NCBI GenBank assembly: GCA_017440275.1
Contig: JAFSHN010000013.1
Location: 1-50,989 of the forward strand
From: Bacillota bacterium
GTDB taxonomy: Bacteria > Bacillota > Clostridia > Peptostreptococcales > Anaerovoracaceae
Length of the DNA: 50,989 nt
Direction of reading: 5' to 3'
The position numbers and the translations under genes are program-made. How positions within the stretch are numbered: the first letter of the stretch is position 1; every line of letters starts with the position of its first letter. Below, one piece after another: positions 1 through 50,989 of the stretch. The notes beneath the pieces are model-generated. The model had not been told where the DNA came from. It did no database searches and saw only the letters and a list, made by a program, of their open reading frames with translations.

Positions 1-807
1 GCTATTGACCAAGGTTTTATAAAGAGTGTAGATGACTTTGTGATGGACTATTACAAGGATATTTATACTCCCAAAAGAGGGGAACAAACTATATTTAAAG
101 TAACGATCAAACATTTACTTACAATGACAGCACCCTATAAGGGAAAGAGCGAGCCATGGAAAAAGGTTTGCACATCGGAAGATTGGACACTAACAACAAT
201 GGATATTTTAGGTGGCCGAAAAGGTATCACTAATGAGTTCAGATATCATACGCTTGGGGTTCAAATTCTTTTGGGAATTATCAGGATTACGAGTGGTATG
301 AATGTGCTTGATTTTGCTAACGAGTATCTTTTTAAACCTTTAGGAATTGCACCAAGAAGCAATGCAGGTTGCGAAAGTAAAGAAGACCAGTTTGAGTATT
401 TAATGAACAAAAATGATCACGGAAAGGTTTGGTTCTTGGACCCGACGGGCATGCCGACTGCGGGCTGGGGCTTATCCCTTTCAGCTTATGAAATGGCACA
501 GATAGGTTTGATGGTGCTCAATAACGGAGTATATAATGATACCCGTATTGTAAGTGAGAGTTGGATAGAAAAGATGACAAAAGCCTATATTTCTACCGAC
601 GAGACATTTGGGAATCAGGATTATGGGTTTTTGTGGTGGCTCCCTCATAGAACGAGGGACGTTATTGCTGCCATTGGTGATGGCGGTAATATTATATATG
701 TTGATAGAAAAAATCAAATTGTGGCAGCCATCACTGCACATTTTAAGCCTATGGTTTTTGATAGAGTGGAATATATTGAAAAAAATATTGTTGAAGCATT
801 TGAGTGA
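1..807 (+). CDS. Serine hydrolase, class C beta-lactamase-related (5' end outside window)
   Basis: The frame is open from base 1, so the gene starts upstream; the ATG at 40 is internal. The visible 268 residues match the C-terminal part of the beta-lactamase/penicillin-binding-protein-like hydrolase fold (PF00144). A Y-H-T triplet at 244-252 sits where the family has Y-x-N, and G-D-G-G-N at 676-690 sits where the third, substrate-pocket motif (H/K-x-G) is expected. The catalytic S-x-x-K motif must lie upstream of the window. Members hydrolyse esters or beta-lactam-like amides, often outside the membrane, but the substrate cannot be told. A membrane anchor or signal peptide could be in the missing part. 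Confidence 0.8.
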   Translation, partial: AIDQGFIKSVDDFVMDYYKDIYTPKRGEQTIFKVTIKHLLTMTAPYKGKSEPWKKVCTSEDWTLTTMDILGGRKGITNEFRYHTLGVQILLGIIRITSGMNVLDFANEYLFKPLGIAPRSNAGCESKEDQFEYLMNKNDHGKVWFLDPTGMPTAGWGLSLSAYEMAQIGLMVLNNGVYNDTRIVSESWIEKMTKAYISTDETFGNQDYGFLWWLPHRTRDVIAAIGDGGNIIYVDRKNQIVAAITAHFKPMVFDRVEYIEKNIVEAFE

Positions 808-838
808 GTTTGCAAGACTGCAGCAACACAACTAACAC

Positions 839-906
839 ATTACGGTTTTCGTAATTTGGTTAACAATTCCATTACACTGTTATCATAATAAAAGGAGGAA
901 ATCCCC
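839..906 (+). promoter_or_regulatory. Short hairpin and promoter-like stretch before the methyltransferase
   Basis: A 6-bp hairpin with arms ATTACG/CGTAAT (839-855) follows the serine hydrolase. It is followed by an AT-rich stretch with TTAACA (861-866) and CATAAT spaced like -35/-10 boxes, then a strong AAAGGAGG ribosome site. The hairpin lacks a clear T-run, so termination is uncertain. Confidence 0.3.
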
Positions 907-1674
907 ATGAGTATCACACAAGAGTTTTACGATAATTTAGCTGTTCATTATAACAAACTATTCCTCGATTGGCAGGAAACAACTAAAGAACAGGCTGTGA
1001 TTTTAGATAAAATCTTTTCTGACAACGGATACAGCAGGGAAGCACGAGTTCTGGATTGTGCATGTGGCATAGGTACACAGACAATGGGACTGGCTTCGCT
1101 GGGATATAATATGGCGGGGTCAGATATAAGCAGCAAAGAAGTGATTGAAGCCAAGTGGGAAGCCATCAGAAGAAATCTGGAAATCAGATTTGAATTTGCG
1201 GATTTTTGTAATCTGGCGGATCGTTTTAAAGAAAAGTTTGACATTATAATTGCGATAGACAATGCATTGCCTCACGCATCATCAAAAGAGATGCTAAAAA
1301 AAGCTGTTGAAAGCATCGTTGACCGTTTGGAAGAGGGCGGTATGTTCGTTGCCAGCATCAGAGATTATGATGAATTATTAAAAACTAAGCCACCTTATTC
1401 ACCTCCGTATATTCATAAAACCGAGAACGGACAACGCGTATCTTTCCAAACCTGGGAATGGGAAGGTGAAAAATATAAGCTGGTACAGTACATTATTGAA
1501 GACGAGAAAGATCTGACAATCAACAAGTTCGAATGTGAGTACAGGGCCACCAGAAGAGCGGAACTAACAGAGTTATTAACAGCATGCGGATGTAAAACTG
1601 TTGAATGGAAGTTCCCGGAAGAAACGGGTTTCTATCAGCCTATTGTTATTGCAAAAAAGTTTTCAGAAATTTAA
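907..1674 (+). CDS. Class I SAM-dependent methyltransferase
   Basis: 255 residues with a Rossmann-type SAM-binding core. Motif I reads LDCACGIGTQT at about residues 49-59. The motif II acidic position is in AGSDIS (about 71-76), and a later LEEGGMF strand-turn (about 140) is typical of the family. The N-terminal helix (FYDNLAVHYNKLF) and overall length resemble small-molecule N-methyltransferases of the glycine/sarcosine type, but I cannot name the substrate. The start is set by AAAGGAGG nine bases before the ATG. It is separated from the gene before by about 100 bases and followed by a separate small transcription unit, so it is probably monocistronic. Confidence 0.8.
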   Translation: MSITQEFYDNLAVHYNKLFLDWQETTKEQAVILDKIFSDNGYSREARVLDCACGIGTQTMGLASLGYNMAGSDISSKEVIEAKWEAIRRNLEIRFEFADFCNLADRFKEKFDIIIAIDNALPHASSKEMLKKAVESIVDRLEEGGMFVASIRDYDELLKTKPPYSPPYIHKTENGQRVSFQTWEWEGEKYKLVQYIIEDEKDLTINKFECEYRATRRAELTELLTACGCKTVEWKFPEETGFYQPIVIAKKFSEI

Positions 1675-1696
1675 TTAAAAAAAGTGAAAAAAGGCA

Positions 1697-1725
1697 TTGA
1701 CTTTATTCGGATAAAGTGGTAAAGT
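1697..1725 (+). promoter_or_regulatory. Promoter with embedded operator
   Basis: TTGACT (1697-1702) and TAAAGT (1720-1725) are separated by 17 bases. A palindrome ACTTTAT-tcgg-ATAAAGT (1700-1717) overlaps the -35 box and spacer, the usual place for a repressor site. No complete protein gene follows before the terminator at 1840. Confidence 0.55.
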
Positions 1726-1729
1726 AAAA

Positions 1730-1879
1730 GTACCTTAAGAATAGGAGGTACGGACCGAAGAAAAATTAACTTAATTTCTAGGATAAAATTTTAAGAAAGA
1801 GATGGTGCCTGTAATGTGTTTGAAAGAACCTAATTAAGACCCGTTCGAAGTAGTAAAAATATTTCGAACGGGTTTTTTA
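1730..1879 (+). ncRNA. Candidate small RNA or short-peptide transcript ending at a strong terminator
   Basis: Between the promoter at 1697 and a terminator at 1840-1879 lies about 110 bases without a normal gene. It opens with a hairpin GTACCT/AGGTAC (1730-1751) that encloses an AGGAGG sequence. Further GGA triplets occur at about 1752 and 1781. An 11-codon frame starts at ATG 1802 and ends at TAA 1835-1837, with only a weak ribosome site. It could be a regulatory RNA, an RNA with exposed GGA motifs, or a leader peptide. I do not recognise a known RNA family. Confidence 0.4.
1840..1879 (+). terminator. Rho-independent terminator
   Basis: Perfect 10-bp stem CCCGTTCGAA/TTCGAACGGG with a 13-base loop, followed directly by six T. 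Confidence 0.85.
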
Positions 1880-1881
1880 TA

Positions 1882-1890
1882 TGGTATAAT
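1882..1890 (+). promoter_or_regulatory. Extended -10 promoter
   Basis: TGG-TATAAT is an extended -10 element just after the terminator at 1840. It would drive the short membrane-peptide frame at 1925 and perhaps the HTH regulator. The -35 region is poor. Confidence 0.45.
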
Positions 1891-1924
1891 ATGTATAAAC
1901 AAGCATTTGTACAAAGGAGGCCTC

Positions 1925-2002
1925 ATTGCTGACTATATTTCACCATTCATTTTCTGCAGTATTGCGCTGGTGATTTGCCTTAAGGTGGCAAAAGACAAAT
2001 AG
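1925..2002 (+). CDS. Possible small hydrophobic peptide with ATT start (toxin-like)
   Basis: A 25-codon frame beginning with ATT lies four bases after a strong AAAGGAGG (1913-1920) and ends TAG at 2000-2002. It reads about four polar residues, one hydrophobic helix (SPFIFCSIALVICL), then a basic tail (KVAKDK). That layout is typical of small type I toxin or holin-like peptides in Firmicutes. A short hairpin GCAAC/GTTGC plus TTTT (2003-2021) follows immediately. ATT is a rare start codon, so this may instead be a decayed copy that lost its ATG. No antisense antitoxin RNA can be proven by eye. Confidence 0.4.
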   Translation: MADYISPFIFCSIALVICLKVAKDK

Positions 2003-2066
2003 GCAACAGCGGGTTGCTTTTCAAAACGTGAGCCTCAAGATATAATACTTGCGAGGTGATGAACTA

Positions 2067-2831
2067 ATGGATACAAAAGATATTATTCTTGAACTCAGAA
2101 CGAAAAAGGGAATGTCCCAGGATGACTTGGCGGAAAAGGTGTTTGTCACTCGTCAGGCAGTTTCACGCTGGGAAAATGGTGACACAATACCAAACACTGA
2201 AACGCTCAAATTATTATCTAAATTATTTGACGTTTCCATCAATACCCTTCTCGGATCTCCCAGAAAGCTTGTCTGCCAGTGCTGTGGTATGCCCCTGGAG
2301 GATTCCGATATAAGTAAAGAGACGGACGGCTTTTTTAATGAAGAATACTGTAAATGGTGTTATGCAGACGGAGAATATATGTATCACGATATGGACGATT
2401 TGATTGATGTCTGCGTTAACCATATGGCAAATGAACATTTTACGCCCGACCAGGTTCGAGAATATATGAAAGATATGCTCCCAAAACTCGATTATTGGAA
2501 AAAATACAAAAATCTTGCCGGTGCTGAAAAATTTGAAGAATTTAAAAGTAAGCTTATAGAAGAATTTAATGCTTTGAACATAGAGGGGATGCCGAAGGTA
2601 AAAAGCCTTAATGCTCTCGTGGGAGCATATATTAACATGGAATATCGTCTCCCTAACGGAAAAACCGTAAAGTTCCTCGACGATAATACAACTTATCTTG
2701 GGAATCAGCTTGAATCCGAGTTCGGGGGCAATAGATGCTTTGGGATTGCGGCCAATATGGACTTTTTGTTGGTGTGTACATACGAAGAAAAGGGTGAAAA
2801 TCCTGAGCTGGTAGTATATAAAAAGAGATAA
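2067..2831 (+). CDS. XRE-family HTH regulator with zinc-ribbon domain
   Basis: 254 residues from ATG 2067. GAGGTGATG eight bases upstream supports this start over an upstream in-frame TTG at 2049. Residues 1-62 are a classic lambda-repressor-like HTH (KGMSQDDLAEKVFVTRQAVS then RWENG). Around residues 68-105 comes a putative zinc ribbon, CQCCGMPL followed by EYCKWC (CxxC...CxxC). The C-terminal 80 residues look like a small mixed alpha/beta ligand-binding or effector part that I cannot name. HTH plus this zinc-ribbon type is common in clostridia as a single-gene regulator. Targets are unknown; the small peptide unit just upstream could be one. Confidence 0.8.
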   Translation: MDTKDIILELRTKKGMSQDDLAEKVFVTRQAVSRWENGDTIPNTETLKLLSKLFDVSINTLLGSPRKLVCQCCGMPLEDSDISKETDGFFNEEYCKWCYADGEYMYHDMDDLIDVCVNHMANEHFTPDQVREYMKDMLPKLDYWKKYKNLAGAEKFEEFKSKLIEEFNALNIEGMPKVKSLNALVGAYINMEYRLPNGKTVKFLDDNTTYLGNQLESEFGGNRCFGIAANMDFLLVCTYEEKGENPELVVYKKR

Positions 2832-2855
2832 AAATGATTGAATATGAAAGATAAC

Positions 2856-2902
2856 GAAGAAGTGGCTGTTAACAAAAAGTGTAATAGCCACTTCTTCTTG
2901 TT
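2856..2902 (+). terminator. Terminator-like hairpin
   Basis: Perfect 12-bp stem GAAGAAGTGGCT/AGCCACTTCTTC with an 18-base loop. The T-rich tail is weak (TTGTTGG). Confidence 0.55.
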
Positions 2903-2953
2903 GGTGGTATAATGTGATTATCAGATAACAATCCTTGACAGGAGGAATTACAA

Positions 2954-4336
2954 ATGAAAAAGACAGTTTCGGAACAACTTTACGAAGAATTTTTAGATAA
3001 TTATAAACTGAAAAGAGGTCTGTATAATCACGCTCTCGAACTATCAAAACCCAATTTTGTTGAAGTAGATAAGCTGCAGAAACTGGTATTTCAAAAGATA
3101 GAAATTCCGGCTACTATGGCTACAAAAAACGGCACTATATTCAACACCAAATTAAATTTAGCAAAGCTCGAAGCTGAAAAAGCAGTAAAAGACATAGTTA
3201 GAAGACACAGAACATTCCGTATGGACGGAGATGATGTGGAGAGATTATGTGATTTTATGGAGCAGGAAGTTTTAAATAAGCTTCTTTGGCCTTTCCATCT
3301 TTTAACTGTGGAAGCAGAGCTGGAGAGAGAACAGTTTTTCCCGATTGCTCACGAGATGGAAAAGATTGTGCAGCAGGTATTTGAGATTATAGACAATTTC
3401 TATAATGCCTTCTTCCAGAGTGAACAGAATATCCAACAGCGTGCAAAAGCCAATATGGAGAGAATGGACAGACAGACCGATGCATGGGCAGCTAATGCTC
3501 CGGTACGTGTCAGAGGGAATATCAGAGAACTGGGAGGACACTTACATATCTATGCAAATGTAGAGTCCACAGTAACACCGGGAATGATTACCGCTGATTA
3601 TCAGGTTAACGAACTCGTTGCAAACCAGGATGCTAAGAGAGAAAGCATAGAAAACCAAAAATCTCTGCTTGACTATCTTGAAAGATCATTATTGGAAGTG
3701 GTTGACGGATATATTTCTTGTTGGTACGACTGTCTTGAAAACAAGCTAAATAAAGTTGTCGGAAAATGCGTATTTGGTCCAAGCGTATATTTACAAATTG
3801 CAAATGTAAGACCACATATAAAGGAAAATGCCAAAAAATTGTTTACGCGCTTTTCCAATGATGATGACTTTGCGCACATAGAATACTTTCTGCGTTTCTA
3901 TGGCTATGATATGGATGACTTGTTCGGCCAGAAAGTAGCGATGGATATGTATAACGGCTATGTGAGAAATAAAGAAATCGATGAACTTGATTTTTATAAT
4001 AACTTTTATTGCTATTTCTACGGCGTAGAGCATGCCATAGAGTATGAGCCTCTTTTCAAAAGATTCAAAGAATTATTAAAGGATCAGACCAGAAAGATGT
4101 GCGAAAAGCGATATGAAAAAGACAAGGAAAGCTACACTGATGTATACTGCGACCGCATATTGGCACCAACATATAGATTACTTGATGCTATCCCGGGTCT
4201 TGATAATAAACACAGAAGATATTTGTCCAACGCGTGCCATTATATCTTTTATGATGTAATGGGAGATACTAACTTCCGTGATATTTATGACGAAAAAAAT
4301 GATGATTTCTTCTTCGACTGGAGTCCGGAAGAATAA
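2954..4336 (+). CDS. Uncharacterised 460-residue cytoplasmic protein
   Basis: Start set by AGGAGG eight to ten bases before ATG 2954. I do not recognise a family. The protein is soluble (no signal peptide or membrane segment), mostly helical and rich in aromatic and charged residues. A helical region at about 60-190 is followed by a more basic segment (ERMDRQ...RVRGNIRELGGHLHIY, about 168-200), then a tyrosine-rich C-terminal half (for example YNNFYCYFYG, about 350). It ends in an acidic tail. It is flanked by terminators, so probably expressed alone. It could be a phage-defence, scaffold or stress protein; nothing in the sequence decides this. Confidence 0.6.
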   Translation: MKKTVSEQLYEEFLDNYKLKRGLYNHALELSKPNFVEVDKLQKLVFQKIEIPATMATKNGTIFNTKLNLAKLEAEKAVKDIVRRHRTFRMDGDDVERLCDFMEQEVLNKLLWPFHLLTVEAELEREQFFPIAHEMEKIVQQVFEIIDNFYNAFFQSEQNIQQRAKANMERMDRQTDAWAANAPVRVRGNIRELGGHLHIYANVESTVTPGMITADYQVNELVANQDAKRESIENQKSLLDYLERSLLEVVDGYISCWYDCLENKLNKVVGKCVFGPSVYLQIANVRPHIKENAKKLFTRFSNDDDFAHIEYFLRFYGYDMDDLFGQKVAMDMYNGYVRNKEIDELDFYNNFYCYFYGVEHAIEYEPLFKRFKELLKDQTRKMCEKRYEKDKESYTDVYCDRILAPTYRLLDAIPGLDNKHRRYLSNACHYIFYDVMGDTNFRDIYDEKNDDFFFDWSPEE

Positions 4337-4390
4337 ACATCATTGTATGAGGATACCAAATCATAAATGTAAAAAAATGTAAAATTTTAC

Positions 4391-4420
4391 TTGCAAAAGT
4401 TTGGACTACTTTGATATAAT
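4391..4420 (+). promoter_or_regulatory. Promoter of the DUF5688 leader
   Basis: TTGCAA (4391-4396) and TATAAT (4415-4420) with an 18-base spacer; transcription would begin near 4427. Confidence 0.65.
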
Positions 4421-4426
4421 AGTTAA

Positions 4427-4525
4427 AAATAAATAAGCAAGGTCTTATCCGGCCGGGCTACACACGGGCATAAGCGTGCGAGGATGATTACAGTGAATAC
4501 TGTAGTTGTTTTCGCACGTTTTTTG
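4427..4525 (+). promoter_or_regulatory. Attenuator-like structured 5' leader
   Basis: The transcript would first form CTTAT/ATAAG (4444-4448 with 4470-4474) around a GC-rich inner part. It would then form a 20-bp hairpin (4475-4494 with 4499-4518) in which every position can pair, several as G-U, followed by TTTTTT. A competing short pairing CACG (4463-4466) with CGTG (4475-4478) would break the terminator's base. The terminator lies between a good promoter and the ribosome site of the next gene, the layout of a riboswitch or attenuator. I could not match it to a known riboswitch class. Confidence 0.55.
4475..4525 (+). terminator. Terminator within the leader
   Basis: 20-bp stem with G-U pairs, GAAT loop, then six T and G. 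It ends about eight bases before the ribosome site of the DUF5688 gene. Confidence 0.75.
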
Positions 4526-4543
4526 TTTTGGAAAGGAGAGAAA

Positions 4544-5467
4544 ATGAAATTTAAACAGTTTATGAGGGACACAGAAGAAGCAGTACGAAATGAGATCCCG
4601 GAGGTACTGAGAGAAGAAATAACAGTTGAAATCATTGAAGTTATGAAAACAAATGATGAGATTCTGCATGGTCTGAGAATGAACATACCCGGAAAAAACA
4701 GTATGCCTACAGTTTATCTGGAGGATTGTTACAAGGAGTTTAAGAATGGTATGGATTTAAAAAAAATAGCTGAAATGATTATCGAATTATCGGTAGAAGC
4801 ATACAAAAATGCACCGGAATATGCGGATATTTCTTTAGAATATGAAGACATCAGAGACAATTTGATTGTTCAGCTTCTGGATGGGGATATGAACAGCGAG
4901 CATCTGAAAGAACTGGTATATAAATCTGTGGGTAATGGATTCGTGATGATTGCTTATATCGTCATTTCAGAGGCGGATGGAAATTGTATGAGAACTGCTG
5001 TCACCAAGTCTATGGCAGAACAATTTGGATATGATGTGGATGCCGTAATGGATGTTGCTTTGTTGAATACTATTGAGCGTTTTGAACCGGTTTTTTGTGA
5101 TTTAGCCGATTTATGTGATACAGGGAAGGCTCATCGATTGTTGAATCCAATGAATGAAGAGTTTGAAATTGCACCTGATCGGGGAATGTATTTTTTGAGC
5201 AATTCGTTATATAGGGATGGTGCCAGTGCTTTGTTTTATCCGTTTGTAGCGGAACGTATCGGTGAACTTCTTGACGACAATTATTATGTGCTTCCATCAA
5301 GTCTTCATGAGGTGATTATTGTTCCGGCAAGTACGGGATTAACCATTGCTGACATGAAAAATATGGTTAAAGATGCAAATTGCACTGTAGTTGATAAGAG
5401 AGATATATTGAGTAACAAAGTTTTGCTTTATGACAGAATCAGTAACAATCTCTTTATTACAGAATAA
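4544..5467 (+). CDS. DUF5688 family protein
   Basis: 307 residues from ATG 4544, chosen because GGAGAG lies just before it; an upstream in-frame ATG at 4484 falls inside the terminator hairpin. The sequence matches my memory of DUF5688, a family of about 300-residue proteins frequent and often multicopy in Lachnospiraceae and relatives. Features are an N-terminal acidic helical part (MKFKQFMRDTEEAV), a central beta-rich region, and a conserved-looking C-terminal segment (YVLPSSLHEVIIVPAS, about 260-275) ahead of a final helix. No membrane segment or catalytic motif is evident and the function is unknown. Its expression is probably conditional because of the attenuator in front. Confidence 0.65.
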   Translation: MKFKQFMRDTEEAVRNEIPEVLREEITVEIIEVMKTNDEILHGLRMNIPGKNSMPTVYLEDCYKEFKNGMDLKKIAEMIIELSVEAYKNAPEYADISLEYEDIRDNLIVQLLDGDMNSEHLKELVYKSVGNGFVMIAYIVISEADGNCMRTAVTKSMAEQFGYDVDAVMDVALLNTIERFEPVFCDLADLCDTGKAHRLLNPMNEEFEIAPDRGMYFLSNSLYRDGASALFYPFVAERIGELLDDNYYVLPSSLHEVIIVPASTGLTIADMKNMVKDANCTVVDKRDILSNKVLLYDRISNNLFITE

Positions 5468-5499
5468 GATAGGAATAAAACAAAATAAGAAAAAATTAT

Positions 5500-5540
5500 G
5501 GAATCTTTGGTGATAATATCACGGAAAGATCCTTTTATTT
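5500..5540 (+). terminator. Rho-independent terminator
   Basis: Stem GGAATCTTT (5500-5508) with AAAGATCC (5525-5532), one bulged A, then TTTTATTT. Confidence 0.65.
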
Positions 5541-5585
5541 CGGGCATAATAAAGCTACAAAAGAAAAGAAAGAGAGGGCGAGACA

Positions 5586-5891
5586 ATGTCAGCTATTAAT
5601 ATCAATAAAGAAAATTTTGAAAGTGAAGTTTTAAGATCAGATAAACCGGTACTGCTTGATTTCTGGGCACCATGGTGCGGACCTTGCCAAATGGTTCTTC
5701 CGATTGTTGAAGAAATCGCAGTGGAAAATCCACATATCAAAGTGGCAAAGGTGAATGTACAAGAGCAGCGTGAACTGGCGAAACAGTTCAGAGTGATGAG
5801 CATCCCGGCACTGTTCGTTATGAAAGACGGCAAGATTGTCAACCAGGCACTGGGGGCAATGCCAAAACAGCAAATTTTAAACTTGATATAG
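5586..5891 (+). CDS. trxA: Thioredoxin
   Basis: 101 residues, the usual thioredoxin length. The active site WCGPC is at about residues 30-34, preceded by LLDFWAP, and the cis-proline loop is SIPAL (about 74-78). The fold order beta-alpha-beta then C-terminal KDGKIV hairpin is intact. It reduces disulfides in cytoplasmic proteins using thioredoxin reductase, which is not in this window. It is flanked by terminators on both sides, so it is transcribed alone, unlike genomes that pair trxA with trxB or glycine reductase genes. The start follows an AGAGGGCGAGAC sequence. Confidence 0.95.
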   Translation: MSAININKENFESEVLRSDKPVLLDFWAPWCGPCQMVLPIVEEIAVENPHIKVAKVNVQEQRELAKQFRVMSIPALFVMKDGKIVNQALGAMPKQQILNLI

Positions 5892-5921
5892 GTGTACAAC
5901 ATAATATACAAAATTCAGTAA

Positions 5922-5953
5922 ACGGTCGCTTCTTGAGAGGCGGCTGTTTTATT
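5922..5953 (+). terminator. Rho-independent terminator
   Basis: 8-bp stem ACGGTCGC/GCGGCTGT, two of the pairs G-U, then a T-rich tail. Confidence 0.65.
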
Positions 5954-6005
5954 TATGGCATATACAATGCAAAAGTGTTAAAATACTAAAAAGGAGATTT
6001 GCAAT

Positions 6006-6656
6006 ATGGAATATAAGGTTATAAATACAAAAGGTATTATTTATATAGAACCTATACCGGGAAGCAATGAATGGTACTGGGGAACGGACTACGCCTGGGG
6101 CGATTTGTACGAAGTAGAGGATTCCATTGCGGAAGGTTACGAAACAAAACCCAACAGATTAATTTTTGTTAAGTATCCTGAAGGAGAATTATGTGAACCT
6201 GTAAAGGCATCTAAAGGTCAGTACTTTGATAGACCTATTTGCAGTGACGGCAAAATTTATTTTTTAATGGTAGATTTTTTGAAAAAAGAAATCTGGATTT
6301 ACAAGGCTTCGGAAGATTTGTGCGATGCCCAAAAGTGTGCAATCATCGATTTGAGCGAAGTTAAAAACTGCTATAATCTGCATCTGGCGAATTATCCGCT
6401 GATGTTGATTCGTCAGGGCAAAGAAAATGTGTTTGAAGAAATATGGCCAAACAGGACTTCATTTTCAATCGGAGAAAGAGAGGCTTTTTCACATAGAGAC
6501 GGAGAAAAATTGTATTTTTCGTGCTGGAATGAAGATGAAGAGGATAACTATAGCGAAGAGGTAATCGTGAGAGCTTATCCCGAAGGCAGAGTTGTTGAAA
6601 GACTTGATGGATCTTTAATTGAACTTCCAAACGGAGAAAAATGGGTTTTAAAATAG
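6006..6656 (+). CDS. Uncharacterised 216-residue protein, beta-rich
   Basis: Start set by AAGGAGA before ATG 6006. I do not recognise the family. The protein is soluble and acidic with many aromatic residues and repeated strand-turn patterns (for example SDGKIYFLMVDF at about 79-90, DGEKLYFSCWNED at about 161-173, DGSLIELPNGEKW at the end). These look like blades of a beta-propeller or a small beta-sandwich. No signal peptide is visible. It sits alone between a terminator and the promoter of the U32 gene. Confidence 0.55.
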   Translation: MEYKVINTKGIIYIEPIPGSNEWYWGTDYAWGDLYEVEDSIAEGYETKPNRLIFVKYPEGELCEPVKASKGQYFDRPICSDGKIYFLMVDFLKKEIWIYKASEDLCDAQKCAIIDLSEVKNCYNLHLANYPLMLIRQGKENVFEEIWPNRTSFSIGEREAFSHRDGEKLYFSCWNEDEEDNYSEEVIVRAYPEGRVVERLDGSLIELPNGEKWVLK

Positions 6657-6667
6657 GCAGTGATATA

Positions 6668-6676
6668 TGGTATAAT
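6668..6676 (+). promoter_or_regulatory. Extended -10 promoter for the U32 operon
   Basis: TGG-TATAAT ends about 30 bases before the ATG at 6709, with GAGGAGG as ribosome site. Confidence 0.5.
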
Positions 6677-6708
6677 ATTATGTCAATTACGTACTCGAGG
6701 AGGCAAAC

Positions 6709-8952
6709 ATGACTGAATTATTAGCTCCGGCAGGAAATATGGAGGCTTTGAAGGCTGCAATTGCAAGCGGCTGCGATGCAATATATCTGGGCATGCAAAA
6801 GTTTGGCGCCCGCGCATATTCGGAGAACTTTGACTACGAAGCGCTTAAGGAAGCGGTGGACTATGCACATTTAAGAGATGTGCTCATTTATGTTACAATG
6901 AACACCATTGTTTTTGAAGCAGAAATTGCAGAAATGAAGGAACAGCTTCATAAGCTCAATGAAATCGGCGTAGACGGAGTCATCGTACAGGACCTGGCGG
7001 TGTTTGACTATATTGTAAACAACTTCGAAGATATGGAAGCCCACTGTTCCACACAGATGGGTCTTGATGATCTGGAAGGGACGCTGCTTTATAAGGAACT
7101 GGGAGCAAAAAGAGTGGTGCTTTCCAGAGAAGTACCTATGGAAAAAGTTAAAGAAATCAAGAAAATTGCACAGATTCCTATTGAAATTTTTGTTCATGGC
7201 GCTCTCTGCGTATCGTATTCCGGCAACTGTCTTATGTCCGGTCTTATCGGATACAGAAGCGGTAACCGAGGAAGATGTGTAGGCTCTTGCCGTAAGCCTT
7301 ATGAACTGATTAACACTACAACAGGAGAGTCTTTGGGCGAAAGCTATATTCTTTCCACAAAGGACTTGAACACCATAGACTATATTGAAGACCTGAAAGA
7401 AATTGATTCTCTCAAGATAGAAGGCAGAATGAAAGAACCTGCTTATGTTGCCAACGTGGTTTCAAAGTACAGATCGGCCATTGACGGAACTTTGACTGCA
7501 GAAGACCAGGATAATCTGAAAAAAACTTTCAACAGAACTTTCACTAAAGGCTATCTTTTCGGTGAAGATCAAAAGGACATAACCAATATTCAAAGACCAA
7601 ACAATTTTGGCTATGAGATTGGAAAAATTACTGCTTTTTACAAAGGAATGTATGAAATCACTCTGAACAAGGTTTTAAACCAAAACGACATCATAAGAAT
7701 CGACCATGAGGGTGAAGATGTTAACCTTTCCGTTGTGAGACTTTACGACAGAGAAGATAATCTCATCAACAAGTCTGACAGCGTATGCTACATAAAGATT
7801 AAGGAAAAACTTTCTGTAGGTGATATCGTATATAAGACTAAGGATTATAACTATTACAAAGAGCTGGAGGCGAGCATTGACAAGGAATTCAGACGATTTG
7901 AACTCAATGCGCGTGTATATGCATATCCGGGTTCTAAATTGGTTGTAGACGCTGATGGCCTCGGACAGCACGTCCTTTACGAAAGTGAAGAAATTCTTGA
8001 GGAGGCAAAGAATAATCCTACAACAAAGGAACAGGTTGAGAAACAGTTTGCCAAGCTGGGAGACACAATTTTCTTCCTGAATAATTTGGACTTTGAAGAG
8101 TGTAATGCTTTTATTCCGGTGAAGATGCTTAACAACGCAAGAAGAGCAGTGGTGCAAGCTCTTTATGATGCTAAAATCGAGAGCAAGGCCAAGGGAATGA
8201 AAGAACCGAAAGCAAAAGAGAAAATCGCTTTTGAGCCACAAAAGCCTTATTTGACAGCTGCAGTAAACACCAAAGAACAATACGAGGCCTGTCAGAAAGC
8301 CGGTATCGAAACCATATATTATAACAATATCGTAAGAAGAAATCAGATTGAATACGCTCCTCGTGACGGGGAACTTTTGGTGGGCGGTTACGGAGGACTC
8401 TATTATTACAGAGACAAGAATCCGTTTATTACGGATTACTCACTCAATGTTGTAAACTCCACCAGCGTATACGAACTTCATAGGCTGGGAGCAAAGAGAG
8501 TGACACTGTCTTATGAACTTAATGCCAAGCAGATTGAAGATTTAGTCGAAAGTTATTATGATGCCAACGAAGGCTATCCATCGTTGGAAATGATAGTTTA
8601 CGGTCGTGCACCACTTATGTTCACCAAGTATTGTCCATTGAAAAAATTCAATCAGTGCGGCAAGTGCCGTAACAACTGTTACGAAATTAAAGATGAGTAC
8701 GGCACATTCCCTATACTTTCACATGAAGATCACACCACAACAATCCTGAACGGTAAAATTCTCAATCTTCTCGATGAAATGCCGTTTATTGAAGGAGTGG
8801 AAGCTTTCAGACTCAATTTTACAATCGAATCTGCTGAAGAAGTTTCCAAGGTAGTCAAGGCTGCCAAGGCAAAACTTGAAGGCAAGTCAGATAAAATCCT
8901 CTTTAATCAGGAAACTGATACCAGAGGACATTTCAACAAGGAAATTATTTAA
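6709..8952 (+). CDS. U32 family peptidase-like / RlhA-type protein
   Basis: 747 residues. The N-terminal half is a U32 TIM-barrel (ELLAPAGNMEALKAAIASG at the start). It carries the family cysteine cluster: C-V-S-Y-S-G-N-C (about 167-174), then R-C-V-G-S-C (about 185-190), and later KYCPLKKFNQCGKCRNNC (about 643-660). Known relatives with this C-terminal extension hydroxylate 23S rRNA (RlhA) or take part in other prephenate-dependent hydroxylations. The old peptidase label comes from collagenase PrtC. An iron-sulfur cluster bound by the four conserved cysteines is likely from the family. It begins an operon with an ABC-F ATPase 16 bases downstream, so a ribosome-linked role is plausible. Confidence 0.85.
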   Translation: MTELLAPAGNMEALKAAIASGCDAIYLGMQKFGARAYSENFDYEALKEAVDYAHLRDVLIYVTMNTIVFEAEIAEMKEQLHKLNEIGVDGVIVQDLAVFDYIVNNFEDMEAHCSTQMGLDDLEGTLLYKELGAKRVVLSREVPMEKVKEIKKIAQIPIEIFVHGALCVSYSGNCLMSGLIGYRSGNRGRCVGSCRKPYELINTTTGESLGESYILSTKDLNTIDYIEDLKEIDSLKIEGRMKEPAYVANVVSKYRSAIDGTLTAEDQDNLKKTFNRTFTKGYLFGEDQKDITNIQRPNNFGYEIGKITAFYKGMYEITLNKVLNQNDIIRIDHEGEDVNLSVVRLYDREDNLINKSDSVCYIKIKEKLSVGDIVYKTKDYNYYKELEASIDKEFRRFELNARVYAYPGSKLVVDADGLGQHVLYESEEILEEAKNNPTTKEQVEKQFAKLGDTIFFLNNLDFEECNAFIPVKMLNNARRAVVQALYDAKIESKAKGMKEPKAKEKIAFEPQKPYLTAAVNTKEQYEACQKAGIETIYYNNIVRRNQIEYAPRDGELLVGGYGGLYYYRDKNPFITDYSLNVVNSTSVYELHRLGAKRVTLSYELNAKQIEDLVESYYDANEGYPSLEMIVYGRAPLMFTKYCPLKKFNQCGKCRNNCYEIKDEYGTFPILSHEDHTTTILNGKILNLLDEMPFIEGVEAFRLNFTIESAEEVSKVVKAAKAKLEGKSDKILFNQETDTRGHFNKEII

Positions 8953-8968
8953 GAAGAGAGGAAACGAA

Positions 8969-10729
8969 ATGATTAGAGTAGAAAAACTATCTTATGGTTT
9001 TCCTGCAAAAGATTTATACAGAGACATTTCATTTGATCTGGAAACAGGACAGCATGCGGCTTTGATCGGCAGCAACGGCTGTGGCAAATCCACTTTGGTT
9101 GATATGCTCATCGATCCGGAAAAGTATCTTTTCGACGGCAAAATCATCAGGGATGAAAACTGTCGTATTGGATATGCCAGTCAGTTCAGCGTCAGAGATA
9201 AGGCGCAGGAACGTACTGTTTTTGAGTACTTGAGTGAGAGATTTCTCAAGGTTCAGCAGGATATTGCTGATATCTGCGAAGAAATGGCTGTTGCAGAAGA
9301 TATGGAGGCTGCATTTGCCAAGTATCAGGCACTTCTTGACCTGAATGAGGCAATGGATGGCGATAATTATGAAAACCATATCAAAAAACAACTTTATGTG
9401 GCAGGCATGACAGAACTTGCGGACAACCAGCTGAATCAAATCAGCGGAGGCGAATACAAGCTGCTGCAGATTATGAGAGAGATGCTGTTATCACCTAATT
9501 TGTTAGTGCTGGATGAACCTGATGTTTTTCTGGACTTTGCCAACTTAAACAGCCTTTGCAAGCTGATTAACGAATACAAGGGCACTATGCTTGTAGTTAC
9601 TCACAACAGGTATTTGCTAAACCACTGTTTTGACAAGATTCTGCATCTTGAAAACTGTGATCTTCAGGAATATGAAGGCACCTATACCCAGTACCGCTGT
9701 TCCATCCTGAGAGAAAAACTAAGACTGAAACTTCAGAATATCGAAGAACAGGAAGAAATTGCCCGTACAGAAGAAATGGTGGCTATCCTGCGTAAGCGCG
9801 CAACGGATATGGTCAATCCTGTAATCGGCCAGTCTGTAAATGCCAAGCAGACACAGCTTGATCGTCTTTTGGCAAGACAGATTAAGCCGCCTTTTATTGA
9901 AGTGCGTGAGCCTGCAATAACGCTGCCGGTTGTTGAATCTGAAGGCGGAGAAGAGGCTGAAAATGAGGTGTCAACGCCTGTTTTAGCAATTGAAAAATAT
10001 CAGGTTGCTTTTGACAAAGAACTGCTTCAAAATGTCAATTTCGAGCTTATGAAGGGAGAAAAAGTGGCCATTGTTGGTGCCAACGGAACAGGCAAGACTA
10101 CCTTGATTCGTGACATTTTAAAGAATAACAATCCTGCAATAAAAATTGATGAGGATATAAAATATGCTTGCCTTTCACAGCTGCAAGGCGAATTGGCGGG
10201 CGAGGACAAAACTGTTTATCAGTTAATGCAGGACGCAGGATTCGGTACAAAAGAAAGTATAAAAAAATATCTGTCCGGCTACTGCTTGGAAACTGACGTG
10301 GTAGACCAGAAAGTTGCACAACTTTCCGGCGGTGAGCAGAATTTGCTGCAGATTGCCATTATTGCGGCCTCTGATGCAGAATTTTTGATTCTCGACGAGC
10401 CTACAAGTCATCTTGATATTTATGCTCAGGTAGCACTGGAAAGAGCTATTGCAGATTACAAGGGAACCGTCCTTATGGTAAGTCATGACTTCTATCTGGT
10501 AGCAAACTGCGCCGATTACGTGCTTCTGGTGGAAGACAATACTGTGCGCCGTATGCGTGCGAGAAACTTCCGAAAGATGGTATACGATAAGTACTTTGAT
10601 TCAAGGTATCTTGAAGTCGACAGGAAAAAACAGGAACTTGAGGCTTCCATAACACAAGCCTTCAAGAAGAATGATTTATCTGCAGTGGATAAACTGTGTG
10701 CACAGCTTGAAGAGGTAAGCAGCTTATGA
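8969..10729 (+). CDS. ABC-F family ATPase
   Basis: 586 residues from ATG 8969, preceded by GAGAGGAAACG; an in-frame ATG at 8876 would overlap the U32 gene. Two ABC domains are joined by a charged linker, with no membrane segments. Domain 1 has Walker A GSNGCGKST and signature SGGEY with LVLDEPD. Domain 2 has Walker A GANGTGKTT and signature SGGEQ with LILDEPTSHLD. The linker (about 245-300) is arginine/lysine-rich and helical, as in factors that contact the ribosomal E-site tRNA. The first Walker B ends DEPD rather than DEPT. Function is either translation control or antibiotic target protection. It overlaps the next gene by four bases, implying translational coupling. Confidence 0.88.
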   Translation: MIRVEKLSYGFPAKDLYRDISFDLETGQHAALIGSNGCGKSTLVDMLIDPEKYLFDGKIIRDENCRIGYASQFSVRDKAQERTVFEYLSERFLKVQQDIADICEEMAVAEDMEAAFAKYQALLDLNEAMDGDNYENHIKKQLYVAGMTELADNQLNQISGGEYKLLQIMREMLLSPNLLVLDEPDVFLDFANLNSLCKLINEYKGTMLVVTHNRYLLNHCFDKILHLENCDLQEYEGTYTQYRCSILREKLRLKLQNIEEQEEIARTEEMVAILRKRATDMVNPVIGQSVNAKQTQLDRLLARQIKPPFIEVREPAITLPVVESEGGEEAENEVSTPVLAIEKYQVAFDKELLQNVNFELMKGEKVAIVGANGTGKTTLIRDILKNNNPAIKIDEDIKYACLSQLQGELAGEDKTVYQLMQDAGFGTKESIKKYLSGYCLETDVVDQKVAQLSGGEQNLLQIAIIAASDAEFLILDEPTSHLDIYAQVALERAIADYKGTVLMVSHDFYLVANCADYVLLVEDNTVRRMRARNFRKMVYDKYFDSRYLEVDRKKQELEASITQAFKKNDLSAVDKLCAQLEEVSSL

Positions 10730-11418
10730 TAATCGGTATTGTGTGCGCCGTAGAAAGAGAAGCGGCTCCGTTTTTACCTTTAATTGAGGATTTAAAAATG
10801 AGTGAAAAATCTATGCTTAGGTTTTTCCAAGGAAAAATAAAAGGTGCAGAAGTGGTGCTGGTAACTTGCGGGGTATGCAAAGTAAATGCGGCCATTGCAG
10901 CCCAGATTTTGGTGGATACATATAAGGTTGATGTCATTATAAACGCAGGAACTGCCGGTGCGATGGATGAAAACCTTAATATTCTCGATGCTGTCATTGC
11001 AACGGAAGTGACCTATCACGATGTTTCAAATGACATATTGACGAAGAATCATCCAAAGATGGATGATGTATTTTTCAAAACTGACGAGAAAATGATTACG
11101 GCTTTCCGCATAGTTGCAGGAACCATCAAAACACCCGGAAAACTTGTCTTCGGACGAATGGTTACAGGAGAAAGTTTTATAGATCAAGATGGCAGAGATA
11201 CAATCAATGAGCGATTTGCACCAATGTCAGTTGATATGGAAACTGCAGCGATTGCACATGTTTGTTATGTTAATCAAGTTCCATTTGCAGCAGTAAGATG
11301 TATAACCGACACTGCAAAACAAAGTGGCATAGAAGTTTTTGAGGACAATGTGGCAGCGGCAGCAGATGTGGCTAGAGATGTGACTGTTTCTCTGCTGGAT
11401 GAATTCACAAGAAGGTAA
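10726..11418 (+). CDS. mtnN: 5'-methylthioadenosine/S-adenosylhomocysteine nucleosidase
   Basis: 230 residues, normal for the MtnN/Pfs family. The N-terminus IGIVCAVEREAAPF carries the catalytic glutamate region. NAGTAGAMD (about 76-84) is the ribose-binding loop. SVDMETAAIAHVC (about 168-180) carries the Met-Glu pair that holds the nucleoside. The catalytic aspartate is in RCITDTA (about 192-198). The enzyme cleaves adenine from MTA and S-adenosylhomocysteine, recycling methyl-transfer by-products. It starts inside the stop of the ABC-F gene (ATGA overlap). The operon therefore ties an rRNA-modification-type protein, a ribosome ATPase and SAM by-product clearance together, although the functional link is inference. 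Confidence 0.92.
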   Translation: MIIGIVCAVEREAAPFLPLIEDLKMSEKSMLRFFQGKIKGAEVVLVTCGVCKVNAAIAAQILVDTYKVDVIINAGTAGAMDENLNILDAVIATEVTYHDVSNDILTKNHPKMDDVFFKTDEKMITAFRIVAGTIKTPGKLVFGRMVTGESFIDQDGRDTINERFAPMSVDMETAAIAHVCYVNQVPFAAVRCITDTAKQSGIEVFEDNVAAAADVARDVTVSLLDEFTRR

Positions 11419-11493
11419 AATATATCTTAACGATTCCTAAACACGAAATGATAAAGTTTAACGCAAACTTAATAATTATTAAGATATAATAAA

Positions 11494-11521
11494 GATGTGG
11501 GTATGTACCACATCTTTTTTA
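11494..11521 (+). terminator. Rho-independent terminator
   Basis: 7-bp stem GATGTGG/CCACATC followed by TTTTTT. Confidence 0.8.
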
Positions 11522-11580
11522 ATTATTACGCAGATTTTTCGATAAGCTGCATATAATAGTAGGTGTGAGAGGAAATAACT

Positions 11581-12411
11581 ATGGAAAATATAAAAAAATC
11601 TATTAAATGGGTCTGCTTCTGGGTAGGAATGGCAGCAATATGTAATCTGATTGTATTGTTTACTATGGGAAAGGACCTTGCGCTGCAGTTTACGGCAGGT
11701 TATCTTATTGAACTTAGCCTGAGCATCGATAATCTCTTTGTGTTTATAACCATATTTTTAGGATTTGGTATAAGAGACAAAGCACAGCACAGAGTGTTGG
11801 GATACGGAATTATGGGGGCAATAGTTCTGCGATTTATCTTTATTTTCTTTGGACTTAAATTGGTATCCTCTTTTGAGTGGTTGCTGTATATTTTTGGAGT
11901 AATTCTGATTATAAATGGAATTAAAATGATGCGAGGCGGTGAGGAAGAAACAGATCCGCACGACAGCAAAGTTATCAAAGCGGTAAGTAAAATTCTTCCT
12001 ATGACGATGGAATTTGAAGGCGATAGATTCATGGTAAAAAGAGACGGCAAAATGTTGTTTACCCCTTTGTTTGCCGTTTTATGTCTGGTAGAATGTTCAG
12101 ACATAATTTTTGCTATCGACTCAGTTCCGGCAGTATTTTCAGTTTCACAAAACCTGCTTGTAGTATATACATCCAACATTTTTGCAATTTTAGGTTTGAG
12201 ACAGTTATATTTTGTACTTGCACATCTTCAGGAAAGATTTAAATATGTAAAGTACGGTGTCAGCTTGCTGCTTATGTTCACCGGCTTGAAATTACTGGGA
12301 TTAATGTTTGATTTCCATATTTCAACAGCAGTTTCTATAGGAATCATACTTTGCGTAATTGTAGGAAGTATCGTAATTTCTATGATTCTATCAAAAAATA
12401 CAAAACAATAA
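11581..12411 (+). CDS. TerC/Alx family membrane protein
   Basis: 276 residues with about seven to nine hydrophobic segments. The acidic membrane motifs diagnostic of the family are present: ELSLSIDNLFVF (about 44-55) and CSDIIFAIDSVPAVF (about 171-185). Characterised members export manganese (Alx, YceF/MeeF-type) or mediate tellurite-resistance-related functions. The intramembrane aspartates here are intact. I looked for a yybP-ykoY manganese riboswitch in the 160 bases upstream and did not see one. The gene stands alone and converges on aroK across a shared terminator. Confidence 0.88.
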   Translation: MENIKKSIKWVCFWVGMAAICNLIVLFTMGKDLALQFTAGYLIELSLSIDNLFVFITIFLGFGIRDKAQHRVLGYGIMGAIVLRFIFIFFGLKLVSSFEWLLYIFGVILIINGIKMMRGGEEETDPHDSKVIKAVSKILPMTMEFEGDRFMVKRDGKMLFTPLFAVLCLVECSDIIFAIDSVPAVFSVSQNLLVVYTSNIFAILGLRQLYFVLAHLQERFKYVKYGVSLLLMFTGLKLLGLMFDFHISTAVSIGIILCVIVGSIVISMILSKNTKQ

Positions 12412-12421
12412 ATTTGCAAAA

Positions 12422-12456
12422 AATGCTCTGTGCTTATTGCACAGAGCATTTTTTAT
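12422..12456. terminator. Bidirectional terminator between TerC and aroK genes
   Basis: Perfect 12-bp stem AATGCTCTGTGC/GCACAGAGCATT, with T-run on the + side and the A-rich strand upstream (T-run for the minus strand). It serves both convergent genes. Confidence 0.85.
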
Positions 12457-12947
12457 TATACCAAATTAATAATTTCCGAAACGACTTCCTCAACGGTTTT
12501 TCCATCGCCGTCTATGACAACGTCGGCGTGTTTTTCGTACAAAGGAATACGCTGATTATAAAGATCTCCAAGTGTCTGACCTTTTGCGAGAGTCACGCCG
12601 CGGGTTGTGATATTGTTCAGTCTCTCAAGGACAGTTTCAAGGGAAACTCGCAAATAAACCACAACACCTTTTTCTTTGAATTTTTCAATGGCTTTATCAA
12701 AGTAGATGGAGCTTCCTCCGGTAGCAACCACATAATCGACCTTGTCAAAGTCCAATAACACTTGTTCTTCAACATGATGAAAATAGTCATTGCCTTGAGT
12801 ATCGATGATTTCCTGCAGGGTTTTGCCCTCGCGCTGCTGAATTAAAATATCAGTATCGACAAATCCTTTATTCATGGTTTTTGCAAGGATTACGCCTACT
12901 GTGCTTTTGCCGCAGGAAGGCATACCTACTAAAATTATATTTTTCAT
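12456..12947 (-). CDS. aroK: Shikimate kinase
   Basis: 163 residues. Walker A is GMPSCGKST (about 8-16), the shikimate-binding aspartates are in FVDTDILI (about 29-36), and the glycine-rich shikimate loop is ATGGSS (about 75-80). A lid arginine is in NITTRGVTL. It phosphorylates shikimate in the chorismate pathway. The ribosome site on the minus strand is GGAGAG before the ATG complement at 12945-12947. No other aromatic pathway genes are adjacent, which is unusual since clostridial aro genes often cluster. Confidence 0.92.
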   Translation of the reverse strand: MKNIILVGMPSCGKSTVGVILAKTMNKGFVDTDILIQQREGKTLQEIIDTQGNDYFHHVEEQVLLDFDKVDYVVATGGSSIYFDKAIEKFKEKGVVVYLRVSLETVLERLNNITTRGVTLAKGQTLGDLYNQRIPLYEKHADVVIDGDGKTVEEVVSEIINLV

Positions 12948-13052
12948 ATTATAAACTCTCCAATAATTACAGATTATCTTTTATTCTAACATATATCATC
13001 AAAAAGAAAAACATGATATAATATAAATAATCAGACAATAAGGAGGTAGCTT

Positions 13053-13736
13053 ATGAAATATGAAATTAAAGGCGGCGATCTGCCGGTTGTAATTTGTCAG
13101 CTTGACGCAGGTGAAACTATTGTTACAGAAAGCGGTTCTATGAGCTGGATGGACAGTAATGTGGAAATGGATACAAAGGGCGGCGGTGTAGGTAAAGTTT
13201 TCGGAAGAATGTTTGCCGGAGAGTCACTTTTCAGAAATGAATATACTGCTGTAGGAAGACCGGGCAGTATTGCATTTGCTTCTTCCTTCCCGGGTTCAAT
13301 TATGGCAGTTGAACTTCAGCCGGGCAAAGAAGTAATTGTTCAGAAAAAAGCGTTCCTTGCAGGTGAACAGGGCGTTAATCAGGATATTTATTTCCAGAAA
13401 AAATTTGGAGCAGGCTTTTTCGGCGGTGAAGGTTTCGTAATGCAGAAACTTTCAGGCAAGGGAATTGCTTTTGTTGAAATCGATGGCGAAGCTATTGAAT
13501 ATCATCTTGAAGCAGGTCAGTCAATGATTATCAATTCCGGTTATCTGGCAATGATGGATTCCACCTGTACGATGGATGTACAGACTGTAAAAGGTGTAAA
13601 GAATATGTTCCTGGGCGGCGAAGGTATCTTCAATACCGTCGTAAAGGGACCGGGCAACATCGTTATTCAAACTATGCCGGTACATAAACTGGCTCAGGCT
13701 ATTATACCGTATATCCCAATGCCTTCAGATAAATAA
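13053..13736 (+). CDS. AIM24 / TIGR00266 family protein
   Basis: 227 residues, strongly beta, with the family's opening pattern (YEIKGGDLPVVICQLDAGE) and the ESGSMSWMD turn at about 30-38. Glycine-rich segments (FGRMFAGESLF, GFFGGEGFVMQKLSG) alternate with strands in three pseudo-repeats, as in the AIM24/TRAP-like double-psi barrel relatives. Bacterial members are of unknown function; the yeast mitochondrial namesake supports inner-membrane organisation. It heads a four-gene run: 21 bases to a membrane protein, then a C26 amidotransferase, then a Card1-like protein. Confidence 0.82.
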   Translation: MKYEIKGGDLPVVICQLDAGETIVTESGSMSWMDSNVEMDTKGGGVGKVFGRMFAGESLFRNEYTAVGRPGSIAFASSFPGSIMAVELQPGKEVIVQKKAFLAGEQGVNQDIYFQKKFGAGFFGGEGFVMQKLSGKGIAFVEIDGEAIEYHLEAGQSMIINSGYLAMMDSTCTMDVQTVKGVKNMFLGGEGIFNTVVKGPGNIVIQTMPVHKLAQAIIPYIPMPSDK

Positions 13737-13757
13737 ACGATACAAAGGAGAACCTCA

Positions 13758-14591
13758 ATGAACATTTCAAAGAAAGCAACAATAGCAATAATATTATTGG
13801 TAGTTTTGGCAATGGTGTCCATGTTTGTAGTAGGTCCATATGTGTCTTCCGCTGAAAATATGAGCGGTATCATCGAAAGTCTTGACGACAAACAGGGTAC
13901 TGCTATGAAGATGACAGTAGTAACTACTGCTATTTCTGTAGGTGCATCATTTATACCGGGCGGAGATGCTTTTGCAAAAACTCTGTCAGATTTGAACACC
14001 TGTATGATTATTGTTCTTTGCGTGATTTTCCTTGAAAAATATTTGCTCACATTGCTGGGTGCAGCAACCTTTAAGGTAATTATCCCTGTAGCAGCAGTAC
14101 TTACAATTGCAGCAATCGTTATGAACAATGACAAGGCAAGAAATGCAGCAGCCAAGTTTGCCATCAAACTGGCTATTTTGGGGCTTGGCATATTCATTGC
14201 GATTCCTGCAAGCGTTTGGGTTTCAGATATGGTTTACGATACATATGAAGCATCTATCCAGCAGAGTATGGAAGAAGCTGAAGAAACTGCAGAAACAGTA
14301 GAGGGTGCGGAAAATCAAAATGCATTCGAAAAATTAGCTTCCAAATTAAAGGGCGGACTGACAGGTCTCATCAACGATATTGGTGAAAAAATCAATAATT
14401 TGGTTGAAACGACAGCTATAATTTTAGTTACCACTTGCTTGATACCGATATTGACAATGTTGTTCATATTCTGGCTTATCAAGCAATGCCTCGGCGTCGA
14501 TATTAAGCCTCCGCTTCCACAACTGAGAAGTACACAGAAGAAGCTGGTATCTAAGACCGAAGAGGAACCGCTTCTTACAGACGGAGAATAA
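13758..14591 (+). CDS. Uncharacterised multi-pass membrane protein
   Basis: 277 residues. Hydrophobic segments are visible at about 7-27, 78-95, 102-120, 135-158 and 213-242. An acidic, helical, periplasmic or cytoplasmic stretch (MEEAEETAETVEGAEN) lies between the fourth and fifth. The C-terminus is hydrophilic and basic, then acidic (KKLVSKTEEEPLLTDGE). I do not recognise the family. AAAGGAGA sets the start. It is 21 bases after the AIM24 gene and 3 bases before the amidotransferase, so it is co-transcribed; a membrane partner for AIM24 is conceivable. Confidence 0.65.
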   Translation: MNISKKATIAIILLVVLAMVSMFVVGPYVSSAENMSGIIESLDDKQGTAMKMTVVTTAISVGASFIPGGDAFAKTLSDLNTCMIIVLCVIFLEKYLLTLLGAATFKVIIPVAAVLTIAAIVMNNDKARNAAAKFAIKLAILGLGIFIAIPASVWVSDMVYDTYEASIQQSMEEAEETAETVEGAENQNAFEKLASKLKGGLTGLINDIGEKINNLVETTAIILVTTCLIPILTMLFIFWLIKQCLGVDIKPPLPQLRSTQKKLVSKTEEEPLLTDGE

Positions 14592-14594
14592 ACT

Positions 14595-15269
14595 ATGCTT
14601 AAAAAGATAATGATTGCAGGTTTTCTTGAGCCTGATGAAAGATATGAAAACTACGCAATGGCTATGGAGAAACTGGGAGCAGAGCCTTTCGTTTCTTTAG
14701 ACATAGCAGATTACGATAAAGCCGACGGGCTTATTCTGCCGGGAAGCAGACAGGATATGAACCCGAAACTTTGGGGAGCTGAAGATGAGTGCTCCAATGA
14801 CATCAACGATGATCTGGATGCTGTGCAGTGGGCACTTATGGAAAAGGCAGCTGCTGACGGAAAGCCTGTTCTTGGAATCTGCCGTGGTATGCAGTTTATA
14901 AATGTATTCTTTGGCGGAACGCTGATACAGGATTTGCCCGACGCAGAGGCTCACAAAGCGGCACCAAAAGGCGAACCTGAAAACTGCCATAAGCTGTTCA
15001 CTGTAGAGGAAACTGCACTTTATGAATTGTATCCGGTAACAACAGAGGTTAATACAAGACACCATCAAGGCGTAGGGTGCATCGGCGATAAACTTAAGGT
15101 TTCTGCACTTTGGATGGAAGGTATGATGCCGGTTATGGAGGCAATAGAACATAAGGAATTGCCGATTATAGGTGTTCAGTGGCATCCGGAGAGAATGTAT
15201 CTTTACGGAGATGAACAGCAGCAAGCTGATGGAGAAAAACTGCTGAAATACTGGCTTGAGAGGATTTAA
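14595..15269 (+). CDS. Class I glutamine amidotransferase-like hydrolase (peptidase C26)
   Basis: 224 residues. The nucleophile elbow GICRGMQ (cysteine near residue 96) and the QWHPERM motif (histidine near 197, glutamate near 199) give the Cys-His-Glu triad. The fold and NTRHHQGV segment match PuuD/gamma-glutamyl-GABA hydrolase-like C26 enzymes, which cut gamma-glutamyl bonds. PuuD proper is about 250 residues; this one is slightly short at the N-terminus (FLEPDERYENYAMAMEKLG) but complete. No putrescine genes are nearby. It is separated by 3 bases from the membrane protein and 2 bases from the DUF1887 gene, so translation is probably coupled. Confidence 0.85.
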   Translation: MLKKIMIAGFLEPDERYENYAMAMEKLGAEPFVSLDIADYDKADGLILPGSRQDMNPKLWGAEDECSNDINDDLDAVQWALMEKAAADGKPVLGICRGMQFINVFFGGTLIQDLPDAEAHKAAPKGEPENCHKLFTVEETALYELYPVTTEVNTRHHQGVGCIGDKLKVSALWMEGMMPVMEAIEHKELPIIGVQWHPERMYLYGDEQQQADGEKLLKYWLERI

Positions 15270-15271
15270 AG

Positions 15272-16426
15272 ATGATAGTAAATATTGAGTTTCTGGACAA
15301 AGATCCTATAGAAAACGTAATAACATGTCTGAATTATAAAGTAGACAAAGTGATTTTTTTCGGCAGTGAGGATGAAATCAGCGAAAAAAAAGAGTCTACA
15401 GACCGTTTCCTCAAAAGGTATTGCAGCGTAAAAGAAACGGAATTCTACCCCCTTTCCAAGACTAACCTTGAAGAGATTCTTTTCGCTATGGATAAGGTAG
15501 TTGAAACGGAAAGAACTGCCGGAAATCAGGTATTTTTTGATGTTACAGGCGGAGAAGGACTGATGCTTGTAGCATTTGGCATACTATCAAGAGAAAAAAA
15601 TCTTCCAATGCACATGTTTGATGCAGCAAAGGGCTGGATGTACGAACTGAACCGTGAAGTAAAGCCGACTATGAGCGAGGCTGTGTCTAAACATAAGGTG
15701 GAACTCAATATTGAAAGATATATAGAAATGCATGGCGGTGTTGTGAATCATTCCATGCAAAAGGATACCAAGAGTCTGGAAGACCCGGAATTCACAAAGG
15801 ATGCCGACAGGCTGTGGAACATTTGCAGCAAATATCAAAAAACCTGGAATGTTTTCTCTGAATTTTTGAGAGAGTATTGCCAGCCGGATGCTAATCTTTA
15901 TGTAGTACTTGATATTCCTGCAGTGACTGCGGAAATTAAGAAAAAAAGAAAATTCGGTAAGAAAGAAATTAAAGAAATCTTTAAATCCTGCGTTGGAATC
16001 GGTGTTTTTGAAGATATGTACAACACCGGAGATACTTGTTCTTTCAGCTATAAGAGTGCCAGAATCAAGGAGATACTTTGGGATGCGGGAAGTGTACTGG
16101 AACTTCATACATATATGGAGGAACGCAAGAATGCTACAGACTGCAAGGTTGGAGTTCATATCGACTGGGACGGCACTATATATGGAGGCTGGGGCAAAGA
16201 TACGGTAAACGAAATCGACGTATTAACGCTGAATGGTTATATTCCTACATTTATTTCCTGCAAAAATGGCAATGTGGATCAGATGGATCTTTATGAGCTG
16301 GATGCGGTGGCGACACGTTTCGGCGGTAAATATGCCAAAAAAGTCTTGATGGCGCCGCAGGGTATGAACAAAGCACATAGAAAAAGAGCTGAAGAAATGG
16401 GAATCGAAATTCAAGGCGACAGATAG
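15272..16426 (+). CDS. DUF1887 / Card1-like protein (CARF plus PD-(D/E)xK nuclease)
   Basis: 384 residues. The N-terminal domain has alternating strands and helices and a ligand loop FDVTGGEG (about 89-96), matching the CARF fold that binds cyclic oligonucleotides in Card1/Can2. A middle winged-helix-like part is basic. The C-terminus carries the nuclease signature: N-E-I-D-V-L (about 313-318) followed 12 to 14 residues later by I-S-C-K-N-G, fitting PD-(D/E)xK with serine two before the lysine. Card1 cuts single-stranded DNA and RNA when activated by cyclic tetra-adenylate from type III CRISPR. No CRISPR array or cas gene is in this window, so activator and role are open. It ends the AIM24 operon. 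Confidence 0.8.
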   Translation: MIVNIEFLDKDPIENVITCLNYKVDKVIFFGSEDEISEKKESTDRFLKRYCSVKETEFYPLSKTNLEEILFAMDKVVETERTAGNQVFFDVTGGEGLMLVAFGILSREKNLPMHMFDAAKGWMYELNREVKPTMSEAVSKHKVELNIERYIEMHGGVVNHSMQKDTKSLEDPEFTKDADRLWNICSKYQKTWNVFSEFLREYCQPDANLYVVLDIPAVTAEIKKKRKFGKKEIKEIFKSCVGIGVFEDMYNTGDTCSFSYKSARIKEILWDAGSVLELHTYMEERKNATDCKVGVHIDWDGTIYGGWGKDTVNEIDVLTLNGYIPTFISCKNGNVDQMDLYELDAVATRFGGKYAKKVLMAPQGMNKAHRKRAEEMGIEIQGDR

Positions 16427-16438
16427 GTGAAAAAGATA

Positions 16439-16463
16439 AGAATAGGAATTATTCTCATTTTTT
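16439..16463 (+). terminator. Weak terminator
   Basis: 6-bp AT-rich stem AGAATA/TATTCT followed by CATTTTTTG. Confidence 0.4.
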
Positions 16464-16531
16464 GATATTTGACGATATAAATTGCTCAAACGGGGTAATA
16501 TATATATAAATTTAAAGAGGAGGACAAAACC

Positions 16532-17278
16532 ATGAGATTAAAAGATAAAGTAGCGGTTATAACAGGCGGGAGCAGAGGAATTGGATTTGCAACTGCGGAT
16601 GCTTTCTTAAGAGAAGGTGCAAAGGTTATCATCTCTGCAAGCTCAGAGGAGTCCGTTAAAGCGGCTGTAGAGAAGCTGAAAGAAAAATATCCGGAAAGAA
16701 CGGTAGACGGAATCAGTCCTGATTTAAGCAGTCTTGATTCAGTAAGAGAGGCTTTTGGAGAGATAAGCAGAAAATACGGATGTGTGGAAATTCTTGTGAA
16801 CAATGCAGGTGTTTCCGAAAGTACTCCGTTTACAGAATATACAGAAGAACAATTCGACAAGGTTATGGGACTTAACATTAAAGGCGTTTTTAATACGACA
16901 AAGGCTGCGTCTGAATGTATGGTTGCAATGGGGAAAGGCGTAATTTTGAGCACTTCTTCTATGGTGAGCATTTACGGACAGCCTAAAGGTATTGCATACC
17001 CAACATCTAAGTTTGCAGTCAATGGATTGACCATATCTCTGGCACGTGAACTGGGTCCTAAAGGAATCCGTGTTAACGCCGTTGCTCCCGGAATTACTGA
17101 GACAGATATGATGAAAGCTGTACCAAAGGAAGTAATAGAACCTATGATTGCACAGATTCCGCTTCGTCGTTTGGGACAGCCTGAAGACATTGCTAATGCA
17201 TTTGTATTTTTAGCTTCTGATGAAGCTTCATATATAACAGGAGTTGTTCTCTCTGTAGACGGCCTTGCAAGATCATAA
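16532..17278 (+). CDS. Short-chain dehydrogenase/reductase, BaiA/FabG-like
   Basis: 248 residues, a complete classical SDR. The cofactor loop is TGGSRGIG (about 10-17), NNAG is at about 89-92, the catalytic serine is in STSSMVS, and the Y-x-x-x-K pair is in YPTSK (about 154-158). From memory the sequence is closer to BaiA-type 3alpha-hydroxysteroid dehydrogenases than to housekeeping FabG (shared pattern ITGG-RGIGFA, and PDL-S in the second strand region). That is a resemblance, not proof. No fatty-acid or bai genes are adjacent. It converges on the Crp/Fnr gene with the two stop codons directly abutting. Confidence 0.8.
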   Translation: MRLKDKVAVITGGSRGIGFATADAFLREGAKVIISASSEESVKAAVEKLKEKYPERTVDGISPDLSSLDSVREAFGEISRKYGCVEILVNNAGVSESTPFTEYTEEQFDKVMGLNIKGVFNTTKAASECMVAMGKGVILSTSSMVSIYGQPKGIAYPTSKFAVNGLTISLARELGPKGIRVNAVAPGITETDMMKAVPKEVIEPMIAQIPLRRLGQPEDIANAFVFLASDEASYITGVVLSVDGLARS

Positions 17279-17938
17279 TCATCTGTCTGAAAGCTTTTCC
17301 AAGGCTTCACGATCAATGATTTCAATGGTGCCGCGGGTAAGTCTGACCATTTCTTCGCTCTGAAAATAGCGGAGCATTCTGGTTACAACTTCACGAGGAT
17401 TGCCAAGATGATTGCCGATTTTTTCGTGAGTTATTTTGAGAATATCGGAGTCTTCGATGTTGCTTTCTTCAATTAAGAATGCAGCGAGACGTTTGTCGAA
17501 GCTTTTCCACATGATTTGCTCCATGAGCCACATAACATCAGAGAAACGACTGGCCATAATCTGGATTGCAAAATTTGCAACTGCAGCGGATTCATCCATA
17601 AGAGACTTAAAAACCGGAGTAGGAATAATCCAGAATTCGCAGTCTTTTTCCGCTTCGACTATAATATCAAATTGAACATCCGGCATCATGCAGGATGCAG
17701 AAAACAGGCATACATCCATATCAAAAAGACGATAGATTGTTATTTCTCTGCCGTCATCTGAAAGGCTGTAGGCACGCATTTGACCGGATTTTATTACAAG
17801 AACACCAATACAATCAAGGGAACCGTTATGTATAATGGTTCCTTTTTGTGCGCTGTGAAGACGCGAGGCCGCCAGGATAGAATTTTGTTGTGATGGTGTG
17901 AGTTTGTTCCAAATGGGAAAGTGATTAGAAATATCCAT
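17279..17938 (-). CDS. Crp/Fnr family transcriptional regulator
   Basis: 219 residues. The N-terminal cyclic-nucleotide-binding-type beta barrel spans about 15-115, followed by the long dimer helix (about 120-145) and a C-terminal winged HTH (THEKIGNHLGNPREVVTRML, about 167-186). Cysteines occur at LDC, VCLFSASC and DC, but not in the N-terminal spacing of FNR, so an iron-sulfur cluster is not indicated. The gene is divergent from the first YfcC transporter across 155 bases, the usual layout for a local regulator, so it probably controls the YfcC-IadA-YfcC set. Ribosome site GGAGG lies seven bases upstream of ATG on the minus strand. Confidence 0.88.
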   Translation of the reverse strand: MDISNHFPIWNKLTPSQQNSILAASRLHSAQKGTIIHNGSLDCIGVLVIKSGQMRAYSLSDDGREITIYRLFDMDVCLFSASCMMPDVQFDIIVEAEKDCEFWIIPTPVFKSLMDESAAVANFAIQIMASRFSDVMWLMEQIMWKSFDKRLAAFLIEESNIEDSDILKITHEKIGNHLGNPREVVTRMLRYFQSEEMVRLTRGTIEIIDREALEKLSDR

Positions 17939-18093
17939 AATTTACCTCCATACAAACAATTATAAATAATAATCTTATATTTGTCACTATAGTCTTAAAA
18001 ATAGGACTTTTTATTTTGTCGAAAGTTTGATATAATGGCAAAGTATGTGCAAATTTAGCAGAATTTTAACATTTTATTAGGGAGGACTCATTT
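17939..18093. promoter_or_regulatory. Divergent control region between Crp/Fnr and YfcC genes
   Basis: TATAAT at 18031-18036 faces the YfcC gene but the -35 position is poor (TTTTTA), which suggests activation. An AGTC/GACT pair spaced by ten bases (17991-18008) is centred near -41 relative to the start, where a Crp-type activator would bind. The half-sites do not match the known CRP or FNR consensus. Confidence 0.35.
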
Positions 18094-19620
18094 ATGAGCA
18101 AGAAAACAAAAGGTGAGGGCCTCAAGTCCTTAAACAAGGGCTTCAAAGTGCCTGACACTTATATCATCATTTTCTTTGTAGTAGTTCTGGCCATGTTACT
18201 GACATTCCTGATTCCTCAGGGATATTATGAAACAGAAGAAGTTACTTACATTATGAATGGTGTTGAAAAGACAAGAACAGTAATTAAAGACGGCAGCTTC
18301 CAGTATCTGCTTGATGAAAACGGAAACCCTATGACAGTAGGTGCTTCTCTTTTTGCAACTGACGGCAGCACAGGTTTCTTTAACTACATGTACAATGGTA
18401 TCATCTCCAGCAGTGCAATCGAAATTATCGCATTCCTTCTTACAGTAGGAGGTGCTTTTGGTATCTTACTTAGAACAGGTGCGATTGAATCCGGTATTAT
18501 GGGAATGATCAAGAAGACTAACGGCAAAGAAAAGTTCTTAATCCCAATCTTATTCGTACTGTTCTCTTTAGGTGGAGCAGTATTCGGTATGGGTGAAGAA
18601 GCTCTTCCATTCCTGATGATTCTGGCTCCTATTCTGGTTGCTATGGGTTACGACTCAATCACTGCAGTATTAATCACTTACTGTGCTACTCAGATCGGCT
18701 TCGGTGCATCATGGATGAACCCATTCTCTGTGGGTATTGCTCAGGGTATCGCAGGTGTAGAAGTATTCTCAGGTGCAGAATTCAGAATGCCTATGTGGTT
18801 TGTATTCACAGCAGCAGGTTGTATCATGACTATGATGTATGCAACTAAGATTAAAAAGGATCCATTAAGATCCTTAGCTCACGAATCCGATGCTTACTTC
18901 AGAGAACATAACGAAGCAGCATTGGCTGACGGCAATATTCAGAAGTTTGGAACAGGACACATTTTGGTTCTGTTAACGCTGGTTGTTACTATGGTATGGG
19001 TAATCTGGGGTGTAATGGTCCATGGTTACTATATGGCTGAAATCGCAACTCAGTTCTTCATCATGGGCGTAGTTGCAGGTGTTATCGGCGTAGTATTCAA
19101 ACTCAACGGAATGAAGCTCAACGACATCGCTTCTTCCTTTAAGACAGGTGCAGCAGATCTTATCGGTGCTGCTTTGGTAGTAGCTATGGCTCAGGGTATC
19201 ATGCAGGTATTAGGCGGTGCAGATCCAACAGCTCCAACAGTACTGAACACTGTATTATTCGGTATTTCCGAAGCATTTGCAGGACTTTCCGGTACAGTTG
19301 CTGCAGTATTAATGTACTTATTCCAGTCCGTATTCAACTTCTTCGTTGTATCCGGTTCAGGACAGGCTGCTTTAACAATGCCAATCATGGCTCCTTTGGC
19401 AGACTTACTGGACGTTTCCAGACAGGTTGCTGTATTAGCATTCCAGCTGGGTGACGCATTTACTAACTTAATCGTTCCTACTTCAGGATGCTTAATCGGT
19501 TCTCTGGCTATTGCAAAGATTGACTGGGCTACATGGGCTAAGTTCGTGTGGAAGTTCTTAGGAGTTCTGGTTATTATGGCAGTAGGTACAATCATCTTGG
19601 CTACAGTAATTGGATTCTAA
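18094..19620 (+). CDS. yfcC: YfcC family membrane transporter (first copy)
   Basis: 508 residues with about 11-13 transmembrane segments. Family marks include the re-entrant glycine-rich hairpin GGAFGILLRTGAIESG (about 118-133), the GMGEEALPF segment (about 165-173), and a second-half counterpart SGSGQAALTMPIMAPLADL. YfcC/ArcD-like proteins move C4-dicarboxylates, amino acids or small peptides with ions; the substrate is unknown. The gene uses a strongly biased codon set (many TTA, GTA, GCA), suggesting high expression. It is 21 bases ahead of iadA, pointing to uptake of isoaspartyl dipeptides or export of their products. Confidence 0.85.
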   Translation: MSKKTKGEGLKSLNKGFKVPDTYIIIFFVVVLAMLLTFLIPQGYYETEEVTYIMNGVEKTRTVIKDGSFQYLLDENGNPMTVGASLFATDGSTGFFNYMYNGIISSSAIEIIAFLLTVGGAFGILLRTGAIESGIMGMIKKTNGKEKFLIPILFVLFSLGGAVFGMGEEALPFLMILAPILVAMGYDSITAVLITYCATQIGFGASWMNPFSVGIAQGIAGVEVFSGAEFRMPMWFVFTAAGCIMTMMYATKIKKDPLRSLAHESDAYFREHNEAALADGNIQKFGTGHILVLLTLVVTMVWVIWGVMVHGYYMAEIATQFFIMGVVAGVIGVVFKLNGMKLNDIASSFKTGAADLIGAALVVAMAQGIMQVLGGADPTAPTVLNTVLFGISEAFAGLSGTVAAVLMYLFQSVFNFFVVSGSGQAALTMPIMAPLADLLDVSRQVAVLAFQLGDAFTNLIVPTSGCLIGSLAIAKIDWATWAKFVWKFLGVLVIMAVGTIILATVIGF

Positions 19621-19641
19621 TTGACAAGGCGAGGCAACAAA

Positions 19642-20808
19642 ATGAAACTTATTAGAAATATTGAAGTATATGCTCCTGAAAAGTTAGGCGTTAAAGACGT
19701 TCTGATTGCAGGCGGCAAGATTTGCAAAATCGGAGAAAATCTTGAAATTTCTCCTTGTTTAGATGTAGAAGTTATTGACGGAAGCGGAAAAATTCTGCTT
19801 CCGGGATTCATTGACTGTCATGTTCACGTTCTTGGCGGCGGCGGTGAAGGTGGATTTGCGAACAGAACACCTGAAGCAACACTTTCCGGACTGACAAGAT
19901 ACGGCATCACAACTGTGGTAGGATGTCTGGGTACTGACGGTATCGGCAGACACGTTGAAGGCCTTATTGCAAAGGTAAAGGGCCTCAATGCGCAGGGTAT
20001 TACAGCTTATGCCTACACAGGCAGCTACGAAATTCCTGTACATACAGTTACAGACAGCATTGTTAAGGATATTATGATGATTGAAGAAGTTCTGGGCGTT
20101 GGCGAAATCGCTATTTCCGACCATAGATCTTCCCAACCTTCTTTTGAAGCTTTTGCAAAGGTTTGCGCAGACAGCCGTCTGGGAGGAATTCTTTCCGGAA
20201 AAGCAGGTATCATCAATATTCACTTAGGCGACAGCCCAAGATGTATGGACTTAATTGAGCAGGTAATTGCTGAAACAGAAATTCCTGCAACTCAGTTCCT
20301 GCCAACTCACGTTAACAGAAACGCAATGCTCTTCGACAAGGCTGTCGAATATGCTAAGAATGGCGGTGCAGTAGACTTTACAGGAAACGAAGATATCGAT
20401 TACTGGGAAACTATCTGCGACGAAGTCCGTGTTTCCACAGGAATTAAGAGAATGCTGGATGAGGGCGTAGACAGTGACCTTATTACTATCTCTTCTGATG
20501 GACAGGGAAGCCTTCCTATCTTCAAGGATGGTCAGTTTATGGGTATGGGCGTTGGCTGTTCCAGCTGTCTCTTAAAAGAAGTTAAGGAATGCATCACTCG
20601 CGAAAACATTCCTCTTGAAATCGCAATTAAGCCAATCACTTCAAATCCTGCAAAGATTCTTAAACTTGAAAACAAGGGAAGAATTGCAGAAGGTATGGAT
20701 GCTGACTTCTGTATCATGACTCAGGAACTGGATATCGATACAGTAATCGCTAAAGGTCAGATAATGGTTGAAAACGGCGAAATTATGGTAAGAGGTAATT
20801 TCGAATAA
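19642..20808 (+). CDS. iadA: Beta-aspartyl (isoaspartyl) dipeptidase
   Basis: 388 residues from ATG 19642, with GAGG seven bases upstream; an in-frame TTG at 19621 lacks a ribosome site. It is an amidohydrolase-fold metal peptidase. First metal ligands are in FIDCHVHVLGGGG (about 59-71). The position of the bridging residue is GEIAISDH (about 154-161), later histidines are in INIHLGD (about 199-205) and THVNRN (about 223-228), and the catalytic aspartate is in SSDGQGS (about 281-287). It cleaves beta-aspartyl dipeptides from damaged or food protein. It is flanked by two YfcC transporters, 8-21 bases away, which strongly suggests a transport and degradation unit. Confidence 0.92.
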   Translation: MKLIRNIEVYAPEKLGVKDVLIAGGKICKIGENLEISPCLDVEVIDGSGKILLPGFIDCHVHVLGGGGEGGFANRTPEATLSGLTRYGITTVVGCLGTDGIGRHVEGLIAKVKGLNAQGITAYAYTGSYEIPVHTVTDSIVKDIMMIEEVLGVGEIAISDHRSSQPSFEAFAKVCADSRLGGILSGKAGIINIHLGDSPRCMDLIEQVIAETEIPATQFLPTHVNRNAMLFDKAVEYAKNGGAVDFTGNEDIDYWETICDEVRVSTGIKRMLDEGVDSDLITISSDGQGSLPIFKDGQFMGMGVGCSSCLLKEVKECITRENIPLEIAIKPITSNPAKILKLENKGRIAEGMDADFCIMTQELDIDTVIAKGQIMVENGEIMVRGNFE

Positions 20809-20819
20809 GGAGTGCGGTG

Positions 20820-22271
20820 ATGGAAAACAACAATGGTTCAAGCCTTCAAATCAGTAAAAAATCCTTCTTTTCATCAGTGGCAATTTTGCTGATGCTGATG
20901 ATTGGGGCCGGAATTTTAACAAATGTTATTCCAAGCGGTGCATTTGAGAAGGTTCTTATAGACGGCAAGGAAGCCATCGTTCCGGGAACTTTTGAATTCA
21001 CAGGGGAAGGCGGATATGCTGTCTGGAGATGGTTCACAGCTCCTGTTGAAGTCCTTTGGAGCCCTGATGCAGTAACAGTAATTATGATTATTGCTTTCAT
21101 CTGCATCATCGGCGGTACTTTCACAGTGCTTGACAAAAGTGGCATGCTTCAATACATAATGAACAGTCTGGTAAAGAGATTTGAAAAATCAAAATATATG
21201 CTGATGGCTATATTGACACTCTTTTTCATGCTGTTCGGTTCCGTATTCGGTATCTTTGAAGAACTGGTGGCACTGGTACCTATCGTAATCATTCTTTCTT
21301 ATGCACTTGGATGGGACTCTTTGACAGGCCTTGGAATGAGTGCACTGGCTGCAGGCTTCGGTTTCTCTTCTGCAACGCTCAATCCTTTTACATTAGGTGT
21401 TGCACAGGAACTGGCAGGCCTTCCTGCATTCTCAGGAATCGGCTTCAGAATTTTCGTTTTCGCTGTATGTTATGGTATCCTCTATGGATTCTTATACAGA
21501 TATGCAAAGAAAATCGAAAAAATGCCGCAAAAATCTTCTATTTATGAAGATGACTTAGGTCAAAAAGAAAAGTATGCGAACATCACAGCCATTGAAGCAC
21601 TGCCTAACGAACAGTATTTGGGCAAGACGGTAAAGATTTTCGGAACTTCTTTAGTTCTGGTTATCGCATATATTGTGGCAGGATTCTTTGTACCTGCATT
21701 GTCTGCAGTATCATTGCCTGTAATGGCACTGATTTTCTTAGTAGGTGGTATTCTGGCAGCCAACGCCTCTAAATACGGCGGTAACATTTTTAAGGATTTT
21801 GTAGCTGGTATCGGAGGTATTGCTCCAAGCGGACTGCTTATTTTAATGGCAATGTCTGTTAAGCTGATTATTACAAACGGCGGAATCATGGATACAATAC
21901 TGTACTATGCTTCCGAAAAAGTTTCCCAGATGGGTCCGCATGCAGCAATCATTATGATTTTCCTGCTGGTACTGGGACTCAACTTCTTTGTAAGCTCCGG
22001 CTCTGCAAAGGCATTTTTACTGATTCCTATCATTGCACCTCTGGCAGAACTGGTTGGGCTCAACAGCCAGATTGCTGTACAGGCATTCTGCTTCGGGGAT
22101 GGTTTCACAAATATGCTTTATCCTACAAATGCAGTGCTGATGATTACTTTGGGCCTTACTGTGGTAAGCTATCCTAAGTGGTTCAAGTGGACAATCGGAT
22201 TGCAATTGTTCATGTTATTAGTAAATATGGCATTACTGCTTCTGGCAGTGGTAATCGGCTACGGTGCATAA
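20820..22271 (+). CDS. YfcC family membrane transporter (second copy)
   Basis: 483 residues from ATG 20820 (GTG at 20817 is also possible; AAGGAG fits the ATG better). It has the same architecture as the first copy, with GGTFTVLDKSGMLQY at about 100-114, GIFEELVALVPIVII near 143-157, and SGSAKAFLLIPIIAPLAELVG in the second half. It is clearly divergent from the first copy, so the two probably handle different substrates or directions. It closes the iadA operon and is followed by a strong terminator. Confidence 0.85.
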   Translation: MENNNGSSLQISKKSFFSSVAILLMLMIGAGILTNVIPSGAFEKVLIDGKEAIVPGTFEFTGEGGYAVWRWFTAPVEVLWSPDAVTVIMIIAFICIIGGTFTVLDKSGMLQYIMNSLVKRFEKSKYMLMAILTLFFMLFGSVFGIFEELVALVPIVIILSYALGWDSLTGLGMSALAAGFGFSSATLNPFTLGVAQELAGLPAFSGIGFRIFVFAVCYGILYGFLYRYAKKIEKMPQKSSIYEDDLGQKEKYANITAIEALPNEQYLGKTVKIFGTSLVLVIAYIVAGFFVPALSAVSLPVMALIFLVGGILAANASKYGGNIFKDFVAGIGGIAPSGLLILMAMSVKLIITNGGIMDTILYYASEKVSQMGPHAAIIMIFLLVLGLNFFVSSGSAKAFLLIPIIAPLAELVGLNSQIAVQAFCFGDGFTNMLYPTNAVLMITLGLTVVSYPKWFKWTIGLQLFMLLVNMALLLLAVVIGYGA

Positions 22272-22274
22272 AAT

Positions 22275-22310
22275 ATACGGATATTCCCATTGGAATATCC
22301 GTATTTTGTT
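22275..22310 (+). terminator. Rho-independent terminator
   Basis: Perfect 13-bp stem ATACGGATATTCC/GGAATATCCGTAT with CATT loop, then TTTGTT. Confidence 0.8.
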
Positions 22311-22337
22311 ATATAATAGAATCAGGAGGCGAGAAAT

Positions 22338-22775
22338 ATGATTTATACACCATTGACTAAAAAAGCACTTAGAATTTCATTTGAAGCCCATAAAGACCAA
22401 GTTGACAAGACCGGCCTTCCTTATGTATTTCATCCCTTTCATCTGGCCGAACAGATGAACGATGAAGCGACAACCTGCGTTGCTTTGCTTCACGATGTGA
22501 TTGAAGATACTGATATGACTTTTGAAGAGTTATATAAAGAAGGTTTTACGGACGAAATCATTGGAGCTTTAAAATTGCTGACCCATGACGAAGCGGTGCC
22601 TTATATGGAATACGTAGAGGCTCTCAAGGACAATCCGATTGCGGCTGCTGTCAAGCGTGCCGATTTGATGCACAACAGCGACTTGTCAAGATTGGACACT
22701 GTGGACGAATATGCTCTTGAAAGACAGAAAAAGTACGAGAAAGCCCTCGGACTTTTAGATTGTCACGAAAAGTAA
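22338..22775 (+). CDS. HD-domain phosphohydrolase, RelA/SpoT hydrolase-like
   Basis: 145 residues, a stand-alone HD domain. The metal motif is LLHDVIEDT (about 50-58), the first histidine is in FEAHKDQ (about 16-22), with YVFHP nearby, and the last aspartate is in VKRADLMHN (about 109-117). That order matches the (p)ppGpp hydrolase domain of RSH proteins and small alarmone hydrolases; no synthetase domain is present. It probably hydrolyses (p)ppGpp or a related nucleotide in the cytoplasm. Transcribed from its own unit behind AGGAGG. Confidence 0.8.
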   Translation: MIYTPLTKKALRISFEAHKDQVDKTGLPYVFHPFHLAEQMNDEATTCVALLHDVIEDTDMTFEELYKEGFTDEIIGALKLLTHDEAVPYMEYVEALKDNPIAAAVKRADLMHNSDLSRLDTVDEYALERQKKYEKALGLLDCHEK

Positions 22776-22855
22776 CATTTATATTTGATTCTTTTCCTTG
22801 AACTTTGATACAGATAGTGAAATAATCTAAAAAACACCAGAAATGAGGAAACATT

Positions 22856-23434
22856 ATGACGACCGGCGAGAAAATAAAAAAACTGAGAATAGAAGCGGGA
22901 TTATCACAAGAACAGTTTGCTGATAAATTAAATGTATCAAGATCGGCTGTTGCAAAATGGGAATCAGAAGCAGGCATTCCGGATGTGGATAATCTTAAAA
23001 CCGCAGCGGAGCTGTTCGGAGTAACCATAGATTATCTTTTAAGCGAGAAGGCAGAAGTAATTCAACGTTTTGATATAGATATCAAAGGCTTAAAGGGAAA
23101 GGACAGGTACGAGAAAAAGAATAATTTTGTCAGAGAGCGATTTAAGGATAAGGATATTATTATTTTACAAGCTGAAGAAAAGACTACCAGGCAGGAAAAA
23201 GTAATAGATACATTGCTGGGAATTTTTACGGACGCATCTTTTGGCACTGTGGACCTTATCAATTCCTTCAATAATATTGATAAAATGTTTTATTTGATTG
23301 AGGGAGGCAACAATCCTCTTGTTGTTATGGTTACTGATGAGTTTGCAGAAGTAAGAGAATGTGAAGAGGCATCAGCAACGAAAAAATTTACAATAGGCAA
23401 ATGGAAATTAACAAAAACAAAAATTAAAATATAG
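22856..23434 (+). CDS. XRE-family transcriptional regulator with PH-like C-terminal domain
   Basis: 192 residues. The N-terminal HTH is unmistakable (LRIEAGLSQEQFADKLNVSR then SAVAKWESEAGIPDVDNL, about 11-48). The C-terminal 120 residues contain strands and a helix reminiscent of small bacterial PH-like domains (IIILQAEEKTTRQEK; FYLIEGGNNPLVVMVTDEF) but I cannot assign them. It has its own promoter-like stretch upstream (TTGAAC, 17 bases, AATAAT, near 22798-22826) and a terminator after. Targets unknown. Confidence 0.8.
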   Translation: MTTGEKIKKLRIEAGLSQEQFADKLNVSRSAVAKWESEAGIPDVDNLKTAAELFGVTIDYLLSEKAEVIQRFDIDIKGLKGKDRYEKKNNFVRERFKDKDIIILQAEEKTTRQEKVIDTLLGIFTDASFGTVDLINSFNNIDKMFYLIEGGNNPLVVMVTDEFAEVRECEEASATKKFTIGKWKLTKTKIKI

Positions 23435-23442
23435 AATGAAGT

Positions 23443-23485
23443 CCCCTTTTGTACCGGATAAAATCGGCAAAAGGGGTTTTCTTTT
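23443..23485 (+). terminator. Rho-independent terminator
   Basis: 9-bp stem CCCCTTTTG/CAAAAGGGG, then TTTTCTTTT. Confidence 0.8.
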
Positions 23486-23524
23486 ACTATTTACATTAAT
23501 TTTTGTATTATACTATGTTATTTT

Positions 23525-23554
23525 TTGTCAAAAAGTAAGATATTGTGATATAAT
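23525..23554 (+). promoter_or_regulatory. Promoter of the phosphatidyltransferase operon
   Basis: TTGTCA (23525-23530), 18-base spacer, TATAAT (23549-23554). Confidence 0.65.
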
Positions 23555-23587
23555 ACCAACATTGAGACTAAAAAAGGGGTACAAACA

Positions 23588-24142
23588 ATGTTAGCAAATA
23601 AGAATCTACCAAACATAATATCTTGCATACGAATACTGGGTACAGCGTGTTTGCTTTTCATAACACCGCTGTCTCCGCTATTTATAACCATATATACACT
23701 TGCAGGGTTTACAGATGTACTTGACGGTACAATTGCCAGAAAATACGGAACAACCAGTGAACTGGGGGCAAAACTGGACAGCGTAGCAGACTTACTGTTT
23801 TATCTTGTTATGCTTGTAAAAATATTTCCGGTAATGTGGGCTACGCTGCCTAAAAAAATATGGATTGCGGTGGGGGCAGTTTTAGTTGTAAGAGGATGTG
23901 CATATTTAATTGCAGCAGCAAAATATCATAGATTTGCCGCGCAGCATACATATATGAACAAAGTATCCGGGCTTATGGTGTTCGGTGTACCTTATGCAAT
24001 AATACTTCCGATAGCAGTTCCGTACTGCTGGAGCGTATGTGCAGTTACTATGCTGGCATCAGCAGAAGAGCTGCTTATTCATCTTTCATCAAAAGAGTAT
24101 GATTCAACACGCAGAGCACTTTTAAGAAAGGCGGTTAACTAA
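23588..24142 (+). CDS. CDP-alcohol phosphatidyltransferase family protein
   Basis: 184 residues, about five or six membrane segments. The family motif is complete: D-V-L-D-G-T-I-A-R (about 41-49), then G at about 58 and K-L-D-S-V-A-D, fitting D-G-x2-A-R-x8-G-x3-D-x3-D. These enzymes swap CMP from a CDP-lipid for an alcohol, or the reverse, at the membrane. Length and the short C-terminus resemble PgsA-like proteins, but glycerol phosphate specificity is not shown. The stop codon overlaps the next start by one base (TAATG), so the two genes are coupled. Confidence 0.88.
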
Positions 24143-24756
24143 TGAAAAAAGTACAGCATTACAAAGGAAGAACATATCAGATAATAGGAACTGCAAAACA
24201 CTCTGAAACATTGGAAGAACTGGTAATTTACCAGGCTCTTTACAGCGATTATCAAATTTGGGCACGTCCGAAAGAAATGTTTCTGGGACAGGTCGAAGCA
24301 GACGGACAGATAGTAGAACGCTTCAGATTAATTGAAGATTATCAGCTTGAAGTGTCTTTCGATGAAGACGGACATAAATGGCTTGAAAAGGCAGAAGGAA
24401 ATGATCCTGTCCTCTATCTTCCGGAAGACCTTTACGGTATCAAGGCAAATGCTTTTGAAGGCTGCAGCATCAAAAAACTGTGGATTCCAAAGAGCGTGGA
24501 AGTAATTGAAAAAGATACTTTTGCGGGATTTGATACATACGATACACTTTACTGTGAAGCGGAAGCTGAACCTGATGGTTGGTATAGAGAAGAAAAGATT
24601 GTGCATGAATTTACTGAAGATTACGGCAAGTATTTTGACATAGTTGCAAAATCCTGGTTTGGAGACCACAAGTATACGAAGGCAGAGGATGACGGCAGAA
24701 TCACAACAATTTCATACAGTGTTCCATTTATCAAGTGGGGACAAAACGGAATTTAA
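24142..24756 (+). CDS. DUF1653 domain joined to a BspA-type leucine-rich repeat
   Basis: 204 residues. Residues 1-67 are a DUF1653 domain: Y-K-G-R-T-Y near the start, then [16 protein letters not shown] and [18 protein letters not shown]1653 proteins are usually a single 70-80 residue domain. Here it continues into a BspA-like repeat ([20 protein letters not shown] then [13 protein letters not shown], about 96-130). LRR_5 repeats of this kind are normally in surface proteins, yet no signal peptide is present. The fusion is unusual. Coupled to the phosphatidyltransferase by TAATG and followed by a strong terminator. Confidence 0.75.
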
Positions 24757-24781
24757 GAGCTTGCGTGCAAGCTCTTTTTTG
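24755..24781 (+). terminator. Rho-independent terminator
   Basis: 9-bp stem AAGAGCTTG/CAAGCTCTT with CGTG loop, then T-run; the stop codon overlaps its base. Confidence 0.85.
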
Positions 24782-24853
24782 TTGCCAATCTTGGAAAATA
24801 CTGTTACTATTAATTCAAAGAAACTCGTCTACAGAGAACAGGAGGTATAGACT

Positions 24854-25780
24854 ATGTTACATGAAGTGAAATTCCGTTCCTACAATGAAGTACAGGATGT
24901 TTACGGCTGGATTTATGTTCCTGCCTGCAAACCAAAGGGTGTAATCCAGTTGGTTCATGGATTCGGTGAACATTCAAGAAGATATTTCCATATGATTGTA
25001 AAACTTATGGATGCAGGATTCATAGTAGCAGCAGATGACCATGTGGGTCACGGCAAGACTGCCCTCGAAAACGATACGTGGGGAGACTGGGGCACAAAAG
25101 GCTGCAAAACTATGATGGAAGATGAACATACATTAAAGGCACTGGTTCAGGAAAAATATCCTGATCTGCCATATTTTATCTACGGTCACAGCATGGGCTC
25201 AATAATTCTTCGTCAGTTTATGGCTAAATACGGAGAAGAACTTACAGGTGCAATCATCTGCGGTACAGTTGGTCCGGGAGCAGTACCTTGTGAAGAAGGT
25301 ATCAAGATGCTGAAACCTCTTGTTGAAGCAGGCAAAGGCAAGGAAGCAGACCCTGCACTCCTTGGAAGTATGCTGGGTGGACTTTTTGCAAGAATTGAAG
25401 AAGTTAAACTGGGCAACGAATGGATTTGCCATGACCCTTATGTTCAGATTGACCATGCACAGGATCCGTTTGACGCATTTACAAAACCTACTTCTAACGA
25501 AGCACTTCTGCAGTTCGTAGAAATGATTCAGGAAGTTAACACTGCAGAGTGGGCAGCAGCAGTTCCAAAGAATCTGCCTATTTACAACATTGCAGGTGAT
25601 GAAGACCCTTGCGGCTCTTACGGTGAAGGAGTTCTTCAGGTTTCCAAGTGGCTTGAAGAATCAGGTCATGATGTAGAAACCAAGTTGTACGAAGGCTATC
25701 GTCACGAAATTCATAACTACGCAGACCTTAAAGATGAAGTGGAAGCAGGAATCGTTGCTTTCCTGAATAAAGTTCTGTAA
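24854..25780 (+). CDS. Alpha/beta hydrolase, monoacylglycerol lipase/lysophospholipase type
   Basis: 308 residues with no signal peptide. QLVHGFGEHSRRY (about 33-45) is the oxyanion-hole region typical of this family. The nucleophile elbow is GHSMGS (serine near 113). The acid is probably in AGDEDPCGS (about 248-256) and the histidine in GYRHEIHN (about 281-288). It fits hydrolases of monoglycerides or lysophospholipids acting in the cytoplasm or at the membrane. Monocistronic, between two terminators. Confidence 0.88.
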   Translation: MLHEVKFRSYNEVQDVYGWIYVPACKPKGVIQLVHGFGEHSRRYFHMIVKLMDAGFIVAADDHVGHGKTALENDTWGDWGTKGCKTMMEDEHTLKALVQEKYPDLPYFIYGHSMGSIILRQFMAKYGEELTGAIICGTVGPGAVPCEEGIKMLKPLVEAGKGKEADPALLGSMLGGLFARIEEVKLGNEWICHDPYVQIDHAQDPFDAFTKPTSNEALLQFVEMIQEVNTAEWAAAVPKNLPIYNIAGDEDPCGSYGEGVLQVSKWLEESGHDVETKLYEGYRHEIHNYADLKDEVEAGIVAFLNKVL

Positions 25781-25793
25781 ACATACCAATATT

Positions 25794-25825
25794 AAGCCTG
25801 TGCAAAAATGCATGGGCTTTTTTTA
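25794..25825 (+). terminator. Rho-independent terminator
   Basis: AAGCCTGTGCA/TGCATGGGCTT stem (one G-U) with AAAA loop, then a long T-run. Confidence 0.8.
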
Positions 25826-25895
25826 TTTTTCCCTTGACCTTCCATCGGGTGTAAGCATTAATATATAAGTATATTAAGACAGAAGGAGCAGACTT

Positions 25896-26621
25896 ATGTT
25901 ACAAATTGCCAATTTAACAAAACACTACGGTCAAAGCCAGAAGGGTATAACAGATTTAACCCTTCAAGTAATGCCCGGAGATATATTTGCTTTTATCGGA
26001 CATAACGGTGCCGGCAAGACTACTGCCCTAAAGTGCGTGTCCGGTATCCACGGATTTGATGAAGGCGAAATTCTGGTAGACGGAATTTCCATGAATGATA
26101 ATCCTATGGAGTGCAAGAGAAGATTCGCTTATATTCCGGATAACCCCGATTTGTATGAGTATCTGACAGGGATTCAATATCTGAATTTCGTTGCGGATGT
26201 TTTTCAAATCTCTGCGAGAGAAAGGGAAGAAAGAATTGCAGCATTCGCAGCGGATTTTGAGATAACAGGGGCTTTAGGGGATTTGATTTCCTCATACTCT
26301 CATGGTATGAAGCAAAAATTGGCCATTATTTCGGCATTGATACATGAGCCTAAACTTTTAATTCTGGATGAGCCTTTTGTGGGTCTTGATCCAAAGGCTG
26401 CAGTTATTCTTAAAAACAAGATGAGAGATGTATGTGCATCCGGCGGTGCTGTATTCTTCTCAACTCATGTTCTTGACGTGGCAGAGAAACTGTGCAATAA
26501 GGTGGCTATTATCAAGGACGGCCGTATGGTAATTACGGGTGATATGAATCTGATTGTTAAAGAGGGACAGTCCCTTGAGGATATCTTTATGGAGGTGGCA
26601 TGCGATGCTGAGAGAGGTTAA
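25896..26621 (+). CDS. ABC transporter ATP-binding protein
   Basis: 241 residues, single ABC domain. Walker A is GHNGAGKTT (about 35-43), signature SYSHGMKQK (about 131-139), Walker B LLILDEPFVGLD (about 149-160), switch histidine in FSTHVLDV. The signature reads SHGMKQK, the variant common in ABC-2 exporters. It overlaps the permease gene start by 17 bases and forms a two-gene exporter. Substrate unknown. Confidence 0.92.
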   Translation: MLQIANLTKHYGQSQKGITDLTLQVMPGDIFAFIGHNGAGKTTALKCVSGIHGFDEGEILVDGISMNDNPMECKRRFAYIPDNPDLYEYLTGIQYLNFVADVFQISAREREERIAAFAADFEITGALGDLISSYSHGMKQKLAIISALIHEPKLLILDEPFVGLDPKAAVILKNKMRDVCASGGAVFFSTHVLDVAEKLCNKVAIIKDGRMVITGDMNLIVKEGQSLEDIFMEVACDAERG

Positions 26622-28191
26622 AATCCTTGCGAAACTGAGCCTTGCCAACATCTATGGACTGAATACTTTCAGATATTCCAAAGACAAGAAAGAGAAGAAC
26701 AGAAAACGACTGTTAATCTGCGCTTATGTATTTTTGCTGCTGACAGCGGTACTGTATGTAAGTGCACTGTCCATTGGTCTTTGTACGCTGGGATTATCGA
26801 AAATTTTACCTGCTTATTTGGTAGGAATCAGCTCGCTTATTATGGTGTTTTTCGGCTTTTTTAAGGCAGGACCGGTTCTGTTTGAAAAAAAGGGCCTGGA
26901 TATTCTCAAGTCACTTCCTGTGTCGGAAACCCACATCGTAATAAGCCGATTTATAAGGCTATATGTAGAAAATCTATTTCTGGGAATTATAGTTCTGATG
27001 CCCGGTGTCATAGTATATGGCTATATGGTAAAGCCGGGGGCAGAGTTTTATTTGGTCGGTTTTGCGGCAGCTCTTTTTATACCTATAATTCCTTTAGTGA
27101 TTGCCACATTTGCAGGAGGATTGATAACATATATTGCATCTAAAGTAAGACACAAGAGTATAATCAGTACAATTCTATCTTTAATTCTTGTTGTCTGCAT
27201 TTTTGCAGGAACAAGTATGATAAGCAGAGTGGAAGGCCAGTTAAACGATGAAATGCTTCAGGATATGGCTCTGATTATAGAAGACGTTTTCTCCAAAGTT
27301 TATCCTCCGGCACTTTGGATGGGAAATGCTATGATTGGAAAAGGAGCAGCAGATTGTCTTCTTTGCTTCTTTGTTTCAATCTTGATTATGACCTTGACTG
27401 TCTGGGTTGTATCTCGTAAATTCGATGAAATTGTTGATGGACTTTCGAGAAGTTACAGCAGAGGCGACTACGAAATACAATCACTTGAAAGCAGTTCCGT
27501 GCTTGGTACACTGTATAAAAAAGAGCTTAAGCGATACCTTGCATCCAGCATTTATGTGACTAATACCATCATCGGCCCTGTGCTTGGCGTTGTAATGTCT
27601 GCTGCAATTTTAATAGGCGGTGTTGATACATTTATCTCAGACGTACCATTGCCTTTTGATATTGAAGGAGTGATTCCCTTTGTGCTGGCTGCCACATTTT
27701 GCATGATGCCTACCACTTGTACTTCTATTTCAATGGAAGGGAAAGAATGGTGGATTGTCAAAAGTCTGCCCATATCTTCAAAAACTGTTTTAGACAGTAA
27801 AATTCTGTTTAATCTGAGCCTGTCTTTGCCTATGCTGATGGTGGCGCAGTGTCTGATGATTATAGCATTCAAACCGGCTGGTGCAAGTCTTGTATGGATG
27901 ATTTTAATTCCTGTTTTGATGCTAGTGTTCAGCTGTGTTTGGGGAATTGCAGTCAATCTGAAGATACCCGTATTTAACTGGGAAAACGAAGTGACCGTAG
28001 TTAAACAAAGTGCTTCAGCTGCCATCGGAGGACTGGGAGGAGCAGCTATTGCAATTGTGCTTGCTTTAATATCTGCCTTTGTTCCTGATGAACTGGATAC
28101 GGCGGTAAAAGCCGGTATATGTATAGTTGTAGCTATTTTAACGACGATGTTGTATATCAGAAATAACAAGGTAGATTTAAAAACTTTATAA
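26605..28191 (+). CDS. ABC exporter permease, large ABC-2-like
   Basis: 528 residues from ATG 26605, chosen for GGAGGTGG seven bases upstream; an earlier in-frame ATG at 26554 has no ribosome site. It has about 12 hydrophobic segments in two halves, as in clostridial exporters where both membrane domains are fused in one chain. A cytosolic loop (FDEIVDGLSRSYSRGDYEI, about 273-291) separates them. It pairs with the ATPase in front. Substrate is not evident; relatives are often annotated as multidrug or peptide exporters without proof. Confidence 0.85.
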   Translation: MLREVKILAKLSLANIYGLNTFRYSKDKKEKNRKRLLICAYVFLLLTAVLYVSALSIGLCTLGLSKILPAYLVGISSLIMVFFGFFKAGPVLFEKKGLDILKSLPVSETHIVISRFIRLYVENLFLGIIVLMPGVIVYGYMVKPGAEFYLVGFAAALFIPIIPLVIATFAGGLITYIASKVRHKSIISTILSLILVVCIFAGTSMISRVEGQLNDEMLQDMALIIEDVFSKVYPPALWMGNAMIGKGAADCLLCFFVSILIMTLTVWVVSRKFDEIVDGLSRSYSRGDYEIQSLESSSVLGTLYKKELKRYLASSIYVTNTIIGPVLGVVMSAAILIGGVDTFISDVPLPFDIEGVIPFVLAATFCMMPTTCTSISMEGKEWWIVKSLPISSKTVLDSKILFNLSLSLPMLMVAQCLMIIAFKPAGASLVWMILIPVLMLVFSCVWGIAVNLKIPVFNWENEVTVVKQSASAAIGGLGGAAIAIVLALISAFVPDELDTAVKAGICIVVAILTTMLYIRNNKVDLKTL

Positions 28192-28197
28192 TTGAAG

Positions 28198-28222
28198 GCG
28201 ACCTGCACCGGTCGCTTTTTTA
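28198..28222 (+). terminator. Rho-independent terminator
   Basis: 6-bp stem GCGACC/GGTCGC with TGCACC loop, then TTTTTTA. Confidence 0.8.
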
Positions 28223-28346
28223 TTTTTTGACAAAGTAACTGATAATCCTTAAGTCTTTCTTAAGACGTGGTTACAAAAGGGCAAAAACACTTTTTTAGGA
28301 ATAGTTTTGTGGTAGTATGATGCTAACAAAAAACAGGAGGGGCGTT

Positions 28347-28565
28347 ATGAAGCAAATCGAAATACGAATATTCAAAGATGGGCATATTGAAAGTGAAACG
28401 AAAGGCATAAAAGGGAGAGAATGCCTGAAATATGTCAGCGAAGTGGAAAAACTTACGGAAGCAGAAGTGATAGATTCAGCTTTTACAAAAGACTTTGTGG
28501 CAGGTGTTAAACTTCGTGAACTGGAAAGCGAGTATCAGCGTGAGGAGGTAAAAATAAATGGATAA
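28347..28565 (+). CDS. DUF2997 family protein
   Basis: 72 residues from ATG 28347, with AGGAGGGG seven bases upstream (an in-frame ATG at 28317 lacks one). It matches DUF2997: opening IEIRIFKDGHIESETKGIKG, then ECLKYVSEVEKL and a D-S-x-F-T turn (about 50-55). In cyanobacteria DUF2997 genes commonly sit beside a ferredoxin and DUF1257 (Ycf35); function is unknown. Here it begins an operon with a membrane protein, a radical-SAM-type protein and a Ycf46-like AAA ATPase, overlapping the next gene by eight bases. Confidence 0.8.
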   Translation: MKQIEIRIFKDGHIESETKGIKGRECLKYVSEVEKLTEAEVIDSAFTKDFVAGVKLRELESEYQREEVKING

Positions 28566-29115
28566 GGCATTGGGACAAAACTGGAAACTGGCAAATTCTG
28601 CATGGCTGATTCTTTCACTGTTCGGGATGGCATGGATTGGGTTTATCATAATAGGATGTAAGGCTCGCGAGAAAAAGTGGATTATAACGGGAATCGTCTA
28701 TGCAGTGGTAATCAATTTTTTATTTTATGGAATATACACGGTGAACTATATTGTGGCAGATACTTGTCTGCTTCTGTGGGCATTAGCGATAATAGTCTCA
28801 ATCGTTCATTCAGTATTGGCGAACAGAAAGTATCTGATTTGCCGTGAAATTCTCGTGACAAGCGGGTCCCTTAAGCGCAGCAAAGCAGAAGAGAGAGCCG
28901 CAATAAGAAAAAGATATGAAGAACGCGGAGTTATCAAGCCGCAGAGAGAAGACGGTAAAGTCGATATAAACAGAGGTTTTGATTCAGTGGAAGAGTTTTA
29001 TGAAGCGGCTGAAATCAAGCCTCATATCGCGGCAAAACTTGATGAAAAACTGGTATGCGAAGAAAAGAAAGAAGAGGGACAGGATGGCCGCAAGGGTAGA
29101 ATTCTCGACATATAG
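28558..29115 (+). CDS. Small membrane protein with long cytosolic tail
   Basis: 185 residues. Three hydrophobic segments lie at about 15-34, 42-62 and 66-85. They are followed by a charged, helical tail of about 95 residues (for example SKAEERAAIRKRYEERG, then SVEEFYEAAEIKPHIAAKL). No known family. The tail is likely cytosolic and might recruit the neighbouring AAA ATPase or radical-SAM protein. Overlaps at both ends (8 bases with DUF2997, 32 bases with the next gene) show tight coupling. Confidence 0.7.
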   Translation: MDKALGQNWKLANSAWLILSLFGMAWIGFIIIGCKAREKKWIITGIVYAVVINFLFYGIYTVNYIVADTCLLLWALAIIVSIVHSVLANRKYLICREILVTSGSLKRSKAEERAAIRKRYEERGVIKPQREDGKVDINRGFDSVEEFYEAAEIKPHIAAKLDEKLVCEEKKEEGQDGRKGRILDI

Positions 29116-29695
29116 TAATCCTATAAAACTTAACGTCAATCGCATCATTGAGAAGACCGCAGCCGAAGGTCCCGGTATGCGCCTTTGTATTTGGCTGCAG
29201 GGCTGCAGTCGCCACTGTCCCGGGTGCTTCGCTCGCGATACATGGAGTTTTGAAGAACGAGAAATGCATACTCCACAAGAAGTAATCAATATGGCGGGAG
29301 AAGATGTGGAAGGTATAACAATCCTGGGTGGAGAACCTTTAGAGCAAATGGAAGGACTTCTGGAACTGGTTCGCTTAGCAAAAGATAAAGCCTTGTCAGT
29401 CATTCTTTTTACGGGATATAAGTATGAAGAGGTAAAACAGACAAAGCCGGATCTTCTCAAGTATATAGACGTACTCATTGACGGCGAATATGTGCAAGAA
29501 AAAAGAAGCTTTGAACGGCCACTTGTAGGTTCAGCTAATCAGAATTTTATATTTCTTACTGACCGTTATAATATGGATTCCTTCCCTCAAAACAGCATAG
29601 AGGTGCGCATAGGAAAAGATGGTAAGACGGTATTTAACGGAATGGGTGATTTTGAAGTTTTAAGAGAGAAAATGGGGAAAAACAATGAAATATAA
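29084..29695 (+). CDS. 4Fe-4S single-cluster protein, radical-SAM activase-like (no glycyl-radical partner)
   Basis: 203 residues from ATG 29084 (GAGGGAC before it). The cluster motif is C-S-R-H-C-P-G-C (C-x3-C-x2-C) at about residues 42-49, preceded by EGPGMRLCIWLQG. It is followed by the SAM-binding glycine motif ILGGEPLEQ (about 77-85) and DVLIDGEYVQE. This closely follows NrdG and PflA-type activating enzymes. But no anaerobic ribonucleotide reductase or other glycyl-radical enzyme is in the operon. It overlaps the membrane protein by 32 bases and the AAA gene by 11. Confidence 0.85.
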   Translation: MAARVEFSTYSNPIKLNVNRIIEKTAAEGPGMRLCIWLQGCSRHCPGCFARDTWSFEEREMHTPQEVINMAGEDVEGITILGGEPLEQMEGLLELVRLAKDKALSVILFTGYKYEEVKQTKPDLLKYIDVLIDGEYVQEKRSFERPLVGSANQNFIFLTDRYNMDSFPQNSIEVRIGKDGKTVFNGMGDFEVLREKMGKNNEI

Positions 29696-31301
29696 CAGAG
29701 AGTGGCAGATAAATCTTGCAAATTTATTTAAAGCAAGATTTCCGTATATTTTTATTCCGACCTGGGAAGAGACGAGAGCTGTAGACTTTGTTGAGAGCGT
29801 TGCCTTCGATACAGAGTTAATAAAATATCCCAGAAAGGTGATTCTTTGGAGCCAGACCAAGGGTCTTTATGAAAAGGGAGGAAAGGGTTTTCTCGGAACG
29901 AGAGAGCCGATAAAGGCTTTTGACCATATAGAAAAAACGGAAGAAGATGCAATCTATATCTTTAAAGACCTACATGTTTTTTTCGAATGTCAGCCCAAAA
30001 GTGCCGCAAATGAACTGATTAGACGAATGAGAGATATTGTGCAGGCACTCAGAGAAAGCGAAAGCCGCAGAAATATAGTACTTTTATCACCGGAACTCTG
30101 CATCCCTTCAGATTTGCAAAAAGAGATAACGGTGTTCGATTTTCCTCTTCCGGACAGCAGTGAGATTACAGAGCTTCTTGAGAGGATCATAAAAGAAAAT
30201 AATCTTAAGGAAGACGGTCTTGCACCTCAGGATAAGGAAAAACTGGTGAAGGCAGCACTTGGACTGACCTTGCAGGAAGCAGAAAACGCTTTTGCGAGGG
30301 CAATCGTACAAAACAAAGGAATCAGTAATGAATCCATTCCAATTATTTTCGACGAGAAAAACCAACTGATAAAAAAGAGCGGAATTCTGGAGTTTGTCAA
30401 AGAAGATTTAAATATGTCAGACATAGGAGGCCTTGAAAATCTAAAAAACTGGTTGTGTAAACGAAACAATTCATGGTTGGATTCGGCCAGAAAATATAAT
30501 ATTCCTGCGCCGAAAGGAGTTTTGATTACAGGCGTGCCGGGATGCGGTAAAAGTTTGACAGCTAAGGCAATGAGTCAGATATGGCAGCTTCCGCTATTGA
30601 AACTGGATATGGGTAAAATTTTCAGCGGACTGGTGGGAAGTTCCGAAGAAAATATGCGAAGAGCAATCAAAACGGCAGAGGCAGTTGCCCCATCTATTTT
30701 GTGGATTGACGAAATAGAAAAAGGTATAAGCACCGGCGCCTTTAACGGGGACAGTGGAACCAGTACGAGAATATTGGGAACTTTTCTGACATGGATGCAG
30801 GAAAAAAAGGCACCGGTTTTCGTAGTAGCAACTTCCAACAATATCAGTGCTTTACCTCCTGAACTGCTGAGAAAAGGAAGATTTGATGAAATCTTTTTCG
30901 TTGATCTGCCCACATATTCAGAACGCGAGAAAATTTTTGAAGTGCACTTAAGAAGGCTGGTTGCCACATCTGAAGTTGCAGGAGAAGTAAAGGTTGAATC
31001 TGAACTGATTTCCCGTCTTGCTGAGATGACGGAAGGCTTTGTTGGTGCCGAAATAGAGCAGGTGATTATAACGGCTCTCTACGAGGCATTTTTTGGGCAG
31101 CGTGATTTGTTGGAAGAAGATTTAATCAAGGCTGTTAAAGATACGGTGCCTTTATCTGTGACACAAAAGGAACAGATAAGAGCATTGAGAGTCTGGGCAT
31201 CCGAAAGAGCGGTATCAGCAGCGTTGAAGAGTGATCTGGAAGGTTATACGGCGTCAACTGAAGGAAAATGGTGTCGAGGAGGGAGATTATTAGATTTTTA
31301 G
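29685..31301 (+). CDS. Ycf46-like AAA ATPase
   Basis: 538 residues. The N-terminal region of about 250 residues (FKARFPYIFIPTWEETRAVD) is the Ycf46-type domain that opens these proteins. One classical AAA module follows: Walker A GVPGCGKS (about 278-285), Walker B ILWIDEIEKG (about 336-345), sensor 1 VATSNN and arginine finger region RKGRFDEIFF. A C-terminal lid helix contains EGFVGAEIEQVI. There is no protease domain. Ycf46 proteins occur in cyanobacteria, plastids and many anaerobes, with unclear roles in inorganic-carbon use or stress. It shares an operon with DUF2997 and a radical-SAM protein. Confidence 0.88.
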   Translation: MKYNREWQINLANLFKARFPYIFIPTWEETRAVDFVESVAFDTELIKYPRKVILWSQTKGLYEKGGKGFLGTREPIKAFDHIEKTEEDAIYIFKDLHVFFECQPKSAANELIRRMRDIVQALRESESRRNIVLLSPELCIPSDLQKEITVFDFPLPDSSEITELLERIIKENNLKEDGLAPQDKEKLVKAALGLTLQEAENAFARAIVQNKGISNESIPIIFDEKNQLIKKSGILEFVKEDLNMSDIGGLENLKNWLCKRNNSWLDSARKYNIPAPKGVLITGVPGCGKSLTAKAMSQIWQLPLLKLDMGKIFSGLVGSSEENMRRAIKTAEAVAPSILWIDEIEKGISTGAFNGDSGTSTRILGTFLTWMQEKKAPVFVVATSNNISALPPELLRKGRFDEIFFVDLPTYSEREKIFEVHLRRLVATSEVAGEVKVESELISRLAEMTEGFVGAEIEQVIITALYEAFFGQRDLLEEDLIKAVKDTVPLSVTQKEQIRALRVWASERAVSAALKSDLEGYTASTEGKWCRGGRLLDF

Positions 31302-31311
31302 GAGGGATAGA

Positions 31312-31533
31312 ATGTCATTAACAATGGTATTGGTGCCTGCTGCGGCAGCATTGACTGTAGCTGGCGCAGAAACGGTTTCGCAGCTTCAGGAAAGAAAAAT
31401 CAGTAAAGAAACTGAAGATTTGCAGGAATACACATACAGCAGAATTATGAATAATCTTACTGAAAACATGGCAGTAGAAAGTGAGGAGGTTTTAGAAGAC
31501 GAATCAATTCTTTTGACAATTACTTTGGAATAA
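31312..31533 (+). CDS. Small protein, last gene of the AAA operon
   Basis: 73 residues with GGAGGG before the ATG. A short hydrophobic N-terminus (LTMVLVPAAAALTVAG) is followed by an acidic, helical body (ERKISKETEDLQEYTYSRIM) and ends in strand-like ESILLTITLE. It may be a membrane-inserted or AAA-substrate peptide. I do not recognise the family. It follows the ATPase by 10 bases. In related loci the position is often taken by DUF1257, which this is not obviously. Confidence 0.6.
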   Translation: MSLTMVLVPAAAALTVAGAETVSQLQERKISKETEDLQEYTYSRIMNNLTENMAVESEEVLEDESILLTITLE

Positions 31534-31536
31534 ACA

Positions 31537-31565
31537 TTGTTTGCTTAAGCCTTTCACGGTATAAT
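31537..31565 (+). promoter_or_regulatory. Promoter of the glycosylase operon
   Basis: TTGTTT (31537-31542), 17-base spacer, TATAAT (31560-31565), just after the AAA operon. Confidence 0.65.
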
Positions 31566-31587
31566 ATCAATAAGAAAAGAGGTTTTT

Positions 31588-32100
31588 ATGAAAGAATATA
31601 TGTCACTGGTGCATACTTTTGAACCAATTTATGACAAAGACTCTGAAATATTGATATTGGGAAGCTTTCCTTCTGTTAAATCCAGAAAAAACAACTTTTA
31701 CTACGGCCATCCGCAAAACAGATTCTGGAAGGTGATGGCTTCAGTTTTGGAGTGCAAATTACCTGAAACTACAGATGAAAAACGCAAAATGCTAATAGAT
31801 AATCATATAGCTATATGGGATGTGATTGCAAGCTGCAGAATTCAGGGTTCCAGTGATGTATCAATCAAGGATGTTAAGGTCAATGATTTTGATATGATTC
31901 TGAAAACCTCTAAAGTAAAGCGAATATTTGTCAACGGGGCCAAGGCTTACGAACTTTATCACAAATATGGGGAACCGAAGACGGGAATAAAAGCTGTCAA
32001 ATTACCATCCACCAGTCCTGCCAATGCGGCTTTCAGCGTTGAGCGGCTGACAAAAGAGTGGAAAGAAGCGATAAAGGGAGGAAGTAAAAATGAAGTTTAA
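31588..32100 (+). CDS. DNA-deoxyinosine (hypoxanthine) glycosylase, UDG superfamily
   Basis: 170 residues. Motif 1 is GSFPSVKSR (about 31-39), followed by YYGHPQNRFW (about 43-52), a segment typical of the family 6 hypoxanthine-DNA glycosylases. Motif 2 is LPSTSPANA (about 143-151). These enzymes remove deaminated adenine (hypoxanthine) from DNA to start base-excision repair. The ribosome site is weak (AAGAGG). It overlaps the VOC gene by 11 bases. Confidence 0.88.
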   Translation: MKEYMSLVHTFEPIYDKDSEILILGSFPSVKSRKNNFYYGHPQNRFWKVMASVLECKLPETTDEKRKMLIDNHIAIWDVIASCRIQGSSDVSIKDVKVNDFDMILKTSKVKRIFVNGAKAYELYHKYGEPKTGIKAVKLPSTSPANAAFSVERLTKEWKEAIKGGSKNEV

Positions 32101-32458
32101 GATGGTTCACGAAAACTATAATGTAGTAGATTTAGAAAAGTCACTGGAATTTTATGAAAAGGCTTTGGGCCTTAAGGAAATCAGAAGAAAGACTGATGAA
32201 GAGGGCTCATATATAATAGTATATATCGGCAACGAACAGGCGGATTTTGAACTTGAACTCACTTGGCTCAAGGAAAAAGAAGGACCATATAATCTGGGAG
32301 ATGAAGAATTCCATCTGGCATTTGAAGCCGACGACTTTGAAGCTGCACACAAGCTGCACGAAGAAATGGGTTGTATCTGTTTCGAAAATCACGATATGGG
32401 AATCTATTTTATAAACGATCCGGATGGTTACTGGCTTGAAATTTTACCTGCAAAATAA
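32090..32458 (+). CDS. VOC family protein, glyoxalase I-like
   Basis: 122 residues, two beta-alpha-beta-beta-beta modules. Metal-ligand positions are visible: histidine in KMVHENYNV (near residue 7), glutamate in the first module's last strand (FELELTWL), histidine in EEFHLAFEAD (near 74) and glutamate in the final YWLEILP. This matches lactoylglutathione lyase-like proteins that detoxify methylglyoxal or related aldehydes. The thiol cofactor in this organism is unknown. Coupled to the DNA glycosylase by overlap, so both may address damage. Confidence 0.85.
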   Translation: MKFKMVHENYNVVDLEKSLEFYEKALGLKEIRRKTDEEGSYIIVYIGNEQADFELELTWLKEKEGPYNLGDEEFHLAFEADDFEAAHKLHEEMGCICFENHDMGIYFINDPDGYWLEILPAK

Positions 32459-32498
32459 GAAGGACGAATATAGAATCTTTAGAGGAAGATGCAGAATA

Positions 32499-33053
32499 AT
32501 GGAACTTACGTATAAGCGAATTACAAAGGGTATAAAAGAATATAAAGAATTTATAGCCTTATATGAAGAGGCTTTTCCGGTATCCGAAAGAGTATGGCCT
32601 TGGTATCTTCTTTTGATGTCCAAAAGAAGTTCGGTAGATTATATGGCTTATTATGACGGAGGCAAATTTTGCGGATTCACTTATTCGGTGGTATCGGATG
32701 ATTTGGTTTGCGTTGTATACATAGCTGTCAAAGCAGAACTGCGCTCCCGCGGCTACGGCTCTGCGATTTTGTCATCATTGAAGGAACAGTACAATGGAAA
32801 AATCATATCTCTCAATGTGGAAGTACTCGATGAAGATGCGGATAACTATGAGCAGAGAAAGAGAAGAATTAGTTTTTATCAAAAGAATGAAATGATTGAC
32901 ACAGAGTACAGAATCAAAAAAGAAAGCGGAGATTTTTACATTTTCGCAAATTCCGATACATTCAGAGCTGATATGTACCGGGCTTGTATGTACCGCTATT
33001 CCTTCGGAACATATATGCCGCCGCTTTATAAAAGAATAATGTTTGATGAATAA
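32499..33053 (+). CDS. GNAT family N-acetyltransferase
   Basis: 184 residues from ATG 32499, with AGAGGAAG about ten bases upstream (an upstream in-frame ATG would overlap the VOC gene). The acetyl-CoA loop is LRSRGYGSAIL (about 83-93), following strand VYIAVK. FYQKNEMIDTEYR (about 130-142) matches the family's last helix-strand region. The C-terminus is tyrosine-rich. The acceptor substrate is unknown. It is the last gene before a terminator. Confidence 0.78.
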   Translation: MELTYKRITKGIKEYKEFIALYEEAFPVSERVWPWYLLLMSKRSSVDYMAYYDGGKFCGFTYSVVSDDLVCVVYIAVKAELRSRGYGSAILSSLKEQYNGKIISLNVEVLDEDADNYEQRKRRISFYQKNEMIDTEYRIKKESGDFYIFANSDTFRADMYRACMYRYSFGTYMPPLYKRIMFDE

Positions 33054-33098
33054 ATAACTGTATAAAAATTACAAATTTAATAGTTTGCGACAGATGAT

Positions 33099-33127
33099 AA
33101 ACCGGTTTCGTTATGGAACCGGTTTTT
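33099..33127 (+). terminator. Rho-independent terminator
   Basis: 9-bp stem AAACCGGTT/AACCGGTTT, then T-run. Confidence 0.8.
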
Positions 33128-33226
33128 GCGCGCTCTTTTGTATTAAAGCGACAAAGAAATGTTCGGAAACTAATACAAGTTTGTGCAAGAATATTAAAAA
33201 AGTTGTATATTTTTTCAAAATAGGGG

Positions 33227-33254
33227 TTGAATTTCCGTAAGGTGGGTGTATAAT
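33227..33254 (+). promoter_or_regulatory. argG promoter
   Basis: TTGAAT (33227-33232), 16-base spacer, TATAAT (33249-33254). Confidence 0.7.
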
Positions 33255-33278
33255 AGGCGTATGTTGAAATTTAAATTT

Positions 33279-33303
33279 ATACAAAATAATGTATAAAAAT
33301 ACA
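33279..33303 (+). promoter_or_regulatory. ArgR/AhrC-type operator (ARG box)
   Basis: TGTATAAAAATACA (33290-33303) is a palindrome matching the ArgR box core TGNAT-W4-ATNCA. A second overlapping palindrome (TATAC...GTATA, 33279-33295) lies just upstream. Both are just downstream of the promoter and before argG, so arginine-dependent repression is expected. Confidence 0.6.
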
Positions 33304-33326
33304 GAACAACTCAGGAGGAACACAAA

Positions 33327-34595
33327 GTGGCTAAAGAAAAAGTTATATTAGCTTATTCAGGTGGACTTGATACATCCATCATCATGACATGGCTTAAAGA
33401 AAATTATGATTACGACATTATCGCAGTATGTTGCGATGCAGGTCAGGGCGAAGATTTCGAAGCAATCGAAAAGAAGGCACTGGCAACAGGTGCAAGCAAG
33501 GCTTATACTGTTGACATAAGAGAAGAGTTTATTACTGATTTTATTTATCCTACTTTAAAAGCAGGCGCAATCTATGAAGGTCAGTATATGTTGGGAACAT
33601 CTATGGCAAGACCATTGATGGCAAAAGCTTTACTTGATATAGCAGAAAAAGAAGGCGTATATTTAATCGCTCATGGCTGCACAGGCAAGGGTAATGACCA
33701 GGTACGTTTTGAAACTACAATTAAAGCTTTGAATCCTGCAATTAAGATTATTGCACCTTGGAGATTCTGGGATATGCATTCTCGTGAAGACCTGATTGAA
33801 TATGCAAAGGCACACGATATTCCTATTAAACAGTCTATCGAAAAGATTTACAGCCGCGATGAAAACATCTGGCACATCAGCCATGAAGGTGGAGAACTGG
33901 AAAATCCTTGGAACGAACACTTAAAGACTATTCACGTTCTTTCAGTAGCTCCGGAAGATGCTCCTGATGTACCTGAATACGTTGACATTGATTTTGAACA
34001 GGGTATTCCGGTTGCAATTAACGGGGAAAAGATGGATCCTATCAGCCTGCTGACAAAACTCAATGAAGTTGGTTCAAGAAACGGTGTTGGTACTGCCGAC
34101 ATCATTGAAAACCGTCTGGTTGGTATGAAGTCCAGAGGTGTATATGAAACTCCGGGCGGAACAATTCTTTTTGCAGCACATACAGGTCTGGAACAGCTTA
34201 TTTTAGACAGAGATACAACTCAGTACAAGGCAATTGTCGCTCAAAAATTTGCTCAGTTGGTATACGATGGTCTGTGGTACACACCTGTGAGAGAAGCGAT
34301 TTCTGCTTTTGTTGATAAAACTCAGGAACAGGTTACAGGTACTGTTAAAATGAAACTCTATAAGGGTTCCGCAACAGTGGCAGCAAGAAAATCCATTTAC
34401 TCATTATATAATGAAGAATTTGCTACATTCAGTGCAGATGATGTTTACAATCAGGCTGATGCTCAGGGCTTTATCAACCTGTTCTCACTGCCTCTGAAGA
34501 TCAGAGCAATCCAGAAAGAAACTATTGAAGGAGGTTCCAAGGCTCATGAAACTTTGGAAAGGAAGATTCTCAAAGGCAGCGACTTCATCCGCTAA
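33327..34595 (+). CDS. argG: Argininosuccinate synthase
   Basis: 422 residues from GTG 33327, preceded by AGGAGGAA. The ATP-binding loop is AYSGGLDTS (about 9-17), and [13 protein letters not shown] (about 115-127) is the citrulline/aspartate-binding signature. It joins citrulline and aspartate using ATP. The chain is about 25 residues longer than usual: homology appears to end near [10 protein letters not shown] and the tail reads into argH in another frame, giving a 50-base overlap. Regulated by the ARG box upstream. Confidence 0.95.
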
Positions 34596-35916
34596 CGAAT
34601 TTAATGCATCTATTGGATTTGACCAGAGAATGTATAATGAAGACATTGCCGGCAGCATAGCCCATGCGAAGATGCTGGGGAAACAAGGCATTATCACAAT
34701 GGAAGAGTCCGAGTTAATCGTTAAAACACTAGAGGAAATCCTCGAAGATATCAAAGCCGGAAAAGTGGAATTTACCATTGAAGGCGAAGATATCCATATG
34801 AATATAGAAACTATTCTGACTGAAAGAATCGGACAGACAGGCAAGAAACTACATACTGCAAGAAGCCGTAACGACCAGGTTGCAGTAGATTTCAAGTTAT
34901 ATATCAAAAAAGAAATCCATGAAATCTGCGACATTCTGCAAGAAATGTTGGATGCTTTCGAAACACTTGCAAAACAGCACGTTGATACTGTAATGCCCGG
35001 TTATACTCATATGCAGAGAGCACAACCTGTTACCTTCGCATATCATCTGTTATGCTATTATCAGATGATTTCCCGCGATAAGGAAAGATTCGAAGACTGC
35101 CTCAAGAGAGTTGACAGACTGCCTCTTGGCTGCGGTGCACTGGCAGGTACTACATACGATACAGACAGGGAATTTCTTGCAAAAGAACTGGGATTTGCTT
35201 CTGTACTGCCAAATGCAATGGATGCCATCGCAGACCGTGACTTTGCCATTGAATTCTTGAACTGCTGTGCAACAGCTATGATGCACCTTTCCAGATTCTG
35301 CGAAGAACTGTGTCTGTGGAGCAGTGTGGAATTCAGCTTTGTTGAAATTGACGATGCCTTTTCAACAGGAAGCAGTATAATGCCTCAAAAGAAGAATCCT
35401 GATATGGCGGAACTTATCAGAGGTAAGTCCGGCCGCGTTTACGGCGATTTGATGGCACTTCTGACAATCTGTAAAGGTACTCCAATGGCATACAACAAGG
35501 ACTTCCAGGAAGATAAAGAACCTGTATTTGATGCGGCAGATACGCTCAAAGCATCTGCAAGTATTTATACTGAAATGATTCTTACTATGAAGGTTAAAAC
35601 CGATAAGATGGAACATGCAGCAAAATACGGCTATATGAACGCTACTGATGCTGCTGACTATCTGGTTTCCAAAGGAATTCCTTTCAGAGACTGCCACGAA
35701 ATCATCGGCAAGATTGTCCTTTACTGTATCAATAAAGGAATCGCCATTGAAGAACTTTCTATGGATGAATTCAAATCTTTCTCCGATAAGTTCGAGGAAG
35801 ACATTTACGAAAAGATTGATGTCAGAGCATGTATCAAGGCAAAGAAGTCTGCCGGCTCCACATCCTTCGAAAGCGTAAAGGCTCAACTTGCAGCCATCGA
35901 AGCAAGTAAGAAATAG
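34546..35916 (+). CDS. argH: Argininosuccinate lyase
   Basis: 456 residues from ATG 34546, chosen for GGAGG at 34530-34534 within argG and for the family N-terminus KLWKGRF. The signature loop [10 protein letters not shown] (about 280-289) carries the catalytic serine, and TARSRNDQV (about 104-112) and HMQRAQP (about 156-162) give the other active-site parts. It splits argininosuccinate into arginine and fumarate. It overlaps argG by 50 bases and is followed by a strong terminator, so argGH is a two-gene operon. Confidence 0.95.
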
Positions 35917-35940
35917 CCACGTATAATCATTTGTGATATA

Positions 35941-35984
35941 ATAGACCTGTACCCATTGCCATTGGGGTACAGGTCTATTTTTTA
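35941..35984 (+). terminator. Rho-independent terminator
   Basis: Stem ATAGACCTGTACCC (35941-35954) with the complementary arm at 35964-35978, then TTTTTTT. A TATAAT at 35935-35940 just before it may be a promoter for the next gene. Confidence 0.8.
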
Positions 35985-35996
35985 AGGAGAAATTAT

Positions 35997-36659
35997 ATGA
36001 AAGAAAATAACGGAATTCCCTACATTGCTAATATAAAAGGAGACGAAAAACAAGTTGTTATCATTCTTCACGGATTTGACAGCAGTAAGGACAGCCCGAC
36101 TGCCAAGATGATGCTGGAAGAACTGCCTAAGGTGGGTATCGGAGCTATCGCTTTCGATATACCGGGACATGGCGAAAACCCTGTTCCTCGTAGTGAACTG
36201 AGAGTTGGAGGCTGTCTGGTGGCCTTGGAAGCAATGGAAGAACTGGTGGGAGAACTGGCACCGCAGGCCGAAATTTCATATTTTGGTTCCAGTTTTGGCG
36301 CATATATTGTTCTAAACGCATTAGCACTCAGACCGGAGCTGGAAAGAAAGGCTTTTCTGAGAAGTGCGGCCATCAATATGCCGTATTTGGATTTTGAGGA
36401 ATATGAAGAAGCGCCTGCCGAGTTTATAACTGAAATGCAGGAAGCCTTTGATCTGATGTGGAACTTTGGTCATTCAAAATCTAAATTCAAAATGATTCAT
36501 GGGACTTTGGATGAGGATATCGCTTATCGCGTGGCAGAGTTCTTTTCGCAGAAATTCGGCATTGAATTTATTACTATTGAAAACGGTGACCATCGTCTTT
36601 CCGGTGAAGGAATGCCTGAAAGAGTATTAAAGGAAGCAACAGAATTCTTTTTGAGATAG
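35997..36659 (+). CDS. Alpha/beta hydrolase
   Basis: 220 residues. VIILHGFDSSKDS (about 21-33) is the oxyanion region, the nucleophile elbow is FGSSFGAY (serine near 101), and the late histidine is in NGDHRLSGEG (about 197-206). The acid is probably in HGTLDEDI (about 166-173). The substrate is unknown; the size suits a cytoplasmic esterase or acyl-hydrolase. It is 13 bases ahead of the first WYL regulator, so may be under its control. Confidence 0.85.
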   Translation: MKENNGIPYIANIKGDEKQVVIILHGFDSSKDSPTAKMMLEELPKVGIGAIAFDIPGHGENPVPRSELRVGGCLVALEAMEELVGELAPQAEISYFGSSFGAYIVLNALALRPELERKAFLRSAAINMPYLDFEEYEEAPAEFITEMQEAFDLMWNFGHSKSKFKMIHGTLDEDIAYRVAEFFSQKFGIEFITIENGDHRLSGEGMPERVLKEATEFFLR

Positions 36660-36672
36660 CAAGGAACGAGAA

Positions 36673-37878
36673 ATGGCTTATTCAGAACTCATCAAAGATT
36701 TCGGCAAAATCCGAGATTATATGCGACAATTTTATATTTACGGATTCCGTGGCCGCGGCGAGATGGGGGATAAGTCTGACCGTTCTTACGATAACGAAAA
36801 ACGCCGCATTGAGAGTTGGATGGGGGACTATATGTCCTTCAGACAAGAGCCATCAGGGAAGAAAAGCTTTATATCTATGGAAAGCAAAGACCTGATCCAT
36901 AATCCACTTTACAATGCGTTCAAGGCGAAGAGTTTTACAGATAAGGATATAATGCTCCATTTTTATATATTGGACATATTGGAACAAGAAGCTTTCTCTG
37001 CAGGAGAAATTGCAGATATTATTGCCACTGACTATATATCGGAATTTGACGATGTATTGCAGCCTGATGAATCTACAATCAGAAAAAAACTAAAAGAGTA
37101 CGAAGGCCTGGGACTTGTGAAGAGTTCCAAAGAAGGCCGCAAGGTGGTTTACGAGAAGTGCTTGGCTACAGTGGATTTGGAAGAGTGGAAGTCCTGCGTC
37201 AACTTCTTTTCCGAACTGGATCCATGCGGAGCAATAGGTTCATTTGTGCTTGACCGAATGGAAGATGTGGATGACGCTTTTTGGTATAGACATCATTATT
37301 TGCTTTATGCACTGGACAGTCAGATTCTTTATCAGCTCCTTGAAGCTATTTCAGAAGGAAAAAATGTGGAGTTGGTATTAGCAAATATTACCCACGAAGT
37401 ATGCCCTCTTAAAATCCTTGTGAGCAGCCAGACCGGCCGCAGATATTTGATGGCATATAACTATTTCCTGAGAGATATAAGCATTTATCGCATAGATAAT
37501 ATCAAGAATGTGGTTCCTAAAAACGAGGAAGTAAAAAAAGACAAATATCTGGAACTTGCTCAAAAAAAGCAGAAGTATATATGGGGAGCTTCCATTGGAA
37601 ATGGCAGACAGATTGACCATCTGGAAATGACTCTTTCCATTGAAAAGGGAGCAGAACATATACTTGATCGACTTTTCAGAGAAAGAAGGCAGGGAAGAAT
37701 TGAGCTTCTAGGCAACGGTAATTACAAATTTGTTATTGATGTTTATGATGCGTGGGAACTGATCCCATGGATCAGAACTTTTATGGGACGAATAGTAAAA
37801 CTTGAAACCACCAACAATGAGGTTCAAGAGGCTTTTTACGAAGATTTGACTCGAATGAACGATCTTTACGGAGAATAG
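36673..37878 (+). CDS. WYL-domain protein (first of a pair)
   Basis: 401 residues. The N-terminal 160 residues are helical with a winged-HTH-like part (QPDESTIRKKLKEYEGLGLV, about 134-153). The WYL-type domain (about 235-300) has strands and the RRYLMAYNYFLRDISIYRID segment. WYL proteins bind nucleic acid or nucleotide-like ligands and regulate transcription or CRISPR and defence genes. It is followed 3 bases later by a second WYL protein, so the two probably form a hetero-complex or act in series. Confidence 0.78.
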   Translation: MAYSELIKDFGKIRDYMRQFYIYGFRGRGEMGDKSDRSYDNEKRRIESWMGDYMSFRQEPSGKKSFISMESKDLIHNPLYNAFKAKSFTDKDIMLHFYILDILEQEAFSAGEIADIIATDYISEFDDVLQPDESTIRKKLKEYEGLGLVKSSKEGRKVVYEKCLATVDLEEWKSCVNFFSELDPCGAIGSFVLDRMEDVDDAFWYRHHYLLYALDSQILYQLLEAISEGKNVELVLANITHEVCPLKILVSSQTGRRYLMAYNYFLRDISIYRIDNIKNVVPKNEEVKKDKYLELAQKKQKYIWGASIGNGRQIDHLEMTLSIEKGAEHILDRLFRERRQGRIELLGNGNYKFVIDVYDAWELIPWIRTFMGRIVKLETTNNEVQEAFYEDLTRMNDLYGE

Positions 37879-37881
37879 CTG

Positions 37882-38790
37882 ATGTTTAATGAGATTTACG
37901 GAAACTATTACAATATAATGAGTAGCTTGATCGGTGAGGCTCAGGCCGGAACTTTGACCGGAAGACGCATTCTTGATGTGGTAATGGAAAAAGGTTTCGG
38001 AGAAAGCATTATGACCATACCCGATGCTGTGAAAAGATGGGGACTCATAACTGATGATATGGAGACTCCTATTGTTTCCGTGCCTTCAAAATCTTTGACG
38101 ATTCTGGAAAAACGCTGGCTTAAAGCACTTTTAGGTGACCCTCGTATCAAATTATTCGGAGTAAGCGATGCAGGTCTTGAAGATGTAAAGCCTCTCTATG
38201 AGCCTGAAACCTTTGTTTATTTTGATAAATATAAAGACGGAGATCCATACGAAAAAGAGGATTATATTGCGAACTTTAAGACGGCACTTGCAGCAATCAA
38301 AGAAGCTAGGGCTATCCGCGTAAAGTTTGCCACAAGACATCAGCAGATGAGAGAATGGACTTGCATGCCTATTGCAATGGAGTTTTCGGAAAAAGACGAC
38401 AAATTCCGCTTGATTGTGGCAACAGGCCGCCGCAAATCCTCGATAAATGTGGCGAGAATAAGCCACATTGAAATGCTGGATTACGGCGAAGAAATCGCCA
38501 TCGATATAGAGCCTAAAGAAAAACTGGTTACAACAATTTTTGATGAGCGAAACGCCCTTGAACGTGCAATGCTCCACTTCTCAACCTTTGAAAAAGAAAC
38601 CATCAAAAATAGTGAAACTGAGTACACTATGAATTTGTATTACGACAAAGAAGACGAGACAGAATTACTTATAAGGATTTTGCAGTTTGGACCATTCATT
38701 AAAGTTCACGAGCCTGAGTCCATGGTAGGACTTATAAAGGAGCGTCTGAAAATGCAATCGCAATTTAACGATATGATAGATTGGAGATAA
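37882..38790 (+). CDS. WYL-domain protein (second of a pair)
   Basis: 302 residues. It begins with a short helical segment (FNEIYGNYYNIMSSLI), then a domain of about 90 residues, then a WYL-like part with the segment IRVKFATRHQQMREWTC (about 150-166) and RLIVATGRRKSSINVARISH (about 177-196). There is no evident N-terminal HTH, unlike its partner. It overlaps nothing but is 3 bases from the first WYL gene and 1 base from the aldo-keto reductase gene, all one operon. Partner regulation is inference. Confidence 0.72.
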   Translation: MFNEIYGNYYNIMSSLIGEAQAGTLTGRRILDVVMEKGFGESIMTIPDAVKRWGLITDDMETPIVSVPSKSLTILEKRWLKALLGDPRIKLFGVSDAGLEDVKPLYEPETFVYFDKYKDGDPYEKEDYIANFKTALAAIKEARAIRVKFATRHQQMREWTCMPIAMEFSEKDDKFRLIVATGRRKSSINVARISHIEMLDYGEEIAIDIEPKEKLVTTIFDERNALERAMLHFSTFEKETIKNSETEYTMNLYYDKEDETELLIRILQFGPFIKVHEPESMVGLIKERLKMQSQFNDMIDWR

Positions 38791-38791
38791 T

Positions 38792-39970
38792 ATGAAGTAC
38801 CGCAAAGACAAATACGGTAACAAAATATCGGCATTGGGATATGGATGTATGCGCTTTACCCAAAAGGCAGGAAAGATTGATATAGATAAAGCTTATAAAG
38901 AGATAATGGCGGCTTACGAAGCCGGAGTAAACTATTACGACACGGCCTTTATTTACAGCGGCAGTGAAGCGGCTTTGGGTGAAATCTTCCAAAGAGCCGG
39001 TATTCGTAATAAAATAAATATCGCAACCAAACTGCCTCATTACTTAATAAAAAGTAAGGAAGGCTGCGAGAAAATGTTTCAGGAACAACTGAAACGCCTG
39101 AAGACGGACTATGTGGATTATTATCTGATGCACATGCTCACGGATGTCAAGTCATGGGAAAGACTGAAATCTATCGGAATTCTTGACTGGATACGCGAAA
39201 AGCAGGCATCAGGGCAAATCAAGCAGATAGGGTTTTCCTATCACGGAAATTCCGGAATGTTTTGCCAATTGATAGATGCTTTCGACTGGGATTTCTGCCA
39301 GATTCAATATAACTATCTGGACGAAAACTTCCAGGCAGGCCGCAAAGGTCTTCAATATGCGGCAGCACGCGGCATACCCGTAATAATCATGGAACCTCTC
39401 CGCGGTGGAAAACTGGTAAACAACCTGCCTGCTGAAGCAGTAAAACTGTTCGCAGAGCATCCTGTTCCCAGAACACCTGCCGAATGGTCATTCAGGTGGC
39501 TCTGGAACCAACCGGAAGTTACATGCGTGCTTTCGGGAATGAACTCTGTGGATATGGTAAAGGAAAACTGCACCGTTGCCGATTCAGCTGAGATAGGAGA
39601 CTTGGGGCCTGCAGAAGAAGCACTGCTGTCCGGCGTTGCTGCTGCAATCAACGGCAAGATGAAGGTGGGCTGCACAGGCTGCGGCTACTGTATGCCGTGC
39701 CCGAAGAACGTAGACATTCCGGGAACTTTCAGCGCCTATAACCGACGCTATTCAGAAGGCAAAATCGCAGCTATGCGCGAATATATGATGGGTACAATCC
39801 TCCGGAAGGATGTGGCTTCCATCGCAAACTGTATAGGATGCGGCAAGTGCGAATCCCACTGCCCTCAGCACATCGAAATCCGCAAAGAACTTACAGCCGC
39901 CAAAAAAGAACTGGAAGGCCCGGTTTACAAAGTGGCTAAAAAAGTAATTCCGTTGGTGATGAAATATTAA
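38792..39970 (+). CDS. Aldo-keto reductase with C-terminal 2x[4Fe-4S] domain
   Basis: 392 residues. The N-terminal TIM barrel has the AKR catalytic D-x3-Y pair in NYYDTAFIYSGSE (about 48-60) and lysine in NIATKLPHY. The C-terminal 100 residues carry two ferredoxin-type clusters: CTGCGYCMPCP (about 294-304) and CIGCGKCESHCP (about 349-360). Such fused AKRs are frequent in anaerobes and probably use ferredoxin-linked electrons; the carbonyl substrate is unknown. The last gene of the hydrolase-WYL operon, with a strong terminator. Confidence 0.9.
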   Translation: MKYRKDKYGNKISALGYGCMRFTQKAGKIDIDKAYKEIMAAYEAGVNYYDTAFIYSGSEAALGEIFQRAGIRNKINIATKLPHYLIKSKEGCEKMFQEQLKRLKTDYVDYYLMHMLTDVKSWERLKSIGILDWIREKQASGQIKQIGFSYHGNSGMFCQLIDAFDWDFCQIQYNYLDENFQAGRKGLQYAAARGIPVIIMEPLRGGKLVNNLPAEAVKLFAEHPVPRTPAEWSFRWLWNQPEVTCVLSGMNSVDMVKENCTVADSAEIGDLGPAEEALLSGVAAAINGKMKVGCTGCGYCMPCPKNVDIPGTFSAYNRRYSEGKIAAMREYMMGTILRKDVASIANCIGCGKCESHCPQHIEIRKELTAAKKELEGPVYKVAKKVIPLVMKY

Positions 39971-39975
39971 ATAAA

Positions 39976-40006
39976 AACAGACCGCTGCAGGCGGTCTGTT
40001 TTTTTA
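39976..40006 (+). terminator. Rho-independent terminator
   Basis: 11-bp stem AAACAGACCGC/GCGGTCTGTTT with TGCA loop, then T-run. Confidence 0.85.
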
Positions 40007-40049
40007 TGTTGACGGAGTTTTCATACTATACAGCTTAAAAAGCCAAAAA

Positions 40050-40155
40050 TGTATCAAATTTCTTTGTTGTCAGTCGGCTGTTTTGATACGCCAAAGGGTA
40101 TTTCGGTGTTTTATGTATCAAAAGACAGCGCCTTTTTTGAGAAAAATTGATACAT
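40050..40155 (+). repeat. Two inverted-repeat pairs of a TGTATCAA word
   Basis: GTATCAAA (40051-40058) pairs with TTTGATAC (40082-40089). ATGTATCAA (40113-40121) pairs with TTGATACAT (40147-40155). The same word occurs four times in alternating orientation within 106 bases, ahead of the RNA elements and the vWA-RtcB operon. It could be regulator sites or two RNA hairpins. Confidence 0.6.
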
Positions 40156-40160
40156 TTTAG

Positions 40161-40196
40161 TGTGAAACGCGGGTTAAGTGATGAATCCGCTTCACA
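40161..40196 (+). other. Hairpin with two-base bulge
   Basis: TGTGAA-GCGG pairs with CCGC-TTCACA, with AC bulged (40167-40168) and a 14-base loop. It has no adjacent T-run, so it is not a clear terminator. Confidence 0.45.
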
Positions 40197-40270
40197 ATAG
40201 CAAACACAAACACTTCGCAACTTTTTTTCCAAGATTCCCCACCACCTCCTATGCTATTATCAAACTACGA

Positions 40271-40335
40271 AAGGCGCATACAGCAAAAGCGGCAAAACAT
40301 TGGAGGTTTACAGGTTCAAATCCTGGCTGCGCCTT
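40271..40335 (+). ncRNA. tRNA-like RNA element, copy 1
   Basis: A perfect 8-bp closing stem AAGGCGCA/TGCGCCTT (40271-40278, 40328-40335) encloses a T-arm-like hairpin: CAGG (40311-40314), seven-base loop TTCAAAT, CCTG (40322-40325). GGTTCAAATCC is the classic tRNA T-loop box. The region where D and anticodon arms should be is only 31 bases and does not fold like a tRNA, and no CCA follows. It is therefore a tRNA-like RNA or a decayed tRNA rather than a working tRNA. The 5' part matches copy 2. It precedes the vWA-RtcB operon, where tRNA-like Y RNAs are known in other bacteria. Confidence 0.6.
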
Positions 40336-40353
40336 GGGACAACTTAATACTTA

Positions 40354-40413
40354 AAGGCCCATGCAGCAAATAGGGGATGTACATATTATGAGAGAAGATA
40401 ACATTTGGGCCTT
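40354..40413 (+). ncRNA. Related RNA element, copy 2
   Basis: An 8-bp closing stem AAGGCCCA/TGGGCCTT (40354-40361, 40406-40413). Its first 18 bases (from 40353) equal those of copy 1 (from 40270) except two positions: AAAGGCCCATGCAGCAAA against AAAGGCGCATACAGCAAA. One of these lies in the stem, and its partner on the 3' side has changed to match (G-C in copy 1, C-G in copy 2). The inside differs: an ATGT/ACAT pairing replaces the T-arm. It ends 33 bases before the vWA start codon. Confidence 0.55.
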
Positions 40414-40446
40414 GTCAAATCTTAAAGCAATCGGGAGGTAAAAAAG

Positions 40447-41910
40447 ATGTTGACACTTTTGAAGAATGAATTTAATAAAACTTACACAGAAAACGGCGCT
40501 GTGACACATCAGACTACCATGTCCGATTGTCTTGATTTCTTCGCAAGTGCGGGAGCTCTCAGACAGAGCTCCCCTGATGAAATCATATTGCGCTTCATGA
40601 GAGCCTACGCTGAAGACGGCGATATGGCCATGAAGATTCTTTTTTATGCGAGAGACGTTCGCGGCGGACTCGGCGAAAGAAGAACTTTCAAAACTATCAT
40701 CAGATGGCTGGCTGAAAATCATCCGGAAAGCGTAGAAAAGAATATGAAGTACATAGCTGAATTCGGCAGATACGACGACCTGTTGGTGTTGCTCGATACA
40801 AAGTTCAAAGGTCAGGTGATTGAATACATCAAAGAGCAGCTTGCTGAAGACATTCTGAATATGAGCAAGGGAGAAGGCATTTCTCTTATGGCTAAATGGC
40901 TGCCGTCCATCAACGCTTCAAGCGAAGAAACTGTAAAGCAAGCGAAAAAAATTGCTAAGGCTCTCGGTATGAACTATGAGGACTACAGAAAAGTTCTGAC
41001 CAGATTGAGAAAGCACCTCAGAATTATCGAAAATAATCTCAGAACAAGGGATTACACCTTCGATTATTCCAAACAGCCTTCTAAGGCCATGTTCAAGTAC
41101 AGAAGTGCTTTTTTCAGAAATGACAGGGAGCGCTACGAAGACTTCTTGGCCAAGGTTTCAAGAGGAGAGACAAAACTGAATACAGGTAACGTAATGCCAT
41201 ACGAAATTATTGCACCGGTGGTTTCAGGAAGATATAATAAAGAAATACACGACACAGGAGCTCTTAATGCCACATGGATGCATCTGGAAGACTTCACAGA
41301 TGGAAGAAATGCCATAGCTGTAGTTGACGGATCCGGTTCTATGTACTGCGGAGGCAATCCTATGCCTGCAAGCGTGGCACTTTCGCTGGGATTATACCTT
41401 GCAGAAAGAAACACAGGCGTATTCAAAGACCATTTTATCACGTTCTCCCATTCACCAAGACTTGTTGAGGTGAAGGGAAAGAATATTGTGGAGAGGGTTC
41501 AGTATGCGATGAGCTTTAATGAAGTAGCTGATACTAACATTGAAGCCGTATTCAAACTGATTCTGAAGACTGCAGTTTTAAATGGTGCAAAACAGGCAGA
41601 ATTGCCTGAAACAATTTATATAATTTCCGATATGGAATTCAACCAATGCGCAAGCGGTGCAGATATGACCAACTTTGAAAACGCAAAAAGGCTTTTCGAA
41701 AAGTACGGATATAAACTGCCGCAGGTTGTTTTCTGGAACGTAAACAGCAGAAACATTCATCAGCCTGTGACTATGAATGAGCAGGGTGTGGTACTGGTAT
41801 CAGGCTGCACACCTAGAATCTTTTCACAGATTGCGGCGGGTAACTTCTCGCCTTATGAATTTATGCTGGATGTAATTAACTCGGAAAGATATGCGGTTAT
41901 TGCCGCATAG
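40447..41910 (+). CDS. DUF2828-type HEAT/vWA protein, Ro60(TROVE)-like
   Basis: 487 residues, GGGAGG before ATG 40447. The N-terminal 270 residues are helical repeats (REMRAYAE-like, ARDVRGGLGERRTFK at about 78-92, KYIAEFGRYDDLL at about 101-113). The C-terminal vWA domain has the MIDAS motif VVDGSGSM (about 293-300) and the later acidic position in YIISDMEF. Ro60/Rsr proteins have the same order, with HEAT ring then vWA, and bind Y RNAs and misfolded RNAs. This is probably the DUF2828 branch rather than true TROVE, from memory. It is 10 bases before rtcB and directly after two structured RNAs. Confidence 0.8.
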   Translation: MLTLLKNEFNKTYTENGAVTHQTTMSDCLDFFASAGALRQSSPDEIILRFMRAYAEDGDMAMKILFYARDVRGGLGERRTFKTIIRWLAENHPESVEKNMKYIAEFGRYDDLLVLLDTKFKGQVIEYIKEQLAEDILNMSKGEGISLMAKWLPSINASSEETVKQAKKIAKALGMNYEDYRKVLTRLRKHLRIIENNLRTRDYTFDYSKQPSKAMFKYRSAFFRNDRERYEDFLAKVSRGETKLNTGNVMPYEIIAPVVSGRYNKEIHDTGALNATWMHLEDFTDGRNAIAVVDGSGSMYCGGNPMPASVALSLGLYLAERNTGVFKDHFITFSHSPRLVEVKGKNIVERVQYAMSFNEVADTNIEAVFKLILKTAVLNGAKQAELPETIYIISDMEFNQCASGADMTNFENAKRLFEKYGYKLPQVVFWNVNSRNIHQPVTMNEQGVVLVSGCTPRIFSQIAAGNFSPYEFMLDVINSERYAVIAA

Positions 41911-41920
41911 GAGGCAATAA

Positions 41921-43015
41921 ATGATTAAAATCACAGGTAAATATAACGAAGCGCTGTGCTTCACTCCTGAAATGGAGGAAAAAGCAGCACAGCAAATCAA
42001 AGAATTTTGTGACATGGAAAGCTTTGCCGGCAGCAAAATCAGAGTAATGCCTGACGTACACGCCGGCAAAGGCTGCACCATCGGCACAACTATGACAATT
42101 GTTGACAAAGTTATTCCTAATATGGTGGGCGTTGATATAGGCTGCGGCATGGAAACTGTTCAGATTGCCGAAAAAGAAATCGACTTCAGAAAACTGGACA
42201 GCATTGCAATTCGTGACATTCCATCAGGCTACAATGTGAGAAAGGAAGCGCACCCAATCGCTGATACCATCGACTTGGAATCACTTAGATGTAAGGAACA
42301 CGTTGACCTTGACCGTGCGAAAAAGAGTATCGGTACGCTCGGCAGCGGCAACCACTTTATTGAAGTTGATAAAGACGAGGAGGGGTCACTCTACCTGGTA
42401 GTGCATTCCGGTTCACGTCATCTCGGTACGCAAGTAGCTGAATATTATCAGAAAGCCGGATATGATGCCTTGGCAGATGAAACAATTCCAAAGGATTTGG
42501 CATACGTGAGGGGTCAGCTTTTTGAAGATTATATTCACGACATGAAGATTGTTCAGGAATTTGCCGTACTCAATCGAAAGGCAATGGTGGAGGAAATCAT
42601 TGAAAAACTAGATCTTACAGTAGTAGATCAATTTACAACAATCCATAATTACATAGACACAGACAATATGATTCTGAGAAAAGGCTCTGTATCTGCTCAA
42701 AAAGGTGAAAAAATCCTTATTCCAATTAACATGAGAGACGGTTCTTTAATCTGTATCGGCAAAGGCAATGAGGACTGGAACTATTCAGCACCTCACGGCG
42801 CCGGCAGACTTTTGAGCAGAACGGAAGCAAAAAAAAGTCTTTCAATGGAAGAATACAAGAAGGAAATGGCCGGTATCTATTCAACATCCGTCAAATTGTC
42901 AACCCTTGATGAATCTCCTATGGCATACAAAGATATGAGTGAAATCATCAGTGAAATCGAGCCAACGGCTGAGATTATCAAAAAAATCAAACCTGTTTAT
43001 AACTATAAGGCGTAA
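41921..43015 (+). CDS. rtcB: RNA-splicing/repair ligase RtcB
   Basis: 364 residues, somewhat shorter than E. coli RtcB (408). Metal and GMP motifs are all visible: MPDVHAGKGC (about 43-52), VGVDIGCGM (about 69-77), GSGNHFIE (about 140-147), HSGSRHLG (about 160-167), KGSVSA, INMRDGS, and the guanylylated-histidine region SAPHGAGR (about 291-298). It joins 2',3'-cyclic phosphate and 5'-hydroxyl RNA ends using GTP and manganese. No archease or RtcA is nearby. The operon partner is the vWA protein 10 bases upstream. AGGAGG sets the start. Confidence 0.92.
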   Translation: MIKITGKYNEALCFTPEMEEKAAQQIKEFCDMESFAGSKIRVMPDVHAGKGCTIGTTMTIVDKVIPNMVGVDIGCGMETVQIAEKEIDFRKLDSIAIRDIPSGYNVRKEAHPIADTIDLESLRCKEHVDLDRAKKSIGTLGSGNHFIEVDKDEEGSLYLVVHSGSRHLGTQVAEYYQKAGYDALADETIPKDLAYVRGQLFEDYIHDMKIVQEFAVLNRKAMVEEIIEKLDLTVVDQFTTIHNYIDTDNMILRKGSVSAQKGEKILIPINMRDGSLICIGKGNEDWNYSAPHGAGRLLSRTEAKKSLSMEEYKKEMAGIYSTSVKLSTLDESPMAYKDMSEIISEIEPTAEIIKKIKPVYNYKA

Positions 43016-43034
43016 ATCTTAACAATACCTTTTC

Positions 43035-43073
43035 TTGACACCCCACAGAACCCCTATTTAAAATGAAAATAGG
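43035..43073 (+). promoter_or_regulatory. Promoter and palindrome of the first LysR gene
   Basis: TTGACA (43035-43040), 17-base spacer, TTAAAA (43058-43063). CCTATTT/AAATAGG (43053-43073) is a 21-base palindrome over the -10 box, a possible autoregulatory site. Confidence 0.55.
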
Positions 43074-43096
43074 ACTACACAAAGAGGTGTTGGAAT

Positions 43097-43990
43097 ATGA
43101 TCAGTAATCTTCAGGCATTAAAATATTTTGAGGCTGTGGCAAGACACGAACATTTTACTAAAGCGGCCAACGAACTTTATGTTTCTCAGCCAACACTCAG
43201 CAAGAACATTGATGCATTGGAAAAAGAAATAGGAGTCGTACTTTTTGAAAAACGCGGACGAAATATGTATTTGACTCCATATGGCAAAATGCTTCGTGAT
43301 TATGTGCAGCGTGGAATAGGTGAGATAGATAAAGGCGTTGAAATGATTCAGTCCATATCCAATGAAAAGTCGGGTATGATTAGTATCGCAACAATCCATT
43401 CAAAAGGCTCCTTTAAGTTGCCTCAATACATCAAGGGCTTTTGTGACAAACACCCCGATATTCGTTTTAAATATTCTCAGAAGTCAACTCGTAAAATTCT
43501 GGATGAACTTCTAAGCGGGGATGTTGAAATTGGATTCTGCAGTAATTATGACGAAAGTGAAGAATATAATTCACTGCATAGAGAAGAGATTTTGACTGAA
43601 GAATTATGCCTTATCGTGCACAAAGACCATCCTATGGCAAACAGGGAATTTGTGGCCTTTGATGAACTTCTTGAAGAAGAATGGATAGGATATAGCGATG
43701 ATACGGGAATGTCCAGAGCTATTAAAGATGTTATTGGAGATGGCGAAATAAGCCAAAATTTGAGATTCGCCTACCTTGCATCAGAAGGTTCTGCTGTCAT
43801 CGAACTTGTTCAGGCAGGTCTTGGAATCAGCATTATTCCTAAGAACACAAAACTGAATTTCGATGACATTGTAAAAGTACAGTTTTCCAGCCCATATCTC
43901 TACAGACATATTTATATGGTGTGGAACAGTGACTGTACATTGTCACCGGCAGCAAAAGCATTCAGAAAGTATATTTTAAGTTTAAACTAA
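43097..43990 (+). CDS. LysR-family transcriptional regulator (first of a tandem pair)
   Basis: 297 residues. The N-terminal winged HTH is FTKAANELYVSQPTLSKNID (about 19-38) and LEKEIGVVLFEKRGR. The C-terminal part is the usual two-lobed substrate-binding domain (about 90-297). It aligns without gaps to the next gene: by my hand count about 60 of 297 positions differ (roughly 80% identity), so this is a recent duplication. LysR proteins sense a small molecule and usually activate adjacent genes, here probably the CoA-transferase operon. Confidence 0.9.
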   Translation: MISNLQALKYFEAVARHEHFTKAANELYVSQPTLSKNIDALEKEIGVVLFEKRGRNMYLTPYGKMLRDYVQRGIGEIDKGVEMIQSISNEKSGMISIATIHSKGSFKLPQYIKGFCDKHPDIRFKYSQKSTRKILDELLSGDVEIGFCSNYDESEEYNSLHREEILTEELCLIVHKDHPMANREFVAFDELLEEEWIGYSDDTGMSRAIKDVIGDGEISQNLRFAYLASEGSAVIELVQAGLGISIIPKNTKLNFDDIVKVQFSSPYLYRHIYMVWNSDCTLSPAAKAFRKYILSLN

Positions 43991-44015
43991 GAGGGATTAT
44001 TCCCTCTTTTTTTAA
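43990..44015 (+). terminator. Rho-independent terminator
   Basis: 7-bp stem AGAGGGA/TCCCTCT with TTAT loop, then T-run. Confidence 0.8.
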
Positions 44016-44080
44016 AATTTTTTGAAGCTTCTATTCATCTTTTAAGTGAAAATATAGAATAGAATCGAAGGCCGCATTTC

Positions 44081-44109
44081 TTGACACATTTTGAGGCAGA
44101 TATTAAAAT
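44081..44109 (+). promoter_or_regulatory. Promoter of the second LysR gene
   Basis: TTGACA (44081-44086), 17-base spacer, TAAAAT (44104-44109). The layout is the same as for the first copy. Confidence 0.6.
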
Positions 44110-44142
44110 GAATATAATATTTGCAACAAGAGGTGACAGACT

Positions 44143-45036
44143 ATGATTAGCAATTTTCAGGCATTGAAGTATTTTGAAGTAGTGGCAAGGCACGAACACT
44201 TTACCAAAGCTGCCAATGAACTATATATTTCACAATCTACTCTCAGCAAAAACATTGATGTACTAGAGAAGGAAATAGGAGTAGTTTTATTCGAAAAACG
44301 TGGGCGAAATATGTATCTGACACCTTATGGCAAACTGCTGAGGGACTATGTACAGCGCGGTATGGGAGAGATAGACAAAGGTGTAAAAATGATTCAGTCC
44401 ATGTCCAACGAAAAGTCCGGCATGGTAAGGATTGCCACAATTTATTCAGCAGGTTCTTTTATGCTGCCGCAATATATAAAAGGCTTTTGCGAAAAGCATC
44501 CTGATGTCAGATTTAAATATTCTCAAAAACCTACATACAGAATACTGGAGGATTTGCTGAGTGGGGATGTTGAGATTGGTTTTTGCAGCAATTTTGAAGA
44601 AAGCGAAGAATACGCTTCACTGCACAGAGAAGAAATTTTCACAGAGGAATTGTGCCTCATTGCCCACAAGGACCATCCTGTATCTAAAAGAGACTCTGTG
44701 GCCTTTGACGAACTTGTCGAAGAAGAGTGGATTGGATACAGCGGAGATACGGGTATGTCCACTGCAATTATGGATATTGTAAGAGGCGCAGGAATCAGTC
44801 AAAAACTCAGATTCTCATATCTGGCTTCAGAGGATTCAGCCATAATAGGCCTTGTACAGGCAAATCTTGGTATCAGCATCGTTCCAAAGGACACAAAGCT
44901 TCCGTCAGATGATATAGTTAAAATTAAATTTTCAAGACCGTATCTGTACAGACATATTTATATGGTGTGGAACAGCGAGTATACTATGACACCGGTGGCA
45001 AAGGCATTTAGGAAGTATATACTAAGCGTAGATTAG
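44143..45036 (+). CDS. LysR-family transcriptional regulator (second of a tandem pair)
   Basis: 297 residues, same domain order as the first copy. The recognition helix differs at one place (ISQSTLSKNID against VSQPTLSKNID). Most other changes lie in the ligand-binding lobes (for example around 95-107 and 195-235), so the two may sense different ligands while reading similar DNA. It has its own promoter and terminator and lies directly upstream of the CoA-transferase operon. Confidence 0.9.
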   Translation: MISNFQALKYFEVVARHEHFTKAANELYISQSTLSKNIDVLEKEIGVVLFEKRGRNMYLTPYGKLLRDYVQRGMGEIDKGVKMIQSMSNEKSGMVRIATIYSAGSFMLPQYIKGFCEKHPDVRFKYSQKPTYRILEDLLSGDVEIGFCSNFEESEEYASLHREEIFTEELCLIAHKDHPVSKRDSVAFDELVEEEWIGYSGDTGMSTAIMDIVRGAGISQKLRFSYLASEDSAIIGLVQANLGISIVPKDTKLPSDDIVKIKFSRPYLYRHIYMVWNSEYTMTPVAKAFRKYILSVD

Positions 45037-45037
45037 A

Positions 45038-45065
45038 GGAGGACTTTTAAGTCCTTCTTTTTCGT
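45038..45065 (+). terminator. Rho-independent terminator
   Basis: 7-bp stem AGGACTT/AAGTCCT, then TCTTTTT. Confidence 0.7.
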
Positions 45066-45108
45066 TTTTATTTTTTCATCAATAAATACAAAAAAATGAA
45101 ATTGTTTT

Positions 45109-45126
45109 TATACAGATACAGGTATA
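45109..45126 (+). promoter_or_regulatory. Possible LysR binding site before the CoA-transferase operon
   Basis: TATAC-N8-GTATA fits the dyad with T-N11-A spacing usual for LysR-type boxes. It is about 35 bases before the first CoA-transferase start. Confidence 0.45.
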
Positions 45127-45160
45127 GAATTATGCTATCAAAATATGGGGAGGTAGGAAC

Positions 45161-46321
45161 ATGAAACCTTTGGAAGGCATAAAGATACTTGACTTTTCTC
45201 AGCTTCACGGTGCCACATTTGCAACTATGCTTCTGGCAGACTTTGGAGCAGAAGTAATTAAAGTTGAGAAACCGCAAGGCGATTATCTGAGACAAATCGG
45301 GCCCAAGAAAAATGACACAAGTTTATATCATTCATATCTGAACAGAAACAAGAAAAGTATTGTCATCGACCTGAAAACTGCAGAGGGACAGGAATTGGCA
45401 AAAAAAATGGTTTCAAAGGTAGACGTGGTAATCGAAAATTATCGCTATGGTACTATGGAATCTTTTGGACTCGGTTACGATACTCTTAAGGAAATAAATC
45501 CTAAATTGGTTTACGGAACCCTCACAGGATACGGAAGAACCGGTGTTAATAAAGAAAAGGTTTGTTTTGACAACGGTGCGGCTGCTTTCAGCGGTATGAT
45601 GGATATGACCGGATATACAGGAAGTCGTCCAATTACCATGGGAGCACAGTTTGGTAACCTGTATGGAGGTTTGTATCTGGCTTTGGGAGTACTTCTTGCG
45701 GTAATTAACGTTAAGAAGGGCGGCGAAGGTCAAATGGTAGATGTATCCGTAGTAGACGCGTTGCTCAACGCTATGGAAGATGGAGTTCTTGACATCGAAT
45801 TCGAAGGACATCCGCAAATCAGAAATGGTAATATGTCTTTATCCATTGCCCCTTACGATACATTCCAGACTGTTGACGGTTTCGTTTCCGTAGGCGTTCT
45901 CAGTGACCTACAGTGGGAAAAGGTCTGCAAAGTATTTGACATGGAAGATATGCTTGAGGACCCAAGACTGCAAACAACAACAGATCGTGGACACAATTAC
46001 CTGACCAGCGGACTCAGAGACAGAATGGAAGCCTTTACAAAGGACAAGAGTAAGTTTGAAATAGAAAAACTGCTGTCAGAACAGAATATTCCTTGCGGCA
46101 GTGTTTGCACACCAAAGGAAGCTTCTGAAAGTGAGCAATTAAAACTGAGAAAAATGCTTATCAAGGTTATGGATCCTGAAGCAGGCGAAGTGGCAATGCC
46201 GGGAGTTGTGGGTAAACTTTTAAAGACTCCTGGAAGCGTTGAAAAGGCAGCACCTGTTTTAGATGGAGACAGAGAGGCAATTTTAGCTGAATTTGAAATT
46301 GGTAAAGGAGGCGAGCAGTAA
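45161..46321 (+). CDS. Type III CoA-transferase, CaiB/BaiF family (A)
   Basis: 386 residues. The N-terminus (GIKILDFSQLHGATFATMLL then ADFGAEVIKVEKPQGD) is the family CoA-binding start. VVIENYRYGTMESFGLGYD follows at about 90-108. The catalytic aspartate expected near 170 in family III is probably the one in CFDNGAAAFSG (about 137-147), counting the shorter N-terminal part. It moves CoA between acids. It overlaps the second transferase by one base (TAATG). Confidence 0.88.
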   Translation: MKPLEGIKILDFSQLHGATFATMLLADFGAEVIKVEKPQGDYLRQIGPKKNDTSLYHSYLNRNKKSIVIDLKTAEGQELAKKMVSKVDVVIENYRYGTMESFGLGYDTLKEINPKLVYGTLTGYGRTGVNKEKVCFDNGAAAFSGMMDMTGYTGSRPITMGAQFGNLYGGLYLALGVLLAVINVKKGGEGQMVDVSVVDALLNAMEDGVLDIEFEGHPQIRNGNMSLSIAPYDTFQTVDGFVSVGVLSDLQWEKVCKVFDMEDMLEDPRLQTTTDRGHNYLTSGLRDRMEAFTKDKSKFEIEKLLSEQNIPCGSVCTPKEASESEQLKLRKMLIKVMDPEAGEVAMPGVVGKLLKTPGSVEKAAPVLDGDREAILAEFEIGKGGEQ

Positions 46322-47517
46322 TGAAACCACTGGATGGAGTAACAATTCTGGACTTTACACAGGCATTAAGCGGACCGTTTTGTGTTCTTAACCTGGCAGA
46401 TTACGGCGCTCGTGTTATCAAAATAGAAAGACCGGGCCTGGGTGACCAATCAAGAGACTGGGGACCTATGGACAAAAACGGTGTCAGCACATTCTATCCT
46501 CAATACAATAGAAATAAAGAAAGCATCGCTATCAATATGCGTGATCCAAAGGGTATTGAGATTGTCAAGAAGATTGCGGCGAAGGCTGATATCGCAGTAA
46601 ATAACTTCAAAGTAGGCACATTGGAAAAGATGGGACTCGATTATGAAGAACTGAAAAAACTCAATCCAGAGCTGGTATTTACTGCACTGTGCGGATATGG
46701 ACAGGAAGGTCCAATGGCAAAACTGGCAGCATACGATAACGTAATCGAAGCGACCAGTGGCTTGATGAACCAGTCAGGTATGATTGACAATCAGCCTATC
46801 CGTTCAGGAAGCTCCGTAGGCGACAGCTATACAGGGCTTATGACAGCATTCAGCACAGCAGTTGCGTATTATAATAAACTGATGACAGGTGAAGGACAGG
46901 TAGTGGACGTTGCTATGCAGGATTCTCTATTTGCCAGCGTAGAAGATGCAATTTTAGAATATTTTGCTACAGGTTATGAACGTCCTCGTCAGGGTAATGC
47001 CCGTCCGCATCTCTATGCACCTTATGATGTCTATGATTGCAAAGACGGATATGTGGCAGTTGCAGCAATAACAGATAAAGGATTTGAAGAACTTTGTACG
47101 CATATTGGCAGAGAAGACCTGTTGGCAGATGAGCGATTCAAAACCAATGACCTGCGTTGTCAGAACAACGATGAATTAACAATAATTATGCAGGAAATCT
47201 TCAAAGATATGTCCTTTGAAGAACTAAATGAATTTCCTTGTAAGTATGCATCCGTAAATCCTGTATACCATGCAGGTCAGATGCTTGAACAAAAGCAGAT
47301 TCACGACAGAGAAATGATTCTCAGAATCAATGATAATAACATAGGCGAATTCAATGCAGTGGGATTTCCGATTAAGTTTGAAAAGACACCGGCAGAAGTT
47401 CGTAAACCATCTTCAAAAGTGGGGCAAGACACAAAAGCTATCTTACTCGAACTGGGCTACACCGACGAAGAAATTGAAGAATTTATTGAAAGCGGCGTAG
47501 TCGAAGCGTCGGAATAG
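46321..47517 (+). CDS. Type III CoA-transferase, CaiB/BaiF family (B)
   Basis: 398 residues, same fold as (A) but clearly divergent. The N-terminus is GVTILDFTQALSGPFCVLNL and the aspartate segment AAYDNVIEATSG (about 138-149). Two adjacent, unlike family III transferases are seen when an acid is activated in one step and product CoA recycled in another, or when the two form a heterodimer. The ATG overlaps the stop of (A). GGAGG lies within the end of (A). Confidence 0.88.
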   Translation: MKPLDGVTILDFTQALSGPFCVLNLADYGARVIKIERPGLGDQSRDWGPMDKNGVSTFYPQYNRNKESIAINMRDPKGIEIVKKIAAKADIAVNNFKVGTLEKMGLDYEELKKLNPELVFTALCGYGQEGPMAKLAAYDNVIEATSGLMNQSGMIDNQPIRSGSSVGDSYTGLMTAFSTAVAYYNKLMTGEGQVVDVAMQDSLFASVEDAILEYFATGYERPRQGNARPHLYAPYDVYDCKDGYVAVAAITDKGFEELCTHIGREDLLADERFKTNDLRCQNNDELTIIMQEIFKDMSFEELNEFPCKYASVNPVYHAGQMLEQKQIHDREMILRINDNNIGEFNAVGFPIKFEKTPAEVRKPSSKVGQDTKAILLELGYTDEEIEEFIESGVVEASE

Positions 47518-47527
47518 GAGGATTTAG

Positions 47528-48664
47528 ATGAATTTTCAATTAGATGAAAAAAGATTAGCATTGCAGGCAGCAATCAGAGAATTTGCACAGAATGAATTAT
47601 TACCGGGAGTTATTGAAAGAGATGAAGCATCTCAATTTCCATTAGAACAGTACAAAAAATTAGGTGAACTTGGCTATGCAGGACTTCCTTACCCTGTAGA
47701 ATTGGGAGGAGCAGGCGGTGACTATCTGGACTATGCTATTACCATTGAAGAAATCTCAAAGGTAGATGCGTCCCTCGGTATCGCATATTCCATCGGTCTT
47801 TCTGCATACGTTGGAAGTATCTTAAATGGTACTGATGAACAGATTAAGGCATGGACTCCCGATGTAATTCAGGGAAAGTGCCTTGGTTCCTTTGCCCTGA
47901 CAGAACCTAATGCAGGATCAGACGCGGGTGGCTGCGTTACAACTGCAGTTAAAAAAGGCGACAAATATGTTATCAATGGCCTGAAGTGCTTCAACACTAA
48001 TGGACCTCTGGCAGAACATTTCGCAGTATATGCACTGACACAGCCTGAACTTGGAGCAAAGGGATTATCCTGCTTCCACGTAGACAAGGGCACACCTGGT
48101 TTCTCCATCGGCAAAATCGAAAATAAGATGGGTATCAGAGCAGCACAGGTTTCAGAATTGATTTTCGAAGAATGTGAAATTCCTGAAACTGCACTTATCG
48201 GTAAAGAAGGCGACGGCTTCAAGTACGCTATGAAGGCTCTTGACGGCGGCAGAATCGGAGTTGCATCCCAGGCTCTGGGTATTGCAGAAGGTGCATTTGA
48301 AATCGCTAGAAAGTATCTGATGACAAGAGAACAGTTCGGCAAGCCGATTTATAAGAACCAGCACCTGGCATTCAAGATGGCTGAGCTGGAATGTGAAATC
48401 GAAATGGCTAAGTATATGGTTTATAAGGCAGCGTTGGACAAGTCAGAAGGAAGACCTTATTCAATCCCTGCATCAAAAGCAAAGATGGTATGCACCAATG
48501 CTGCAATGCACGTAACAACTGAAGCGGTTCAGATGTTAGGCGGCAATGGATTTATGAGAGAATACCACGTGGAAAGAATGATGAGAGATGCTAAGATTAC
48601 TCAGATTTATGAAGGCACCAACGAAATTCAAAAGTTGATTATAAGCAGAGACTTATTTAAATAG
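47528..48664 (+). CDS. Acyl-CoA dehydrogenase, short-chain type
   Basis: 378 residues, normal length. The FAD-binding FALTEPNAGSDAGG (about 118-131) is intact. The catalytic glutamate is in ITQIYEGTNEIQ (about 357-368), the position used by butyryl/short-chain enzymes. It oxidises or, with an electron-transferring flavoprotein, reduces an enoyl-CoA. No etfAB genes are in this operon. The product of the CoA-transferases is the likely substrate. Confidence 0.92.
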   Translation: MNFQLDEKRLALQAAIREFAQNELLPGVIERDEASQFPLEQYKKLGELGYAGLPYPVELGGAGGDYLDYAITIEEISKVDASLGIAYSIGLSAYVGSILNGTDEQIKAWTPDVIQGKCLGSFALTEPNAGSDAGGCVTTAVKKGDKYVINGLKCFNTNGPLAEHFAVYALTQPELGAKGLSCFHVDKGTPGFSIGKIENKMGIRAAQVSELIFEECEIPETALIGKEGDGFKYAMKALDGGRIGVASQALGIAEGAFEIARKYLMTREQFGKPIYKNQHLAFKMAELECEIEMAKYMVYKAALDKSEGRPYSIPASKAKMVCTNAAMHVTTEAVQMLGGNGFMREYHVERMMRDAKITQIYEGTNEIQKLIISRDLFK

Positions 48665-48675
48665 GAGGCAAGAAA

Positions 48676-49110
48676 ATGGAAGACAGAATTTTTGAAATTG
48701 AAAACGGTGTAGGCGAACAGTTAACAGAAACCAGACTGCGTTTTAAGACAAATCGTTCAGTTCCTGATTTACCGGACGATATGTTCGGCGGCGGACAGAT
48801 TTTAACATTTGCAATGGACTGTCTGACAGACTTTTCAATAAGAAGAGATAACGGCGACGGTTCACTTGATGCTAACATCAATGTAAACTTCCGCCACCCA
48901 TTATACCGAGGAGATACAGTTGAAAGCATCAATTGGCTTATCAGAGAAGGCAGACGTTCCAGAGTTTATGGATTTGCTCTCTACAAGACAATCGCATACG
49001 ATAAAGAAGACGGCAGCTACAAGGTATGTAATCCTCCAATACTGGTTTGTGACGGCGAAAGCACAACAGTAGTAAAGAAGGTAAGAGACGAACAGGAAAA
49101 GAAATTCTAA
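48676..49110 (+). CDS. Hotdog-fold protein resembling beta-aminoacyl-CoA ammonia-lyases
   Basis: 144 residues. FGGGQILTFAMDCLTDFSIRR (in part) gives the helix-then-strand start, NVNFRHPLYRGDTVES (about 57-72) the hotdog central strand, and NPPILVCDGESTTVVKK (in part) the last strand. Its size and the F-x-x-P-(V/L)-Y-x-G-D and P-P-(V/I)-L pattern recall beta-alanyl-CoA:ammonia-lyase and 3-aminobutyryl-CoA deaminase (Kal). A thioesterase or dehydratase is also possible. It ends an operon with two CoA-transferases and an acyl-CoA dehydrogenase. Confidence 0.6.
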   Translation: MEDRIFEIENGVGEQLTETRLRFKTNRSVPDLPDDMFGGGQILTFAMDCLTDFSIRRDNGDGSLDANINVNFRHPLYRGDTVESINWLIREGRRSRVYGFALYKTIAYDKEDGSYKVCNPPILVCDGESTTVVKKVRDEQEKKF

Positions 49111-49116
49111 AACACA

Positions 49117-49145
49117 AAACGGAGAGATTCTTCTCTCCGTTTTCT
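49117..49145 (+). terminator. Rho-independent terminator
   Basis: 11-base arms AAACGGAGAGA/TCTCTCCGTTT with TTCT loop, then T-rich tail. Ends the CoA-transferase operon. Confidence 0.85.
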
Positions 49146-49192
49146 ATTTTGATTAGATAAAGTGATTTTAACTACTAAAATAGATAAATATA

Positions 49193-49338
49193 CAAAATGC
49201 TTAACGGTTTATTAACAAGTATTCATTCTTAAAAAAGGCTTGGAAACGTACTTTGAGAATAGATTTTTTAACTTAAAAACATATTTTTTATAAAATTTTT
49301 ATTCATAATGTAGCCAATATGGGAAATTGTTTTCTTAT
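49193..49338 (+). repeat. Imperfect direct repeat, copy 1
   Basis: About 145 AT-rich bases share blocks with 49564-49707, in the same order: AAAATGCTTAACGG then TTAACAAG, TTTTTTATAAAATT and GAAATTGTTTT. No gene lies in it. Confidence 0.5.
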
Positions 49339-49443
49339 TTTAGCCAGTATAGAATGAAAATGTAATAGGAATCAGGTCAAAATACTGATTCTTATACCAT
49401 AATCGAAAGTAAGCTACAGTGTAGCAAACTTAAAATACCAAAG

Positions 49444-49510
49444 ACAGAAAGGGTATCTGTGAGGTAAGGCCATTGATTTAATGGCGTTGCCTCACAGGTA
49501 CCTTTTCTGT
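49444..49510 (+). ncRNA. 67-base, nearly fully paired RNA hairpin
   Basis: A 24-bp outer stem (49444-49467 with 49487-49510) has all positions able to pair; its three deviations from perfect complementarity are all G-U wobbles. A single G-G mismatch is followed by a 6-bp inner stem GCCATT/AATGGC with GATTT loop. No T-run follows, so it is not a standard terminator. Similar words CTACAGTGTAG and TTGCAGTGTAG flank it about 20-30 bases away on each side. I do not know the family. Confidence 0.55.
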
Positions 49511-49563
49511 TTAATATCAATAAATTGCAGTGTAGTTAAACACAGTCCTACGGACAATAATGA

Positions 49564-49707
49564 TAAAATACTTAGCGTTTTGTTAACAAGCAATCTATTC
49601 CTTAAAAGACGTTGAATGAAATGCTTTGGAATTGAATAAAAGATTTAATCTTGGATTTTTTATAACTATTTTTTTATAAAATTGCAAATTAAAGAAATTG
49701 TTTTTAA
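49564..49707 (+). repeat. Imperfect direct repeat, copy 2
   Basis: Second copy of the block at 49193-49338 (AAAATACTTAGCG then TTAACAAG, TTTTTTATAAAATT, GAAATTGTTTTT). The 67-base hairpin lies between the two copies. Confidence 0.5.
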
Positions 49708-49976
49708 GCGCTTAGGCGTATATTTTTAAAAAGTAACATGTACATATATTAGAGTACTGTTGCTATATGCGTTTGTAAATTTATCTTAGAAGAAAGGAGG
49801 GCCTTTTACAAAATTTCGACACCGACTGAATATAAACAGAGTATTAGATAAGGCAGTTATCGTTTTTGCTGCAATATATCAACGGAACATTTCATAATCC
49901 GTGTTTACGAAGAATTCGTAAACGAAACCAATGATACTCCATTCTGATACTTCAGATTTCATATTCGGATCGATGC
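49708..49976 (+). promoter_or_regulatory. Untranslated region before nhaC, with an inverted repeat
   Basis: No coding frame is seen. An AAAGGAGG-like site (49793-49799) has no start codon near it. TTTACGAA-gaa-TTCGTAAA (49904-49922) is an 8-bp inverted repeat that could be an operator. Confidence 0.35.
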
Positions 49977-50016
49977 CTGAAATGGACAGGTTTTATAAAA
50001 CCTGAATAAATTTCAG
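49977..50016 (+). promoter_or_regulatory. Nested palindrome directly upstream of the nhaC ribosome site
   Basis: CAGGTTTTATAAAACCTG (49987-50004) is a perfect 18-base palindrome, nested inside CTGAAAT (49977-49983) and ATTTCAG (50010-50016). It ends about five bases before AGGAG. It may be a repressor site or an RNA stem limiting translation. Confidence 0.55.
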
Positions 50017-50034
50017 AAAAAGGAGAAATAACTT

Positions 50035-50989
50035 ATGGAAACTATGGGTATTTTAAGCTTACTCCCTCCAATTCTTGCGATCATCCTTGCTTTCACAACT
50101 AAGCAGGTAATGGTATCATTATTCGCAGCAATTTGGGTAGGCGCAACAATGGTATACGGCTGGAACCCAGTTACAGGTCTGATGGGCGCATTCTCTGACT
50201 TCATCTTCCCTGCAATTGGTAACACAGACAACTCTCCGGTATTAGTAATGACTGTATTCTGCGGTTCATTCTCATACTTACTTGAAAACGGCGGCGGCGC
50301 TAAGGTTTTCGCTGAAACTTTAGCTTCCAAGGTTAAGGGTAGAAAGGGAGCTCAGATTCTGACTGCTGTAGGCGGTACAGTAATCTTCTTCTCCGACTCC
50401 ACTAACCCAGTATTAATCGGACCAGTTTTCAAGCCATTAACTGACAAAATGTTAGTATCCAGAGAAAAACTGGCTTACATTGTAGACTCCACTTCAGCTA
50501 CAATGCCATCTATGTTCTTCTTCACAGCTTGGGGTGCTTACATCCTGACAATCGTTGCTCAGCAGTTAACTTACATCGGCGACACAACTAACGCTGTAAT
50601 CGCATTCAACCAGGCAGTTCCATTCATGTTCTACACAATCGGTGCAGTTCTGATGGTATACTTCATCGGTATCACAGGATTTGATTACGGTCCAATGGCT
50701 AAGGCTGAAAAGAGAGCAGCTGAAGAAGGTAAAGTTGTTGCTGACGAACACGTAACAGACAGACTGTTAAGACAGGTTGTTATTCCTGAAGGAGCAACTC
50801 CACACTTATCCTCAATGGTAATTCCATTAGTAACATTAGTAGTTTGCATCTTCGCAGGCTTACTGTACACTGGCGGATTCCCAGAAAGAAACGTTATCGA
50901 TGCATTAGCTAACTGTTCCACAATGAAGTCTCTGGTAACAGCATTCTTCGTTGCAACAATCGTAGCTGCTATCTTCACTATTAAGGACA
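50035..50989 (+). CDS. NhaC-family Na+/H+ antiporter-like transporter (3' end outside window)
   Basis: The first 318 residues from ATG 50035 (AAGGAGAAATA before it) are visible and the frame is open at the window edge. About seven or eight membrane segments are seen. The family segment VIFFSDSTNPVLIGPVFKPL (about 119-138) and DSTSATMPSMFFF (about 150-162) are typical of NhaC transporters, whose members exchange Na+ for H+ or move amino acids and organic acids. Codon use is strongly biased to TTA, GTA and CCA, suggesting high expression. It may serve the CoA-transferase operon upstream, from which it is separated by 924 bases. Confidence 0.85.
   Translation, partial: METMGILSLLPPILAIILAFTTKQVMVSLFAAIWVGATMVYGWNPVTGLMGAFSDFIFPAIGNTDNSPVLVMTVFCGSFSYLLENGGGAKVFAETLASKVKGRKGAQILTAVGGTVIFFSDSTNPVLIGPVFKPLTDKMLVSREKLAYIVDSTSATMPSMFFFTAWGAYILTIVAQQLTYIGDTTNAVIAFNQAVPFMFYTIGAVLMVYFIGITGFDYGPMAKAEKRAAEEGKVVADEHVTDRLLRQVVIPEGATPHLSSMVIPLVTLVVCIFAGLLYTGGFPERNVIDALANCSTMKSLVTAFFVATIVAAIFTIKD

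Follow-up and report, generated by a model that had tools for sequence, protein, structure and literature searches.

Tandem stem-CAGCAA elements beside a Ro-like DUF2828 gene as probable members of a wide family of small noncoding RNAs in bacteria and phages

The window, a 50,989-nucleotide stretch of a Bacillota bacterium (contig JAFSHN010000013.1, our C59, of assembly GCA_017440275.1, a genome that is 75% complete), carries on its forward strand, in this order, an aldo/keto reductase gene, a hairpin resembling an intrinsic terminator (39973..40003), two RNA elements, the gene of a Ro-like protein with DUF2828 and DUF7788 (vWA) domains (40447..41910) and the gene of the RNA ligase RtcB (41921..43015). 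The DUF2828 protein, which we predict to be the RNA partner of the elements, bears the PHROG label 'RNA-binding protein'. Farther upstream lies a pair of regulator genes on the same strand, the first of WYL type (36673..37878; PADLOC WYL E 1e-15, Pfam WYL below cut-off) and the second of WYL/WCX type (37882..38790; PADLOC WYL E 3e-8, Pfam WCX below cut-off), the latter product being 41% identical to a protein of the related locus L010. Downstream, 43097-43990 and 44143-45036 encode two neighbouring regulators of LysR type, apparently a tandem duplication, the Pfam scan covering the first of them. ARAGORN found no tRNA gene and no complete cloverleaf in the window, and an Rfam scan gave no family over its cut-off in the window; around the elements a single weak match came up, and it is irrelevant.

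Element 1 (40271..40335, + strand) is closed by a perfect 8-bp stem between 40271-40278 and 40328-40335, and element 2 (40354..40413, + strand) by another between 40354-40361 and 40406-40413. In both, the 5' strand of the stem is followed by two bases and then by CAGCAA (40281-40286 and 40364-40369, respectively). The flanks of element 1 read AAGGCGCA (5') and TGCGCCTT (3'), and those of element 2 AAGGCCCA and TGGGCCTT. The preliminary description of this DNA had reported both perfect stems as well as a G-C pair of copy 1 that is a C-G pair in copy 2, and both observations are borne out, the latter as a double change; of the first 18 bases, said to be shared at 16 positions, 15 agree on recount. 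The T-arm-like hairpin with a TTCAAAT loop that it had noticed in copy 1 is also present (CAGG-TTCAAAT-CCTG, 4 bp, 40309..40326, + strand), and T-arms recur in the elements of other arrays. It is the sole tRNA part of copy 1, and none was seen in copy 2. The CAGCAA that closely follows the stem's 5' strand and defines the family presented below had escaped the preliminary description, as had the likeness to a class of Dictyostelium RNAs. A -10-like hexamer, TATTAT, lies 10 bases 5' of element 1 (40255..40260, + strand) and may belong to a promoter, judging by its letters; a consensus scan gave no sigma-70 promoter.

Taken by itself, the evidence from the window is weak. Single-sequence folding lends no support (z of -1.38 and -1.00 for copy 1 at two lengths, -0.38 for copy 2), and shuffled versions of the whole leader fold at least as well (z 0.50). 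When the intergenic region was shuffled 5000 times with its dinucleotides preserved, 137 of the shuffles contained at least two disjoint 8-bp inverted repeats of such spacing. Two copies of a stem followed by CAGCAA arose in 1 of 20000, a figure for a motif picked after the relatives had been seen. It is the comparison with relatives that decides the case, and chance is very unlikely because the elements are conserved elsewhere.

The layout of stem and CAGCAA was first noticed by eye, always 5' of DUF2828: at two loci from Ruminococcaceae, in the phages FADO (Bacillus) and AG20 (Listeria) and on a plasmid of Jeotgalibacillus. We then scored each hexamer in the flanks of DUF2828 (up to 2.5 kb to either side) by whether a perfect 7-bp stem ended 0-3 bases 5' of it. 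Near 22 DUF2828 loci CAGCAA was the top hexamer (42 of 73 sites with a stem, in 15 of the 22 loci). With the six loci previously seen by eye left out, it stayed at the top in the 16 held-out loci that remained, from viruses and a plasmid (30 of 51 sites, in 10 loci, against a background of 4.7%); six of the 16 held no perfect-stem CAGCAA site within 2.5 kb of DUF2828. The P-values of these hexamer tests are naive, given the kinship between loci and the coding sequence within the flanks. DUF2828 itself was matched in 682 of 50697 phage records. Two Bacillus plasmids, NZ_CP076118.1 and NZ_CP106792.1, have a DUF2828 match of 45.2%, the same as the FADO-like phages, and may therefore be phage-plasmids.

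The preliminary description had pointed to related DUF2828 loci as the place where the stems should recur, and there they do. Searched at the protein level, 17 of 391 genomes from the class of the window (Clostridia, judging by the named relatives) have a DUF2828 match at E <=1e-30, and we fetched 14 of these loci, leaving out the window itself, one partial locus and one at 31% identity. In all 14, elements immediately precede DUF2828 or the pair RtcB-DUF2828. CAGCAA occurs 42 times in the intergenic stretches, set by hand from the fetched loci, and 37 of these sites come with a perfect 7-bp stem (6.8% for the background of all hexamers), against 0 of 1 on the other strand. These loci hold 29 distinct stems with 2-4 Watson-Crick types at each of the seven positions, so that the stem pairs covary. 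They are not all independent, because the L063 array equals that of L005 at 161 of 162 bases, which leaves 13 new loci of the 14, and because L053 and L061 resemble L010. Our hand list comprises 37 same-class elements of 46-118 nt, one G-U pair (L054) included, of which 33 start with AAG, 33 end with CTTG and 23 end with CTTGT. A second stem-CAGCAA site at 3636-3745 of L064 (DUF2828-oriented) passes the rule and falls below the score limit of the list. The stretches examined around a divergent DUF2828 (L003/L028, 30% identity) showed no array. SAM riboswitches were seen in L055 (2112-2198, minus) and L057 (7097-7181, minus), in the loci as fetched; on the DUF2828-strand orientation, that of L055 lies ~160 bases 3' of DUF2828.

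For a set of 24 short elements, 95.8% of the stem cells are paired, compared with 28.6-44.2% in slid controls, and neither the covariation score nor the paired cells were reached in any of 500 shuffles. Double changes occur in all 7 stem pairs, a single measure that 43 of 500 shuffles equal. As the elements were chosen for having stems, covariation gauges here the variety of the stems and not their presence, which rests on the hexamer tests and on the count of same-class sites. A covariance model, R1, matched 17 of 18 DUF2828 records at E <=0.0021, of which 18 records 12 had supplied training sequences; among the six that had supplied none, five matched at that threshold. Vibrio phage D490 has a DUF2828 gene, and its sole R1 hit (E 0.24) overlaps that gene itself. 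In seven named phages R1 agrees with DUF2828, with matches in all three that carry it (KVP40 E 2.4e-5, ValKK3 E 5.5e-6, and Felix O1, kin to an R1 training phage, E 6.9e-7) and in none of the four that do not (T4, SPO1, phiKZ and K; best E 0.22). The distance from R1 match to DUF2828 is ~7-9 kb in KVP40 and ValKK3 and tens of kb in G099, and some records (G099, GAP32) have R1 hits solely far from DUF2828. In Cronobacter phage GAP32 (NC_019401.1, L020), several R1 hits and a YrlA-like hit lie at 305-312 kb, and DUF2828 at 106 kb.

In bacterial genomes, R1 alone is too unspecific. Among 61 relatives it also matched three other genomes at E <=0.05 (G060, G068 and G010, the last at 25.9 bits). We regard two of these matches as chance, since, read from the translations, the G060 hit (37.7 bits) lies inside an S-layer-like protein gene and the G068 hit (31.2 bits) inside an RsgA-like GTPase gene. 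The window scores 38.4 bits, compared with those 37.7 and 31.2 bits, and given such chance hits an E of ~0.001-0.01 is weak. Both window elements were R1 training sequences; in their own genome they score E 0.0055 (element 1) and 5.5e-5 (element 2).

The protein next to the elements appears to be related to Ro60. All 21 aligned members match Pfam DUF2828 and DUF7788, and D294, S296 and S298 of the vWA DxSxS motif, presumably the metal site, are invariant in all 21. In a profile comparison made against TROVE proteins alone, DUF2828 matched the three used with a probability of 89.6 (E 1.9e-6), and the match runs collinearly through both domains. The two-domain layout with vWA thus resembles that of TROVE/Ro60, whereas none of the 21 DUF2828 proteins matches Pfam TROVE (PF05731). 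A profile search of solved structures placed TROVE entries at E 0.41-0.42, behind a ribosomal protein, and is uninformative. Mycobacteriophage records already annotate the DUF2828 protein as 'Ro-like RNA binding protein'. We consider DUF2828 related to Ro60/TROVE by profile and a candidate Ro-like protein.

By comparison, then, the family has a terminal stem, usually of 7-10 bp, whose sequence changes while its pairing is kept, CAGCAA 0-4 bases 3' of the stem's 5' strand, and an insert that ranges from a short loop through a T-arm to a tRNA-like domain; copies are usually tandem, on the strand of DUF2828 and mostly close to its gene. Under a strict pattern, 10 of the 18 arrays of the first round have an element with a T-arm; a slightly wider pattern finds one in 9 of 14 same-class arrays. 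In the 37 listed elements, the T-arm pattern occurs 11 times in 3048 bases, compared with 9 times in 99235 bases outside (one strand). The elements of L010, L056 and L062 contain a tRNA-like domain of ordinary order (45.7, 48.5 and 32.2 bits with Rfam tRNA; cut-off 29), and ARAGORN found no tRNA in L010. Similar elements at L010 1894-1988, L053 2439-2533 and L061 2201-2295 (the latter two DUF2828-oriented) enclose a tRNA-like stretch with a T-arm, and by eye the anticodon-like loop is different in each.

From these sequence comparisons, we think it probable that both window elements are small noncoding RNAs and belong to a widespread family whose partners are the DUF2828 proteins, the vWA-containing relatives of Ro60/TROVE. 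They are most likely Y-RNA-like partners of a Ro-like protein, to which they are predicted to bind. The suggestion of the preliminary description that they partner the vWA protein thus gains from the comparison, which also finds tRNA-like parts in some members, while its special tie to RtcB does not.

It is unlikely that the elements are simply Y RNAs of the known YrlA type, even though the two have much in common: a closing stem, a tRNA-like module in some members, and a gene near a Ro-like protein (Rsr/Ro60 for YrlA) and sometimes RtcB. The long phage elements (GVEsP-1, Halena) have the order T-arm, acceptor, D-arm of the YrlA model and are found by that model, Rfam RF02553, below its cut-off of 69 bits (E 7.5e-11 and 7.5e-9, respectively). 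G099 (E 4.1e-11) and GAP32 (E 1.4e-9) are also matched below the cut-off, in the same region as their R1 hits. However, none of the 18 records reaches the cut-off, 13 of 14 control genomes also match at E 10, and the window region has no match. The elements carry CAGCAA on the stem side where the YrlA consensus starts acggCgaAUGC, and the gene beside them codes for DUF2828, whose link to TROVE is by profile only, rather than for a TROVE-domain Ro60. Several same-class elements, moreover, carry the T-arm just ahead of the 3' strand of their terminal stem, and the arrays consist mostly of elements that lack a tRNA-like part, the T-arm pattern being absent from 26 of the 37 listed ones.

We consider it quite improbable that the elements act solely in cis, as leader structures (an attenuator or a protein-responsive operator) that control the DUF2828-RtcB message and yield no free RNA. 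Their position directly 5' of DUF2828 or RtcB in the 14 same-class loci would suit such a role, and a Ro-like protein that regulates itself would use the same binding site. Against this, the elements lie 3' of the DUF2828 gene in mycobacteriophages, SEP9 and SP22, amid tRNA genes in SP22 and ~200 kb away in GAP32, and they have tRNA-like inserts and up to 7 listed units per locus.

The other reading put forward in the preliminary description, in which the RNAs serve RtcB as substrates or sensors and do not partner the Ro-like protein, we hold to be very unlikely. RtcB adjoins the array in the window, in L010 and in 7 of the 14 same-class loci, but the RNAs are present in all 14 fetched stretches and RtcB was found in only those 7, implying that the RNA follows the Ro-like protein. 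The RtcB count applies to the fetched stretches; of the other seven, L054 and L058 end <200 bases from DUF2828, and the rest ~1.8-2.4 kb after it. Both WYL regulators are found in 8 of the 14. Finally, broken tRNA genes or mobile repeats, which the T-arms and the adjoining tRNA genes of some phages might suggest, are scarcely credible as an explanation, since the stems covary, the motif is kept across distant phages and bacteria, the held-out tests oppose it, most elements lack a tRNA part, and in their own genome R1 matches nothing but the two window copies at E <=10 (150 scored of 1841 candidates).

The short phage members of the family resemble the Class I RNAs of Dictyostelium (RF01414). 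According to one account (PMC7919456), Class I RNAs, 42-65 nt long in D. discoideum, start with AAG, end with CUGU and are closed by a 6-bp stem, whose 5' strand adjoins an 11-nt motif with nearly invariant T3, C6, C9, A10 and A11; their genes are often clustered. The account mentions four interacting proteins, naming Rnp1A, an RRM protein, and reports that Class I RNAs were not found outside social amoebae, Myxococcus being one bacterium named as searched (PMC7919456). Likewise, the elements described here have a short end-closing stem with compensatory changes (7-10 bp compared with 6 bp in the amoebae), a conserved motif beside the 5' strand of the stem (Class I model consensus CCUUACAGCAA), and, in the same-class set, the frequent AAG starts and CTTGT ends counted above. 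Many phage elements read CTTACAGCAA or CTAACAGCAA at the 11-nt motif, in which CAGCAA itself was a selection rule (set A2). On the other hand, position 3 is A in both window copies and T in the amoebae, many elements are longer than Class I RNAs, and the known amoeba binder is Rnp1A, an RRM protein.

RF01414, an Rfam model built without these data, gave eight places at E <0.005 in the 18 records, and seven of them are elements that R1 also finds, six of these being R1 training sequences. The remaining place, W14 1734-1773, corresponds to no listed element and was set aside. At R1 places in the named phages, the best RF01414 score was that of ValKK3 (31.8 bits), with 27.4 bits for KVP40. T4 (NC_000866.4, 132052-132103, minus) has a hit of 24.3 bits and E 0.0024, which we take as chance; hits near this E mean little, because T4 has no DUF2828. 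At E 10, 8 of 14 control genomes match. The cut-off of 41.5 bits was reached in none of the 18 and none of the 7 records, and RF01414 has no match in eight same-class loci or in the window region. In these sequences, common ancestry and convergence look alike. We put forward as a tentative and somewhat doubtful proposal that Class I RNAs are a eukaryotic branch of the phage and bacterial RNA family with a Ro-like DUF2828 partner; if true, the partner of the amoeba Class I RNAs, binding via the stem and CAGCAA, would be a DUF2828 or Ro-like protein. In the open-access literature, a search for a link between Class I RNA and Y RNA found nothing related, and one for Dictyostelium and TROVE gave no useful title among the matches listed.

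If the elements are Y-RNA-like partners of the DUF2828 protein, the RNA would be cut from the operon leader or start there, and the stem with CAGCAA would be the handle that the Ro-like protein binds. In known systems the ring formed by Rsr is held by the Y RNA stem, and the Deinococcus Y RNA tethers Rsr to PNPase (PMC7790460, PMC8394870). By analogy with Y RNAs, the insert may be the working end, as in Y RNAs a tRNA-like module gates the ring or tethers it to another enzyme. The Salmonella rsr-yrlBA-rtcBA operon responds to broken tRNA (PMC7790460). Encoded behind WYL regulators and beside RtcB, the particle of the window probably acts on damaged tRNA, and the upstream WYL-type regulators would fit an inducible damage response.

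We found no open-access paper that treats RtcB and DUF2828 together, and the open-access mentions of DUF2828 are, by their listing, in plant papers. The abstract of a 2014 survey of Y RNAs by Chen reportedly counts more than 250 species of bacteria and phages with a likely Y RNA near Ro60; some of the phage elements may therefore already be in print. The stem with CAGCAA offers a simple, testable signature for candidate RNA partners of the DUF2828 family. It would extend the Ro/Y-RNA idea to proteins still named for a domain of unknown function, and would place such RNAs in well-known phages, among them a Listeria phage, Felix O1, KVP40 and mycobacteriophages. For the Class I RNAs of social amoebae, it may offer a mechanistic lead.
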